Below, one piece after another: positions 1-64,000 of a stretch of 64,000 nucleotides of DNA. Numbering within the stretch: the first letter of the stretch is position 1; each line of letters starts with the position of its first letter. Both the position numbers and the translations under genes were made by a program. Source of the DNA: Lactobacillus sp. (GTDB lineage Bacteria > Bacillota > Bacilli > Lactobacillales > Lactobacillaceae); the NCBI GenBank assembly GCA_022483245.1, contig JAKVNR010000001.1, forward strand, positions 372,001 through 436,000, read 5' to 3'. The notes beneath the pieces were generated by a model that saw only the letters and a program-made list of their open reading frames with translations, was not told where the DNA came from and made no database searches.

Positions 1-1
1 T

Positions 2-625
2 GTGTTAGATCTTTTGCCAGGCTCTAGTTTTAAACACAAATTATCCGTAGGCGATACAATTATCAAAATTAATAATCAGCATTTTGACTCAACGCCAGCG
101 ATGATGAAGTATTTGCGCCAGCAAAAAATTGGTCAGAAAGTACAGATAACTTATTGGCACCATGGTAAAACTAAACAAGCAACTGGCAAAATTTGCAAGG
201 TTAAAAGTACCGGTAAGCCTGGTTTAGGTGTTGAACTGGTTGACCGGACGCAGGTGAAGTTTACTCCTAAAATTAAAATTAATGCTGGCAGTATCGGCGG
301 TCCATCGGCAGGGCTAATGTTTTCATTAACTGCTTATCAGTCGCTGACTGGCAAAAACCTGACTAAAGGACGGAAAGTTGCAGGGACTGGTACAATTGAT
401 GCGCAAGGCAAGGTCGGTATTATTGGCGGCGTAGATAAAAAAGTAATTGCCGCTGATCGGACTGGGGCAAAAATTTTCTTTGCACCAACGCAAAAATTGC
501 CTGGGATGAAAGCAAAAGATACCAACTATGCCGAAGCAAAGCGAACCGCTCAGCGAATTCATAGCAAGATGAAAATTGTACCGGTGGCTAGTTTTGAAGA
601 CGCGGTTGCTTATCTAGAAAAATAA
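2..625 (+). CDS. SepM-family PDZ/Lon-like S16 protease, C-terminal part (truncated by window start)
   Basis: PDZ-like N-terminal part, then Lon-type catalytic region 'INAGSIGGPSAGLMFSL...GTGTIDAQGKVGIIGGVDKKVIAA'. Confidence 0.88.
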   Translation: MLDLLPGSSFKHKLSVGDTIIKINNQHFDSTPAMMKYLRQQKIGQKVQITYWHHGKTKQATGKICKVKSTGKPGLGVELVDRTQVKFTPKIKINAGSIGGPSAGLMFSLTAYQSLTGKNLTKGRKVAGTGTIDAQGKVGIIGGVDKKVIAADRTGAKIFFAPTQKLPGMKAKDTNYAEAKRTAQRIHSKMKIVPVASFEDAVAYLEK

Positions 626-640
626 AAGTTTATTAAAATA

Positions 641-672
641 AAAAAACCTCAGCTCAAAGCTGAGGTTTTTTG
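641..672. terminator. intrinsic (bidirectional) terminator
   Basis: aaaaaacctcagctcaaagctgaggtttttt perfect hairpin with T-run. Confidence 0.85.
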
Positions 673-696
673 CGTATTTAAAGTTAGGAGGGAAAT

Positions 697-1356
697 TTGA
701 TGGATTACGAAAAAATAAAAGAGTGGGTCTTAGAGCATCGCAGTTGGTTAATTGCAGCTATTGTGGGTTTGGGAATTTTAATTGGCTTGGTTATTAACCA
801 CCAAACGAAACAATCGATAGCAACCAGACCAGTTATTACTCAGCAAACAAAATCGTCGGCCAGGACTAAAACAGCCGGGAAAAAGCCTGCAAGCCCGTAT
901 GTGACTTGCGATATTGCAGGGGCTGTTAAAGATCAGGGCGTTTATACCCTAAAACAGGGAGCAAGGATGTCAGATTTAATTGCTGCCGCTGGTGGATTGG
1001 ATTCAAAGGCTGCCTTAAAAGCGATTAATCGATCAGTAATTTTGCATGATCAAGATAAAATCTATATTCCTTATCAAGGTGAAAAAGAAGCTGAAACTAG
1101 TGCTAGCACAGTCGTTAACGCTAATGGGCAAAATGCAACTGATCCTAGTCAAGGAACTGAAACAAACAAGGTGCATTTAAATAGTGCTAGCAAGGAAGAA
1201 TTACAAAAATTAACTGGCATTGGCGAAAAGAAAGCCGAGCAAATTATTAGCTATCGCGAACAAAAAGGCGGTTTTAAGAAAATTGAAGAAATCACCGAAG
1301 TCTCAGGAATTGGTGAGAAAACCTTCGCCGGTTTCAAAGATCAGCTGGCACTATAA
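697..1356 (+). CDS. comEA: competence protein ComEA (SLBB + helix-hairpin-helix)
   Basis: 'VHLNSASKEELQKLTGIGEKKAEQIISYREQKGGFKKIEEITEVSGIGEKTF' HhH; N-terminal TM; SD aggaggg upstream. Confidence 0.93.
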   Translation: MMDYEKIKEWVLEHRSWLIAAIVGLGILIGLVINHQTKQSIATRPVITQQTKSSARTKTAGKKPASPYVTCDIAGAVKDQGVYTLKQGARMSDLIAAAGGLDSKAALKAINRSVILHDQDKIYIPYQGEKEAETSASTVVNANGQNATDPSQGTETNKVHLNSASKEELQKLTGIGEKKAEQIISYREQKGGFKKIEEITEVSGIGEKTFAGFKDQLAL

Positions 1357-1387
1357 ACCAGGTTTATTCTTCTGGCTAGGGCTGTTA

Positions 1388-3541
1388 ATGATGCTGGCAG
1401 CATTTGTCCTAATAGTTGCTAGCAATTTTTGGCAGAAAATAATCGGATATTTGATCTTGGGTGGTGGCTTGCTGTTTGCAGTAAGTAAATTTCGCAGCCC
1501 TTGGCTCTTGTTAAGCGTAATACTGCTAGGAGGCAGTTTGCATTATCATCAAATAGTGCAATTGCAGCCTGAACAACCACTGATAATTTATCCAGATGAA
1601 ATAGAAGTTACCGATCATTTTATGCACGGTTTAGCCCGGCAAGACCAGCTGCAAGTTAGAATTTATGGGAAAGTCGATGCAGAAACGGAGCATTTACTCA
1701 AGCACGGCGCTATTAAATTATCAAATTGGGAAGGAGAGGTATCTAAGATTCAGCCGCCGCGCAACCGCGCCCAATTTAATTATCGCCGCTATAGTTTGAG
1801 TCAAGGAATTGCCGACCAGGTTAAATTGCGGACAGGGCAAACGACAGTCGTTTCCTGGCCGCTAGCTCATCGCTTAAAATTTAAATTGCAGCAATATTTA
1901 AGCGACTTGCCGCCGCATTTGTGCTTTTTTGCTAGTGAATTACTGCTGGCGAAAGCAGATGATGAAGTAGCTATTAAAGACAATTATCGGCAGCTTGGAG
2001 TAGTCCATTTGCTGAGCCTGTCAGGCTTGCATGTTAGTTTATATTGCTTGCTAGTGACGACGATCGGGTATCGGCTGCATTTTACTGACGAAGAAACGAC
2101 CATCATTTGCGCCTGTTTATTAATTTGCGGAATATTTTTAAGTAATTGGCAGCCGGGTTTTGTACGAGCAGGCATTAGCTACGGCATTAAACAAGTTCGC
2201 AAATTTCGACGCTGGCCGCTGGCAAACTGTGACATTTTGGGCTTAACACTTTGTTTGCATTTATGCTTGCAGCCGCGGCTCTTTTTAAACGTAGGCGCTC
2301 AGTTGTCATATCTATTAGCCTGGGGCCTGCAGCTAACCGCTGATCGATCGCGCTGGCAGCAAGGCCTTTGTTTAAATTTGTTAATAGCACCGGTGTTACT
2401 GGCGAATTTTTATGGTTTAAATCTATTAACTTGCCTATTCAACTTAGTAATCGTGCCGTATTTCAATTGCTGGGTGATGCCTGTAACATTTTTAGGGTTA
2501 ATACCCGGTTTAACTAGCAGTTGCGAATGGTTGCTAGCTGCTAGCGAAAAAATTGTGGCTAAACTGGCAGCGGCTAATTTGGGCTGGATATCATTTGGGC
2601 AATTGAGTTGGTGGCAAGAACTGGTGCTAACTGGTTTAACTTTGTACTGGCTAATTTGGCTCTTGCCGATCAAGCATAAAAAGTGGCAGTGGCCATGGCT
2701 GCTGTATTTGCTGTGCTTTTTAAGTTTGCATTTTCCCTTGCATGGGCAGGTTACGTTCATTGATGTCGGTCAGGGAGACAGCATTTTGCTAACTACGCCG
2801 GGAAAGCGGCAAGCTTATTTGATTGATACGGGCGGCCGGTTAAATTTTGGCAGCAGCAAACCGCGGCCGGCACAGCTGCTGCAAACTACGCTACCGTATT
2901 TAAAGGCACAAGGGATTACTAAACTCGATGGGGTCTTTTTGTCACATCAAGATGCTGACCATATTGGAGATTTGCGGGCATTGCTCAAGAAAATGCCGGT
3001 TGACCACCTCTATTTTGCGGCGGGCTTAGATAAAAATCCCCATTTTCAGCGAAAATTAGCTGGTTTAAAAATTAAGACGCAGCTGCATCCCTTGCTGGTA
3101 GGAGACTGTTTGCAACTATCACCGCAACTACAAATTAAGGTTTTGTGGCCGCAAAAACCTGGCCCAGGAAGCAATGAAGATTCGCTTTGTTTATTGGCAC
3201 AATTTCCGCAGGCTAGTTGGCTTTTTACTGGTGATTTAGACCGCGAGCATGAAAAAATATTAGTTAAGGCTGGCGTGCAAGCTGATTATTTAAAACTTGG
3301 CCACCACGGCAGCAAAACCGCGTCTGATCCGGAATTTCTTAAGGCAGTCAAACCTAAGCGAGTTTTTATTTCAGCTGGAGTAAATAACCGTTATGGTCAT
3401 CCGCATCCGGAGACGATGCTGACTTTGCGCAAACTCGGGCTGGCAGGGGATAATACTGCTGAATGTGGTATGATTAGCTGGACGTATGACCTGTTTCATC
3501 GTGAAAGATTTTCTTATGTTTTAAAGGAGCCGGATTCATGA
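1388..3541 (+). CDS. comEC: competence protein ComEC/Rec2 (DNA internalization channel with MBL domain); start uncertain
   Basis: 'LLSLSGLHVSLYCLL' ComEC core and C-terminal 'FIDVGQGDSILL...LSHQDADHIGD...GHHGSKTASDPEFL' metallo-beta-lactamase fold; the ORF track start at 1220 overlaps comEA in another frame. Confidence 0.92.
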   Translation: MMLAAFVLIVASNFWQKIIGYLILGGGLLFAVSKFRSPWLLLSVILLGGSLHYHQIVQLQPEQPLIIYPDEIEVTDHFMHGLARQDQLQVRIYGKVDAETEHLLKHGAIKLSNWEGEVSKIQPPRNRAQFNYRRYSLSQGIADQVKLRTGQTTVVSWPLAHRLKFKLQQYLSDLPPHLCFFASELLLAKADDEVAIKDNYRQLGVVHLLSLSGLHVSLYCLLVTTIGYRLHFTDEETTIICACLLICGIFLSNWQPGFVRAGISYGIKQVRKFRRWPLANCDILGLTLCLHLCLQPRLFLNVGAQLSYLLAWGLQLTADRSRWQQGLCLNLLIAPVLLANFYGLNLLTCLFNLVIVPYFNCWVMPVTFLGLIPGLTSSCEWLLAASEKIVAKLAAANLGWISFGQLSWWQELVLTGLTLYWLIWLLPIKHKKWQWPWLLYLLCFLSLHFPLHGQVTFIDVGQGDSILLTTPGKRQAYLIDTGGRLNFGSSKPRPAQLLQTTLPYLKAQGITKLDGVFLSHQDADHIGDLRALLKKMPVDHLYFAAGLDKNPHFQRKLAGLKIKTQLHPLLVGDCLQLSPQLQIKVLWPQKPGPGSNEDSLCLLAQFPQASWLFTGDLDREHEKILVKAGVQADYLKLGHHGSKTASDPEFLKAVKPKRVFISAGVNNRYGHPHPETMLTLRKLGLAGDNTAECGMISWTYDLFHRERFSYVLKEPDS

Positions 3542-4521
3542 CAATTTTATCTGTATTTGGGCAAGAAAAGCCAAGCCGGGCCGTGCTAATCACGGGCCCT
3601 GAAGCACTGCTCAACGATTATATCGCCCGCGCTTATTGTCATGAACCGCAATTTAAAGACGATGATCTTGTGCAAGTAGATTGTGAACAAGACGGCCTGG
3701 ACGAACTGCTGGCTGCCCTAATGGAAAACTCGCTGTTTAGCCCGCAAAAATTAATCCTGGTGAAAAATCCCTATTTTTTAACCAGCAAAGTTCCACAAAA
3801 AGACCAAGCTAAAGTAAAACAACTCCAACAGATTTTTGCTAACCTGCCGGAACTGACCGATGCATTGGTGATTGTGGCTAGTTATGAACGGATCGACCAA
3901 CGCCGCAAAATTACTAAATTACTGAAAAAATATTGCTTGTTTGTCTCAACTGCCGTTAAGCCTTATCAACTAGGCGATTTTTTCAAAAAGTTAAGCAAAC
4001 AAGAGGGGGTACCATTCGAACCGGGGGCGTTAAAATTACTGCTTGAGCGCAGCGACCAGGTAATGGCGACTGCTCTGGGTAATTACGCCAAGTTGAAAGC
4101 AATCTGCAACGGGCAAGTCATTACTCAAGCAATGGTCCGGCAAAATATTGATCGCTCGCTAGCGCAAAATGTTTTCGCTATTTTAGAAAAAGCTTTGGCA
4201 GGACAAGTTGAGCAGGCAGTAATGCGGTTAGATGATCAACTGCGCGAGGGCGTAGCGCCAGCTGCTATTTTGGCTGTCTTTGCTAGTCAGCTGGAATTTC
4301 AAGTTTGCGTTAAAACACTGGCTCAGCGCGGACGCAGTGAGATGGAGATTACCAAGCAGCTGAATGCGCATCCGTACCGAATTAAATTAGCCTTGCGCAG
4401 TCGAACTAACTTAACCCGTTTACGGCGGTTGCTAAGAGAAGTGATTGAATTAGATTTCCGCTATAAAAATGGGACTTATCAGGATTCAATCTTTTTGAAA
4501 ACTTGGGTTTTAGGAATTTAA
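3538..4521 (+). CDS. holA: DNA polymerase III subunit delta
   Basis: Overlaps the comEC stop; 'VLITGPEALLNDYI...FSPQKLILVKNPYF' pattern; conserved comEC-holA-rpsT order. Confidence 0.9.
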   Translation: MTILSVFGQEKPSRAVLITGPEALLNDYIARAYCHEPQFKDDDLVQVDCEQDGLDELLAALMENSLFSPQKLILVKNPYFLTSKVPQKDQAKVKQLQQIFANLPELTDALVIVASYERIDQRRKITKLLKKYCLFVSTAVKPYQLGDFFKKLSKQEGVPFEPGALKLLLERSDQVMATALGNYAKLKAICNGQVITQAMVRQNIDRSLAQNVFAILEKALAGQVEQAVMRLDDQLREGVAPAAILAVFASQLEFQVCVKTLAQRGRSEMEITKQLNAHPYRIKLALRSRTNLTRLRRLLREVIELDFRYKNGTYQDSIFLKTWVLGI

Positions 4522-4537
4522 ATTCATTTAGGCAAAA

Positions 4538-4572
4538 ATAAAAAGGCAAGTGCAATGCACTTGCCTTTTTAT
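4538..4572. terminator. bidirectional terminator between convergent holA and rpsT
   Basis: aaaaaggcaagtgcaatgcacttgccttttt. Confidence 0.8.
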
Positions 4573-4583
4573 TTCATGAATGA

Positions 4584-4835
4584 TTATTTAGCTAACTTAG
4601 CTAAACGGCTCTTGTCACGGCTAGCCTTGTTCTTTGAGATAAAGCCCTTAGAAGCAGCTTTATCAATTGCGCGAATAGCTTCTTTGTGCAAGTCGGAGGC
4701 GTTTTGCTCACCAGCTGCTTGTGCTACGCGGAACTTCTTTTCGGCACTTCTCAATTGGCTTAAGCCAGCTGAGTTACGCTCGTTGTTTTTAGCAGCAGTT
4801 CTAACCCGCTTGATAGCTGATTTGATTTGTGGCAT
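4584..4835 (-). CDS. rpsT: 30S ribosomal protein S20
   Basis: [35 protein letters not shown]...; SD gaggtga upstream. Confidence 0.96.
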
Positions 4836-5027
4836 TGAACTCACCTCCATTGCATAAAATGATACCTTCTTAGTATACTTAATCGAGCAGGTCTGTGCAA
4901 GCAGATTTTTGCTTGCTTTTATAGGCGATATTTTGTAATATAAATTGTCGTGAACCATTGGCGCTGTTTTCTCGCTTCACCAGCGGTCAACGTTGTCAAT
5001 GGCAATTTTTAGATGAAAGGTGAAAAA

Positions 5028-5297
5028 ATGGCTATTTCAAAAGAAAAGAAAGACCAAATTATCAAGGAATACGCTCGCCACGAAGGCGACACCGGTTCCG
5101 CAGAAGTTCAAATTGCTGTTTTAACTGAAGACATTAATAACCTTAATGCTCACTTAAAGGCTAACAAGCAAGACCACCACTCATACGTTGGTTTGCTTAA
5201 GAAGATCGGTCACCGTCGTAACTTGTTAAGATACTTGAAGAACAAGGATATTAACCGTTACCGTGAACTGATTAAGCGTTTAGGTTTACGTCGTTAA
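5028..5297 (+). CDS. rpsO: 30S ribosomal protein S15
   Basis: [33 protein letters not shown]... typical S15; start refined from ORF track. Confidence 0.97.
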
Positions 5298-5329
5298 TCT
5301 ATTAATTGAATTGCTAAATACTCACACAC

Positions 5330-5357
5330 GAAGGACCGCCGCGAAGGTGGTCCTTTT
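5330..5357 (+). terminator. intrinsic terminator after rpsO
   Basis: aaggaccgccgcgaaggtggtcctttt. Confidence 0.75.
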
Positions 5358-5473
5358 CTTTCTGCCGAAATTAGTGCAATTATGCTAGAATTATTCTAGT
5401 TTGTTTCGCTTGTGATCAATTTGATCCTCATACATGACATTTAAAGAAAAACAGAAAGAAGAATTATAGCAAA

Positions 5474-7231
5474 ATGACTCAAACTATCAAATTAATGATG
5501 TTAAGCGGCGTGCGTGAAACTGGTAAAAATATGTTTGCCGCGCAAGTTGGCAAGGATATTTTTGTCTTCGATGCTGGCTTAATGTATCCAGATTCATCTT
5601 TACTTGGAATTGATGTAGTTATTCCAGACTTAGATTTTTTCAAAGATTATGCTGACCAAATTCGGGGTATCTTTTTGACCCACGGGCATGCTGATGCCAT
5701 TGGTGCTTTGCCGTATATTCTGCGCGATTACGATTTACCGATTTATGGTTCAAAATTAACGATTGCTTTGGCTAAAATTACTGTTCAACGCGAAAATAAG
5801 CGCTATAAGAAACATCTTTTCCATGAAATTGATGCCAATAGCGTTTTGCATTTTGACCAAGCTACTTTGTCATTCTTTAGTACGACTCACTCAATCCCAG
5901 ATAGCTTGGGAATTGATTTGTCAACCTCAGCTGGTGAAATTGTTTACACTGGCCACTTTAAGTTCGATCCTTCTTCTCGCCCAGGCTACCGGACTGATAT
6001 GGTGCGCTTGGCTGAAATTTCGCAAAAAGGGGTCTTAGCACTGCTGTGCGATACTTCCAATGCTGAAGCAGTTTATTCTAGTGCCTCAGAGCGCGATATC
6101 GAAACTTATGTCGATAATGTTTTCCAAAGCCATGAAGGACGGATCATTGTCGCTGCCAAGGTTTCAAATGTCACTCGGATGCAGCAGATTATTAATGCCG
6201 CAGCGCGGGCTAAACGCAAGGTGGTGTTAACTGGCCGGGACGTGAACAAGATCGTCCAAACGATGATTAAATTGGGCTATCTGAAAGTACCTAATGGTCT
6301 GTTAATTCACGAAAAGGACTTAAAAGAAATCCCAGCTAGCCAAACAGTTATTTTGGAAACTGGCCGAATGGGTGAACCGCTGCAATCACTTCAGCAGATG
6401 GCCAATAACCGTCACCGCAGCATTAAAATTGTCAAAGGCGACCTGGTCTTTATTGCCACGACCCCATCACATGCAGTTGAAACAATGGTGGCACAAACTA
6501 GCGACATGATTTATCGTGCTGGCGGCAGTGTCGTACAATTAGGTTTAGAAAAGCATATTTCAGGCCATGCTACCGGCCGTGATTTACAGCTGTTGATTAC
6601 AACTTTGAAGCCGCAATTTGTCTTCCCAGTGTTAGGCGAATACCGGTCAATGGATGTTTTGAAGCATCTGGCTGTTGATTCCGGGATGAATAAAAAAGAT
6701 ATTTATCTAGCTGCAAATGGGGAAGCTTATGGCTACGATAAGGGACGCTTCTACCGGACAGATCCTGTACCTGGCGAAGCAACGATGATTGACGGCTCAG
6801 GCGTAGGTGATGTCGGCAACATTGTTTTGCGCGACCGGGAAGTTCTGTCTGATGATGGGATCTTTATTGCGGTAGTGACAATTGACCGGCGGAAAAAGAT
6901 TATCTATCCGCCAAAAGTTACGACCCGCGGCTTTGTTTACATCAAGGAAAATAAACCATTGATGACCAAGGCTGAAGAAACTGTAGTTGAAGCGATTAAG
7001 AACAACTTTAACCATAAGAAGTTTGACTGGACAGAACTGAAGAGCGACATCCGTCATGACTTGGAGCGGATGCTGTATAAAGAAACTGGCCGCCGGCCAG
7101 TGGTGATGCCGGTGGTTATGGAAATTGATCAGAACCGGCATCGGGCGGCAGTTAAACGGTCACAGAAAAAAGACGACCAAGAATCAGCAGATGTCAAGCA
7201 AACAGAGACAACAGAAACAAAGGAGCAATAA
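5474..7231 (+). CDS. ribonuclease J
   Basis: 'FLTHGHADAIGALPYIL' MBL motif, 'HISGHATGRDLQLLI' beta-CASP region, C-terminal RNase J domain. Confidence 0.93.
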   Translation: MTQTIKLMMLSGVRETGKNMFAAQVGKDIFVFDAGLMYPDSSLLGIDVVIPDLDFFKDYADQIRGIFLTHGHADAIGALPYILRDYDLPIYGSKLTIALAKITVQRENKRYKKHLFHEIDANSVLHFDQATLSFFSTTHSIPDSLGIDLSTSAGEIVYTGHFKFDPSSRPGYRTDMVRLAEISQKGVLALLCDTSNAEAVYSSASERDIETYVDNVFQSHEGRIIVAAKVSNVTRMQQIINAAARAKRKVVLTGRDVNKIVQTMIKLGYLKVPNGLLIHEKDLKEIPASQTVILETGRMGEPLQSLQQMANNRHRSIKIVKGDLVFIATTPSHAVETMVAQTSDMIYRAGGSVVQLGLEKHISGHATGRDLQLLITTLKPQFVFPVLGEYRSMDVLKHLAVDSGMNKKDIYLAANGEAYGYDKGRFYRTDPVPGEATMIDGSGVGDVGNIVLRDREVLSDDGIFIAVVTIDRRKKIIYPPKVTTRGFVYIKENKPLMTKAEETVVEAIKNNFNHKKFDWTELKSDIRHDLERMLYKETGRRPVVMPVVMEIDQNRHRAAVKRSQKKDDQESADVKQTETTETKEQ

Positions 7232-7237
7232 GGGAAG

Positions 7238-8077
7238 ATGGCAAACGTTAGTCAAGAAAATTTAGTAAAATTGGCCCGGCAAGCCGCTGATAAAGATAAT
7301 TTGCAGCAAAGTGCTGATTACTTAGAAGAAGCACTGCGGATGGGGCATGACACTAAAATTGCCTTGAATTTATGCGATACTTACTTGCAGTTAGGTCAGC
7401 CAGCTGCTGCTTATAAGCTCATCAAAGAAGAAAAAGACCTATTTTCAGACCAGGCCGTGTTCAAAAAGTATTTGGACGTACTTGGGCAAATGCACTACCG
7501 GATCGAATTTTTACAACTGGAAAAACTCGTTGGACAAAAATTAGCAGTTAAAGTGGACCCAGTTAGCGAAGACGAACAAGAAAAAATTATGGGCTCCTTC
7601 AAGCAGCAAACCCATATTAATTCTTATGACTATCAGCAGTTATATGCTTTAAGCGAGACTAACTTTGTACAATTTGCCCAAAGCTGCTTAATTGATCCAA
7701 GCACAGGCTTTACCGTTAGAATTGCTCTATGCGAAGACTTGGTAAAAATGGGCGTTGACCAAACAATTAAAGTTATTGTGTTAGGTCAACAAGAAGAATT
7801 TAACCCAAGTAAGTCGCCTTTAATGGGTCATGATCCAATTTACCGGCAGGTAATTATGCAACTGGCCAGCTCTTATGATGAATCACCAAGCCAGCTGCCA
7901 AATGTGCTGGGGGAAGCTAATTTAATGCTGGCAGCAATGTATCCGAAGCTTAGCAAATATATTACCGATCCGGTTTCATTTACCAATAATTTAGACCGCT
8001 ACATGACCAAACACGATGGCGGGGCAGATCAAGATTTACTTGCTAAGATTTCTCAATATTTGCCAAAACAAAGCTAA
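7238..8077 (+). CDS. TPR-repeat protein of unknown function, coupled to the RNase J gene
   Basis: 'LVKLARQAADKDNLQQSADYLEEALRMGHDTKIALNLCDTYLQLGQPAAAYKL' TPR-like; 6 nt downstream of the RNase J stop. Confidence 0.7.
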   Translation: MANVSQENLVKLARQAADKDNLQQSADYLEEALRMGHDTKIALNLCDTYLQLGQPAAAYKLIKEEKDLFSDQAVFKKYLDVLGQMHYRIEFLQLEKLVGQKLAVKVDPVSEDEQEKIMGSFKQQTHINSYDYQQLYALSETNFVQFAQSCLIDPSTGFTVRIALCEDLVKMGVDQTIKVIVLGQQEEFNPSKSPLMGHDPIYRQVIMQLASSYDESPSQLPNVLGEANLMLAAMYPKLSKYITDPVSFTNNLDRYMTKHDGGADQDLLAKISQYLPKQS

Positions 8078-8250
8078 AAAGTGTTTTACATTTTGGCTGG
8101 AACAGGTATAATCTTAAAAGGATATTTTCCTAGAGCTAAAAGCCGTGCTTAGTGCTAGGCTTTTGGTTTGGAAAGTAGTACAATATTCGACAGAGAATTA
8201 TCCGTTATTTCTCAACGGACTTCTTGCAAATTTACAGGAGGGTCATTTTA

Positions 8251-9441
8251 ATGGCAGAAAAAGAACATTACGTTAGAACTAAGCCACACGTAAACATTGG
8301 TACTATTGGCCACGTTGACCATGGTAAAACCACTTTAACTGCAGCCATCACTACTGTTTTGGCTGAAAAAGGTTTAGCTAAGAAGGAAGACTATTCAGAA
8401 ATCGATGCTGCTCCAGAAGAAAAGGAACGTGGCATCACTATCAACACCGCGCACGTTGAGTACGAGACTGAAAACCGTCACTACGCTCACATGGATGCCC
8501 CAGGCCACGCCGACTACATCAAGAACATGATTACCGGTGCTGCCCAAATGGATGGTGCTATCCTGGTTGTTGCTGCAACTGATGGTCCTATGCCACAGAC
8601 TCGTGAACACATTCTGTTGGCTCGTCAGGTTGGTGTTCAATACATCGTTGTCTTCTTGAACAAGTGCGACCTGGTTGACGATCCAGAATTGATCGACTTG
8701 GTTGAAATGGAAGTTCGCGACTTGTTGAGCGAATACGATTACCCTGGTGAAGATATTCCAGTTGTTCGTGGTTCAGCTCTGCAAGCTTTACAAGGTGACA
8801 AGGAACAACAAGAAGTCATCTTGAAGTTGATGGACATCGTTGACGAATACATCCCAACCCCAGAACGTGATACTGACAAGCCATTCTTGATGCCAGTTGA
8901 AGACGTCTTCACTATTACTGGTCGTGGTACTGTTGCTTCTGGTCGTATCGACCGTGGTACTATCAAGGTCGGCGATGAAGTTGAAATCGTTGGTCTGGTA
9001 GACAACGTTTTGAAGTCAGTTGTAACTGGTTTGGAAATGTTCCACAAGACTCTGGACTTAGGTGAAGCCGGCGACAACGTTGGTGTTCTGTTACGTGGTA
9101 TTGACCGTGACCAAGTTGTTCGTGGTCAAGTATTGGCTGCACCAGGCTCAATTCAAACCCACAAGAAGTTTAAGGGTCAAGTTTATGTTCTGAAGAAGGA
9201 CGAAGGTGGTCGTCACACTCCATTCTTCTCAGACTACCGTCCACAATTCTACTTCCACACCACTGACATCACTGGTGAAATTGAATTGCCAGAAGGTACT
9301 GAAATGGTTATGCCAGGCGACAACACTGAATTCACTGTTGAATTAATCAAGCCTGCTGCCATCGAAAAGGGTACTAAGTTCACCATCCGTGAAGGTGGTC
9401 GGACCGTTGGTGCTGGTCAGGTTACTGACATCCTTGACTAA
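8251..9441 (+). CDS. tuf: translation elongation factor Tu
   Basis: [34 protein letters not shown]; start refined to the ATG after aggaggg. Confidence 0.98.
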
Positions 9442-9459
9442 TTTTTAGTCAAGTTAATC

Positions 9460-9487
9460 AAAAGACGTGCTCGGGCACGTCTTTTTT
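9460..9487 (+). terminator. intrinsic terminator after tuf
   Basis: aaaagacgtgctcgggcacgtctttttt. Confidence 0.85.
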
Positions 9488-9581
9488 GTTTAGCATGAAT
9501 TGTTTTTTTCCTATCTTTACGGTAAGATAGAACAGTGTGCTATTTAGCAAGCCCAAAATTGACAGCGGAGGTATTTAATTA

Positions 9582-10961
9582 ATGTCTGTAAAATGGGAAA
9601 AAACCGGTAAAACCACCGGTGAACTTACATTTGAAATCTCAAAAGATGAAGTTAAACTTGGCTTAGACGAAGCTTTCAAGCGGATCAAGCGTAGCTTGAA
9701 CGTTCCTGGCTTCCGTAAGGGCCATGTTTCAAGAACTGTTTTTGATCAATTCTACGGTGAAGAAGCTTTATACCAAGATGCTTTGAACTTCGTGCTGCCA
9801 AATGCATACAGCGAAGCTTTAAAAGAAGCTAAGGTTAAGGCTGTTGGTCAACCACAAGTTAGCCCAGTTTCAATGGAAAAGGGTCAAGCTTGGACCATGA
9901 AAGCTACAGTTACTACCGAACCAGAAGTTAAGTTAGGCAAGTACACTGGCATTGAAGTTCCTCGTCAAAACACTCGTGTTTACGCTAAAGACGTTGACGC
10001 TGAAATCGAACGTCGTCGTGAAGCTAATGCTACTTTAGTCTTGAAGAAGGGCGAAGCAGCTAAGGGCGACACTGTAACGATCGACTTCGAAGGTACTATC
10101 GATGGTAAGAAGTTCGAAGGCGGCGCAGCTAAGAACCATTCATTGCAATTAGGCAGCGGTTCATTTATTCCAGGCTTTGAAGACCAATTAATCGGTCATA
10201 AGGCTGGCGACGAAGTTGATGTTGTTGTTACCTTCCCAAAGGATTACGGTGCTAAAGACTTGGCTGGCAAAGAAGCTCACTTCGCAACTACTTTGCACGA
10301 AATTAAGACCAAGCAACTGCCAAAATTAGACGATGAGTTTGCTAAAGACGTTGACGAAAGTGTTGATACCTTAGACCAATTAAAGGATAAAATTAAGGAT
10401 CAACTGAAGGCTAGAAAAGAAGACGAAGCCGAAGATGCAATTCAAGCAGCTGCTTTAGACGGTGCTGTAAAGAATGCTAAGATCGATGAAATCCCTGACG
10501 CCATGATTCAACAAGATGTTGACAATCAACTGAACCAATACTTAGGCAACTTGCGTCGTCAAGGCATCGACCCACAAACTTACTTCCAAATTACTAAGAC
10601 TGATGAAGCTACTTTGCGTAAGCAAATTGCTGCTGGTGCAGAAGACCGCGTTAAGACCAGTTTAGTTTTGGAAGCTATCGTTAAGGCTGAAAAGCTGACT
10701 GCTACTAAGGAAGAAAAAGAACAAGAAATCAAAGACTTAGCTAGCGAATACAACATGGACGTTAAGACTGTGCGTGAAACCCTGTCTGATGACATGCTGG
10801 AACACGACATCGCTGTTCGGAAGGCTATGGACATGATTACTGACAGTGCTAAGCAAGTTTCCAAGGCTGAATACGAAAAGGCTAATGGCGCTGACAAGAA
10901 GTCCAGCAAGAAGTCAGATGACAGCAAGGCTAAAAAGTCTAGCAAGAAGAGCAGCAAATAA
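9582..10961 (+). CDS. tig: trigger factor with K/S-rich C-terminal tail
   Basis: 'LNVPGFRKGHVSRTVFDQFYGEEALYQDALN' and PPIase 'GDTVTIDFEGTIDGKKFEGGAAKNHSLQLGSGSFIPGFEDQLIG'. Confidence 0.97.
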   Translation: MSVKWEKTGKTTGELTFEISKDEVKLGLDEAFKRIKRSLNVPGFRKGHVSRTVFDQFYGEEALYQDALNFVLPNAYSEALKEAKVKAVGQPQVSPVSMEKGQAWTMKATVTTEPEVKLGKYTGIEVPRQNTRVYAKDVDAEIERRREANATLVLKKGEAAKGDTVTIDFEGTIDGKKFEGGAAKNHSLQLGSGSFIPGFEDQLIGHKAGDEVDVVVTFPKDYGAKDLAGKEAHFATTLHEIKTKQLPKLDDEFAKDVDESVDTLDQLKDKIKDQLKARKEDEAEDAIQAAALDGAVKNAKIDEIPDAMIQQDVDNQLNQYLGNLRRQGIDPQTYFQITKTDEATLRKQIAAGAEDRVKTSLVLEAIVKAEKLTATKEEKEQEIKDLASEYNMDVKTVRETLSDDMLEHDIAVRKAMDMITDSAKQVSKAEYEKANGADKKSSKKSDDSKAKKSSKKSSK

Positions 10962-10974
10962 TTGATGCTCATTC

Positions 10975-10999
10975 AAAGCGGCTGCGGCCGCTTTTTTTG
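10975..10999 (+). terminator. intrinsic terminator after tig
   Basis: aaagcggctgcggccgctttttttg. Confidence 0.8.
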
Positions 11000-11072
11000 T
11001 GCTAAACTAATTGTTTTACCCAAGTAGAAATTTATGCTAGGCTACCTTTATCGAATAAAGGGAGGACAAAAG

Positions 11073-12332
11073 ATGCCTTTTAATAAACTGGCTGATCAAG
11101 ACGTAATTCGGTGTACTTCTTGCAACCGGACTGAGTCAGAAGTTAAAAAAATGGCGTTCGTCAACGGTTTTTACATTTGCAATGACTGTATTGACCGCAT
11201 TAAAGAAATGATTGATGATGAACTGGCTAATGAAGCAGTTCAGGATTTAAGCAACCTGCCAACGCCAGAAGAAATTAACCAGCAGCTTGATCAGTATGTT
11301 ATCGGGCAAGAACGGGCTAAAAAAGTTCTGTCTGTAGCAGTTTACAACCACTATAAACGGATTTCGCAATTAGATGCTGATCCAGAGACTGAACTGCAAA
11401 AATCAAATATTGCCTTGATTGGCCCAACTGGCTCGGGCAAGACTTACTTGGCACAGACCCTGGCCCGCATTTTGAATGTGCCATTTGCAATTGCTGATGC
11501 GACTACATTAACCGAAGCTGGTTACGTTGGTGAAGATGTAGAAAACATCCTGCTGAAATTGCTGCAGAATGCTGATTACGACTTAGAGCGGGCACAGCAC
11601 GGGATTATTTACATTGACGAAATTGACAAGATTTCGAAAAAATCTGAAAATGTGTCAATCACACGGGACGTTTCTGGTGAAGGCGTGCAACAATCATTGC
11701 TGAAAATCTTAGAAGGAACCATTGCCTCTGTACCGCCGCAGGGCGGGCGCAAGCACCCACAGCAACAAATGATTAGAATGGACACTTCTAACATTCTGTT
11801 TATCGTTGGTGGGGCCTTTGATGGGATTGAGTCCATCGTTAAAGAACGGCTAGGTAAACGGATTATCGGTTTTGGGGCTGAAATGCAGACGCAAGAACAT
11901 GATCTTGACCACTGGAACCGTTACCTGACAACAGAAGATTTGGTTAAATTCGGGATGATCCCTGAATTTATCGGACGAATTCCAATTATCACTACCCTGG
12001 ATAAACTGGATCGCTCACACTTAGTGCAAATTTTAACCAAGCCAAAGAATGCTTTGGTTAAACAGTACCAAAAACTGCTGAGCTTAGATGATGTGGACCT
12101 GAAGTTTACCAGCGGGGCATTGACTGCGATGGCTGATGTCGCTATCAACCGAAAGATGGGCGCCCGTGGTTTGCGGTCAATCATGGAAAATGCTTTGATG
12201 GATACGATGTATAAAACACCAAGCGACAAGACCATCCGGCAGGTTGAAATCACTAAAGACGTGATTACTAAACATGCTAGTCCGCGGATTGAACGAGAGC
12301 CAGAAGAAGAAAAACGTGAGGCAGCGCAATGA
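11073..12332 (+). CDS. clpX: ATP-dependent Clp protease ATP-binding subunit ClpX
   Basis: Zn finger '[14 protein letters not shown]...ICNDCI', '[16 protein letters not shown]', 'DEIDKIS'; start refined. Confidence 0.97.
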
Positions 12333-12916
12333 AAATAAGTGCCAGTCAGTATGCCGTTAGTGCGGTTAAAGCTGACCAGTACCCCAAAGACGGTTTGCCA
12401 GAAATCGCTTTAGCTGGTCGGTCGAATGTGGGCAAATCCAGCTTGATCAACCGCTTGCTTAACCGAAAAAATTTGGCAAGAACTTCATCTTCACCGGGTA
12501 AAACGCAAACCTTGAATTTTTACTTAGTGAATGAAGATTTCTATTTAGTTGATGTGCCAGGTTATGGCTTTGCCAAGGTATCAAAAAAGCAGCGGGCAGA
12601 ATTTGGTGTGATGATTCAAGACTATCTTGAAACTCGGGCTGACTTGCTAGGATTAATGATTCTGATTGATTCACGCCATGAGCCAACTAAAGACGATCAA
12701 GCCATGTATGAGTATGCGCAGTACTTGAACTTGCCGCTCTTGATTGTATTGACTAAAGTTGATAAGCTCAAGAAAAATGCGGCTAATCGGGCTAAACAGC
12801 AGCTAGGGCGGACGTTAGATTTGTCGGCTGACAATGTTACTGTTCAAACTTTTTCCGCGGTAACGGGCGAAGGACGGACAGAAGTTTTAGACTGGATTGA
12901 AACTCATTTGGCGTAA
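12329..12916 (+). CDS. engB: ribosome biogenesis GTPase YihA/YsxC (EngB)
   Basis: '[36 protein letters not shown]'; overlaps the clpX stop. Confidence 0.96.
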
Positions 12917-12929
12917 ACAAAGCTAAATT

Positions 12930-12962
12930 AGAGAACTACTCAAACGAGTAGTTCTTTTTTTA
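12930..12962 (+). terminator. intrinsic terminator after engB
   Basis: gagaactactcaaacgagtagttcttttttt. Confidence 0.85.
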
Positions 12963-13045
12963 TGAAAACAAACTGAGGGAAAAATTAGACAGCGGGAAAA
13001 AGTTGTCAAAATACGGTAAAATTACTAATCGGTAAAATAGGGAGT

Positions 13046-14572
13046 GTGAAATATTTGGATAACAACAAGCAAGCCAAAACTATTACAATGGGCAGCTTGG
13101 TATTAATGATTATTACCTCAGTTTATGGCTTCGGCAATGTGTCGGTGTCATACGCCCAAATGTCTTACGCAGCCTTTATTTGGTACATCTTTGCTGGCTT
13201 GGTTTTCATGATTCCATCCAGCTTGATGATGGCCGAATATGGGTCTGCTTATCCGGAAGCTAAAGGCGGCATTTTCACCTGGCTGGCCGGGTCGATTGGC
13301 GAAAAGTGGGCCTTTATTGGGACCTTTATCTGGTTAGCCAACTGGGTTATCTGGCAGGTGTCAATGGCCTCAAGAATTTGGATTTCAGTTTCCTCACTGC
13401 TGTTTGGGGAAGATAAAACACAAACTTGGCATATCGGCAGTTTAACTTCAACGCAGACGGTTGGGTTATTAGCAATTGCCTTCATTTTGATTACGACTTT
13501 CTTGTCATCACGAGGTATGAAAGGAATTCAGGCCATGAGTTCAATTGGCGGGGTCTTCTTGATCGCTTTGAACGTTTTGTTCATTGTCGTTTCAATTTGG
13601 GTCCTGATTTTGAACCACGGGCAGTTAGCTGAGCCAATTCATTCAGCTAAAGCTTTCTTCCATTCGCCAAACCCTAACTTCCAAAGCCCGATTGCGGTTA
13701 TTTCCTTTGTTGTTTACGCGATCTTTGCTTATGGCGGGATGGAGACCGTTTCAGGCGTAACGGACAGTATGAAAGACCCAGAAAAATCGTTCCCGCGGGG
13801 GCTATTGATTGGGGCTGCCTTTACAATCTGCTCATACGTTTTGATGATTTTCATGGCTGGTTTTACAGTTAACTACCAGCGTGATATTGCCCGTGATGGC
13901 GTAAACATCGGCAATATGACTTATGTCATTTTCCACCGGCTGGGAACTGCTTTAGGGCAGGCACTTGGTTTAAGTGCTGGTACAGCTGATGCAATTGGTG
14001 GGACATTTGTCCGCTTTATTGCTTTAGCAACGTTAATGGGCATTATTGGTGCTTTCTTCGTGATGCTGTACTCGCCAATTAAATCCTTTATTTTGGGCAG
14101 TGACGAGCGCTTATGGCCAAAGAAGTTGACCAAACTGAATGACCATGAAGTACCAGCTAATGCCATGTGGGCACAAGCCACCTTTGTTTCATTGATGATT
14201 TTCTTTGTTTCATTTGGCGGTAGTGCAGCGAAGAGCTTCTACCAGATTTTGCAAAACATGGTTAACGTTTCGTCGAGTGCGTCTTATATTTTCATCGTTG
14301 GTGCTTTCCCGTTCTTCTTGCGTAAAGATTTGCCACGGAAATTTAAGATTTTTACCAATTACCGCTGGACGACAGCCTTGGTTGTCTTTGTTGAATTAGT
14401 GATCTGTGCTGGGATTCTGTTTACGATTATTGAGCCGATCTTGCAAGGCGACTACATGACAGCGTTCTGGACAGCGATTGGGCCAATTATCTTTGGTTTA
14501 ATTGCATATACTTTCTACCGGATTTCCGGCAAAGAGCATGGCGTACCAGAAGACGAATTTCCAGAAAATTAA
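13046..14572 (+). CDS. APC-family amino acid permease, YjeM/GABA-permease-like
   Basis: 'MGSLVLMIITSVYGFGNVSVSYAQMSYAAFIWYIFAGLVFMIPSSLMMAEYGSAYPEAKGGIFTWL', 12-14 TM segments. Confidence 0.85.
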   Translation: MKYLDNNKQAKTITMGSLVLMIITSVYGFGNVSVSYAQMSYAAFIWYIFAGLVFMIPSSLMMAEYGSAYPEAKGGIFTWLAGSIGEKWAFIGTFIWLANWVIWQVSMASRIWISVSSLLFGEDKTQTWHIGSLTSTQTVGLLAIAFILITTFLSSRGMKGIQAMSSIGGVFLIALNVLFIVVSIWVLILNHGQLAEPIHSAKAFFHSPNPNFQSPIAVISFVVYAIFAYGGMETVSGVTDSMKDPEKSFPRGLLIGAAFTICSYVLMIFMAGFTVNYQRDIARDGVNIGNMTYVIFHRLGTALGQALGLSAGTADAIGGTFVRFIALATLMGIIGAFFVMLYSPIKSFILGSDERLWPKKLTKLNDHEVPANAMWAQATFVSLMIFFVSFGGSAAKSFYQILQNMVNVSSSASYIFIVGAFPFFLRKDLPRKFKIFTNYRWTTALVVFVELVICAGILFTIIEPILQGDYMTAFWTAIGPIIFGLIAYTFYRISGKEHGVPEDEFPEN

Positions 14573-14580
14573 GAGTAATT

Positions 14581-14612
14581 AAAAAAGCAGCTGCTTGAGC
14601 AGTTGCTTTTTT
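14581..14612 (+). terminator. intrinsic terminator
   Basis: aaaaaagcagctgcttgagcagttgcttttttg. Confidence 0.8.
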
Positions 14613-14651
14613 GTTTGGGTTAAATCTTTTTGAAAGATACTTAATAGAATA

Positions 14652-14696
14652 TGCTTAACAATACTTTTAAAAGTACCTTTATGCTAAAATTAAGCA
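14652..14696. promoter_or_regulatory. nested inverted repeats, candidate RelB operator/promoter
   Basis: perfect 14-nt palindrome tacttttaaaagta (14662-14675) inside a TGCTTAA...TTAAGCA inverted pair, immediately upstream of relB. Confidence 0.5.
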
Positions 14697-14712
14697 AAAG
14701 GAGGATTTTTCT

Positions 14713-15036
14713 ATGCAAGCATTAAATGTTCCTGTAACCAATATGACCGCCTTAAAAAAGTCACCTGCCAAGGTGATTAAGGAAGCAGCAGCGGCTAAAA
14801 ACGGAGTCTACATTTTTAATCGTGATCATCCAGCAGCCGTTTTGATGACTGCGCATGATTATGAAAAGTTAATCGCTAAACTCGATGAATTAGAGGATGA
14901 ATTATTAGATTTACAAGTTGAACAAACAGCGGCTAAACGGATTGATCACCAACATAAAGCATATTCTGAGGAAGAAGTGTTTGGCAAAGATGGTTTGGCT
15001 GATGTAAAAATTGAGGATGATGATGGCTGGGAATAA
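14713..15036 (+). CDS. RelB/Phd-family antitoxin
   Basis: 'VPVTNMTALKKSPAKVIKEAAAAKNGVYIFNRDHPAAVLMTAHDYEKLI' Phd/YefM-like fold; overlaps a RelE-like ORF. Confidence 0.85.
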   Translation: MQALNVPVTNMTALKKSPAKVIKEAAAAKNGVYIFNRDHPAAVLMTAHDYEKLIAKLDELEDELLDLQVEQTAAKRIDHQHKAYSEEEVFGKDGLADVKIEDDDGWE

Positions 15037-15352
15037 AGATCAATTCCCATATCAATTGAATATTTGGGATGGGGCAAAAAAAGATATCGAAAAATTAGAC
15101 GGGTCCCAGCTGGTGTTTGTCAAAAAAGGTCTGAAGCGCATTAAGCAGTTTGGCTTAAATTGCGGCAGTCCCTTGCATGGGAAATTAATGGGTTATCGTA
15201 AATTGAAAAATCGTAAAATGGGGCTGCGGATCGTCTTTGGTCAAAGTGAGCGCGGAGACAAAATCGAAATTATTGATATAGTCGCGGTTGGTAAAAGAAG
15301 CGAAGACGCAGTTTACCAAACAGCAACGATGCGGGTAAAAAATAATACCTAG
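15017..15352 (+). CDS. RelE/ParE-family toxin
   Basis: 'QLNIWDGAKKDIEKLDGSQLVFVKKGLKRIKQFGLNCGSPLHGKLMGYRKLKNRKMGLRIVFGQ...IEIIDIVAVGKRSEDAVY'; overlaps the antitoxin gene; exact ATG of three uncertain. Confidence 0.85.
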   Translation: MMMAGNKDQFPYQLNIWDGAKKDIEKLDGSQLVFVKKGLKRIKQFGLNCGSPLHGKLMGYRKLKNRKMGLRIVFGQSERGDKIEIIDIVAVGKRSEDAVYQTATMRVKNNT

Positions 15353-15389
15353 CAGTTAATTGGCACTGCTAGGTATTATCTTGCAAGGA

Positions 15390-15530
15390 TTATTTCTTAG
15401 CCGGTTTTTGCTTTTTTTCATCTTTGTCATCGTCTTTACCTTTGCCTGACACTTTGAAGTCTTTTGGCATGATGGCAAATTTGTCCAGCATTTTTTCTAA
15501 GTCGTCCTGCTTTTTAAAAGTTAAGCCCAT
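15390..15530 (-). CDS. 46-aa conserved small protein, SPJ_0845-like
   Basis: Read by eye (below ORF-track cutoff): MGLTFKKQDDLEKMLDKFAIMPKDFKVSGKGKDDDKDEKKQKPAKK*, preceded by aaaggag-tgaaaaat-ATG. Confidence 0.75.
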   Translation of the reverse strand: MGLTFKKQDDLEKMLDKFAIMPKDFKVSGKGKDDDKDEKKQKPAKK

Positions 15531-15639
15531 ATTTTTCACTCCTTTAAGTCATGGTTATATTATATAAGCTTTTTCGAAATTTTAGCAAAAAGAGCTTGCT
15601 TTTTCTGAAAATTAAATTAAAATTAAAAACAATAAAAGC

Positions 15640-15880
15640 CATAAGTAAGAAAAGTAAATTGTCTTACCTGTTTAGCGAGCTAAGGTTGGTGGAAGCTTAG
15701 CCAGGCCGCAATTGAACAAACACTTGCTTGCTGCTAATTCAAAATTCAGATGAAAGTAGACTTAGCCGTTTAGGGTGCGTTAAACCTGCCAAGTTGGTTC
15801 AACTAAGAACAAGCAGGGTGGTACCGCGGAAACAAGCAGCCTTTCGTCCCTTCATCGGGATGCGAGGCTGCTTTTTTATT
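15640..15880 (+). promoter_or_regulatory. T-box leader of asnA (likely Asn-responsive)
   Basis: Stem I signature 'agcgagctaaggttggtggaagcttagc', T-box 'agggtggtaccgcgg' at 15815-15829, then terminator gcagcct...aggctgcttttttatt. Confidence 0.92.
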
Positions 15881-15893
15881 AGGAGGACAAACG

Positions 15894-16901
15894 ATGAAAT
15901 TAATAGTGCCACAAAACTACGATCCGAAATTATCAATTCGTGAAACTGAAGAAGCAATTCGCTACATTCGGGAAACCTTCCAGCGTGAATTCGGCTTGCA
16001 AATGCGGCTGCAGCGGATGTCAGCCCCAATGTTTGTTAAACAGTCTTCAGGGTTGAACGACAACTTGAGCGGGGTAGAAAAACCAGTTTCATTTACCATG
16101 AAAGACGAACCAGGCGATACGATTGAAGTCGTCCACTCACTAGCCAAATGGAAGCGGATGGCGCTGAAGAAATATGGCTTCGGTTTGCATGAAGGCTTGT
16201 ACACTAACATGAACGCGATTCGCAAGGACGAGGACCTCGATAACTTGCACTCAATTTATGTCGACCAGTGGGACTGGGAAAAGGTGATTTCTAAAGAAGA
16301 ACGGAACTTAGACACCTTAAAGGCAACAGTCAAACAAATTTTTAAGATCATTAAGCACATGGAAGATGAAGTTTGGTACCGTTACCCAAGCGCTGTGCAT
16401 CATTTGCCAGATGAAATTCACTTTGTGACTAGCCAAGAATTAGAGGATCGCTGGCCAGATTTAACGCCAAAAGAACGAGAAAACAAGATTTGCCAAGAAG
16501 ACGGGGCGGTCTTTATTATCGGCATTGGCGGCAAGCTGAAAAGCGGCCAGCCACATGACCTGCGGGCTCCTGACTACGATGACTGGGACTTGAACGGTGA
16601 CATTCTTTTCTGGTACGAACCATTGCAATGTGCATTGGAAATTTCCAGCATGGGGATCAGAGTGAGCCCAGAAAGCTTGCGCAAACAATTGAAGTTAGCT
16701 CACCAAGAACAACGCGAACAGTTGCCATTCCACCAGCTGCTCTTGCAAGGAAGACTGCCTTACTCAATTGGTGGCGGGATTGGTCAATCGCGGCTGTGTA
16801 TGCTGCTGCTGGGTAAGGCCCATGTTGGCGAAGTACAAGCTAGCGTTTGGCCAGCTGAAATGATTAAAGAATGTGAAGCCGCTGGTATCCAGCTGCTGTA
16901 A
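15894..16901 (+). CDS. asnA: aspartate--ammonia ligase
   Basis: '[43 protein letters not shown]...[25 protein letters not shown]'. Confidence 0.96.
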
Positions 16902-16921
16902 TTAAAATTTTGAGCAAATTA

Positions 16922-16956
16922 AAATCGTTAGCTAGTTATAGCTAACGATTTTTTTA
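16922..16956. terminator. bidirectional terminator
   Basis: aaatcgttagctagttatagctaacgattttttta. Confidence 0.85.
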
Positions 16957-17721
16957 TTTGATGTAAGCTGTGTAGAAATAATAGCCAGCCTGCACGAATG
17001 CTAAACAGGCAATTAGCCGTCTGACTAAGACGACCGGGATATGGCGCAACAGATGCGGCCCAATGTAGCCGCCGATGAACATGCCAATGGCTAGTGGAAT
17101 AGCCTTGTCCCAGTAAATGGTAGAAGTGAACATAAAAATTATCAGCGCCACTAAGTTAGCTAAGCCGCCAATCACGTTTTTAATCGCATTATTGACTAAA
17201 AAATTATGGTCAGTCAGGTAAGTTAGTAGCACGATGATAATGACCCCAGCGGCTGCACCAAAGTAGCCCGAGTAAGCACCCATGCCGAGCAGCAAAATTA
17301 GCTGCAATATTTTTTGCCAGGTCGGGGTTTGCGCCTTTGGTTTAGCTTGGTGGTGGCCTGAAACTAGAATCAGGACGCCAGAAGCAGCAATGAAGAAGGG
17401 CACTACTTTTTCAAAAACCTTACCTGGAAAAGCTAGCAGCAGCATGCAGCCAATAACCGATCCCAGGACAGTGAAAATGGCATAAAAACCTGTTTCGCGC
17501 CAGTGACCTTTGAGTTCTTTAGTTGAAGCGACCGTTGAACTGATCCCGGTCCAAATCAAAGCGGCGTCATTAGTCACATTCGCAAATACTGGCGGCACAC
17601 CCGCCATAAGCAAAACTGGATATGAGGCTAGGGATGCAACTGAAGCAATAGATGAGAGCAAGCCGCCAGCTATACCGCCGACTAGTAAAAATAAAAACAT
17701 GCCAATGGGAGTGAAGGTCAT
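16954..17721 (-). CDS. TSUP (TauE/SafE) family membrane permease
   Basis: 'MFLFLLVGGIAGGLLSSIASVASLASYPVLLMAGVPPVFANVTNDAAL' plus C-terminal 'GMFIGGYIGPHLLRHIP'. Confidence 0.88.
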   Translation of the reverse strand: MTFTPIGMFLFLLVGGIAGGLLSSIASVASLASYPVLLMAGVPPVFANVTNDAALIWTGISSTVASTKELKGHWRETGFYAIFTVLGSVIGCMLLLAFPGKVFEKVVPFFIAASGVLILVSGHHQAKPKAQTPTWQKILQLILLLGMGAYSGYFGAAAGVIIIVLLTYLTDHNFLVNNAIKNVIGGLANLVALIIFMFTSTIYWDKAIPLAIGMFIGGYIGPHLLRHIPVVLVRRLIACLAFVQAGYYFYTAYIK

Positions 17722-17810
17722 TGATTTCTCCTTTTCTACAAACAGTTTTTATTATAGTGCAAAAATAAACCGTGACCAGTAATTTGCTGGCACGGTTAAG
17801 ATGGCTTGAA

Positions 17811-19727
17811 TTAGGCTGCTAAATATTGGTTGAACCAGTTGATAATTTCTTGCAGGCGGCGAATTCGGTGAGCCGGTTTGCCTGACCGTGATAATTCATG
17901 ATTTTCACCATGGAAAACGCACATTCTAGCCGGCACGCCGTACCACAAGAGTGCATGCAGCATTTGCAAGCCTTCATCAATTGGACAGCGGTAATCTTCA
18001 TCAGAGTTAATAAACAGCGTTGGTGTTTTGACATTATAAGCAAATTTGAGCGGGGAATGATTCCACATTTGCAGAGGATTGTCGCGCAAACTTGCCTGAT
18101 CTTCAAAAAAGTTGTCGTCTGGGCCAATATCGGAAACAAAAGCATGCGACAGCTCATTGGCAATGCTGCGCTGGCTGCAGGCTGCTTGAAAACGGTGGGT
18201 ATGGCCGATAATCCAGTTAGTCATATAGCCGCCATAAGAGCCGCCGAGCACTCCTAACCGGGCATGGTCGAGCTGCGGGGTTTGGGCCAGGACAGCATCA
18301 GTAAATTTCATGAGGTCGGCGTAATCATTTTCACCCCAGTGGCCAGCAATGTCTGCATAAGCATGTCCTTGCCCATCTGAGCCGTGCGGGTTGCAGAAGA
18401 AGACGAAGTAGCCTTGACTGGCTAGGACCTGCATTTCGTGGAAGAAAACCGGGCCAAAAGCAGTTTTCGGCCCGCCATGAATTTCCAGCAGGCCAGGATA
18501 AAACTTTTGCGGGTCAAAATCTTTTGGATAAAGCAGCCAGCCATGCTGGTGAGATTGACCAGTGGCAACGAAGTCAATCTGTTTGACTGGTGCGACATAT
18601 TTCTCGGAGAGCAGGTCAGCATTCGGAGCGTATAAATCAAGCAATTGACCGTCTTTAACGTGATAGAGGTGTTGGGTTTGGTTAGGTTCGGCTCCGATTA
18701 AATAAAAATCAGCTGGAGTCTTAATTTGAAAAGCTGCAATCGTGCCGGCAAACTTGAAAAATGGTTTAATTGTCTGACCGTCAAAGACGAATAGCTCAGC
18801 GTGGTCGGTAATCGTTGAACAAAAGTAATATTTACCGTCAACAACTTGCGAAACATTGCCTGGCACCATCGCTTGGTCGCTGCCGACCCAGCAGCCAAGT
18901 GAATGATCCCAAGCTGCTACGAGTTCAGGTGCATGCCCATTTAAACGGTAGAATTGCGGGTTTGTATTGTAGCCGAGTGTCTGGCCTTCCATACCAAACA
19001 AAAAAGGCTGATTATTTAAGAAAAAGGCTTGGTTGAAAAATAGTGAAGTTGAGACGTCAACGTGATTTGGACCATAAATCTGCGTAGTCGTCCCGCTCTT
19101 CAAATTTAATTGGTATAAACTTGGCTGAACAGGTCGCTTAGTGTGGTAAACATCGCCAGCAAATAAAAGCTGGTGATGGTCCTGGCTCAAAGCAAAATCA
19201 TGGACGTGTAAATATTGATCAAAGGCCAAATCGGTTAATTCTTTAGTAGATAAGTCATAGCTAAACAAATGCGTCCGTAATTTGTTGACCGTACCTTCGC
19301 CATTAAAGTGCGTTGGCAGTTCGTCTAAAACAACATAGTCGCTATCAGGCTCGTTTTCGCTGAGATCGAGCTGACCGGTTAAAAGTAAGTGCTGGTCATC
19401 GAGCAGGTCGGCCAGTTGCAGCTTAGCTTGACCGGGCAGGTCGGCTAAAGTTGTTAATTCGCCGTTAGCTAGGTCAAGGGCTAAGATCTGATTGTTTTCA
19501 ATTAGCAAAGCAGTCGCTTGGTCTTTGATACATAAATGAGGAAAAGCCGCAAAGGAGTGCAGGGGTTTAATTTACTGATTAGCTATAGTATTGACGGTCC
19601 AGCGGTACTGATTGCGATCATGATTTGCATCAGCTTGGCTGCTGATAAAAACGATCCGGTCGGCTTTAATTTGTAATCCGCCGAGATTGACCAATTGCCA
19701 TAAATCTTGACTGGTAACAGCTTCCAT
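17811..19727 (-). pseudogene. S9 family (prolyl oligopeptidase/acylaminoacyl) peptidase interrupted by one in-frame TAA at 19572-19574
   Basis: 565-aa ORF with 'GGSYGGYMTNWIIGHT' and '...ENHELSRSG'. The same frame continues upstream past a single TAA to ATG 19727 with SD aggagtcctga: MEAVTSQDLWQLVNLGGLQIKADRIVFISSQADANHDRNQYRWTVNTIANQ*IKPLHSFAAFPHLCIKDQATALLIENN. Confidence 0.82.
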
Positions 19728-19859
19728 ATTCAGGACTCCTTTTAATAAAATTTTAATTTTTATCTTAGCCTATTTCGGTGCAAAAGTGAACTGTTTCTTA
19801 TCATTAGCCTGAATATTTATAGTAGAATGAACTCATTGAAGTTTGAAAAGGATAGCACG

Positions 19860-22265
19860 ATGGAACAAATTACAGGATTAAGCCGAGCCGAAGTTGAAGC
19901 GCGCACGCAGGCTGGCCAGGTCAACCAAGCAGTCGATAATGAATTCAAGACGAATAAGCAAATTATTAAAGAAAATACATTTACTTATTTCAACTTAATT
20001 TTCTTAGTCTTAGCAATTTTGCTGATTATTGTCGGCTCATTTCGTGATCTGAGCTTTTTGCCAGTGATTATCGCCAATACCGTGATTGGGATTGTGCAGG
20101 AGATCCGGGCCAAAAAGGTGCTGGGCAAGCTGCAAGTGCTGCATGCGACAAAAGCCCAAGCGCTAAGAGATGGCAAACTGACCACGGTGCCAGTCAACCA
20201 GTTGGTCCTAGGGGATGTCATCGTTTTAAAAACTGGTGAACAGATTCCTGCCGACGCTGAAGTTCTAAGCGGGGAAGTGCGGGTCAATGAGTCGCTGCTA
20301 ACTGGTGAAAGCGATGAAATTGCCAAAACTGCCGGCGATGAACTGATGTCGGGCAGTTTTATCGTGTCGGGCCAAGTGTATGCCAAATTGACCAAAGTTG
20401 GGGCTGATTCTTATATTGCCAAATTGACTTTAAAAGCTAAGTCAATGGGTAGCGGTGAACAGTCAGAGATGGTCCGGTCGATTAATAAATTGATCAAATG
20501 GGTCGGCATTATCATCATTCCGCTCGGGCTTGCTCTATTTGGACAAAGCTTTTTCATCAACCATGCTAGTTTCAAGGAAAGTATTACTTCCATGGAAGCA
20601 GCGATCATTGGGATGATTCCAGAGGGGCTTTACTTGCTGACCACGATTGCGCTGGCATTAGCAGCCATGCGGCTAGCTAAAAATCAAGTGATGCTGCATG
20701 ATATGAAGTCAGTTGAAACCCTGGCGCGGGTAGACGTGTTCTGCGTTGATAAAACTGGGACGATTACTGAGCATAAAATGGCCGTGGAAAAATTAATCCC
20801 AGTTGGTCAATATACGGCTGAAACTGCCAAAGTTGTCCTGACTAACTTGCAGCGTAATTTGCCAGCTGATAATGAAACTAGCCAGGCGATTGCCAAGTTC
20901 GTAGGAGATGGCGAGTTCCAGCAAGCGGATCACTTAATTCCATTTACTTCCGTTAATAAGTATTCCGGTTGTGTTGTTGGTCAGCAGACCTTGCTGATGG
21001 GCGCACCAGAATTTTTATTGCGCGATCAGTTTCCGCGCTACCAAGCCCAAGTTGATCAATATGCTCAAGATGGGATGCGGGTTCTGCTAGTTGGGCAAAC
21101 TAGCCAGCTGTTAGCTGATGAAAAAACGCCGTTGACGCAAGCAGTTGAACCCGTAGCCTTTGTTCTGATTGCTAACCCGATCCGTAAAGAGGCGCCTGAT
21201 ACTTTTGCATATTTTGCTAAGCAAGGCGTGCAGATTAAGGTTATTTCGGGTGATAATCCTGAAACAGTCGCTAGAATTGCCCAAAAGGCCAATATTGCTC
21301 ATGCTGAAAATTATGTTGATGCCTCGACTTTGGCGCCAGAGGACTACCCAGCAGCGGTGAAAAAATACACGGTCTTTGGTCGGGTGAAGCCTGAGCAAAA
21401 GCGGGCGTTTGTCAAAGCTCTGCAAGATCAAGGCCGAACGGTTGCGATGACTGGCGATGGGGTCAATGATATTTTGGCCATGAAAGAAGCCGATTGCTCG
21501 ATTGCAGTGGCATCAGGCAATAGCGCAGCGGTGCAGGCGTCACAAGTGGTGCTGCTTGATTCGAACTTTGCGCGGATGCCAAAGGTGGTTGATGAAGGCC
21601 GCCGGGTCGTTAATAATATTGAACGGTCAGCCAGTTTGTTCTTGGTGAAAAATATCTTTTCATTATTGATGGCAGTCTTTGCCTTGGTCTTAACGATTAC
21701 TTATCCGCTGCGGCCATCGCAAATTACGCTGATTTCGGCGTTTACGATCGGGATGCCGTCTTTTTTGCTGGCGCTAGAAAGCAACCACCGGCGGATTCGG
21801 GGCAAATTTATCCCAAGTATTTTAGCTCGGTCGATTCCTGGCGGGGTCAGTGATATGTTGGCTGTCAGCGTCTTAGTGATTGCTGATCAGGTGATTACAA
21901 TCGGGCAAAAGGACGTGGCGACAACGGCGACGATTTTGCTGGTGCTGGTCGGGATGATGGTGCTGTATCACATCTCGGCACCGCTGAATAAGTTCCGGAC
22001 AGCGGTTTTATTGCTGTCAGTTTTGTGCATCATATTGTCGATCATCTTCTTGCCAAACTTCTTCCAGTTGTCGGCTATTTCTAAGACAGCACTGTTCTTA
22101 CTGATTGTGCTGTTTTTAGCGGCAGCTTCAGTTTTCCGCTGGTTGACGCTGATCTGCGATAGCGTGCGAGAAGTCATCTTTGTCTGGGAAGAAAAGGGGA
22201 AGAATACAACTTTTGGCGATCTAAAAGCAGCTTGGAAGTTAGGACGGCAGACTCGACAAGGCTAA
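19860..22265 (+). CDS. cation-translocating P-type ATPase (E1-E2)
   Basis: 'VDKTGTITEHKM', 'LLTGESDEIAK', 'MTGDGVNDILAMKEADCSIAVASG'. Confidence 0.93.
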   Translation: MEQITGLSRAEVEARTQAGQVNQAVDNEFKTNKQIIKENTFTYFNLIFLVLAILLIIVGSFRDLSFLPVIIANTVIGIVQEIRAKKVLGKLQVLHATKAQALRDGKLTTVPVNQLVLGDVIVLKTGEQIPADAEVLSGEVRVNESLLTGESDEIAKTAGDELMSGSFIVSGQVYAKLTKVGADSYIAKLTLKAKSMGSGEQSEMVRSINKLIKWVGIIIIPLGLALFGQSFFINHASFKESITSMEAAIIGMIPEGLYLLTTIALALAAMRLAKNQVMLHDMKSVETLARVDVFCVDKTGTITEHKMAVEKLIPVGQYTAETAKVVLTNLQRNLPADNETSQAIAKFVGDGEFQQADHLIPFTSVNKYSGCVVGQQTLLMGAPEFLLRDQFPRYQAQVDQYAQDGMRVLLVGQTSQLLADEKTPLTQAVEPVAFVLIANPIRKEAPDTFAYFAKQGVQIKVISGDNPETVARIAQKANIAHAENYVDASTLAPEDYPAAVKKYTVFGRVKPEQKRAFVKALQDQGRTVAMTGDGVNDILAMKEADCSIAVASGNSAAVQASQVVLLDSNFARMPKVVDEGRRVVNNIERSASLFLVKNIFSLLMAVFALVLTITYPLRPSQITLISAFTIGMPSFLLALESNHRRIRGKFIPSILARSIPGGVSDMLAVSVLVIADQVITIGQKDVATTATILLVLVGMMVLYHISAPLNKFRTAVLLLSVLCIILSIIFLPNFFQLSAISKTALFLLIVLFLAAASVFRWLTLICDSVREVIFVWEEKGKNTTFGDLKAAWKLGRQTRQG

Positions 22266-22285
22266 AAATAATCTTGATAAAATAA

Positions 22286-22326
22286 AGGCTCGTTTTCTGC
22301 GAAGACAGCAGAAACGGGTCTTTTTT
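22286..22326 (+). terminator. intrinsic terminator
   Basis: aaaggctcgttttctgcgaagacagcagaaacgggtctttttt. Confidence 0.7.
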
Positions 22327-22509
22327 GAGCTTAAATTACCTCGATGTTCGCGAGGCGATTATGATTTAGGATGGCTAGCGTCCATGGTTTAATCAATGCT
22401 TGTAATGGCGCGGATTAAAAGGTTAAGAATTGGTAATGAATAAATTCCCATAAGTGTTAAGATTGAACTAGATAATGCATAATTTTTAGATCATAAAGGA
22501 ACTTGTGTA

Positions 22510-25500
22510 ATGCTGTTTGACAAACAAAATCGGTATTCAATTAGAAAGTTAACGATTGGCGCTGCCAGCGTCTTAATTGGTGTGTTTTGGTTAAGCACGA
22601 CAAGTAATACTGCGCAAGCGGCGAAAAGTAATGGCAATGATGCTGCAATGGAAGAAAAAACTACAACAAAAAATGCAGCAGATCTGATTAAAGATAGTCA
22701 GCGTACTCTGTTGGCAAAAGAAAAAGCTCAGAATAGTACGACAAGCTCTACAGATAGCGCAAAAAGTATTGCTGGTTCAGTAAATGAAAAGCGGTCTGAA
22801 ACTGATATTAGCGATAGTAAAAATACCACAGAGCGAACTAGTAATTCGCTTAAAAATAATAATGTAGTGGTTGATGGAAATCATGCATTTAAAAATGCAC
22901 CCGTGAATTCTCAAGAACATAAACTAGGTACTCCAACGGTTCAAGCACAAGACTTAAAAAAGAGAACCACTTCTGTAATGACTTCAGAAGATGGAACTGA
23001 ACAAACACGTACTGTAACTGTCCACTATAAGATAGCTGATGGTACAACTGAGGGGTCCAAAGCTGCTGATGATGCAGTTTTAGATATTTACTATAAAAGA
23101 ACAAAAACCACTAATTCCGATGGTCAAGATACCTACGGTAATTGGACTTGGGATCAAAGCAGAGGTGATGAGAAGCATAAGGGTTATCATGTTGTTTCAG
23201 GAAATTGGACTTATTTACCCAAGAATTCAGAAGACTTTAATGCTGTAACTGCCGAAGCACCTGAAAAAGAAGGTTATACCCTTGATACTTCAGGTGATGG
23301 AACTAGTTCTGTACCTGCTAACAAATTCGTAGCGCCTACTTATACTGGTAATGATACAAGTAAAGCAGGTGAAAGCTCTGTTGCATATACTAAAAGCGCA
23401 GAAAAGTATGAAGCAAAGCCAGAACACACAGTTTGGTATATTCCAGTAAAGCATGAAACCAGAACTGTTACTGAGTACTACAAGTACGAAGATGGTACTA
23501 CTGCACATGATCCAGACCAAATTCAAGTATTTTATAAAGGTACAGGCGTACGTGATAAAACAACCAATAAGGTTACTTACACTTGGACTTGGGATTCTTC
23601 TGCTGGTGATGAAGATACCCCAGGCTTTCACGTCATCTCTGGTAATTGGAGCGTAGGGTCTAAAGGAAAACCGATAACTGGTCCATGGAGTGTAACCACC
23701 CCTACTATAAGTGGGTATACTCCAATAACAACGACTGGTATTCAGTACACCTCAAATAACTTTGGTCATCCAACAAGTGGTGACCAATTTACTAGAACTG
23801 ATGCAAAAGACTGGTTTTATAGAAGTTCGAATACTACATACTATGTTCCTTCTGAAAATACAGGGACTAAATATGTTTATAGGTATATAAACATTATTAA
23901 GCCGGGTGGTAGTAAAACAACAAATAATCAATATACTACTTGTACTTCAAATGCCTATTTGAACTCGGATGACAGTGGTGTAGTGTATCGTGGTACTAAT
24001 GGTACGATGTCAGCAGTTGATGTTAGCATCTCAGGTTATACACCAATAATTACGCAAACAAATAGATGGTAAGACGACTACGATTAATTCTATTGATGCG
24101 ATAACTGTGGATGGAAAGAGCTCCAATATTACTATTAATGTCACTTATATTGATAGTAACAGCAGAGTAGGTAAGATTTCTTACGTTGACAGTACAACAG
24201 GCACAGAAGTCGGTAATGCACCAATTTCAGGAAAAATTGGCAGCACAATCTCAATCACTGACACCATTAATAAAAATGTTCCAAAGGATTATGAAATAGC
24301 ATCAGGCCAAAATATTCCGAAAACGGTAACTGTTACTGATAGTGGTATAGAAACTGTTGTGGTTAAAGTTGAAAAGACTGCAACAGGAAAAATATCATAC
24401 GTTGATAGCACTACAAATAAAGAAGTTGGTAGTGCAACGATAACAGGAAAAGTTGGACACACGATTTCAATCATTGATACTGTTAATAACAATATCCCTA
24501 AAGATTATGAACTCGTACCAGGTCAAACAATTCCAACAGTAGACGTGACTGAAAATGGTATCTCAACAGTTAATATTAAAGTTCAGAAAAAGACCGTAAC
24601 TGGTAAGATTTCATATATTGATGTTGATGCCAATGATAAAGAAGTTCAGACGACTGACTTATCTGCAAAAGCTGGTGAAACAGTAAGGATAAGTACTAGT
24701 ATTCCAGAAAATTATGAACTTGTATCCGATCAAAATATTCCTACCGAAGTAACTGCAACTAGCTCTGGCATTCCAACGGTAACTGTTAAAATTAAGCATA
24801 AGACCCAAGATGTTTCTGATACAGACCCAGGCGCTCATCAAGCACGTACTATCACTGAATATTACAAATATGCAGATGCTGGGAGTTTAACTGGACAAGA
24901 GGTGTTTTCTGAAGATCAGCTTCAAGTTTTCTACAAAGGTACAGCAATTAAAGATCTAGTTACTGGAAAAGTTACTTATAGTAATTGGAAATGGGATACT
25001 TCTCAAGGTGATGAAGATACCCCTGGTTTTCATGTTGTTAAAGGTACATGGACTGGATTAGGCGAAAAGGGTAAGCCAAGTACAAAAAGCATAGTCATAA
25101 ATCCGCCTGATAAAGAGGAATATACTGCCATTACTGGTACACGTGTAAATTACAATACAAACGTCTTTGTTAATCCAAACACTGATTTTACTACCGATAC
25201 AGCTTCAAAGTGGTATTACCGCAATTCTCTCACCACCTATTATGTTCCGAAAACCTTGGTCGATAAGATGATCTCTCGGACAATTTACGTAACTGAACCA
25301 GGTAAGGAACAAGCATCTGTTACTAATAATGTGAACGTAACTAGATATGCTGCAATCAATAGTACTGACACTGGGGTTATCTATGAGGGATTTGAAGGTA
25401 GTGGTTGGCAAATAACTGGTACTAATTCTTGGCCTGCCTATACTGTACCTTCACATCCTGGCTACACAGTCAAGATTACTAAGTCAATTGATGGTGGAGC

Positions 25501-28500
25501 AGAAGAAGCTGGCAGTGAGGCTGATTTAGCTCAAAAAACTGTCACAGTTGATGGTAAATCTGAAGTCATCAACATTACCTACAGTGCTACTTCAACCATT
25601 TCTTTAGATGGCTCCGGAAGTAGTGAATATACAGGTCAACCTATTACGATTGATGATGTCAATAAGGGCATCACAGTTAATGTAATAGGTCCTGATAGTA
25701 CAACTTCAGGTAAATACACCTTAGTCGATGGCGATGTTGAGTTCTTAAAGGATGGCTCAACTGGTAGCTATTCAACTACTTTGCCAACTGATGCTGGTAA
25801 ATACTCGATGAAATTAACCGAAGCAGGTATGAACCACATTAAGACTAAGTTTGGTAACAATGCAATCACTTTCCAATACGCAGATAATAAAGATGTTGCA
25901 TATTACACGATTGCCCAAGTCAAAGCCGAGGTTAGTCTCACAGGTAGTAAAACAATTACATATGGTGATGCAGTCAAAATTGATGCTTCAAACTATCAAT
26001 TGAAAGCTACTGATTCACAAGGTAACTCTATTGATACTACTGGCATTAAATTGACTGATGGTGATCTAGAGTTTGTAACCACGCCAACTGATGCTGGTAC
26101 TTATCAAGTTAAGCTGACTACGCAGGGGATTGATAAACTCAAGGCCTTGAAAGGTGCTGCTAACTATAACTGGGATAGTGCAAGTGATGCTAGAGCTAAC
26201 TACATTGTTGAGAAGAAAAGCCTCGTTTACTCTATTTTAGGGATTGTAAATAGCCAATACACTGGCAGTCCGATTACAATTGCTGATTTAACTAGCCATG
26301 GTTCGATAATTCATGTGCAAGTACAAAGCAACGATTACGCTTTGGTTGATGGCGATGTCCAATTTGCTAAGCATGGCACACATGATTATTCAACAATTTA
26401 TCCTACTGAAATCGGTAGATATGATGTGCAGTTAACTGAAGCTGGTGTGCGTCATCTCCAAGAAAAATATGGTGACCGCAACACAAAGTTAACGCCTGTC
26501 AAGCAAGAACAAGTTGCTACATACATTATTGAGCAAGGTACAGCTAAAGTTAGCCTATCTGGTGATCAAACAGTTGCGTACAATGAAGATAAAACAATTG
26601 ATCCTTCAAAGTACACGCTTTCTATTAAGAATTCGAATGGCGACACCATTTTTGCTAATGAAACTTTGGCAGCAGGTGATCTGGAATTTGTTAACACACC
26701 AACTGAACCAGGCAATTATCAGGTTAAGTTGAGTCAACAAGGTATCGCTAAACTTAAAGCATTATCTGATAGTTATAACTGGGACAGTGCAAGTGAAGCT
26801 AGGGCAAATTATCAAGCTACTGGAGCCACTTCAAAAATTAATTTGATCAATAATGTAAGTGTTCCTTATACCGGTAATCCGGTTACTTTTGATGAAATTG
26901 GCTCTAGAGTTAAGGTGAATATTGCTGGCCCAGATAATGCAACTTCTGGTACTTATAACTTAGTAGCTGGCGATATTCAGATCGCTAAAGCTGGCACTTC
27001 AGATTTCTCAACAACCTATCCAACGGAAGCTGGTCAATACGTTGTAAAGCTGACAGAAGCTGGCTTAAAGCACATTAAAAACCATTTCGGCAACAACTAT
27101 ATTACCTACCAGTATAACGAGAACATTCCACACAGTGACTGGACAACATTAACCATTGAACAGGCCAAAGCTAATGTTAGCTTAACTGGTGGTCAAAGTA
27201 GTTACTATAGTCAAGAAGCTAAGATTGATGCAGGTAAATACCAAGTATCGATTAAGGACGATCAAGGCAATGCACTTTTTGCTGGCAAAATTACCTTAGC
27301 AGATGGTGATTTAGAGTTTGATACGACTCCAACGAATGTTGGCACTTATCAAGTTAAGCTAACATCGCAAGGACTCAATAAGGTTAAGGCATTATCTACT
27401 AATTATTCTTGGGATAGCGCAGCAAAAGCTACTGCTACTTATACAGTTGAAGCCATGCCAGTGAACGTCACTGTAGAAGGTGGCAATAAATCTGTTAAAT
27501 ATGGTTCGCAAGATTGGGTCGATAACTTTATTGATGATCCAAAGACTCCAGAAGACATAGGTTACACTCTGTCACTTAAGACAAAAGATGGCAAGGATCT
27601 GGACACTTCTTCTGTAAGTGGAAATCTAACCTGGCAAAATGATACTACTCCAACAAATGCTGGCGAATATCATCTAAGTGTTGATACATCGGCTATCCAG
27701 CAGAAGCTTGGTTCTAACTATCAAGTAATTGATAAAGTTGATAATTCACTAACCTTCACCATCGAAAAAGGCAATGCTACAATCACATTAGTTAACAAAT
27801 ATGACGATGGCAAAACTTATGACGGTCAAGACGGAACAATTGATGCCACTAATTACACTTATACGGTAATCACTGATGGTGCTGATCCTGATCGTATTTA
27901 TAGTATTAATGATTTCAGTACTGTAGATAATATTGAATTAACTGATGATTATTTACAATTAGTGCCGATCAACGGAAACATTAAAGATGCTGGTACTTAT
28001 GAGGTTAAACTGACGTCAGCTGGTGAACAGGCGATTAAAAACACTGATGCTTCAGATGATCTTACTACTGGTACCACGCTTTACGGTTCGAACTACAACT
28101 GGACTTTTGCACCATCAGAAGCTACCTACAAGATTGCCAAGACTACAGCTATGGCTACGGTAAATGGTCAAGTTTCGAAAACTTATGATGGTACAGCAAT
28201 TAGCAATTACACTCCTAGCGTAGATATCAATGTCTCTGGAGTAGGCGATACTACCAATAACATTGAATTAACTGCTGGTACTGATTATGTCTGGAAGTTG
28301 GGCAATCAAACCTTTACTACGGCACCAGTTAATACTGGCGATTACACCATTGAATTAACTGATAGCGGTAAGAATAAGATTATGGCCTTTGATGCAAACA
28401 ATGTTGATTGGGATGACGCAGGCAGCTCAATTACAAGTGCTGCAACTTACACCATTACCCAAGCTGCAGCTAGTGCAACTTTAAGTGGTCAAGGCACACG

Positions 28501-31500
28501 TGCATATAATGGTCAAGGCGTAACTTTAGCAGATTTGAATGCTAAAGACGCTAATAACAACATTACTTTAACGATTAAGTACCCAGCTAATGGGGATGCC
28601 AATCACTCAGAAACTATCGCTTTGACTGCGGATGATTTTGTTTGGAACACTACCGATGGTAAGGCTCCAGTTGACGCTAATAGTCAAGCCTATACAATTT
28701 CACTAAATACTGCTGCAATTAAGAAATTAATTGAAGATAAAGCTGGCTATAGTACAGATGCTAGTGGCAAAAAGATAAGCAACGTTACTGTTAATGACAC
28801 TGCAGTTTCTGGTACAGCAGAATACACGATTACTCCTTTAGAGACCGCTGCAATTGTTGCTGGCTATGGTGACTATGGCAAGGAATATGATGCTACAACA
28901 ACTGATTCAATTGATCCAAGTAAGCTGAAGTTTACCGCTAAAGTGGGTGACCAGACCGTTGATTTAGACACAACTGGCTTGACTGGTGATGATTTTGAAT
29001 GGGTTGATCAAAATGGTGCTGCTTTAACAGAAAAGCCTAAGAATGTTGGTACTTATTACATTAAGTTAACTAATGATGGCTTAACTAAGCTGAATAATCA
29101 GAATACTAACTTTAAGCTTACTAGTCAGAGTGGTACAGGTACGTACATAATCACCCAAGGCACTGCTAGTGCTAAGCTTGATGGAACTGGATCGAAATTC
29201 TACAATGGCAGCAAGATTTCTGCTAGTGATCTGGATAATGGCTCTATCAAAGTAGCCTTGACCTTCCCAGGATCAAATAGCGCAAGCTACACATTGCAAG
29301 ATGGTGATTACGTCTTAGACAAGACCAATGATGGTTCAGTCGGCAAGTACACGATTACCTTGACTGATGCAGGTAAGAAGCATATTCAAGATAAGATTGC
29401 TGAGCTTAGCGGTCACAGTTTAGATGGTACAACTAGCAATGTCACTACTGCCTTAGATACAATCACTGGTAGTGCAAGCTACGAAATTAAGGCTGCTGAG
29501 AACACTGTCAGCGTAAGTGGCACGCAGACTGAAACTTACACCGGTCAAACAATTACACCTAAATATGATTCAACAGGTAGCAATGGTGTTAAGGTAACGA
29601 TTATTGCCAATAATGGTAAAGCTGTTGATATCACCAATGCAGGTTTGACAGGTTCTGACTTCAAGACAGTCGATGCAAGTGGCAACGATGTTAATGCCGT
29701 CAATGCTAACGGTACTTACCACATTGTCTTAACCGACGAGGGTCTTGCAAGATTACAACGGGCGGTTGGCAATAATTACCAACTCAGCAAGGGTACTTCC
29801 TTTGGTACTTTGATAATTAACAAAGCCACTGGTACAGCAAGCTTTGAAGGTTCAGCATCATACGTTTACACAGGAAATCCTGTTGATGCTAGTGATTACT
29901 TGAGTCAATACACCCTTAAATTGAATGAGCCAAATAATCCAACTTATCAGTTGGTAAATGGTGATGTTGAATTTAAGCAAGCTTATGGTACTTGGTCAAC
30001 CAATGTGCCAACTAAGGTTGGGAAGTACGATGTCCGCCTTTCTCAACAAGGCTGGGACAACGTCAAGAAGATTAACAGCGATAACGTTCAATGGTCAGCA
30101 ACTGCTTCAACAACAGGCAAAGCAACATTTGAGATTACTCAAGCAAGTGCTACTGCCACTTTAAGTGGCTCTGGCTCAATGATCTATACTGGTCAAGCTG
30201 CTGCAACTGATCTTTCCAAAGATGGTTCAACGATTGCCGTTACTATCAAGAGCGATGGTGCCAATATTGCTAACTTGCCAGAGACTTATGAATTAACAGG
30301 TGGTGACTACACCTGGAATACAGGCAGTGCACCAACGAATGTTGGAAATTACACAATAGCTTTGACCAATGCTGGCATTCAGAAGATCCAGGCTGCAATT
30401 GATCAAGCAGTTGGTGCAGGCAATGTCGTTTTGAAGGGTACTGGCAGTGCAAGCTTTGAAATTAAGCAAGCTGTTAAGACCAACGTTCAACTTCATGGTG
30501 ATGTTGAGAACACTTATAACGGCAATAGCGTAAGCTTTGATCCAACTGCTAATGATCAGAAGGACAAGTTTGGCTTCAACAACATCGAAGGCTTAACCAT
30601 GCCAACCTTCGCAAGTTCTGACTTTGATTGGTACTCTGATGCAGATGGCAAGAATAAGCTCACTGGCGCACCAAAAGATGCAGGTACTTATTACTTGTTG
30701 TTAAATGATGCTGGTAAGAAGAAGATTGTTGACGCCAATAAGAACTACTCATTTACTGATAAAGAAAACAAGAGCACAATTACTGGTGCAATTAGCTACA
30801 AGATTAATCAAGCTGACTTAGCAATCAAGATTTCAGGTCAAAGCCATAAGGATTATGATGGTAAAAATGCAGTAGTGAGTGCAGCAGATCTGACAGGTGG
30901 CGACATCAAAGTTTCTTGGAATGACTCATCTAAAATGCCAACCGATCTTGGCAGCTACACTTTGACTGCTGATGATCTGGAGATTGTTGATGCTAGTGGT
31001 AATGCAGTTAAGAAAGCCAATGCCATTGGCAATGTGACTACTGGTAATCCAGTTTACACAGTTCGCTTAAAGCAAAGTTCTTTAGCAGCAATCGAAGCTT
31101 TATCTGGTGCTAAGAACTACAAGATCAGCACTTCTACTAGTGCTACTTACTTGATCTACAAGCAAAAAGCACAGTTAACTTTGACTGGTAACCAGAAAAC
31201 CACTTATGGCAATCCATTAGCCTTTGATCCATCTAAATATACTCTTGACTTTAGTAATTGGGTTGATCCTGACAATACAAAGCCAACTAAGAGTGAAATC
31301 AATCTTCACGATGGTGATTTGTATATTGTCTACGGCAGCAATGATGGTCCTACCAATGAGTTGCCAACTGATGTCGGGACATATCAAGTTGCAGTTTCAG
31401 ATCAGTTATTGGCTCGGTTAAAAGCTGCCTATCCAAACTATGATTTTGATGGTATTACAGTCAAAAGTAGCAGTGATAGTAAAGGCGACAGCACAGACGA

Positions 31501-34500
31501 TACACATGAACCAGCAACTTATGTCATTGATCCAGCGACTACTAACGTCAAGATTAACGGTACGAAGAAAGTTAAGTATGGTAGTTCAAAAGTAGAAGGT
31601 AACTACAGCTTGACGATTACTGCTACAGTTAACGGCGTTAAGGACACTAAGATTTTTGATGGTCAAGTAACATTGACTAACGAAGATCTCGAGTTTGCTG
31701 ATGGAACTCCAGGTAATGTAGGCGATTATCACGTCAAGTTGTCGTCAACGGGGCTTGCTAAGCTAGCTAACCTTTCGAAGTCTTCCACAACTGGTGAAAG
31801 CAACTATGATTGGAGCCAAGCCAAAGAAGCTAAAGGCCTCTTCATGGTTGAACAAATGCCAGTCACCATCACAGTTAATGATGCTAATAAGTTGGTTGTC
31901 TATGGCTCTCAAGACTGGCTTGATGATATTAAGAAGAAGCCTTCCGAATTAGGCTATGGATTAACAATCACAACTAAAGAAGGCAACAAGCCACTTACAT
32001 ATACTCTTCAAGCTGGTGATCTTGAATTCGCTCAAACACCAGGCAATGTTGGTGATTATCAAGTTCAATTATCAGCTGATGGTTTGAGTCACATTAAATC
32101 GGCCCTGGGCACCAACTATGACTGCCCGCAGAGTGCAGAGGCCGTCACCAGCAAGGGTAAATTCAATGTCAGTCAAGGTAGTGTTGAAGTTAAGTTAACT
32201 GGTAACGATGGCAGACCTTATGATGCTAAGTCAACGACGACAAGCAACTTAGATCTGACTCAATACAGTTATAGTGCAACGATTTACGATGCTTCGGGCA
32301 ATCCTCAAAGTGTCGACTTGACTGCCGATGATCTAGAAATCGTACCAATTAATAGCAGCACTGAAAATGTTGGCGAATACACAGTTCAGTTGTCATCACA
32401 TGGGCAAAATCGTTTGAAGGCTCTTGATGGCAATAATGGTGCTAACTACAAGTGGAACTTTACGACTAATGCCAAATACACTATTATTGCAGCCGATGCT
32501 CCTACTGTAAAATTAAGTGGACAAAATTCTAAAACTTATGATGGTCACGCAGTAACGATTGATGAAGTTAACAGTTCTACAGGTGACATCAAGGTTAAGT
32601 TTACTTATCCAGGTAGCAATGAAAACAGTACTTATACTTTAACTACTGATGATCTTGACTGGTATGACGAAAATAACCAAAAATTAGCCTCAGCACCAAC
32701 TGATGCTGGCAAATACACAATTAAGGTTAAAGATTCTAGTCTAGCTAAGATTAAGAATCGCTTGACTGAGTTAGCTGGAACAAATGTTAACGCTGATAAG
32801 TTAACAAGTGTGTCTGGTTCTGCAAGCTTTTCGATTACGCCAAAGACAATCAATAATGTAACTGTTTCTGGCAATGATCAAAGTAAGACTTACGACAGTC
32901 AAGCTGCTAACCTCGATGTTAGTGGTTTAACAGTTCAAGCAGGAACAACATCTCTTAACAAGGAAACTTTGGACGCTAGTGACTTTGACTGGTATGATGC
33001 TAATAATAAGAAGTTGGACACTGTGCCAACTGACGCTGGCAATTACCAAGCAAGATTAAAGTCCGAAGCTCTGCAAAAATTGCAAGCCGCTAACAAGAAT
33101 TACAGCTTTAGTAGCGCTACAGGAACGATTAATTATCAAATTAAGCAAGCTCCTGTCACAGCAGTGATTGGTGGAAATGATAGTCGTGCTTACAACGGTC
33201 AATCAACTTCTGCAAGCGATGTTTTAGGTAAGGTAACTTGGACACCAACTGGTCTTGTTTCTGAACAAAACCTTGATACGTCAGCGATTACTGCTGATGA
33301 TTATGAATGGTTTGCTAAGAACGCGGATGGCACTGAAACTGTCATGACTGGTAACCCAACTAATGCAGGAAGCTATGTCTTGAAGTTCAAGTCATCAGGT
33401 ATCGACAAACTGCGTAATGCCAACAAGAATTACAGTTTTGCAGACAACGCGGTCAGCGGTGAATTCACTTACACTATCAATAAGGCTACTGAGAATATCA
33501 GCGCAGACCTTAGCGGTAGCAACCATCGTGAATACAACGGCAGTGCAGTAACTAATGATGATGTAATCAGCACTAGTGGCGATATCACTGTTAAATTGAC
33601 TTACCCAGGCAGCACTGATCAAAGCACTTATACTTTGCAAGATGGCGATTACAAGTGGTTTGATGAGGCTGGTAACGCTTTAAGTGGTGCTCCAACCAAT
33701 GTTGGCAAGTACAAGATCAAGCTGACTAGCGCTGGCTTGACTCGCTTGCAAGATAGACTCAACAGTCTCGCTGGTGGTGAAAATGTCACAATTAGTGAGA
33801 GCGGTCTAAAGGGTGATGCTAACTTTGAAATTACCAAGAAGGCTTTGACCGTTAGTCTTGGTGATAAAGATAGTACTAAACCAGCTGGTAAGACTTATGA
33901 CGGCAACGCAGGTGTAATTAATCCAAATGATGGCAAGTTTACGTCAGAAGGTTTAGCTTCTGGAGATTCTTTGAATATCAGTGGCTTGACTAAAGGCGAC
34001 TTTGACTGGGTTGATGAAAATGGTAATAAACTGAGTGAAGTACCAACTAATGCTGGAACTTACTATATTGCTTTGAATAGTGATGGATTGACTAAACTCC
34101 AAAATAAGAATCCAAACTATCAAGTAAATGAAAATGGTAAGTTCAAGTACGTTATCAGTCCGGCTGAAGCGACCATTACGGTTAGTGGCAATCAAGAAAG
34201 TACTACTGCTGAAATTAATAATGATCAGTTTACAACAACCGGTTCAACAGGAATTACGATTCCTACTGGTTTGACTTATGAATTCACTAACGGTAAGCCA
34301 TCTGAATCTGGTACTTACGATGTGCAGTTGACCAAGGATAGTCAAGATGCAATCAAGAACGCCAATAAGAACTACAGCTTGACTTTTACTTCGACAGCTA
34401 AGTTCCAATTGGATCAAACCTTGAAGATCGTATTCAAGGATAAAGATGATAAGAATAAACAAGTCGGCGAAACAATTACGAAGAATGGTGTTGCCGGATC

Positions 34501-35695
34501 TAAGATTGAAAACCTTAATCTAACGATTCCTGAAAAATATGAGTTAGCTCAAAATCAAACTTTGCCAAAAGACTATACATTCACTAAGCCTTTAACTAAC
34601 ACAATTACTATTTATTTGGCTCACAAGAAGACAAATGTCGATCCAAATGATTCATCAACCAACCCTGATTCAACAAATCCAAACTGGTTCAAGGATAACG
34701 GTTTGGTTAAAGAAATCACTCGGACGATCAACTACCAAGGTTTAAGTGAATCTCAATTAGCTGAAATTCCGGCTGATCAAAAGAAGCAGACCGTCGAATT
34801 TACTCGGACTGCCAAATATGATGAGGTAACTGGAAAGATTGTAGCTGGAAGCGAAGGCGAGTGGGTTGTCCGTGGTAATAACAATTTCACTGGTTTTACT
34901 CCTAAGAATTTTGCGGGTTACACAACAAATACAGATAAAGTTGAAGAAGCTACCCCAAAAGCAGATGATAAAGATTCAACTATCACAATTTCCTACACCA
35001 AGAACGCTGAGCCAGTGACGCCAGATGTTCCAGGTACACCGGACGAGCCAACTACACCAGGCAAGCCAGATGACGATCAAGAAATTCTTGAAGATCTGAT
35101 TTTCGTTGACGGGACTGGTAATGTTATCGCCCGCTTGCCGAAATTGATCTTTGGCAAGAAGGGGACTGAATGGTCAGTTGAGCAAGTCTCAGCTTTGATC
35201 AAGAAATACCTGCCAAAAGGATGGGTTCTGCCAACCAACTTCTCGGCCAAGAAGATTCAGATCAACGGTTTGTCGGCCTTTGTAACTTTGATGCTGCCAG
35301 GCGAGAATTGGACTTGGGAAGTTGTTCCTAATACTCCACGCTCGAAATTGGGCACGGTTATTTACTTCATGGATGCACAGAATAATGTGATCACTAACGT
35401 TACCGCGTACTGGTCTAAGCGGGGCGCCACTGCCAAGCAAGTCAAAGACTTCGCTCAGGCGCACATGCCAGCAGGCTATGACTTTGCACCAGATTGGCAA
35501 GCCAAGGCAACGACTGACCGGCCAACGGCTCAAATTGTTAAAATTCAAAAGAAAGCTGCTAAGAAAATAGCACACCATACTTCGAAAGATACAGCTTTTA
35601 AAAAGTCTGATGCCGCACCACTTGGCCTGATTTTAACCGGGCTAGGGATGCTAGGCTTAGGCGGAGCTCATCGCCGCAAGCATGATCGTGATTAG
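22510..35695 (+). pseudogene. Giant YSIRK-signal MBG-repeat surface adhesin, split by a 1-nt frameshift near 24061 (ORFs 22510-24072 and 24107-35695)
   Basis: 'NRYSIRKLTIGAASVLIGVFW' signal; mucin-binding-like and ~27 MBG-like repeats; frame 2 is open upstream of 24107 and continues the same domain; C-terminal TM plus basic tail. Confidence 0.85.
25600..34415 (+). repeat. ~27 diverged MBG-like domain repeats (roughly 85-125 aa each)
   Basis: Recurring 'xxLSGxxxxxYxGxxxxx...L..GDxEfxxxPTxxGxYxVxLTxxGxxxI...' units counted by eye in the 3862-aa ORF. Confidence 0.85.
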
Positions 35696-35714
35696 TTTTA
35701 GCACTTAAACTAAT

Positions 35715-35753
35715 AAAGCCCCGAAATTCACACGCTGGATTTCGAGGCTTTTT
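35715..35753 (+). terminator. intrinsic terminator after giant adhesin
   Basis: aaagccccgaaattcacacgctggatttcgaggctttttg. Confidence 0.75.
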
Positions 35754-35815
35754 GCGTATATGAAGTATAGAGGGGTGATTTTTACTTCTACTTTACTGAA
35801 ATGAGGTGCGCTAAG

Positions 35816-36694
35816 ATGCCGCACGATAATGGAAAATTTTATGGTTTTACTGAAGACCGCGTTTTTGGTTGGGTGATGGAGGACAAAGAATTTTGCAAAT
35901 TTATTTTGCAGACGATTTTACCGGATTTGAAAATTCAAAAAATTGAAGAGCTGCGTCTGCAGGAAGAATTGAATAGCGCTGGTTTGCTGACAAAAGACGT
36001 GCGGCTGGATGTATTAGTGACGGATGAGCAGGGCCGTGTGTATAATATTGAAATGCAAAACGCCAATGAGCATAATCTGGGCAAGCGGATGCGGTATTAT
36101 TTGTCGGCGATTGATCAGCACAATACTCTGCGCAAAGGCGCAACTTATAATGAACTTAAGGAAGCTTATGTGATTTTTCTTTGCGATTTTGATTATACCG
36201 GGCAGGGGCGGCTGCTGTCGTCCTTTCATACCTACGATGATCATGATCGAGCTTATATTTTGCCAACTGGCGCGCATTTTATTATCATTAGCGATAAAGG
36301 AAACCGGCACGGCCAGAGCCAGGATTTGCAGAATTTAGCCAAGCTGATGAATGGTGAAAAGATCACTGGCAATAAGCACTTTGATTATGCGCAAGAAAAA
36401 ATCGCTGCGATCAACCAAGACCCGCAAAGGAGGGCACAAATTATGCTGTATGAAACAAGACTGTTAGAACGCGAGCAATACGGTGAAGCGAAAGGACGAA
36501 AAGCCGGTATGAGAGCCGGTGAGGCTGAAGGACGCAAGGCAGGTAGACTCGAGGCAACATTAGCAGATATTCGCAAAAATATTGCGGGTTACCGCAGCTT
36601 TGGCATTTCGGATGAGAAAATTTTGGAGCGTCTGATTGCTGATTACGGCAGTGATGTTGATCCTAAGCAGATCAAGGCAATGATGGAAGAATAA
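35816..36694 (+). CDS. Rpn family recombination-promoting nuclease / PD-(D/E)XK nuclease-family transposase
   Basis: 'GFTEDRVFGWVMEDKEFCKFILQTILPD' and catalytic 'VRLDVLVTDEQGRVYNIEMQ'; ATG 35816 preceded by gaggtg. Confidence 0.88.
   Translation: MPHDNGKFYGFTEDRVFGWVMEDKEFCKFILQTILPDLKIQKIEELRLQEELNSAGLLTKDVRLDVLVTDEQGRVYNIEMQNANEHNLGKRMRYYLSAIDQHNTLRKGATYNELKEAYVIFLCDFDYTGQGRLLSSFHTYDDHDRAYILPTGAHFIIISDKGNRHGQSQDLQNLAKLMNGEKITGNKHFDYAQEKIAAINQDPQRRAQIMLYETRLLEREQYGEAKGRKAGMRAGEAEGRKAGRLEATLADIRKNIAGYRSFGISDEKILERLIADYGSDVDPKQIKAMMEE
36443..36694 (+). CDS. Predicted internally initiated, in-frame C-terminal small protein of the Rpn gene (RpnS-like), 83 aa
   Basis: Internal SD AAAGGAGGG at 36426-36434, 9-nt spacing from GGAGG to in-frame ATG 36443: MLYETRLLEREQYGEAKGRKAGMRAGEAEGRKAGRLEATLADIRKNIAGYRSFGISDEKILERLIADYGSDVDPKQIKAMMEE. 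Confidence 0.6.
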   Translation: MLYETRLLEREQYGEAKGRKAGMRAGEAEGRKAGRLEATLADIRKNIAGYRSFGISDEKILERLIADYGSDVDPKQIKAMMEE

Positions 36695-36705
36695 ATTAGG
36701 GCACA

Positions 36706-36742
36706 CAAAAAAGCCTTCGTTGATCATTCAACGGAGGCTTTT
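36706..36742. terminator. bidirectional terminator between rpn and LPQTG adhesin
   Basis: aaaaaagccttcgttgatcattcaacggaggctttt. Confidence 0.75.
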
Positions 36743-36982
36743 GCCTGCTAAAAATTAATTAATTGCGTTTACGCTTGCGGTCGAAGGTGAAACCTAGCAA
36801 GCTCAGACCAGCTAAGATGAGCCCTAAGATAGTAAATTCATGATTGCCAGTTTGCGGCAGGGATTTCTTTTGAGCAGTCTTAGTAACTGTAGCAACTTTC
36901 TTAGTTACATTGTTGGTAGTTGCCTGATGTTCTTTATCAGGAGTAGTGTCACCATCAGGTGTGTTCGTATCAGGTTTATCCT

Positions 36983-37091
36983 TGTCTGGTGTATCAGGTG
37001 TATCAGGTGTGTCCGGAGTATCCGGAATATCCGGTGTATTCGGCGTGTCTGGAGTATCGGGTGTATCAGGAGTATCTGGTGTGTCTGGTGT
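36983..37091 (-). repeat. 9-bp-period (TPD)n stalk repeat
   Basis: Encodes TPDTPDTPDTPDTPDTPNTPDIPDTPDTPDTPDTPD. Confidence 0.9.
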
Positions 37092-37764
37092 GGTAGTCAT
37101 CTTGTAAGGAACGTTAATTGTATAAGTTGTAGTTCTGCCATCGACTAAATCGTCGTCTGGAATGTTGAATTCATTAACACCAGTTTTATCACCTTTAAGA
37201 ATTGCATCTACATGTGAGTCACTAAGAGCTTTAACACCAACCTCATTAAGTTTTAAAATTGTGGTAGTACTTGAGTCAGTATAGTCACGCGTAGCTTCGA
37301 CGCCTTGTGCATCAAGGTTGTAGGTATTCTTACCTTCATTTTCGATACTTTTCACAGCTTTTGGAAAATCAATTTCGCTAAAACCGTTCTCACCATTTTC
37401 TGATTTCCAATTGCTCCAATTACTCCAGTTGCCAGGTATACCGTTTTCAATTGTACGAGTTCTAGTTCTGGTATAAGTAATCGCTCTGTTTACACTAGTT
37501 GCATATGCTTCTGGAACATTGCTATTTGCATGTGGTCCGTTTTCGTAATAGTAGGTGACATGCTCAATTACTTGAGAAGTTTGAGTTTCTGTTTCGGTTT
37601 GGGGTTGAGCGGTGTTTTTCTTAAAGACAACCGTAATGTTAATATCGTCACTATTATGGTTGATACCTGTTTGTTCAGCTACAGAGTATTCTTCGCCATT
37701 TTTGACCAGTACATCAGCCTTAGATTGGTCATTCGTTGCAGAATCAACATAGAAGCCAGTCTCT

Positions 37765-38086
37765 GGCGCGATCGTAACAGCATTGAATGTTTGATTATCG
37801 TCAGTCCATGTGTAGTCTGATTCTTGATCCGTATATTTCTTTGTACCGTTGAAGGTCAAACTCGTTGAACTGGGTGCACGGCTAGTGGTCGTAATTACAT
37901 TACCGTTTTCATCCTCAAAGACATAGGCGCGATCGTAACAGCATTGAATGTTTGATTATCGTCAGTCCATGTGTAGTCTGATTCTTGATCCGTATATTTC
38001 TTTGTACCGTTGAAGGTCAAACTCGTTGAACTGGGTGCACGGCTAGTGGTCGTAATTACATTACCGTTTTCATCCTCAAAGACATA
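37765..38086. repeat. exact 161-bp direct tandem duplication (37765-37925 and 37926-38086)
   Basis: Base-by-base comparison of the two copies shows identity from ggcgcgatcgtaacag... to ...cctcaaagacata. Confidence 0.97.
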
Positions 38087-39954
38087 TTTGATTGTTTCTG
38101 TAACAGTCTTTTTTATTTTAATAGTCTGGTCACCGCTTGCACTTGCACGTAAATTTTCTGTTTGTGATGTCCAAGTTTCGCCGTGACTCAAAGTTTTAAC
38201 TGTTGGCCCTGTTTTATCAATTGGAACGTCTGGACCTACTGGTTTAGTCCAGTCATCTGGTAATTCTTTCGGAAGCAGGGTAGTAATTTGGAAAAAGTAA
38301 GCGTGTTTAGCATACTCTGAGTTACCTTTAATTGCGAACTCACCCTCACCATTTTGACTGAAAGAAATACCAGTAATTTGTTCAAATTTTTGAGTGGCAA
38401 TGTCTCCTTTAGGGTCACTCCATTCTTGAGAAGTTGCACTGGTGCTTTCATCTGAGAAAGTTACTAGATTACTTTTTAGATAATCTTCGAAATCAGTGTC
38501 TTCTGGTTGACTAGTAATTATTTGATAAACGGTTTTGCCACTACTGGTTTCATCATTGATACCATAGCGATCGCCTTCGGGGTTGACTACCAGGTCATCA
38601 GGTACTTGCCAAACTCTAATGGAACTTGGCAAAAGATATTGGTTCTTTGAATAAATTTGTTTAAAGATTGCATCCTTTAGTGGTTTTATGTTTGGATTAT
38701 TTGGATTATTTGGATGTTTTCCTCCTTTGCCATAATTAAAGTAAACCCCGTAGTTGACTACTGTTTGATCATCTTGATCATTAGGTAGAGTGTAATCATT
38801 TTTTATTCTGCTGTTGTAAGATGCTTCTTCATTGAAAGTAGATTTACCTATTGGAAAACCATAAGCTATTTCATCTTCTTGAACTTTATTACTAAATGGT
38901 TCAACTTTAACACTTTGTGGATTGGCGCTAACTGATTGACCAACCTGTCCATCTTTACTGGGAGTTACAGTAACTGGTAAAGAAATTTCTTCAGTGGTCT
39001 TAATTTTTTCTTTCTTAGCAACAAGCGGTAATGTGAAATTGGTACCATTGAACGATATATCAGCATCAGTGCTGCCTTCTTTTTCTGCAATAGTAAATTC
39101 ACCATTACCGTTATTGGTTATTTGATAGTCAGTTTTGTCAATATCTTGACTTTCATTAATGTGGAAGGAGTCCATGTCCCAATCGATTTCATCTTTAGCT
39201 TTTTCATCACCGATTTGGACAGTTAACTTGGTGCCTTTTTCTAATGATGGGGAATTAATGTCAACTTTAAGCTTAATCTGGTCACGTCCGGCCATATATG
39301 TCTTAGTAGTTCCATCTTCATTTTTATCATTGTCAATCGAAGCAGAAACCGTGATTGAATTTTGCGGTTCACTTAATTGGCTTATTCTAGCCTTATCGTT
39401 AGATTTATCTTCAATTTTATTTTCAGCTAATGATTCTGTGTTTAGCGTCTGATCGGATTTTTTAACTTTTAGATTGGCAGTTTTATCATCCTTACCATCA
39501 TTTTGCGTAGATGGGGGGGTGTTAGTGGAATCTGTAGGCGTGGTTTTTTGTGTTGAAGTAGGTGTTTCAACTTTAGCACCATCGCTGGCGCTTACCACTG
39601 GCTTGGTAATTTTTGTTGTTTCGGTCAAATTAGCTTGTTCAATACCATTGTCAGTTGCCGCTTGTACATTTTGATTATTTGCAGTCATGATTACGGAGCC
39701 CAAGGCTACCGCTGCCAGGCCAACAGATAACTTCCGAAAACCGAACCTTTGCTTTATTTTAGATGTTGGATTAAATGTTGCTGATTTAGCTTTCATTATT
39801 ATTGCCCTCACAGGAATTAAATTCTTTTTTAATTACATAACTATCGTAATATCTACTTCTATTATAAGCCATTATTCCCTAAATAATAAAGCATGAAAAC
39901 AAAATTAGATAAAAATTAAGAACCACACTTGAATATATTGTATAGACAAAAATA

Positions 39955-39986
39955 CCCGAAATTCCAATCGAATCACGGGTATCTGG
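39955..39986 (-). terminator. intrinsic terminator-like hairpin, downstream of the minus-strand permease
   Basis: aaaaatacccgaaattccaatcgaatcacgggta. Confidence 0.55.
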
Positions 39987-40014
39987 CGTGTTATTTATAT
40001 CTGGTTCTCTTATT

Positions 40015-41388
40015 TTATTTATTAAAGCGCGAGTGCCAATAGCCGTAAACAAAGTAAATTAAAAGGCCGAAGCCGAACCATATCCCAGCTACGATCCACA
40101 TTAATTTGCTGAGCTGCAGCATCATCCCAATGCAAATCAAGCCTGACAGAATTGGGACGACTGGGTAGCCCGGTACTTGGAAACCGTGAGCCGGTAAATC
40201 TTGCCGCTTGCGCAGGGGAATAATACCAAAGGAGACCAAGGTGAAAGCGAGCAGGGTGCCGAAGTTGACTAAGTTTGTTAACTGATCAACCGAGAAGAAA
40301 CCGCCGCCGATGGCAATGATAATTGTGACCAGCCACAAAGCCCTGCTGGGAGTTTGGTTGCTGGATAATTTTGCTAGGCCTTTTGGCAGCAAGCCGTCAC
40401 GTGCCATCGCATATATGAGCCGTGAAGACGAGTAAATCATTGTCAGCATCATCGTGGCCATCCCAATTAAAGCACCAAGCGAGAGCAGTTCAGCTGCCCA
40501 GCCTTGGTGAACAACTGAGAGCGCATATGCCACTGGATTAGCTACGTCCAAGTGCTTGTAGTTGACCATCCCAGTTAAAACTAGCGAAACTGCAAAGTAT
40601 AAAACTGCTGCCACGAGCAGGGTGCCGATAATTCCAATCGGCATATTTTTTTGCGGTTTTTTAACTTCGGCCGCCGAACTAGATACAGCATCAAAGCCTA
40701 GAAAGGCAAAGAAGACTGTCGCCGCACCTTTAACTACGCCCGAGAAATGGTAAGGCATGAATGGATGATAATTAGCTGGTTTAATAAAGAAACTGCCAAT
40801 GACGATGAAAGCGATAATGATTGCAATTTTTAACAAAACAGCCCAGTTATTGATTTTGGCTGAAGTCTTCATCCCATGCTGGAGCAACAGTGCAATCAAA
40901 AAAACGGCCAAGATAGCGATGAGATCGCCGTAAACGCCTTTTGATAAATTCATTGGGCCAGCAATGGCAGCTGGAATTTTTAAATTAAAGGCGGTCAAAA
41001 ATGATTGAAAATAAGCCGACCAACCTGATGCGACCGCTGAAACAGCTAGCATGTATTCTAAGACTAAACTCCAGCCCAAGATCCAACCAACGATTTCGCC
41101 GTAAACCAAATTCCCGTATGAATAGGCACTGCCGGCAACTGGGAAAGCACTGGCAAATTCGGCATAGCACATCGCTGATAGCATACAAACAAGTGCTGCC
41201 AAGACAAACGACAAAGTCACGCCCGGTCCAGCCGATTTAGCTGCGACCGTCCCAGGCAGGATAAAAATCCCCGTGCCAATCACAGCCCCAATGCCGAGGG
41301 CCATTAAGTCTTTAGCTGACATGGTTTTAGCTAAATGCTTGTCTTTGCTTAGATAAGCTTGAATATTTTCTTTGCGGAAGATGTTCAT
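40015..41388 (-). CDS. APC-family amino acid permease
   Basis: 'MSAKDLMALGIGAVIGTGIFILPGTVAAKSAGPGVTLSFVLAALVCMLSAMCYAEFASAFPVAGSAYSY'. Confidence 0.92.
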   Translation of the reverse strand: MNIFRKENIQAYLSKDKHLAKTMSAKDLMALGIGAVIGTGIFILPGTVAAKSAGPGVTLSFVLAALVCMLSAMCYAEFASAFPVAGSAYSYGNLVYGEIVGWILGWSLVLEYMLAVSAVASGWSAYFQSFLTAFNLKIPAAIAGPMNLSKGVYGDLIAILAVFLIALLLQHGMKTSAKINNWAVLLKIAIIIAFIVIGSFFIKPANYHPFMPYHFSGVVKGAATVFFAFLGFDAVSSSAAEVKKPQKNMPIGIIGTLLVAAVLYFAVSLVLTGMVNYKHLDVANPVAYALSVVHQGWAAELLSLGALIGMATMMLTMIYSSSRLIYAMARDGLLPKGLAKLSSNQTPSRALWLVTIIIAIGGGFFSVDQLTNLVNFGTLLAFTLVSFGIIPLRKRQDLPAHGFQVPGYPVVPILSGLICIGMMLQLSKLMWIVAGIWFGFGLLIYFVYGYWHSRFNK

Positions 41389-41517
41389 CCCGAACCGCTC
41401 CTTCTTATCATTTTCTTTTAATCTTACGCTATTTTACTAGGTAAAAACAGTTATTTTTAAGCCTTGCGTTTATTTTGCCAATTTTTTGCGTAATTAAAGG
41501 TAGGTAGTCATCGTGAA

Positions 41518-41540
41518 TTGTAACTATTAATTAGTTGCAA
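41518..41540. promoter_or_regulatory. imperfect inverted repeat, candidate HicB operator
   Basis: ttgtaactattaattagttgcaa ~40 nt upstream of hicA. Confidence 0.35.
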
Positions 41541-41581
41541 AATACCAATCTATTATTTACACTTACGTTAGAAAGCAGATT

Positions 41582-41824
41582 ATGTCTAAAAAAGATAAAT
41601 TGTGGCAGAAACTTTTTTCAGCAGATAAGAAATTTTCTTATCTAGAAGCAAAGAAATTGTTGGAACTGCTTGGTTACCAAGAACTAAATAAAGGTAAAAC
41701 AAGTGGGTCACGAATATGTTTTCAAAAAGGTTCTAAGAAAATATTATTGCATCGGCCGCATGGCCGAAAAGAATTGCTAATTTATCAAATTTTGCAATTA
41801 CAAGAGGCCCTGAAAGGAGAATAA
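41582..41824 (+). CDS. hicA: HicA-family toxin (mRNA interferase)
   Basis: 'SYLEAKKLLELLGYQELNKGKTSGSRICFQKGSKKILLHRPHGRKELLIYQILQL'. Confidence 0.88.
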   Translation: MSKKDKLWQKLFSADKKFSYLEAKKLLELLGYQELNKGKTSGSRICFQKGSKKILLHRPHGRKELLIYQILQLQEALKGE

Positions 41825-41826
41825 GT

Positions 41827-42177
41827 TTGAAACAGCAATTAATGCATTATCGCGGCTATGACGGGTCAGTTGAGTATTCATTAACTGATGATGTACTCTT
41901 TGGCAAAGTACAAGGTATTCGTAGTCTTCTTTCATACGAAGGACAAACTTTACCTGAATTACGGCAAGATTTCCATGCTACAGTTGATCATTATCTGCAA
42001 CTTTGTCATCAGCAGCATGAACAGCCAGAACAAGCTTTTAAGGGGTCATTTAATGTGCGAATTAAACCGGCGCTGCACCGCAAATTAGCCCTTTTTTCGG
42101 CTGATAACCATCAGTCGATTAATGCTAGCGTGGAAGCAGCAATTGAAAAAGAATTAGCCGATTTTGAAATTAAATAA
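41827..42177 (+). CDS. hicB: HicB-family antitoxin
   Basis: 'MHYRGYDGSVEYSLTDDVLFGKVQGIRSLLSYEGQTLPELRQDFHATVDHYL' plus C-terminal RHH-like region; 2 nt downstream of hicA. Confidence 0.88.
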   Translation: MKQQLMHYRGYDGSVEYSLTDDVLFGKVQGIRSLLSYEGQTLPELRQDFHATVDHYLQLCHQQHEQPEQAFKGSFNVRIKPALHRKLALFSADNHQSINASVEAAIEKELADFEIK

Positions 42178-42270
42178 GCAGGCCCCAATAGTCTAGTGCT
42201 GGTACTAGGCTATTTTTATGGTCTTAACCAGCTTTCATGCTAAACTAAAACCGGTAAAGGAGGGGCGTCT

Positions 42271-44070
42271 GTGGCTACCCAATTAGTTGAAAATAAATTA
42301 AAACTGCTGCCGGCCAAACCAGGCTGCTACTTGATGAAGGATATCAACGGTAAAGTCATTTACGTTGGCAAGTCCAAAAACTTAAAAAGCCGGGTTCGTT
42401 CCTATTTTAAAAGCAGGCAGTATGGCCGCCGGGCAGAACTAGTTGCTAATATCCGCGATTTTGACATCATTACGGTGACGTCAGATAAGGAAGCCTTTTT
42501 GCTGGAAATTACCCTGATCAAGAAGTATCAGCCGTACTACAACGTCCAGCTCAAACAGGGTTCAGGCTATCCTTACATTGAAATTACCAATGAGCGCGAT
42601 CCTGAAACGCGCCTGACTTCGATCGTCCATAAGGACCATGGTTATTACTTTGGCCCGTATCCTAATGTTTATGCTGCTCAAGCGACGCTGAAGTTTATTC
42701 AAAAAGTTTATCCGCTCCGCCGCTGTCATGGCCACCAAGGCCGGCCGTGTTTGTACTATCATATGGGGCAGTGTTTAGGTGCCTGTTTTAAAACAGTACC
42801 CAAATCTGTTTACAACCAGCAGATCAAGAAAATTAAAGCTTTCTTGAATGGTGATATTGCTGATGTTAAGCGCGACCTGACTGCACAAATGGAGGCAGCT
42901 TCCCAGCAGCTGGAATTTGAACGGGCAGCGGAAATTCGCGACCAGCTGAATTATATTACTGAAACTGTCGAAAAGCAGAAAATTATCTCTCATGACCATA
43001 CTCAGCGGGATATTTTCAACTATTATGTTGATCATTCTTGGCTATCTGTTCAGATCTTTTTCCTGCGGCAGGCTAAACTGTTGCGGCGGGAAACGCGGCT
43101 ATTTCCACTAACCGATGCAGATGCGCCAGTCGATGAATTTGTATCGTTTATCGTGCAATTTTATAACCAGCGCAACCGAGTTTTGCCAAAAGAAGTGCTC
43201 GTCCCTGAGCAAGTTGATACTGGTAGCTTAGCTCAAGTGCTAGGCGTGCCAGTCCGGACGCCCCAACGCGGGCAGAAATTATCGCTGCTGAAAATGGCGA
43301 AAGATAATGCCAAGTTGAAATTGGATGAAAAATTCCGCTTGCTTGAATTAGGCAACCGTAAAACTAAGGGCGCCCAGAAAGAAATTTTTGACGCCTTAGG
43401 CTTGCCGTATGGCCAGCGGATTGAAAGCTTTGACCACTCTCATATCCAGGGGGCTGACCCGGTTTCTGCCTTAGTGGTATTTAAGGATGGCGAACCGGAC
43501 AAGTCAGCTTATCGCAAGTACAAGTTAAAGGGCGAAGTTGAACACCAAAATGGGGCTGATGAAGTGGCGAATACCCGTGAAGTAGTCCGCCGCCGTTATG
43601 GGCGGCTCTTGCGCGAACACCAGCCGATGCCAGATTTAATTTTGATGGATGGTGGTCAAATTCAGGTAGATGCCTGCGAGGATGTTTTAATCAATGAATT
43701 AAACTTGCATATTCCTGTCGCTGGGATGGTTAAAGATGATAAACACCGGACTAATCACTTGATTTATGGCAATCCGCTCCAGCTGATTCCGCTTGATCCG
43801 CGCTCGCAAGGGTTTTATTTGCTGACCAGGATTCAAGATGAAGTCCACCGCTTTGCGATTACTTTTCACCGACGCCGGCATGCGAAAAACTCACTGGCCA
43901 GCCGGCTGGATTCAATCAAAGGTATTGGCCCAGTTAGCCGAAATAAACTTTTGCGGCAATTTGGATCTCTAACCAAAATTAAGCAAGCTAGCGTGCCCGA
44001 ATTGCAGCAAGCCGGTTTAACGTTAACACAAGCCCAAACTGTAAAATTATCGTTAGCATCTCTAACGTGA
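42271..44070 (+). CDS. uvrC: excinuclease ABC subunit UvrC
   Basis: 'LLPAKPGCYLMKDINGKVIYVGKSKNLKSRVRSYF', 'SFDHSHIQGADPVSALVVF', C-terminal HhH. Confidence 0.97.
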   Translation: MATQLVENKLKLLPAKPGCYLMKDINGKVIYVGKSKNLKSRVRSYFKSRQYGRRAELVANIRDFDIITVTSDKEAFLLEITLIKKYQPYYNVQLKQGSGYPYIEITNERDPETRLTSIVHKDHGYYFGPYPNVYAAQATLKFIQKVYPLRRCHGHQGRPCLYYHMGQCLGACFKTVPKSVYNQQIKKIKAFLNGDIADVKRDLTAQMEAASQQLEFERAAEIRDQLNYITETVEKQKIISHDHTQRDIFNYYVDHSWLSVQIFFLRQAKLLRRETRLFPLTDADAPVDEFVSFIVQFYNQRNRVLPKEVLVPEQVDTGSLAQVLGVPVRTPQRGQKLSLLKMAKDNAKLKLDEKFRLLELGNRKTKGAQKEIFDALGLPYGQRIESFDHSHIQGADPVSALVVFKDGEPDKSAYRKYKLKGEVEHQNGADEVANTREVVRRRYGRLLREHQPMPDLILMDGGQIQVDACEDVLINELNLHIPVAGMVKDDKHRTNHLIYGNPLQLIPLDPRSQGFYLLTRIQDEVHRFAITFHRRRHAKNSLASRLDSIKGIGPVSRNKLLRQFGSLTKIKQASVPELQQAGLTLTQAQTVKLSLASLT

Positions 44071-44128
44071 TGAATTTTGATATGTTAAAATATTAAGGTC
44101 TATGTCAATCTAAAGGAGGGTCAGAGCA

Positions 44129-45409
44129 TTGTTTGTTGATCAAACCAAAATTGAAGTCCAAGCTGGTAAAGGCGGCGACGGAATGGTTAGCTTCCGGCAT
44201 GAAAAATACGTGCCGCTAGGTGGCCCGTCTGGCGGCGATGGTGGCCGCGGCGGTTCAATCATTTTTGTCGCTGATACCGGTCTGCGGACGCTGATGGATT
44301 TCCGTTTCCGCCGCAAGTTTAAAGGTGAAAATGGTGAAAATGGCCGCATTAAAGCTCAATACGGAAAAGCTGCCAAAGATTTACGCTTAAAAGTACCAGT
44401 GGGGACCATCGTTTACGATGATCAAACTGGGCAAGAATTAGGCGACTTGGTCAAGGCTGGGCAAGAATTAGTAGTCGCTCGCGGCGGACGCGGCGGACGC
44501 GGCAATATTCACTTTGCCACTTCAACTAACACGGCTCCTGAAATTGCCGAAAACGGCGAACCAGGCGAAGATCGAGTTTTGCGCTTGGAATTAAAGGTGC
44601 TGGCTGATGCCGGCTTAGTAGGCTTCCCATCAGTTGGTAAATCAACGCTGCTGTCAGTAGTCACCAAGGCCAAACCTAAAATTGGCGCTTATGCTTTTAC
44701 AACTTTGACTCCTAATCTAGGCATGGTGATCCTGCCTGATGGACGCGACTTTTCAATGGCCGATTTGCCAGGTTTGATTGAAGGTGCTTCCCAAGGAGTG
44801 GGGCTAGGAATTGAATTCTTGCGCCACGTTGAGCGGACGAAGGTTATCCTGCACCTGGTTTCAATGGATCCTAATAACGGCCGGGAAGCAATCGATGACT
44901 ACCACATTATTCGACACGAACTGGCTAATTATCAAACTGATTTGACTAAAAAGCGTGAAATTATCGTGGCTAGTCAGATGGATATTCCGGGTGCCGATGA
45001 AAAATTGGCTGACTTTAAGGCGGCTTTAGGCACAGGTCACACGATTTACCCAATCTCAAGTGTGACCCACCAAGGCGTGCAAACGCTGCTGCAAGCAACG
45101 GCCCAAGCAATTGACGAAGTTGAAGCTGAGCAGCCAGCTGTTAAGCCAGTCCAAGCTGAAAAGACCTATGTCTTTAAACAGCCAGAAAATGATTTGCGGG
45201 TCGAAAAATTGGAGGACCACGTCTTTGAGGTTCACGGACAAAAAGTTGAGCGCTTAGTGCAAATGACTAATCTTGACCACCAAGATGGGGTCATGCGGCT
45301 AGCGCGGCAGCTGAAGAACCTTGGCGTTGACGAAGCCTTGCGTCAGCAGGGGGCAGTTGACGGCGATGATGTTTATATTGGCGACTTTTCGTTTGAGTTT
45401 ATTCAATAA
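44129..45409 (+). CDS. obgE: GTPase ObgE/CgtA
   Basis: '[46 protein letters not shown]', '[12 protein letters not shown]'. Confidence 0.97.
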
Positions 45410-45418
45410 AAAGAGCAA

Positions 45419-47356
45419 ATGAGGAAAATGGGACGAGTTAAAAACAGATTTATTAGCGGTTACTCTGGTCTACGGGCAATTGCCGTTATCGGAGTAATTT
45501 TGTATCATTTGAATCCAAAAATGTTTATTGGCGGCTATTTAGGCGTGCCAATTTTTTTGGTCTTGTCAGGCTATTTAGTGACAGACCATATGCGTGCTTC
45601 CTATGAACAACGCGGATTTTATGATACGCAAAACTTTTATTTGCGGCGGGCGAAGAAGCTTTATCCGCAGCTAATTACTGTTTTGTGGCTTTCCAGTGCT
45701 TACATTTTGCTTTTTCAGCGGAACTTACTGGCTAAGCTAAACCAGATCGTCTTTACTAATTTGCTGAATGTTTACAACTTTTGGCAAATTGCTAACGGCC
45801 AGTCTTATTTTGCCCGCTTTGCAGCCAATGAATCACCGTTTGTCCACTTATGGACGATGTCAATTGAGGCGCAGTTCTATATTATTTGGCCGCTGGTTAT
45901 TTTGCTTTTGTTTAAGTTCTGCCACCGGACCAAAACTAAAGTTTGGATCATTTTAGTCTTAACTGCTTTATCAGCCCTGGAAATGGCAATGCTCTTTAAA
46001 CCAGGTCAAGACACGAGCCGAATTTATTATGGGACAGATACGCGTTTCTTCTCGCTTGGTTTAGGGGCAGCGTTAGCTTTTATCTGGCCGACTAATCGGT
46101 TGACGAGCCGGATCAGCCAGCATGATACGCTCTTACTGGATATCACTGGCGGGGTTAGTTTGTTTGCGATGCTCTTTATGGGCTGTAGCCATATCATGGA
46201 TCCGCAAGCGCCATTTGCCTATCGGGGCGGGATGCTGCTCTTTTCACTGTTTACAACAGTACTGGTAGCTGTGATTGCCGATCCAGGCAGCCACTGGAAT
46301 AGATGGCTGACCAACGCTGTCTTCAACTGGATTGGATCGCGTTCATATGGGATCTATCTTTACCAATTCCCAGTCATGATTTTCTTTGAAGACAAGGTTC
46401 AAAATGTAGCTGATCACTTGCTCTTATATCAGTTAATCGAACTGGCTTTAATTTTAGGCATTTCAGAAATAACTTATCGCTTGATTGAAAAGCCATTCGG
46501 TAAACTAACTTGGCGGCAAACCAAGGCCTTCTTTGCTAAGTTATTTGCTAAAAGGGGAACTTGGCAGCAGTACACGCTGACCGGTCTAGCCGCTTTGATT
46601 TTAGTCCTCGGCAGCGTTGCGATTGGCAAGGCGCCAACTGTGAAAGCTGTCAATCCGAACAAGTCGCAGCTGGCTAAAACAATTTCAAAAAACCGCAAGC
46701 AGCAAGAGCGTGACAACCAGGCAATTATTAAAAAGCGGCAAACTCAGCAGCAGGATAGCAATCAAAGCAAACTCTATGAGGATGCAAAGGCTGCAGCAAA
46801 ACGCAAGCCGGTGAACCGTGAATATGAGCGTTATGGCATCAGCCAAATTGATTTGCAAGTGGCAAAAAAATTACCAGTGACAGCGGTCGGCGACTCCGTC
46901 ATGGCGGGTTCAAGTGCCGAACTGAAAAAAATCATGCCGAATGCGTTAATTGACGCCGCCGTTTCGCGGAGCGTTGCAGCGTCCGTTCAGATTTTTAAAC
47001 AGTACAAAGCGAAAAACAGCTTGAGCAAGACGATCATTATTGGTTTAGGGACTAATGGTGCCTTTATGATGTCCGACCTAGACCAAATCATGCATCTTGC
47101 TGGGCCAAAGCGCCAAGTATTCTGGCTGAATACGCATGTGCCAACAAGGCCATGGCAAGGACAGGTTAACGATGAATTAGCTCATGCAGCTAGACGCTAT
47201 CGGAATTTGACAATTATTGATTGGTACGGCTACAGCAACCCGCATCCGGATTGGTTCTACCAAGATCAAACCCACTTAAAACCGCTTGGTGCCAAGTATT
47301 ATGCTGCTTTTGTGGCACGAGAAGTGGTTCAACATGAATTACGTGAGGAGAAATAG
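45419..47356 (+). CDS. OatA-like acyltransferase (acyltransferase-3 membrane domain + SGNH extracellular domain)
   Basis: '[44 protein letters not shown]' and '[21 protein letters not shown]'. Confidence 0.9.
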
Positions 47357-47358
47357 CA

Positions 47359-48300
47359 ATGGAGATCCAATTTTTAGGCACGGGGGCTGGCCAGCCATCA
47401 ACTAAACGCAATGTTGCCGGGCTAGCTTTAAAATTGCTAGAAGAACTCAATGAGGTTTGGTTGTTTGATGCCGGTGAAGCTACTCAACACCAAATTTTAG
47501 AGACCAATATCCGCCCGCGCAAAATTACTAAGATTTTTATCTCGCATAACCATGGCGACCATATTTTTGGCTTGCCAGGCTTGCTCTCATCGCGCTCTTT
47601 TCAAGGTGATGCCAGTCCGCTGACAATTTATGGGCCAGCAGGGCTTGAGCAATTTGTCCGGGCTGCCTTGCGCGTTTCGCGGGCACATTTGTCATATCCG
47701 GTGCGGTTTGTTGTTGTCGATCATGATGGACAAATTTTTGCCAATGATAAATTTACCGTTTATGCAGCGAAATTAGACCACCGGGTGCCAAGTTATGGCT
47801 ACCGGATTGTTGAAAATGCTCGTCCAGGTGAGCTCTTAATTGATAAAGCTTTAGCAGCTGGTGTACCAAAAGGGCCGTTACTTGGTAAACTAAAAGCAGG
47901 CGAAGATGTGGCCCTAGCTGATGGCCGCATTTTGCATGGGCCAGACTTTATTGGGCCTGCTCAACCGGGCCGGGTAGTGACTATAATCTACGATACGCGG
48001 ACTACACCTTCAATTGATCGCTTAGCAAAAAATGCAGATGTCCTTGTCCACGAATCGACTTTTGCTAACGGTGAAGAAAAGATGGCCCGGCAGTATTATC
48101 ATTCTACTTGTACCCAAGCTGCAGCCTGCGCTAAACGTGCTCATGCTGGCCGCCTGTTTTTAACACACGTGTCAGCTCGTTATACGGGTAAAGGGGCGCG
48201 GCAGCTTGAAAAAGAGGCCAAAAAGATTTTTCCACGCACTAAATTGGTTTATGATTTAGATGCATTCGAAATTCCGATGAAAGGAGACCACCATGAGTGA
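47359..48300 (+). CDS. rnz: ribonuclease Z
   Basis: '[47 protein letters not shown]', '[17 protein letters not shown]'. Confidence 0.95.
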
Positions 48301-49084
48301 TTCATTGCAAGGTCAAGTTATTGTCGTTACTGGAGCTTCCAGCGGAATGGGTAAGGCGATTGCCTTAGAAAGTGCCCGCCGCGGCGCAAAAGTTGTCTTA
48401 ATTGCCCGCCGGCAGGTGGAACTAGAAAAAGTTGCCAGTCAAGTCCGAGACTTAGGCGGAGAAGTAGTCGTTTTACCAGCTGATTTAAGCAAGGCAGATG
48501 CAATTAGTACTTTATTCCAACGATTGGTACAAGCAGTTAAGCAAGTCGATGTCTTAGTCAACGCGGCTGGTTTTGGCAAATTTGGTGAATTTGTCCATAG
48601 CGATATGCAAACCGTGACAGATATGTTTCAGGTTAATGTCTTAGGCTTGATGTACTTTACTAGATTGGTTGGCCGGCTGATGATTGATCAAAAACATGGT
48701 CAGATTGTCAACTTCGGTTCAATTGCCGGTAAAGTTCCAACTGCTAAAAGTGCTGCTTACAGCGCCAGCAAGGCCGCCGTCATTCAATTTTCAAACGTTT
48801 TACGTTTAGAATTGAAACCATTTGGCGTGCACGTTATGACCGTCAATCCAGGACCGGTTTATACTAATTTCTTCAATATTGCTGATGCTAGCGGCAAATA
48901 CTTGCAAAATGTCGAGGCATTTGTCTTAGACCCAGATGATGTGGCCTGGGAAGTTGTGCACTTCTTTGGTACGAATAAGCGGGAATTAAACTTGCCGCTC
49001 AGTTTAAGCTTGGCTTGCAAGTTCTACAACTTATTCCCAACGATTGGCGATTATATTTCATTAAAAGTAGCTAGTCTAAAGTAG
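48293..49084 (+). CDS. short-chain dehydrogenase/reductase
   Basis: '[32 protein letters not shown]', 'YSASKAAV'. Confidence 0.92.
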
Positions 49085-49096
49085 GAGGCTACCTAG

Positions 49097-49324
49097 ATGG
49101 CAACTAAAGATAAGCCGCAGCAAACAAAAAGTTCCCGTAAACAGGACCGGCTAATTTCGGCCATTGTGATTGTCCTGCTTCTGGTTATCTTTGCGGTTTT
49201 GAACGTAAAACCGGTGACAATTAATTTTGGTTTCTTTGCGTTTAAACAACCGCTGATTATTGTCTTAATTATCATGTTTTTGTTAGGTGCCTTGGTTTCC
49301 TGGCTGGTAGGGCGCAAGGAATAA
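49097..49324 (+). CDS. LapA-domain small membrane protein
   Basis: Two TM segments with 'VLNVKPVTINFGFFAFKQPLIIVLIIMFLLGALVSWL'. Confidence 0.8.
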   Translation: MATKDKPQQTKSSRKQDRLISAIVIVLLLVIFAVLNVKPVTINFGFFAFKQPLIIVLIIMFLLGALVSWLVGRKE

Positions 49325-49427
49325 GTGTTGATTTGTCAGCCCAAGAATAGTATGATTAGAAAACGTGAGTATTTAGACGTTTAATCATCAACTTAGAAAT
49401 TAACAATTAAAAAGAGGAGATATTATT

Positions 49428-49625
49428 ATGGCAGTTCCAGCAAGAAAGACTTCAAAGCAACGTAAGCGTACTCGTCGCGGTCACATTAAGTTAAGTGTTC
49501 CAGCAATGCACTACGATGCAACTACTGGTGAATACCGTTTGAGCCACCGTGTTTCCCCAAAGGGTTACTACAAGGGCCAACAAGTAATGAACAAGGCTGC
49601 AAACAGCAACGCAAGCAACAACTAA
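49428..49625 (+). CDS. rpmF: 50S ribosomal protein L32
   Basis: [50 protein letters not shown]. Confidence 0.96.
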
Positions 49626-49648
49626 TTTGTTAGCACGCTAAAAATATC

Positions 49649-49680
49649 AGAGCCGGGTCAATTGACCCGGCTCTTTTTTG
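49649..49680 (+). terminator. intrinsic terminator after rpmF
   Basis: agagccgggtcaattgacccggctctttttt. Confidence 0.88.
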
Positions 49681-49752
49681 ATAAATGTTAAGAAAGCGCT
49701 TTCTTAAAATGGATAAAACAGTTATAATGTTTGTATATTAAGGAGGACAAAC

Positions 49753-51318
49753 ATGAAACTGGTATTTTTACACACAAGTGATATTCACGGCTATATTTTG
49801 CCAACTGATTATCAAAAACAAGGCGATTATTCAGCTCCCTTTGGTTTGAGCCGGGCCAGCACCCTGATTCACCAAGAAAAAGAAAAATTCGGGGCTGATA
49901 ACGTAGTTGTAACTGATGCTGGCGACTTGCTGCAAGGAGCTCCACTAGCTACTTATACCAGCAAGCAGGATTATGAAAAAGGGATCGCTAAATATACTGA
50001 AGCCTTCAACAAGGTTGGCTACGATGCCCGCGTGTTAGGTAACCACGACTTTGACTACGGCCGGGATTACTTGACTTACTACATTGACCATACTAAGGCT
50101 CCAATGTTAAACGACAACGTTTTAGATGAAGAAACTAACGAACCATTTGCTGGTCAGCAATACACCATTGTTGAAAAGAATGGCGTGAAGGTTGGGATTG
50201 TCGGCGTCTGCACCCAATACGTCCCACATTGGCAGAACCAAGAACATATTAAAGGGATGAAATTTATCTCTGCCTTTGATGGAATTAAGCCATTAGTTAA
50301 GAAATTACGTCCAGAAGTTGACGTTTTGGCTGTTCTGTACCACGGCGGTTTTGAAAGTGATCCAATGACTGGCAAAGCTACCCAACCTCACAATGGTGAA
50401 AATGAAGGCTACAAGATGCTGTCTGAATTGCCAGAAATCGACGTGATTTTGGCAGGTCACCAGCACAACCGGGCTGCTCTGGTTGCTCAAGGCACACCAA
50501 TTGTACAACCAGGTTTCCGCGGCGACTGCATCGGTGAAATTGTCTTAGACCTGGAAAAGAACGCTGACGGCAAGTACGAAATTAAGGATTCTTCAGCTCA
50601 ATTAGTTGATACCAAAGATTCTGAACCAGACCCAGCCGTTGCTGGCGAAGTTAAGCAATTAGATGCAGAAACCCAAGAATGGTTAGACAAGCCAATTGCT
50701 CACATGTCAGCAGCTGCACCAATTGATCACCCATTACAAGATCGGTTAACTGGGGCACCATTTATCAATTTGATCCAACAAATGGAATTATGGTTCTCAC
50801 ACGCTGATGTTGCTGCAACTGCCATCATGACTGATGACGCTCACGGCTTTACTCAAGATGTAACCATGCGCCAAGTTCTGCTGAACTACCCATTCTCCAA
50901 CCAACTTTGCGTAGTTAAATTGACTGGTAAAGAATTACGTGAAGTTATGGAACACGCTGCAACTTACGTAACTAAGGACGAAAATGGGAAGGTTAAGTTT
51001 AAGGATAAGTATGTGACTCCACAAAACATGCTGTTCAACTTTGACTTATTCTACCCAATTCACTACGAAGTTGACGTTTCTAAGCCAGAAGGCGAACGAA
51101 TTGTTAAGTTAGAACTGGACGGCAAGCCAATTGACGACAATAAGACTTACCGCTTAGCAGTTAACAACTACCGGGCAAACGGTGGTGGCTTCTACCCATG
51201 CTACGGTATGGACAAGATCGAGAGTACTTCTGACCAAGATTACGTTCAAATGTTTGGTACTTTCTTGTCACAAAAAGATATCCAAGTTGATACCGGCAAG
51301 AATTACAAGTTCTTTTAA
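49753..51318 (+). CDS. bifunctional metallophosphatase/5'-nucleotidase
   Basis: 'LHTSDIHGYI', 'DAGDLLQGAP', 'LGNHDFDYG', 'LAGHQHNR'. Confidence 0.92.
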   Translation: MKLVFLHTSDIHGYILPTDYQKQGDYSAPFGLSRASTLIHQEKEKFGADNVVVTDAGDLLQGAPLATYTSKQDYEKGIAKYTEAFNKVGYDARVLGNHDFDYGRDYLTYYIDHTKAPMLNDNVLDEETNEPFAGQQYTIVEKNGVKVGIVGVCTQYVPHWQNQEHIKGMKFISAFDGIKPLVKKLRPEVDVLAVLYHGGFESDPMTGKATQPHNGENEGYKMLSELPEIDVILAGHQHNRAALVAQGTPIVQPGFRGDCIGEIVLDLEKNADGKYEIKDSSAQLVDTKDSEPDPAVAGEVKQLDAETQEWLDKPIAHMSAAAPIDHPLQDRLTGAPFINLIQQMELWFSHADVAATAIMTDDAHGFTQDVTMRQVLLNYPFSNQLCVVKLTGKELREVMEHAATYVTKDENGKVKFKDKYVTPQNMLFNFDLFYPIHYEVDVSKPEGERIVKLELDGKPIDDNKTYRLAVNNYRANGGGFYPCYGMDKIESTSDQDYVQMFGTFLSQKDIQVDTGKNYKFF

Positions 51319-51329
51319 TATAGCCTAAC

Positions 51330-51366
51330 AAAAATAGCCTCACTTAAGCAGTGGGGCTATTTTTTT
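51330..51366 (+). terminator. intrinsic terminator
   Basis: aaaaatagcctcacttaagcagtggggctatttttt. Confidence 0.8.
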
Positions 51367-51414
51367 CGTGTAAATTAAAAGCTCAAATGCGGTTAGCACT
51401 TGAACTTTACTAAT

Positions 51415-51627
51415 CTAAATTTTGCTGTATTTGCTCTTATCTTTGACGCTATGCGCGGTAATTGTTGGGATGATCAAAGCATACAAGCAACCAAAAATTG
51501 CTCCGACAATTACGCATTGCATTGGGTTAAACTTCATTTGGGTTAGGGCGCCAGCGATGAAGCCAATGATTAAGCAAAAAATCACGGCCCAGAACATTGT
51601 TACGATAACTCTGAGGACTGTTTGCAT
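51415..51627 (-). CDS. DUF2929-like small membrane protein
   Basis: MQTVLRVIVTMFWAVIFCLIIGFIAGALTQMKFNPMQCVIVGAIFG...; start refined. Confidence 0.65.
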   Translation of the reverse strand: MQTVLRVIVTMFWAVIFCLIIGFIAGALTQMKFNPMQCVIVGAIFGCLYALIIPTITAHSVKDKSKYSKI

Positions 51628-51733
51628 ACGATCCCTTCTTTCACACAGGCATTCTAGCAAAAAGGCGCCTGTTTTGCAATCCTCATGGCAGCTTTTGTTA
51701 TACTTAAACTATGAGTAAAAAGGAGTTTTGATC

Positions 51734-54700
51734 ATGAATATCGCAGCTTTGCAAAATTTGAGCGCTTATACTTTGCTGTCTAGCCCCACGCGGGTGAAAG
51801 ACTTAGTTCAAACAGCCAAAGACCGTGGCTACACAGCTGTAGCTCTGACAGATGTTAATGTCACCTATGGTTTAGTCGATTTTTATCAGGCAGCGCGTGC
51901 AGCGGGCATTAAACCGATCCTAGGCATGACGGCGCGTACAGGCGGCATAATTGATCAGGCTGTAAATTATGATTTATTAATTTTAGCTAGGACACAAACT
52001 GGCTATCAAAATTTGCTTAAGCTGTCATCAGCAATAAATTTATTGACCGAAAACGGAGAAAATCGCAAGCTGCTGCCATTTGCCGACTTAAAAAAGTACT
52101 TGCAAGATGTAATTATCATCGTGCCAGCCAATGATCGCTCCGAACTCCATCGTTTATCCATTGAAAATCCAGATTTAGGTTCAAAATTTGTTCAGCAGCT
52201 GCATCAATTGCTGGGTGAGGGCAGCCAGCTTTATTTGGGTGTTTATGCCAGCCAGGAGCAGGCGCCATATGTTGCTTTTTGCACTGACCTTAGCCGCAGC
52301 GAATCAGTCCCGCTAGTTGCAGTCGAAGACTGCCGGTATTTGAATGCTGATGATCATTTTTTGCGTAAAAGCTTGCTTGCCATTAAGGATGGTGAAAAAT
52401 TAGCTGATCCCCTGCAGCTAAGCCAAACTGATGGGTCGCACTGGTTGCGGCCAGCAGCGGACTTGCAAGTACTATATGAAAATTTGGGTTTAACGCAAGC
52501 CTTGCAGGCAACTGGTGAGCTGGCCGCTACTTGCCAAGTGGAATTGTCTTTTGCTGGGCCAGAATTGCCGGTATTTAAGCAAACGCAATATCCGAGCTCA
52601 CAGGCCTTTTTGCAGCATTTAGCTCAAACAGGGTTAAATCAGCGCCGCCGCGGGCAGATTGAGCAAGCATATCAGGACCGGCTTGATTACGAACTGAAAA
52701 TAATCCATCAGATGGGCTTTGACGACTACTTCTTGATTGTCTGGGATGTTATGAATTTTGCTCACCGCCAGCAAATTACGACTGGGCCTGGGCGTGGTTC
52801 AGCGTGCGGGTCGCTAGTTTCTTATTCCTTGCGGATTACAGAAGTTGATCCGCTGAAGTACCACTTGCTCTTTGAGCGTTTTTTGAACCCGGCCCGCCAA
52901 CAAATGCCAGATATCGACCTAGACATTCCTGACAATCGCCGCGATGAAGTGATCCAGTACATGTTTAAAAAATATGGGATGGATCATGCCGCTCAAATCC
53001 TGACTTTTGGTACGCTGGCAGCAAAGCAGTCACTGCGTGATTGTTCCCGAATTTTTGGTTTAACCAAAACAGAAACACAAAAATTTACCCGGTCACTGCC
53101 TTTTTCTAAGCAGGCCTTGACCTTGCAGCAATGCTATCAAGAATCTGAAAAATTACGCACGCAAGTAGAAGCGGCTCCGTTAAATCAGCTGCTTTTTAAA
53201 ACTGCTTGCGGTCTAGAAGGCTTGCCGCGCCACTACTCAATTCACGCGGCTGGGTTAGTGATTTCTGACCGTTCAATTGCCAGTGTAGCTGGATTGCAAG
53301 CTGGGCCATTGGGCATTCCTGTCACCCAGCAAACGAAGAATAGTGTTGAACGTTTAGGCCTGTTAAAGATCGACTTTTTAGGCCTACGAAACTTGACCAT
53401 TTTAGGGACGGCGCTACACTTAGCTGGTTTAAAAGATCCTAATAAAATCCCTTTGGACGATCGGGCTACACTTAAACTGTTTCAAGCCGGCGACACAGAT
53501 GCCATTTTCCAATTTGAGTCAAATGGGATTAAGCATGTTCTGCAGCGGCTGCATCCTGATAATTTTGAAGATATTGTCGCCGTTAATGCCTTATATCGGC
53601 CTGGTCCGATGCAAAATATCGACCATTTTATTGCCCGTAAAAATGGGCAGGAGCCAATTTCTTACCCGGATCCAAGTTTGCAGCAAATTTTAGCCCCAAC
53701 TTATGGAATTTTGGTTTACCAAGAGCAGGTGATGCAGACAGCTCAAATTTTGGCAGGATTTTCACTTGGCGAAGCCGACCTGCTCAGGCGGGCGATGTCG
53801 AAGAAAAAGCAAGACGTGATTGACCAGCAGCGGGACAAATTCATTGCTGGCGCGGTTAAATTAGGGCATGATCAAGCTGTTGCGGCCAAGGTCTACCAAT
53901 ATATTGAACAGTTTGCCAATTATGGTTTTAACCGCTCGCATGCAGTGGCTTATAGTGAAATTGCTTTCTGGCTGGCTTACTTAAAGGTGCATTATCCGGG
54001 CGCCTTTTATACGGCACTGCTGAATTCTAATAGCGGGGACAAGGATAAAGTGGCGACTTATCTGACGGCTGTTAAAACGGCAGGCTTGCAAGTTTTTCAT
54101 CCGGATATTAATCACAGCCAAGCTGGCTATTTGTTGCAAAAGAAGGCAATTTTAGTTGGCTTGAGTGCGATTAAAGGATTGCGGCGTGATTTTGTCGCGG
54201 CCATTGTTGAGAATCAACCTTATGCGAATTTGACTGATTTTCTGCAAAAAATTCCGAACCAATTTTTACATCCTGATGCAATTAAGCGCTTGATTAAAGC
54301 CGGCTGTTTTGACAATTTTAATAGCAACCGGCTGTCCCTGCTCAAACAGGTTGATCAATTAATTGAAAGCGTCAGCATGTCTGGCGGCAACCAGTCGCTG
54401 CTGGAAGCCTTAGCGCCTAAGCCAGTTGCCGTTAAATCGCCAACCCGCGGTGAACTAGCAGCTATGGAAACTGAAGTAATGGGCTTTGCGACTACTTTGA
54501 CGCCGCTAATTGCAATTCAAAAATTCGCCCAGCGCTATCAAGCTCAGCAATTTAACACATTTGCAGTTAATGAACGAGGAATTGTGGCCGCTCAGCTGGT
54601 GAAGCTGAAACTAATTAGAACAAAACGAGGGCAGACGATGGCCTTTGCTTCGTTTAACGATGGCCATACCCAGCAAGAAGTCGTTATTTTTCCGCGCGTG

Positions 54701-54841
54701 TATGACCGCTTCAGCAACGTGCTCGAGCAGGATAGTTTTTACCTATTGCAAGTGCAGACTCGCAGCGACCGCTATGATCAGGGACAAGTACAATTCATTT
54801 TGACCAATTTGCGGCGGGTGCAGTTCAAAACCGAAAGCTAA
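51734..54841 (+). CDS. dnaE: DNA polymerase III subunit alpha
   Basis: 'VWDVMNFAHRQQITTGPGRGSACGSLVSYSLRITEVDPLKYHLLFERFLNPARQQMPDIDLDIPDNRRDEVI'. Confidence 0.96.
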   Translation: MNIAALQNLSAYTLLSSPTRVKDLVQTAKDRGYTAVALTDVNVTYGLVDFYQAARAAGIKPILGMTARTGGIIDQAVNYDLLILARTQTGYQNLLKLSSAINLLTENGENRKLLPFADLKKYLQDVIIIVPANDRSELHRLSIENPDLGSKFVQQLHQLLGEGSQLYLGVYASQEQAPYVAFCTDLSRSESVPLVAVEDCRYLNADDHFLRKSLLAIKDGEKLADPLQLSQTDGSHWLRPAADLQVLYENLGLTQALQATGELAATCQVELSFAGPELPVFKQTQYPSSQAFLQHLAQTGLNQRRRGQIEQAYQDRLDYELKIIHQMGFDDYFLIVWDVMNFAHRQQITTGPGRGSACGSLVSYSLRITEVDPLKYHLLFERFLNPARQQMPDIDLDIPDNRRDEVIQYMFKKYGMDHAAQILTFGTLAAKQSLRDCSRIFGLTKTETQKFTRSLPFSKQALTLQQCYQESEKLRTQVEAAPLNQLLFKTACGLEGLPRHYSIHAAGLVISDRSIASVAGLQAGPLGIPVTQQTKNSVERLGLLKIDFLGLRNLTILGTALHLAGLKDPNKIPLDDRATLKLFQAGDTDAIFQFESNGIKHVLQRLHPDNFEDIVAVNALYRPGPMQNIDHFIARKNGQEPISYPDPSLQQILAPTYGILVYQEQVMQTAQILAGFSLGEADLLRRAMSKKKQDVIDQQRDKFIAGAVKLGHDQAVAAKVYQYIEQFANYGFNRSHAVAYSEIAFWLAYLKVHYPGAFYTALLNSNSGDKDKVATYLTAVKTAGLQVFHPDINHSQAGYLLQKKAILVGLSAIKGLRRDFVAAIVENQPYANLTDFLQKIPNQFLHPDAIKRLIKAGCFDNFNSNRLSLLKQVDQLIESVSMSGGNQSLLEALAPKPVAVKSPTRGELAAMETEVMGFATTLTPLIAIQKFAQRYQAQQFNTFAVNERGIVAAQLVKLKLIRTKRGQTMAFASFNDGHTQQEVVIFPRVYDRFSNVLEQDSFYLLQVQTRSDRYDQGQVQFILTNLRRVQFKTES

Positions 54842-54910
54842 TTTGCTTTTTGCGTTCGGACTACCTATACTAAATTGTTAATGTTGCTAGCAAAAAAGAG
54901 AGGTACTAGC

Positions 54911-55786
54911 GTGATTGGAAAAGTTGCCACTGGCACTGTGACGGATATCAATGAACAAGCTTATTATGTACAAATTGCAGGTCAAACTTATGCTTTACCA
55001 AAAGTTGAGGTGACCCAGGAAGAAACGCCTGCACTAGGCAGCCAAGTTGCCGGCTTTATTTATGAAAATAAGCAGAAAAAGCGGATGATGACGCAATTCT
55101 GGCCGGTAGCTGGCCCAGATCAATATGGATGGGGCAAGGTAACGCAAACGCGCCGCGATTTAGGTGTGTTTGTTGATATTGGCTTGCCTGATAAAGATGT
55201 TGTGATTTCAGAGGACGATTTGCCATTTGAAGCAAGCCGGTGGCCGCGTCCTGACGATCAATTGCTCGTGCGGCTTGAAACAGACTTGAAGGACCGAATT
55301 TGGGCCAAACTAGCTGATGAAAAGATTTTTGAGCAGTTATCGCAAAACTTTCCAGATAATTTAAATAATAAAAATATCGCCGGCACAGTTTACAGCAGCC
55401 GGCCAATTGGCGCATTTGTAATTACCGATGAATACTACCTAGCCTTTGTCCATTCGTCGCAGTCTTATCAGCCGCTTAGATTGGGAGAACACATTACGGG
55501 CCGGGTAATTGGTGCCAGCAAGTATGGCCGCTTGAATTTAAGCGTTCTGCCCCGCAGTTATGAAGAAATTGATGATGATGCGCAAATGCTACTGGTAAGT
55601 CTGCAGCGTGAAGCAACTAAGACGCTGCCATTTTCAGATGCTAGCAGCCCAGAAGAAATCAAAGCGCATTTTGGAATTTCTAAAGGTGCTTTTAAGCGGG
55701 CTATTGGCCATCTCTTGAAGGCTAACTTGATTGTGGAAGATAAAGCAGCAGGCACGATTAGCCTGCTTGAACAAGGTGAGGAATAA
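54911..55786 (+). CDS. CvfB-like S1 RNA-binding protein
   Basis: S1-like segments 'YGWGKVTQTRRDLGVFVDIGLPDKDVVISEDDLP' and C-terminal wHTH 'HFGISKGAFKRAIGHLLKANLI'; start inferred at GTG. Confidence 0.82.
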   Translation: MIGKVATGTVTDINEQAYYVQIAGQTYALPKVEVTQEETPALGSQVAGFIYENKQKKRMMTQFWPVAGPDQYGWGKVTQTRRDLGVFVDIGLPDKDVVISEDDLPFEASRWPRPDDQLLVRLETDLKDRIWAKLADEKIFEQLSQNFPDNLNNKNIAGTVYSSRPIGAFVITDEYYLAFVHSSQSYQPLRLGEHITGRVIGASKYGRLNLSVLPRSYEEIDDDAQMLLVSLQREATKTLPFSDASSPEEIKAHFGISKGAFKRAIGHLLKANLIVEDKAAGTISLLEQGEE

Positions 55787-56154
55787 TGCTGTTTAAATAC
55801 CGGCAAGATTATGAAAAAACCGTCATGGGTTTTTTGTCATATTTGCCTGACTTTAAAAACCTCAATAATTTGCGGCAAGAGATGAAGCTGTACAATAATC
55901 CAGACAATCACTTTGAAATTTATCTTTTTAGCAAAAGTCAGCAAAGCGATTATTTAGGTATTATTGGCCTGCAGCATGAGCCTAAATTCGTGGTTGTTCG
56001 GTATATTGCTTTAGCTCCAGATATTCGCAATCAACACTACGAAAAAATTTTGATGCAAGAGCTGCAAAATACCTTCCCCCAAGAAAATATTACAGCTGTG
56101 CCAGATTATACCTATCTGCTGAAGTATTTGCGGTCTGATCAGACAAATGCCTGA
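55786..56154 (+). CDS. ribT: RibT-like GNAT-fold protein
   Basis: 'MLFKYRQDYEKTVMGFLSYLPDFKNLNNLRQEMKLYNNPDNHFEIYLF'; located upstream of scpA. Confidence 0.78.
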   Translation: MLFKYRQDYEKTVMGFLSYLPDFKNLNNLRQEMKLYNNPDNHFEIYLFSKSQQSDYLGIIGLQHEPKFVVVRYIALAPDIRNQHYEKILMQELQNTFPQENITAVPDYTYLLKYLRSDQTNA

Positions 56155-56872
56155 GCCATTAACCCTGCAGCTAGCTAGCTTTGAGGGCCCACTAGATTTA
56201 TTATTGCATTTGATTCGTCAGCAGCGGCTAGATATTTATGATATTCCGATTGCTCAAGTGACAGATCAGTACATGCATTATTTGCGGCAAATGGAGCAAA
56301 TGAACTTGCAAATTGCTGGTGATTATTTTGTGATGGCTTCGACTTTACTCAAAATTAAGTCGCAGCAGCTGCTGCCGCATAATGAATACGTTGATAATAC
56401 TGAAGAAGATTCCCGGCAGGAATTGGTTGAGCAGTTAGTTGAATATTCAATGTATCAAAAAATTGCCAGCTATTTGGGCCAGCAGGCAAAAAAAGCGCCT
56501 TTTGTGGCCGCTAAAGACCCGGCGCAGCCGACTGATCAGGCGCATTTGCCGCTAAAGCCGGGGCAAATTACGACTAGAGAGTTAGTGCAAGCTATGAGTA
56601 AAGTTGTTGCTCGGTTGCGCTTGCGTCAGCCGGCGACTAGTCAAGTAAAGCCGCACCACTTTAAAATTACTGAACTGCGAGGCAAGCTAGTACAAATGCT
56701 TGCTCGTAAAGGCAAGGTTTCATTTACTGGAGCCGCAGAAGACTTTAGCTCGATGGACGAAGTTGTGGGGTTATTTTTGGCTGTTCTTGGTTTATACAAA
56801 GACCAGGCAATTGCAGTAATTCAGCGAGGAGATGACTTGTTGCTGCAATCAGCAACTCCAACCGATGATTAA
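56147..56872 (+). CDS. scpA: segregation and condensation protein A
   Basis: 'LASFEGPLDLLLHLIRQQRLDIYDIPIAQVTDQYMHYL'. Confidence 0.95.
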   Translation: MPEPLTLQLASFEGPLDLLLHLIRQQRLDIYDIPIAQVTDQYMHYLRQMEQMNLQIAGDYFVMASTLLKIKSQQLLPHNEYVDNTEEDSRQELVEQLVEYSMYQKIASYLGQQAKKAPFVAAKDPAQPTDQAHLPLKPGQITTRELVQAMSKVVARLRLRQPATSQVKPHHFKITELRGKLVQMLARKGKVSFTGAAEDFSSMDEVVGLFLAVLGLYKDQAIAVIQRGDDLLLQSATPTDD

Positions 56873-57425
56873 TAAGACCGCTGCTTTAGAAGCTATTTTA
56901 TATTTAGCTGGCGATGATGGGCTAAATCTTACTGAAATAGCAACTTTATTGGAAATTGCCCAACCCGCTGCTCGGCAACTAGTTGAACACTTGCAAAAAC
57001 AGCTGCAAGCTGCTGAAACAAGTGGTTTGCAACTGCTCCAGGTGGAAGATCGCTACAAATTAACAACAAAGCCATCCTTGAGCCAGCTTGCTCAGAAATT
57101 TTTACAAACAAATGTTAGCCCTAAATTAAGCCAGGCGGCTTTAGAAGTTTTAGCGATTGTGGCTTACCAGCAACCGATTACCCGGGCTGAAATTGATGAG
57201 CTGCGCGGGGTAAATTCACACGGCGCACTGCAAACACTAGTCTGGCGCAATTTAGTGATGACTAACGGGCATAAAGCCGTTGCTGGCAATCCGCGCTTGT
57301 ATCAGACCACTGATTATTTTTTGCAATATTTTGGCTTTCAGAGCTTAGCGGATTTGCCAGCTCAGGACCAATTCAGTGAAGAAATTGAGCAACCAGCAGC
57401 AATTGATTTATTCCAGCAACGATAA
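56865..57425 (+). CDS. scpB: segregation and condensation protein B
   Basis: 'AALEAILYLAGDDGLNLTEIATLLEI...ALEVLAIVAYQQPITRAEIDELRGVNSHGALQTLV'; start refined, overlaps the scpA stop. Confidence 0.94.
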   Translation: MINKTAALEAILYLAGDDGLNLTEIATLLEIAQPAARQLVEHLQKQLQAAETSGLQLLQVEDRYKLTTKPSLSQLAQKFLQTNVSPKLSQAALEVLAIVAYQQPITRAEIDELRGVNSHGALQTLVWRNLVMTNGHKAVAGNPRLYQTTDYFLQYFGFQSLADLPAQDQFSEEIEQPAAIDLFQQR

Positions 57426-57447
57426 AGTTTAGATGAAGGAGACTAAC

Positions 57448-58164
57448 ATGGCTGAAAGACTGCAAAAAGTAATTGCGGCTGCCGGGATTACCTCGCGGCG
57501 CAAAGCTGAACAACTGATTTTGGCAGGACGTGTCAGTGTTGATGGTAAAAAAGTAACAACATTAGGGACCAAGGTGGAACCACATCAAGAAGTGGCTGTC
57601 GATGATGTCCCAATTAAAGCCCAAGCGCTGCATACTTATTTGTTTTATAAGCCTCGCGGGGTAATTTCAGCAGTGTCTGATAATCATGGTCGCCGAACAG
57701 TAGCCGATTATTTTGCTGATCTTCCATATCGTTTGTACCCAATTGGCCGGTTAGACTACGATACTTCAGGTCTGTTACTGATGACTGATGATGGTGATTT
57801 AGCTAATCATTTAATGCACCCGCGCAATGAAGTGCCAAAGGTTTACGTGGCAAAAGTGGAAGGGGCATTAAATGGGGCGGCTATTCATGCCTTAAAAACT
57901 GGTGTGCAAATCAAGGGACACAAAGCAAGCCCTGCGAAAGTCAAAATTTTAAAAACTAAGCAAGGGCACCGTACCTCTCAAATTGTGCAGCTAACAATTC
58001 ACGAAGGCCACTATCACCAAGTGAAGCTGATGCTGCAAGCAGTGGGTTGTCCTGTCCAAAAGTTGTCGCGCCCACGTTACGCTTTTTTGACTTTGCAAGG
58101 TTTATCAGCTGGCCAATACCGCGAATTAACGCCGCAGGAAGTTGACAAACTGCGGCATTTGTAA
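57448..58164 (+). CDS. rluB: pseudouridine synthase (RluB-like)
   Basis: 'MAERLQKVIAAAGITSRRKAEQLILAGRVSVDGK', 'PIGRLDYDTSGLLLMTDDGDLANHL'. Confidence 0.93.
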   Translation: MAERLQKVIAAAGITSRRKAEQLILAGRVSVDGKKVTTLGTKVEPHQEVAVDDVPIKAQALHTYLFYKPRGVISAVSDNHGRRTVADYFADLPYRLYPIGRLDYDTSGLLLMTDDGDLANHLMHPRNEVPKVYVAKVEGALNGAAIHALKTGVQIKGHKASPAKVKILKTKQGHRTSQIVQLTIHEGHYHQVKLMLQAVGCPVQKLSRPRYAFLTLQGLSAGQYRELTPQEVDKLRHL

Positions 58165-58199
58165 TAGATTAAAGTTGTCAGTTGAATAAAGGAAATGTT

Positions 58200-58320
58200 G
58201 TTCTCAAGGCAGGGTGAAAATCCCGACCGGCGGTTTGAGTCCGCAACCTGCATATGCAGTGGAGTCCTATAGGCACCGATAGTTATAGTCTAGATGGTAG
58301 AGGACAGGCATGATAACTGC
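58200..58320 (+). promoter_or_regulatory. FMN riboswitch (RFN element)
   Basis: 'caaggcagggtgaaaatcccgaccggcggtttgagtccgc ... ggcaccgatagttatagtc...gacaggcatgataact' conserved RFN core. Confidence 0.93.
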
Positions 58321-58348
58321 TAGCTTACTTTTAAGAAAACAATTAGAA

Positions 58349-58378
58349 GGTCTGTTGCTTGGGGCAACGGATCTTTTT
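58349..58378 (+). terminator. riboswitch-controlled intrinsic terminator
   Basis: ggtctgttgc...gcaacggatcttttt, 10-bp stem between RFN and ribU. Confidence 0.8.
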
Positions 58379-58401
58379 GATTGCAGGAAGGAGTAAGTTT
58401 A

Positions 58402-58995
58402 ATGCAAAAAGAAGCTTCAACTGAAAAAATTAAACTGCGGTATTGGGTAGCCTGGGCGGTCATCGCTGCGATTGCCTTTTTAATCATGAAGTTCGAATTT
58501 CCGGTGATCCCGGTGATCCCATACCTGAAAATGGACTTTTCTGACGTGGTTGTAGCAATGTCGACCCTGATTTTTGGCCCTTTAGGCGGCACCATGGTAG
58601 CATTTTTTAAGTCGCTGCTGAATTACTTGATTTCGGGTGCGAATATTTTGAGTTTGATCGGTGATACAGCCGCTTTTCTAGCCAGCATCGCTTTTGCTTT
58701 GCCGATGTATTACTTGTCAAAGAAACATCCTGACAAGAATAGTTCAAAAATTATTGGGATTGCCGTTGGGATTATTGGGCTGACAATCGTAATGTCAGTG
58801 ATGAATGCCTTCATCTTAACTCCAATGTATGTTAAATTTGCTAACTTTACTTTGCCGCACGGGATGATGTCTTACATCTTTACCGCAATTGTCCCATTTA
58901 ACTTGGCTAAAGGTTTAGTTAACGGTGTAATTGTCTTCTTACTTTGGAAGAGTGTTATTCCGCAGCTGCAAAAATATGTCTTACGGCATTTTTAA
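58402..58995 (+). CDS. ribU: ECF transporter S component, riboflavin (RibU)
   Basis: 'YLKMDFSDVVVAMSTLIFGPLGGTMVAFFKSLLNYLISG' typical RibU; downstream of FMN riboswitch. Confidence 0.94.
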   Translation: MQKEASTEKIKLRYWVAWAVIAAIAFLIMKFEFPVIPVIPYLKMDFSDVVVAMSTLIFGPLGGTMVAFFKSLLNYLISGANILSLIGDTAAFLASIAFALPMYYLSKKHPDKNSSKIIGIAVGIIGLTIVMSVMNAFILTPMYVKFANFTLPHGMMSYIFTAIVPFNLAKGLVNGVIVFLLWKSVIPQLQKYVLRHF

Positions 58996-59028
58996 ATTCA
59001 GATAATTCAACGCTTGTATGAAAAAGTC

Positions 59029-59060
59029 AATCGTCTGCCTGATAAGGCAGGCGATTTTTT
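59029..59060 (+). terminator. intrinsic terminator after ribU
   Basis: aatcgtctgcctgataaggcaggcgatttttt. Confidence 0.85.
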
Positions 59061-59126
59061 GATCTAAGAATGCAAAGCCTAGGCAGCTATGCTAAACTAG
59101 TTAGGTATAATGGAGGGAATTTCAGG

Positions 59127-59744
59127 ATGAGTGAAAAAAACGAGCAGCAGCCCTTGCAGCACTATAGCCGCCCGCAAATGTCCCGGCGGCAAGACCCCAA
59201 TCTACGCGGCCGGCATGCCGACAGCAAGCGGCACAACCGCGGCGGTAAAAAGCACACGAGCTTGTGGGTCAGCTTAATCATCATTGCTATTTTGATTATT
59301 TCAATTGGGCCATTGATCCGCTCGCAGGTGAATAAAACTGATCGACAAGATTTGGCGAGTCCAAAAGTCGTTAAAAAGAGCAGCAGCACTAAGGCTAAGA
59401 AAAAGTCGACCAGTAAGTCAACGTCTAAGGCTAAATCCAGCGCTAGTTCAAATAAAACTAAGACGCAGGCTAAAACTTCATCATCGCAGCAAACGACGAC
59501 TAACTCTGCTGCAGGTAGCACTAATTCACAATCAGCTACTAGCGGTAGCAGTAGTCAAAATACACAGACAAATACGACTAGTCAAAGCAGCAAGGGTACG
59601 CCGTCAACTTACGTTGTTAAATCTGGTGATACCTTGTCAAGTATTGCTAGTCAATATGGCCTGTCAGTTGATCAATTGACCCAGTTGAATAATCTGACTA
59701 ACACAGGCTCAATTCAGACTGGACAAACTTTGAAATTGAAATAA
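59127..59744 (+). CDS. LysM-domain membrane-anchored protein with S/T/K-rich linker
   Basis: 'YVVKSGDTLSSIASQYGLSVDQLTQLNNLTNTGSIQTGQTLKLK'; single N-terminal TM. Confidence 0.92.
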   Translation: MSEKNEQQPLQHYSRPQMSRRQDPNLRGRHADSKRHNRGGKKHTSLWVSLIIIAILIISIGPLIRSQVNKTDRQDLASPKVVKKSSSTKAKKKSTSKSTSKAKSSASSNKTKTQAKTSSSQQTTTNSAAGSTNSQSATSGSSSQNTQTNTTSQSSKGTPSTYVVKSGDTLSSIASQYGLSVDQLTQLNNLTNTGSIQTGQTLKLK

Positions 59745-59773
59745 AATAAAGGTCGTAAATTTGAATAAGGAGG

Positions 59774-59795
59774 AAAGAGACGCAAGTCTCTTTTT
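59774..59795 (+). terminator. terminator-like hairpin located between SD and start of cmk
   Basis: AAAGAGAC-GCAA-GTCTCTTTTTT; 8-bp stem, GNRA-type tetraloop, T-run. Confidence 0.7.
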
Positions 59796-59801
59796 TATTG
59801 G

Positions 59802-60476
59802 ATGCAAGTAGCTATTGATGGACCTGCTTCAGCAGGCAAAAGCACGGTTGCCAAAATCGTGGCTAAAAAATTGTCATTTATTTATATCGATACTGGTGCA
59901 ATGTATCGGGCATGTACCTTGATTGCTAAAAACCATGGTTTAGACTACGGCGATGAAGCTGGGATTTTAGCAGCCATTACTCCAGGCAGCATTCGGTTTG
60001 AAGCTGGTCAAGATGAACAGCGGGTAATTGTTGAAGGTGAAGATGCTAGTTTAGCTATCAGGACGCCAGAAATTACAGCCAATGTCTCACAAGTTTCAGC
60101 TCTGCCAGGAGTGCGGGCTAAGATGGTCAGCCTGCAGCGAGAAATGGCTGGGACCACTAATGTAATTATGGATGGCCGCGATATTGGTACCACTGTTTTG
60201 CCACATGCAGATGTCAAAATTTTCTTAATTGCTTCGATTGCAGCCCGGGCCAAGCGCCGCGAACTTGACTATGCTGAAAAAGGTATTCACGAAGATTACG
60301 ATAAAATTTATCAAGACATTAAACTACGTGATTATAAAGATTCACACCGTGAAGTTTCACCTTTGCGCAAAGCCGACGATGCAGTTGAAATTGATACCTC
60401 TAATTTGAACATTGAGCAAGTTGTGGCAGCAATTTTGGACGTGATTGCAAAAAAGCAAAAAATATCACCTAAATAG
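59802..60476 (+). CDS. cmk: cytidylate kinase
   Basis: 'MQVAIDGPASAGKSTVAKIVAKKLSFIYIDTGAMYRA', 'MDGRDIGTTVLPHADVKIFL'. Confidence 0.96.
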   Translation: MQVAIDGPASAGKSTVAKIVAKKLSFIYIDTGAMYRACTLIAKNHGLDYGDEAGILAAITPGSIRFEAGQDEQRVIVEGEDASLAIRTPEITANVSQVSALPGVRAKMVSLQREMAGTTNVIMDGRDIGTTVLPHADVKIFLIASIAARAKRRELDYAEKGIHEDYDKIYQDIKLRDYKDSHREVSPLRKADDAVEIDTSNLNIEQVVAAILDVIAKKQKISPK

Positions 60477-60530
60477 TAGAAAAATTACGCGAATTACTAT
60501 AAAATTGTTAAGTGATATTGGGAGGTATTT

Positions 60531-61733
60531 ATGTCAGAAAACAGTAATCAATTTTTAGATGCTTTAAAACAAATGCAGGGAGTTGAGGTTGGCAACATCG
60601 TTGACGTTGAAGTCTTAGACGTTGAAGACGGTCAAATCGCCGTTGGCGTTGAAAATGCAGGTGTTGAAGGTGTAATCACTAAGCGTGAATTCACTGCTGA
60701 CCGTAACGCTGACTTGCACGATTTAGTAAAACCAGGTGACAAGTTCAAAGCTTTAGTTCTGAGAAGAGCTGGCGGCGACAAGGAGAATGGTGAATTCTTC
60801 TTCTCAGTTACCCGTTTAGAAGAACGTGAAGCTTACAAGAAGTTGCAAAAGGACTTCGAAGAAGGCAACACTGTTGAAGGTACTGTTGTTGGTGCCGTTC
60901 GTGGTGGTTTGCTGGTTAATGTTGGTACTCGCGGCTTCTTACCGGCTTCACTGATTTCAAACCGTTATGTTTCTGATTTGAAGCCTTTCATCGGTAAGAA
61001 GATGAACTTAAAGATCACCGAAATTGACCCAGATAAGAACCGTCTGATCTTATCACGGAAAGACCTGATCGAAAAGGAACGGACTGAAGCCTTTGAAAAG
61101 GTTGCTTCACAATTAGTTGAAGGCGACATCATTGAAGGTACTGTTTCTCGCTTGACAGGCTTTGGTGCCTTTATTGATGTTGGTGGTGTTGACGGCTTAG
61201 TTCACATTTCAGAAATTTCCTACAAGCACGTTGACAAGCCAAGCGACGTTTTGAAGGTTGGTCAAACTGTTAAGGTTAAGGTTATTGGCATTGATAACGA
61301 CCGTCGTCGGATCTCATTGTCAATCAAGCAAACTTTGCCATCACCATTTGAAGAAGCTACTAAAGGCTTAACTGAAGGTGATGTCATTGAAGGCAAGATC
61401 AAGACCTTAACTTCATTTGGTGCTTTCGTAGAAGTTGCTGACGGTATCCAAGGTTTGGTACACGTTTCAGAAATTTCTAACAAGCACGTTGACAAGCCAA
61501 GCGATGTTTTGAAGGTTGGCGAAACTGTTAAGGTACGCGTTTTGAACATTGACCCGAATGAACACCGGATTTCACTGTCAATGAAGCAAGCACAACCAAA
61601 CAGTGAACAAGAAAGCAAACGTCCTCGTCGTCACAACAACCGTGACAATGTTGCTAATAAGTACATGAACAACAATGACAACGGCTTTGCTTTAGGTGAC
61701 ATTATTGGTGATCAATTAAAGGATCGCAATTAA
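60531..61733 (+). CDS. rpsA: 30S ribosomal protein S1 homolog (four S1 domains)
   Basis: Repeated 'GDIIEGTVSRLTGFGAFIDVGGVDGLVHISEIS' domains; follows cmk. Confidence 0.95.
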   Translation: MSENSNQFLDALKQMQGVEVGNIVDVEVLDVEDGQIAVGVENAGVEGVITKREFTADRNADLHDLVKPGDKFKALVLRRAGGDKENGEFFFSVTRLEEREAYKKLQKDFEEGNTVEGTVVGAVRGGLLVNVGTRGFLPASLISNRYVSDLKPFIGKKMNLKITEIDPDKNRLILSRKDLIEKERTEAFEKVASQLVEGDIIEGTVSRLTGFGAFIDVGGVDGLVHISEISYKHVDKPSDVLKVGQTVKVKVIGIDNDRRRISLSIKQTLPSPFEEATKGLTEGDVIEGKIKTLTSFGAFVEVADGIQGLVHVSEISNKHVDKPSDVLKVGETVKVRVLNIDPNEHRISLSMKQAQPNSEQESKRPRRHNNRDNVANKYMNNNDNGFALGDIIGDQLKDRN

Positions 61734-61748
61734 GCTTTAACTAAGCAG

Positions 61749-61782
61749 AAAAGGGAGCTGACTAATCTCAGCTCTCTTTTTT
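61749..61782 (+). terminator. intrinsic terminator after rpsA
   Basis: aagggagctgactaatctcagctctctttttt. Confidence 0.75.
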
Positions 61783-61800
61783 CATCGAAGGAGGTAGCTA

Positions 61801-63111
61801 ATGGCTTTAGGAACCGTTGCAATTGTTGGCCGCCCCAATGTCGGCAAGTCAACGATTTTTAACCGCATTATTAATGAGCGCCGCTCAATCGTGGAAGATA
61901 CTCCTGGTGTTACTCGTGACCGGATTTATGCGCATGCTGAATGGCTAGGCCATAAGTTCAATTTGATTGATACTGGCGGAATTACGCTTGAACAGGCTAA
62001 GATTGAACAGGAAATCAAAGCGCAAGCAGAAGTTGCCATTGATGAAGCTGATGTCATTATCATGCTAGCTGAAGCAACCAGTGGTGTGACTGATTTGGAT
62101 GAAGCAATTGCTCAACTGCTGTATCGTGCTCACAAGCCAGTGATCCTTGGCGTTAATAAAGCCGATAACCCTGAACAACGGGCTGATATCTATGACTTTT
62201 ATAGTTTAGGCTTGGGTGATCCATATCCGCTCTCCGGGGCACATGGGACCGGTTTGGGCGATTTGCTGGATGCAGTTGTAGCCAAATTGCCGAAAACAGA
62301 TGAAAACATTGATGACAAGCGAATTTCGTTTTCAGTGATTGGCCGGCCAAACGTGGGTAAGTCCTCAATCGTTAATGCTCTGTTAGGTCAAAATCGGGTG
62401 ATTGTGGCTAATCAAGAGGGGACAACCCGTGATTCGATTGATACGACTTTTAAGACTGAAGACGGCACCGAATTTAATTTGATTGATACGGCTGGGATTC
62501 GTCGGCGCGGTAAAGTGTATGAAAAAACGGAAAAATATTCTGTTTTACGCGCTTTAAGTGCCATTGACCGTTCAGACGTAGTTGTTTTAGTTTTAGATGC
62601 TGAAACAGGCATTCGTGAGCAAGATAAACATGTTGCAGGCTTAGCGCATGATGCAGGCAAGGGGCTGCTAATTGCTGTCAATAAGTGGGACTTACCTAAA
62701 AAAGGCCCACATACAATGCATGATTTTGAAACGGAAATTCGCGCTGAATTCCAATACTTGGATTATGCGCCGATTATTTTCGTGTCTGCTAAAACAAAAC
62801 AGCGTTTACAGCAGATCCCTAAGCTGGTCAAGCAGATTAATCATAACCAACGCCAGCGTCTGCAATCCAGCAAGCTGAATGATTTGTTGCTGGATGCGAC
62901 TAAACTAGTCCCAACGCCGCTAATTCATGGCAAGCGTTTGCGGGTTTACTACATGACACAGGTTAGCGTTGCGCCACCAACATTTGTCGTCTTTGTTAAC
63001 GATCCTGACCTAATGCACTTTTCGTATGAGCGCTTCTTAATCAACCAGCTAAGACAGAATTTTGACTTTACTGGAACCCCAATTAAAATTATTCCACGTC
63101 AGCGGAAGTGA
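61801..63111 (+). CDS. der: ribosome biogenesis GTPase Der (EngA)
   Basis: Two G domains '[18 protein letters not shown]' and '[19 protein letters not shown]' plus KH-like C-terminus. Confidence 0.97.
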
Positions 63112-63277
63112 TTTGCACCATACAAAGCCGTTAAACTGTCTTTTTTGGCGAAAAACCTTGCCGCCACGCGGTTTTTGTGGTAATTTTTGTTGCAGGAAAC
63201 AATGATAGGTAGTCATCATTCTTCCTTATTTCAAATAGTCTTGAGCAGGTTTTGCTCAATTCAGGAGGTGTAGAAGA

Positions 63278-63553
63278 ATGGCAAACAAAGCTGAATTAGT
63301 AAGCGAAGTTGCTGACAAGGCCCAAATGACCAAGAAACAAGCAGCTAGCGCAGTTGACGCAATTTTTGACTCAATCCAAGAAAACCTTGCTAAGGGTGAA
63401 AAGGTACAACTGATCGGTTTCGGTACTTTTGAAGTTAGAAAGCGTGCAGCTCGCAAGGGCCGCAACCCTCAAACTGGTGCTGAAATTCAAATTCCAGCTA
63501 GCCAAGTTCCTGCATTCAAGCCAGGTAAGGCTTTAAAGGATGCAGTTAAATAA
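63278..63553 (+). CDS. hup: HU family DNA-binding protein
   Basis: [67 protein letters not shown]. Confidence 0.97.
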
Positions 63554-63576
63554 GGGCTTATTTAACTTAAACAAAT

Positions 63577-63610
63577 AAAAAGACGTTAGGTTTCAACCTG
63601 ACGTTTTTTT
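63577..63610 (+). terminator. intrinsic terminator after hup
   Basis: aaaaagacgttaggtttcaacctgacgttttttt. Confidence 0.85.
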
Positions 63611-63640
63611 GTGCGACAATTAAGGCCTAAGGAGGAGCTT

Positions 63641-64000
63641 ATGTCAAAAACCTATTCTCAGCAATTGCTGACTGCCTTGCAGCAGCACGATTTTTCGCAA
63701 AGCAATCTTTTATTAAAAAAGGCCTTTGCTAGCGATGATCCAGAAACTTTGGAAGCTTTAGCCAATAGTTTGAGTGACTTGGGCTTAACTGATTTAGCTG
63801 CTAAAACTTACCGCCATTTGCTGGAACTTGACTCACGTAACGATGAAGTGAAAGTTTATCTGGCTGAAATTTTGTTTGATGACGGACAAGATGATGCTGC
63901 CTTAAACTTGTTGTATGATGTGCAAACAGATAGCCCAGCTTATGTTCAGAGTTTATTAGTGCAGGCTGATTATTATCAAAGTGCAGGCTTAATTGAAACG
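63641..64000 (+). CDS. TPR-repeat protein (truncated by window end)
   Basis: Open to the window edge: MSKTYSQQLLTALQQHDFSQSNLLLKKAFASDDPETLEALANSLSDLGLTDLAAKTYRHLLELDSRNDEVKVYLAEILFDDGQDDAAL...; SD aaggagg. Confidence 0.85.
   Translation, partial: MSKTYSQQLLTALQQHDFSQSNLLLKKAFASDDPETLEALANSLSDLGLTDLAAKTYRHLLELDSRNDEVKVYLAEILFDDGQDDAALNLLYDVQTDSPAYVQSLLVQADYYQSAGLIET

Follow-up and report, generated by a model that had tools for sequence, protein, structure and literature searches.

Intragenic toxin–antitoxin systems of the RpnL/RpnS type were described in E. coli by Zhong et al. (2023; PMC10327210), in which a short C-terminal protein, RpnS, restrains the full-length toxic nuclease, RpnL, and in which S blocked L where the roles of the two were separated. 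As reported there, RpnA-S (structure 7TH0) forms a bundle of three helices, the first of them long, with 4-aa repeats 8–20 residues past the Met; the helix containing these units is an oligomerisation region, and the RpnA L:S complexes are stable. RpnS tails are reported to be highly variable, similarity to RpnA-S not being a defining property, and separate rpnS genes have been reported in E. coli (PMC10327210). The same study included a Gram-positive case and proposed a broad conservation of RpnL/RpnS, and RpnS expression was seen when the Rpn gene of C. difficile was cloned in E. coli (PMC10327210). A literature search for RpnL/RpnS in lactobacilli, covering only a minority of subscription papers, found no paper on the subject. 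The Lactobacillus rpn gene analysed here is a well-supported further example of this known system and not a new system.

The gene lies in a window of 64,000 nucleotides, the stretch of the Lactobacillus genome that was analysed (Table 1). Its product scores 112.4 bits against TIGR01784 (cut-off 52.1), which places it in the Rpn family (TIGR01784/COG5464), and 63.1 bits against PF12784 (cut-off 27.4). ATG 35816 was chosen as the start by SD energy and by comparison with the paralogue, the alternative ATG at 35801 being without an SD. Among 44 homologues, D65, Q81, R91 and Y95 are invariant and E79 is conserved in at least 90%, whereas past residue 159 the sole nearly invariant residue is M210, the internal start. 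The structure model of the rpn product resembles PD-(D/E)XK nucleases such as McrC, the resemblance being weak (best E 1.5e-3). On the PF12784 match, the invariant residues and the model, the product contains a PD-(D/E)XK nuclease domain with its catalytic residues, and the first-pass annotation was right to place an intact nuclease motif upstream of the internal start, as the PD-(D/E)XK core is kept. The genome contains one paralogue, which is 78% identical, and with only these two rpn genes it has no free-standing rpnS.

Table 1. Features of the rpn gene, with window positions
Feature	Position	Strand	Evidence
rpn gene, full-length Rpn nuclease (RpnL), 292 aa	35816..36694	+	TIGR01784, PF12784
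SD of the full-length protein, GAGGTG, 7 nt ahead of ATG 35816	35803..35808	+	Sequence; pairing energy −12.7 kcal/mol
PD-(D/E)XK catalytic motif, D65 ... E79-x-Q81	36008..36058	+	Homologue invariance; nuclease core in model
Internal SD AAAGGAGG	36426..36433	+	Sequence; nucleotide-level conservation across 79 homologues
Predicted RpnS-like 83-aa C-terminal protein, internal ATG = Met210 of RpnL	36443..36694	+	Start column, M210, three-helix model
Variable 4-aa units GEAK GRKA GMRA GEAE GRKA GRLE	36482..36553	+	Copy number varies among homologues; DNA repeat

The first-pass annotation had proposed an internal start on the basis of the codons CCG CAA AGG AGG GCA CAA ATT ATG, which are present inside rpn as claimed; the ATG at 36443 shares the reading frame of rpn, stands 9 nt past the end of GGAGG (36433) and leaves 83 codons. 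The 16S tail of the genome, present in four copies, ends ...GGATCACCTCCTTTCT, and AAAGGAGG is therefore its perfect 8-nt complement. The restriction of AGG for Arg to codons 205–206 of rpn (two of 21 Arg codons) was likewise confirmed. The internal SD had also been claimed to surpass that of the full-length protein, but this did not hold, as the two pair about equally well (−12.6 kcal/mol for the internal SD versus the −12.7 kcal/mol of GAGGTG), although it is the internal SD rather than the GAGGTG before 35816 that has the longer perfect 16S match. When the in-frame ATGs other than the first of their ORF were ranked by SD pairing in the window ORFs of at least 150 codons, ATG 36443 took the second place among 293, the first being the true start 35816. 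Permutation, in which synonymous codons were shuffled within each gene with the protein and the codon usage preserved, gave p = 0.0035 for the window gene and p = 0.0155 for the paralogue, which retains CGGAGGGCACAAATTATG, with the codons CCG AAA CGG AGG GCA CAA ATT ATG. In the genome as a whole, 41 AAAGGAGG-N5-10-ATG sites were found versus three for the reversed control pattern. The RNA folding at both starts is unremarkable. Within rpn and 5' of 36443, promoter-like matches at 36017, 36048 and 36260 exceed those of shuffled sequences, these being consensus matches only. Internal transcription starts exist in E. coli rpn genes.

Conservation was followed in 79 Lactobacillaceae Rpn homologues, which were gathered by whole-genome searches and then aligned, a related-locus search alone having returned only two relatives. 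The check put forward with the first-pass annotation, nucleotide-level conservation of the SD and the ATG in Lactobacillaceae homologues, was strongly passed. The start column holds ATG in 71 genes, GTG in two and TTG in one, the remaining five having an ATG one codon upstream; since GTG and TTG also occur in this column, it is the start codon that is kept and not the residue. A GGAG, GAGG or AGGA core precedes the start column in 74 of the 79 genes, the mean at other columns being 14% and the maximum 56%. The residues encoded at the two SD codons are RR in 30 homologues, WR in 26, TR in six and KR in five, with others in the rest, and on the nuclease-domain tree the residue at the first SD codon changes about 14 times and the presence of the SD three times. 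The survival of the SD through these residue changes agrees with the earlier reading that AGG-AGG is kept for the SD rather than for the amino acids. The Arg codons at the two SD columns (n = 101) are AGG in 77 cases, AGA in 19 and CGG in five, with no CGT, CGA or CGC, and elsewhere in the same genes AGG accounts for 126 of 1394 Arg codons; the enrichment has a Fisher p of 8e-52, uncorrected for the relatedness of the homologues, which overstates their independence because they are related. Taken alone, per-column synonymous identity does not stand out (rank 26 of 269 for Arg −4), and the informative test is the SD-energy permutation. Judged from the aligned sequences, the internal start site is under selection at the nucleotide level.

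As predicted by modelling, the small product has RpnS anatomy. The AF2 model of the 83-aa protein (pLDDT 75.7, falling under 60 over residues 1–30) consists of a long helix (residues 3–52) and two short helices (57–68 and 74–82), and the full-length model (pLDDT 90.8) contains the same helical elements, with M210 inside a helix spanning residues 203–261; the three helices with a long first helix that characterize RpnS are thus found in the predicted models. Six 4-aa units (G-x-x-x) begin 13 residues past the internal Met, from residue 14, a position within the 8–20 residues reported for RpnS (PMC10327210), and the number of units differs among the homologues; a 29-nt DNA repeat at 36-nt spacing (3 × 12) lies in the region of these units. 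A Foldseek search with the model of the 83-aa protein returned nothing significant, and 7TH0 was not among the matches listed.

The locus can be set beside the E. coli RpnL/RpnS genes, with which it shares a PD-(D/E)XK nuclease, a putative internal in-frame start with an SD near the C-terminus (from sequence and conservation), a small helical C-terminal product with variable 4-aa units soon past the internal Met and, in some relatives, separate tail copies downstream. However, RpnA-S has about 50 aa whereas the Lactobacillus RpnS-like protein has 83, the tails share no detectable sequence similarity (hhalign probability against E. coli RpnA-S 1.2%), and the SD sequence and flanking codons differ from those of E. 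coli rpnA (AAG GAG AGT TTA ATG). The E. coli system is known by experiment, the Lactobacillus case from sequence. The gene also resembles that of C. difficile, compared here by its description, in being a Gram-positive Rpn gene with an internal start.

A separate tail was seen in one relative, L128, in which a 79-aa ORF with AAAAGGAGATACCAATG and an SD of its own lies 3' of rpn and begins at the position equivalent to the internal start. A hairpin and, after it, a T run are located between rpn and this tail gene (L128:1465–1520); the separate L128 tail may need read-through, because its SD starts directly after the hairpin and T run. Behind the rpn gene of L015 stands a duplicate of its tail, with the conserved ATG as its first in-frame start codon, ahead of the conserved part, and L062 looks alike. 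Some other tail-only ORFs (for example, L071, L086 and L087) may be the remains of broken rpn copies.

The RpnS-like reading of the first-pass annotation is thus supported by the family cut-off, the nuclease core, the 4-aa units, the separate C-terminal ORFs and the conserved SD and ATG, and we consider it very probable that this is an Rpn gene within a gene, in which a nuclease, RpnL, is held inactive by a nested RpnS. One mRNA would give both RpnL, the PD-(D/E)XK nuclease translated from ATG 35816, and RpnS, the 83-aa C-terminal helical domain translated from ATG 36443 by means of a separate SD; RpnS would pair with its counterpart helical region in RpnL, keeping the nuclease inactive, and phage infection or another stress would upset the RpnL/RpnS complex and release the nuclease. 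From E. coli and C. difficile we infer that RpnS would be produced and would inhibit the nuclease, and phage defence by the Lactobacillus gene may follow as a further step of the same analogy. Against the reading count the position of the gene outside a defence island, the negative PADLOC and Foldseek results and the missing similarity to E. coli RpnA-S, although RpnS tails are reported to vary greatly.

The small protein could instead be made to help build the nuclease complex, as a constructive subunit for its assembly or dimerisation, and not to inhibit it. A comparable constructive internal product is Cas11d, which is made inside cas10d. The comparative evidence speaks to initiation and not to inhibition, and both the oligomerisation role of the helix carrying the 4-aa units in RpnA-S and the stability of the RpnA L:S complexes would suit such a subunit; against it, S blocked L in the cases in which Zhong et al. 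(2023; PMC10327210) told the two roles apart, and we regard this explanation as unlikely. Much less likely still is that the SD-like sequence makes ribosomes pause where the nuclease domain meets the C-terminal helix and is no start site: it does stand directly past the nuclease domain, but a pause requires no start codon at a fixed spacing, and all 79 genes retain one, including the GTG, TTG and shifted ATG cases, with the separate tail ORFs beginning at the equivalent start. The chance spelling of an SD and an ATG by Arg-Arg followed by Met, for which the frequency of RR at the SD columns might speak, is rejected by the homologue alignment and has hardly any probability left, as Trp, Thr, Lys, Met and Gly replacements over the SD still retain it, as 53 sequences of less than 75% identity have a mean pairing at the site of −12.2 versus −6.4 ± 0.35 when permuted (z = −16.7), and as the same kind of test on the upstream control region, from codon 60 to site −8, gives no SD excess (z = +1.8).

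In the alignment of these 53 sequences the internal SD site is the strongest pairing column of the entire ORF. A secondary SD-like pairing peak was observed at reference residues 37–38 of the stop-to-stop ORF alignment (window 35880–35930; z of about −7.5), with no evident in-frame start after it. For E. coli rpnA the SD-energy scan did not place the known start above permutation (p 0.21), and the test can therefore miss weak starts.

Returning to the nested RpnS reading, permutation was extended to 23 Rpn genes of other families in the phylum, whose best C-terminal internal start lies beyond it (z −8.7), the upstream part of the same genes giving no excess (z +1.1). In this sample of other Bacillota, read by eye, the best internal start often precedes the LSxDExxR..YExR block, apparently about 20–25 aa upstream of the Lactobacillaceae site, a distance likewise judged by eye and not from a tested alignment. 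Tentatively, the internal start of the Lactobacillaceae may differ in place from that of other Bacillota, being within the long C-terminal helix and not before it, so that the start could have changed place or arisen repeatedly with the nested logic kept.

The rpn gene sits between surface-adhesin genes and not in a defence island. As far as its closest neighbours were checked, they comprise genes for LPXTG/MucBP surface proteins and for an amino-acid permease, and uvrC; the nearness to other defence genes that is a tendency, and not a requirement, of RpnL/RpnS was not seen among them. PADLOC gave no model match for rpn, and a search for similar phage DNA found none. On the reverse strand (36759–39811), a surface protein that carries a YSIRK signal and, at the opposite end, an LPXTG anchor is broken into two ORFs at about 37860–37900, and a MTFNGTKKYTDQESDYTWTDDNQTFNAVTIAP-encoding stretch lies on both sides of this break, as if by tandem duplication and a frame change. 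On the forward strand, a very large MucBP/MBG adhesin (22510–35695) is apparently split into two ORFs (22510–24072 and 24107–35695), with a stop or a change of frame near 24072 as the cause.

In conclusion, the persistence of the SD while the residues encoded by its codons change is evidence at the sequence level, and independent of expression data, for selection on the nested RpnS start across the Lactobacillaceae. The broad conservation that has been suggested for the RpnS start becomes measurable in any genome, and the Gram-positive genes in which a nested RpnS can be tested are named.

Follow-up and report, generated by a model that had tools for sequence, protein, structure and literature searches.

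A gene for a YSIRK/LPQTG surface protein in Lactobacillus sp. (GCA_022483245.1) was probably (probability roughly 0.6) inactivated by a spontaneous 161-bp tandem duplication of recent origin; the lesion would be revertible in principle, and nothing shows that it was selected as a switch. In the 64,000-bp stretch of contig JAKVNR010000001.1 that was analyzed (positions 372,001 to 436,000, referred to as the window), self-comparison revealed letter-for-letter identity over 161 bp of positions 37765-37925 and 37926-38086, the two copies directly abutting each other. An exact adjacent repeat of this length cannot be a product of chance. As 161 mod 3 = 2, this exact tandem duplication within coding sequence breaks the reading frame, and the two parts of the adhesin lie in ORFs of different frames. 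The sequence-only reading had claimed the identity of the copies, the split of the adhesin by a unit that is not a multiple of three, and a single-copy length of 963 codons plus stop; all of this was reproduced (3053 − 161 = 2892 = 964 × 3), and its coordinates and ORF descriptions were correct.

The split adhesin gene and its probable ancestral form

The following features of the adhesin gene were assigned in the window:
36759 to 37859, minus strand: 366-residue ORF, C-terminal part with PDT repeats and LPQTG anchor
36768 to 36863, minus strand: LPQTG cell-wall anchor (PF00746 and TIGR01167)
36983 to 37092, minus strand: 9-bp (PDT) wall-spanning repeat, in frame
37765 to 37925, minus strand: 161-bp unit, exact repeat, downstream copy for the minus-strand gene
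37926 to 38086, minus strand: 161-bp unit, exact repeat, upstream copy for the minus-strand gene
37895 to 39811, minus strand: 638-residue ORF, N-terminal adhesin part with YSIRK signal, ending out of frame inside the copy read second
39686 to 39754, minus strand: YSIRK signal peptide motif (PF04650, 30.4 bits, at G000:C1:411686-411754)

At the N terminus of the adhesin both PF04650 and TIGR01168 scored above their cut-offs, as expected for a YSIRK-type signal; the anchor motif is present at the other end, where the duplication puts it in another frame. The gene product is a broken member of the YSIRK/LPXTG sortase-anchored surface proteins. The 638-residue ORF at 37895-39811(−) ends with '...NAVTIAPMSLRMKTVM*', and the anchor-bearing ORF at 36759-37859(−) reads '...NAVTIAPETGFYVDS...LPQTG'. 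No stop interrupts the C-terminal frame over 398 codons, an open length for which a chance of ~2e-11 was calculated from composition alone.

An intact paralogue with LPQTG in frame is encoded in the same genome at G000:C1:1417423. Its alignment with the N-terminal ORF extends up to '...FNAV', and that with the C-terminal ORF runs across this point and past it. Because this paralogue has a single copy of the homologous stretch, all in one frame (a weak alignment, with 39% identity over 69 residues, as are the paralogue alignments generally outside the signal and anchor regions), a single copy of the 161-bp stretch is likely to represent the ancestral state. No orthologues of the adhesin were found in other strains or plasmids in the collections searched, which may omit the species' own records; a search of E. 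coli genomes served as negative control only.

Junction and proposed origin of the duplication

The matching run comprises exactly 161 bp, and both the bases preceding the copies (T vs A) and those following them (G vs T) differ. The junction thus shows no microhomology, with zero extra shared base, and no flanking direct repeats able to promote recurrent duplication were found around the unit; both were therefore ruled out as causes. A search of the whole 1,555,094-bp single-contig genome did not find the segment elsewhere. Neither a third copy of the unit nor a second allele of the site is contained in the assembly. With no further copy in the genome, a silent cassette or gene conversion was ruled out as the source of the repeat.

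We propose that a 161-bp tandem duplication arose recently, spontaneously and independently of homology inside the surface-protein gene, either by replication slippage or by end-joining without homology. Since 161 is not divisible by three, the frame would be lost just past the first copy, followed by a stop. The product would be at most a secreted 638-residue piece without a wall anchor; the anchored protein would be lost, and the two-copy allele would be null. Both halves are open and the copies are identical, which argues for a recent lesion. As with any long tandem duplication, reversion would be possible in principle if the copies recombined or slipped. The RecA gene is intact and open, and with RecA and MutS both present and open, collapse by recombination is possible. 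The duplication could collapse, though it was probably not selected for this.

Other tandem duplications and sequence quality

Exact tandem repeats were surveyed in 1.24 Mb of this genome (80%), taken as stretches, and in 1.18 Mb (about 1.2 Mb) from seven congeners, likewise sampled as stretches. Two-copy duplications measuring 9-23 bp, whose junction homology was 0-7 bp, amounted to 42 in this genome and 38 in the 1.18 Mb from congeners; being common in both, they were regarded as background. An 11-bp tandem duplication at G000:C1:1268167-1268189 disrupts a further YSIRK gene, immediately ahead of the end that bears the anchor. A second large exact two-copy event, of 49 bp, was located at G000:C1:1494023-1494120 (L081:14023-14120); it also has zero junction homology and breaks the frame. 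Judged by its translation, the affected gene reads as an MFS-like transporter, and neither of its halves gave an NCBIfam match. In the congener samples no two-copy events of at least 40 bp were observed, setting aside one locus of in-frame 30-bp repeats (L167).

Two observations speak against a spontaneous duplication in the adhesin gene. In size, the 49- and 161-bp events are outliers, and their junction homology is zero; moreover, frame-breaking duplications of at least 40 bp were found twice in 1.24 Mb here versus not at all in 1.2 Mb from seven congeners, a difference that is not statistically decisive. Both would suit an assembly artefact, in which contig ends were joined without merging their overlap, or a gap was filled wrongly, and 161 bp (and 49 bp) were written twice, since unmerged overlaps would give zero junction homology together with zero divergence. 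The completeness of the assembly, 95.29% in comparison to about 99% for most congeners, fits this as well. However, the lengths of 161 and 49 bp differ, which leaves no common k-mer overlap, and in every genome examined zero junction homology is also frequent in short tandem duplications. No mark of a contig joint is seen in the sequence, no N occurs in the surveyed stretches, and the conserved genes are error-free. An artefact is, in our estimate, rather unlikely.

Within the surveyed stretches, 294 of the loci matched by congener proteins were intact and only three were frame-split, the latter all being copies of one IS-like gene. A generally noisy sequence was thus ruled out; with the conserved loci intact the base sequence is good, the 161-bp lesion does not stem from base-level sequencing noise, and the single-base frame lesions in adhesin genes are unlikely to be mere noise. 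The three copies of the IS-like gene (L076:4804-5978, L085:9675-10851 and L091:463-1637) are split at about the same place, which may reflect programmed frameshifting or shared decay.

Neighboring genes

Two genes on the plus strand lie next to the adhesin gene:
22510 to 35695, plus strand: giant YSIRK/MBG-repeat surface protein, split into ORFs 22510-24072 and 24107-35695
35801 to 36694, plus strand: Rpn-family nuclease/PDDEXK_2 putative transposase (PF12784, E 4e-17; TIGR01784, E 3.4e-32)

The giant surface protein is split by one small frame lesion at the CAAACAAA site near 24065, and its C terminus has a tail that is hydrophobic and charged, with no clear LPxTG. The Rpn-family nuclease gene is convergent with the duplicated adhesin gene, with 64 bp between the stop codons, and sits between the two broken adhesins. 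A second copy of the nuclease gene is found at G000:C1:1099462. The nuclease was rejected as the cause of the duplication: adjacency is the sole evidence for it, and the 49-bp duplication lies beside neither copy.

G/C runs at YSIRK genes

YSIRK signals were detected 25 times in the genome, about half of them on proteins with LPxTG in frame. About ten YSIRK genes are split, mostly by a single lesion, and the downstream half is usually open to the anchor. Candidate lesion sites comprise the homopolymers G6, G8, C7, A7 and T6, and further CAAA ×2 (in the giant neighbor), ACAAT ×2, 11 bp ×2 and the 161-bp unit.

In the 1.24 Mb surveyed there are 24 G/C runs of at least seven bases. Of these, 13, distributed over 12 of the 25 genes, are located from −350 to +400 relative to a YSIRK start; random placement gave a mean of 0.35 and, in 2000 trials, never as many as 13. 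A/T runs of at least eight bases did not cluster near YSIRK starts in the same survey. The G/C runs, which lie upstream or in the 5′ coding part, look like slippage contingency tracts, and several surface genes are broken precisely at one of them. Loss of mismatch repair as the background of slippage was ruled out, as mutS is full-length and open.

The adhesin gene itself carries one of the candidate tracts in the 5′ part of its coding sequence:
39513 to 39519, minus strand: C7 run as read on the coding strand (plus strand: G7), located 241 bp past the YSIRK motif, in frame in this assembly, candidate slippage switch

This run has the sequence features of a candidate homopolymer contingency locus, namely at least seven G/C bases in the 5′ coding part or promoter, and the remaining two frames close within about 50 bp. 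At the YSIRK genes of this genome the in-gene G7/C7 runs are in frame in six of seven cases, and the only in-gene G8 run is out of frame, as read from an assembly in which homopolymer lengths are the least reliable part. As one of the genome-wide set of such runs on YSIRK genes, the C7 run is a more credible phase-variation element than the 161-bp duplication.

Is the 161-bp duplication a switch?

Besides recent inactivation, the sequence-only reading had offered an assembly artefact and a reversible ON/OFF switch. Recent inactivation fits best, and a purpose-built switch is not supported, in view of the presence of two copies only, the missing junction repeat, the single allele and the 49-bp duplication in a transporter gene. 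A dedicated switch would require high-rate duplication and collapse of the 161-bp unit, toggling the anchored adhesin. The break is indeed clean, a collapse to one copy would bring the frame back, the RecA gene is intact, and variation of the frame type is general among the surface genes of this genome. There is a precedent as well: to go by the titles cited in PMC8406281 and PMC4022640 (Waite 2001, 2003), phase variation in pneumococcal capsule genes arises from spontaneous sequence duplications. In those genes (type 3 capsule locus, cap8E, tts), as far as these citing articles convey, an intragenic duplication abolishes a surface determinant reversibly in principle, as in the adhesin gene, but phase variation was demonstrated experimentally, whereas the adhesin is known from one sequence and one allele.

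A switch is, however, unsupported, because no flanking repeat could re-create the duplication, the same type of lesion occurs in a non-adhesin transporter gene and the adhesin gene already has a conventional slippage tract. Another parallel is given by Xenorhabdus lrp, in which tandem duplications of 26-116 bp were among the loss-of-function mutations; these mutants, with duplications of similar size, were regarded as plain mutants, and none of the isolates tested showed genetic reversion (PMC6786866). Tandem duplication is an ordinary class of loss-of-function mutation there as here, although lrp is a regulator gene and the mutants came from evolved cultures and infections. We consider a dedicated 161-bp switch highly improbable. 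The duplication itself is a known kind of event and adds to the cases in which a surface gene is silenced by tandem duplication; a reference genome may accordingly hold an OFF or null allele of an adhesin, which calls for caution.

Tracts and split genes in related genomes

The nearest genome (G075) has a dnaE gene with 76% DNA sequence identity. It is probably the metagenome-assembled genome Lactobacillus sp. UW_TS_LAC6_1, the DnaE of which is 87% identical. In G075, a G7 or G8 tract lies within the same distance of the start in six of seven YSIRK genes. Both in-gene G7 tracts are in frame to the anchor, and all three genes with an in-gene G8 tract are broken at the tract. Thus, as in contingency loci, the frame follows tract length in related genes. 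With both genomes pooled, tracts of seven bases are in frame in 8/9 cases and those of eight bases in 0/4, corresponding to a hypergeometric chance of 5/715 (about 0.007), where all tract lengths and frames are those of the assemblies. G10 runs occur inside YSIRK genes of the genomes G016 and G061.

The YSIRK loci of G078 and G082 (L269-L284) contain many split genes, mostly without G tracts. These split genes ruled out that mass frame-breakage of adhesin genes is unique to the genome studied here. Since they largely lack such runs, frame loss of adhesins is common in the genus, with G/C tracts being patchier.

The about ten YSIRK genes with frame lesions in the present genome, and the many broken ones lacking G tracts in G078 and G082, would also be compatible with a long-term pseudogene under relaxed selection, in which the 161-bp duplication is one among many lesions of decaying surface proteins. 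Yet this gene of almost 3 kb has a single lesion, its halves are open and the copies have not diverged, so that it is not old. Long-standing decay is accordingly improbable, and inactivation by a recent duplication remains the preferred explanation.

A wider, tentative proposal is that the lineage runs a genome-wide on/off system based on slippage, in which poly-G/C runs close to the starts of YSIRK genes and reversible tandem duplications, small as well as large and the 161-bp unit included, would let each cell differ in the subset of anchored adhesins it displays.

Relation to known slippage systems

The runs on YSIRK genes resemble those of the sortase-dependent pili of Bifidobacterium breve, where the length of an intragenic G run decides on read-through of the surface protein and G tracts are also found in promoter spacers (PMC9187656). 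There, pilus operons of an actinobacterium were studied with population data; the Lactobacillus tracts, in contrast, belong to single YSIRK proteins, are shorter (7-8) and are deduced from assemblies alone. G/C runs in or upstream of phase-variable genes are likewise known from Gardnerella (PMC11287997), Neisseria and Campylobacter, which belong to other phyla or classes; in Gardnerella, tracts of 8 or longer were counted. A G/C-run switch of adhesins is thus of a known kind, slippage phase variation, and apparently unreported for Lactobacillus in the searched literature: no report of G/C tracts on Lactobacillus YSIRK proteins was found in it, a result that is only suggestive with most subscription journals lying outside.

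The surroundings of the duplication matter more than the duplication itself, as G/C runs that are rare in the genome concentrate on sortase-anchored proteins, here and in the nearest relative, with their length matching the frame. Were this demonstrated by experiment, adhesins of a genus of importance among commensals and food bacteria would join the known cases of contingency-locus phase variation, and the split appearance of many Lactobacillus adhesin genes could be explained in part.

Near the 49-bp duplication, a G11 run was observed at G000:C1:1495868 (L081:15868) in what appears to be the promoter region of a gene for a transporter (L081:15968-17347), where it possibly acts as a promoter-spacing switch.
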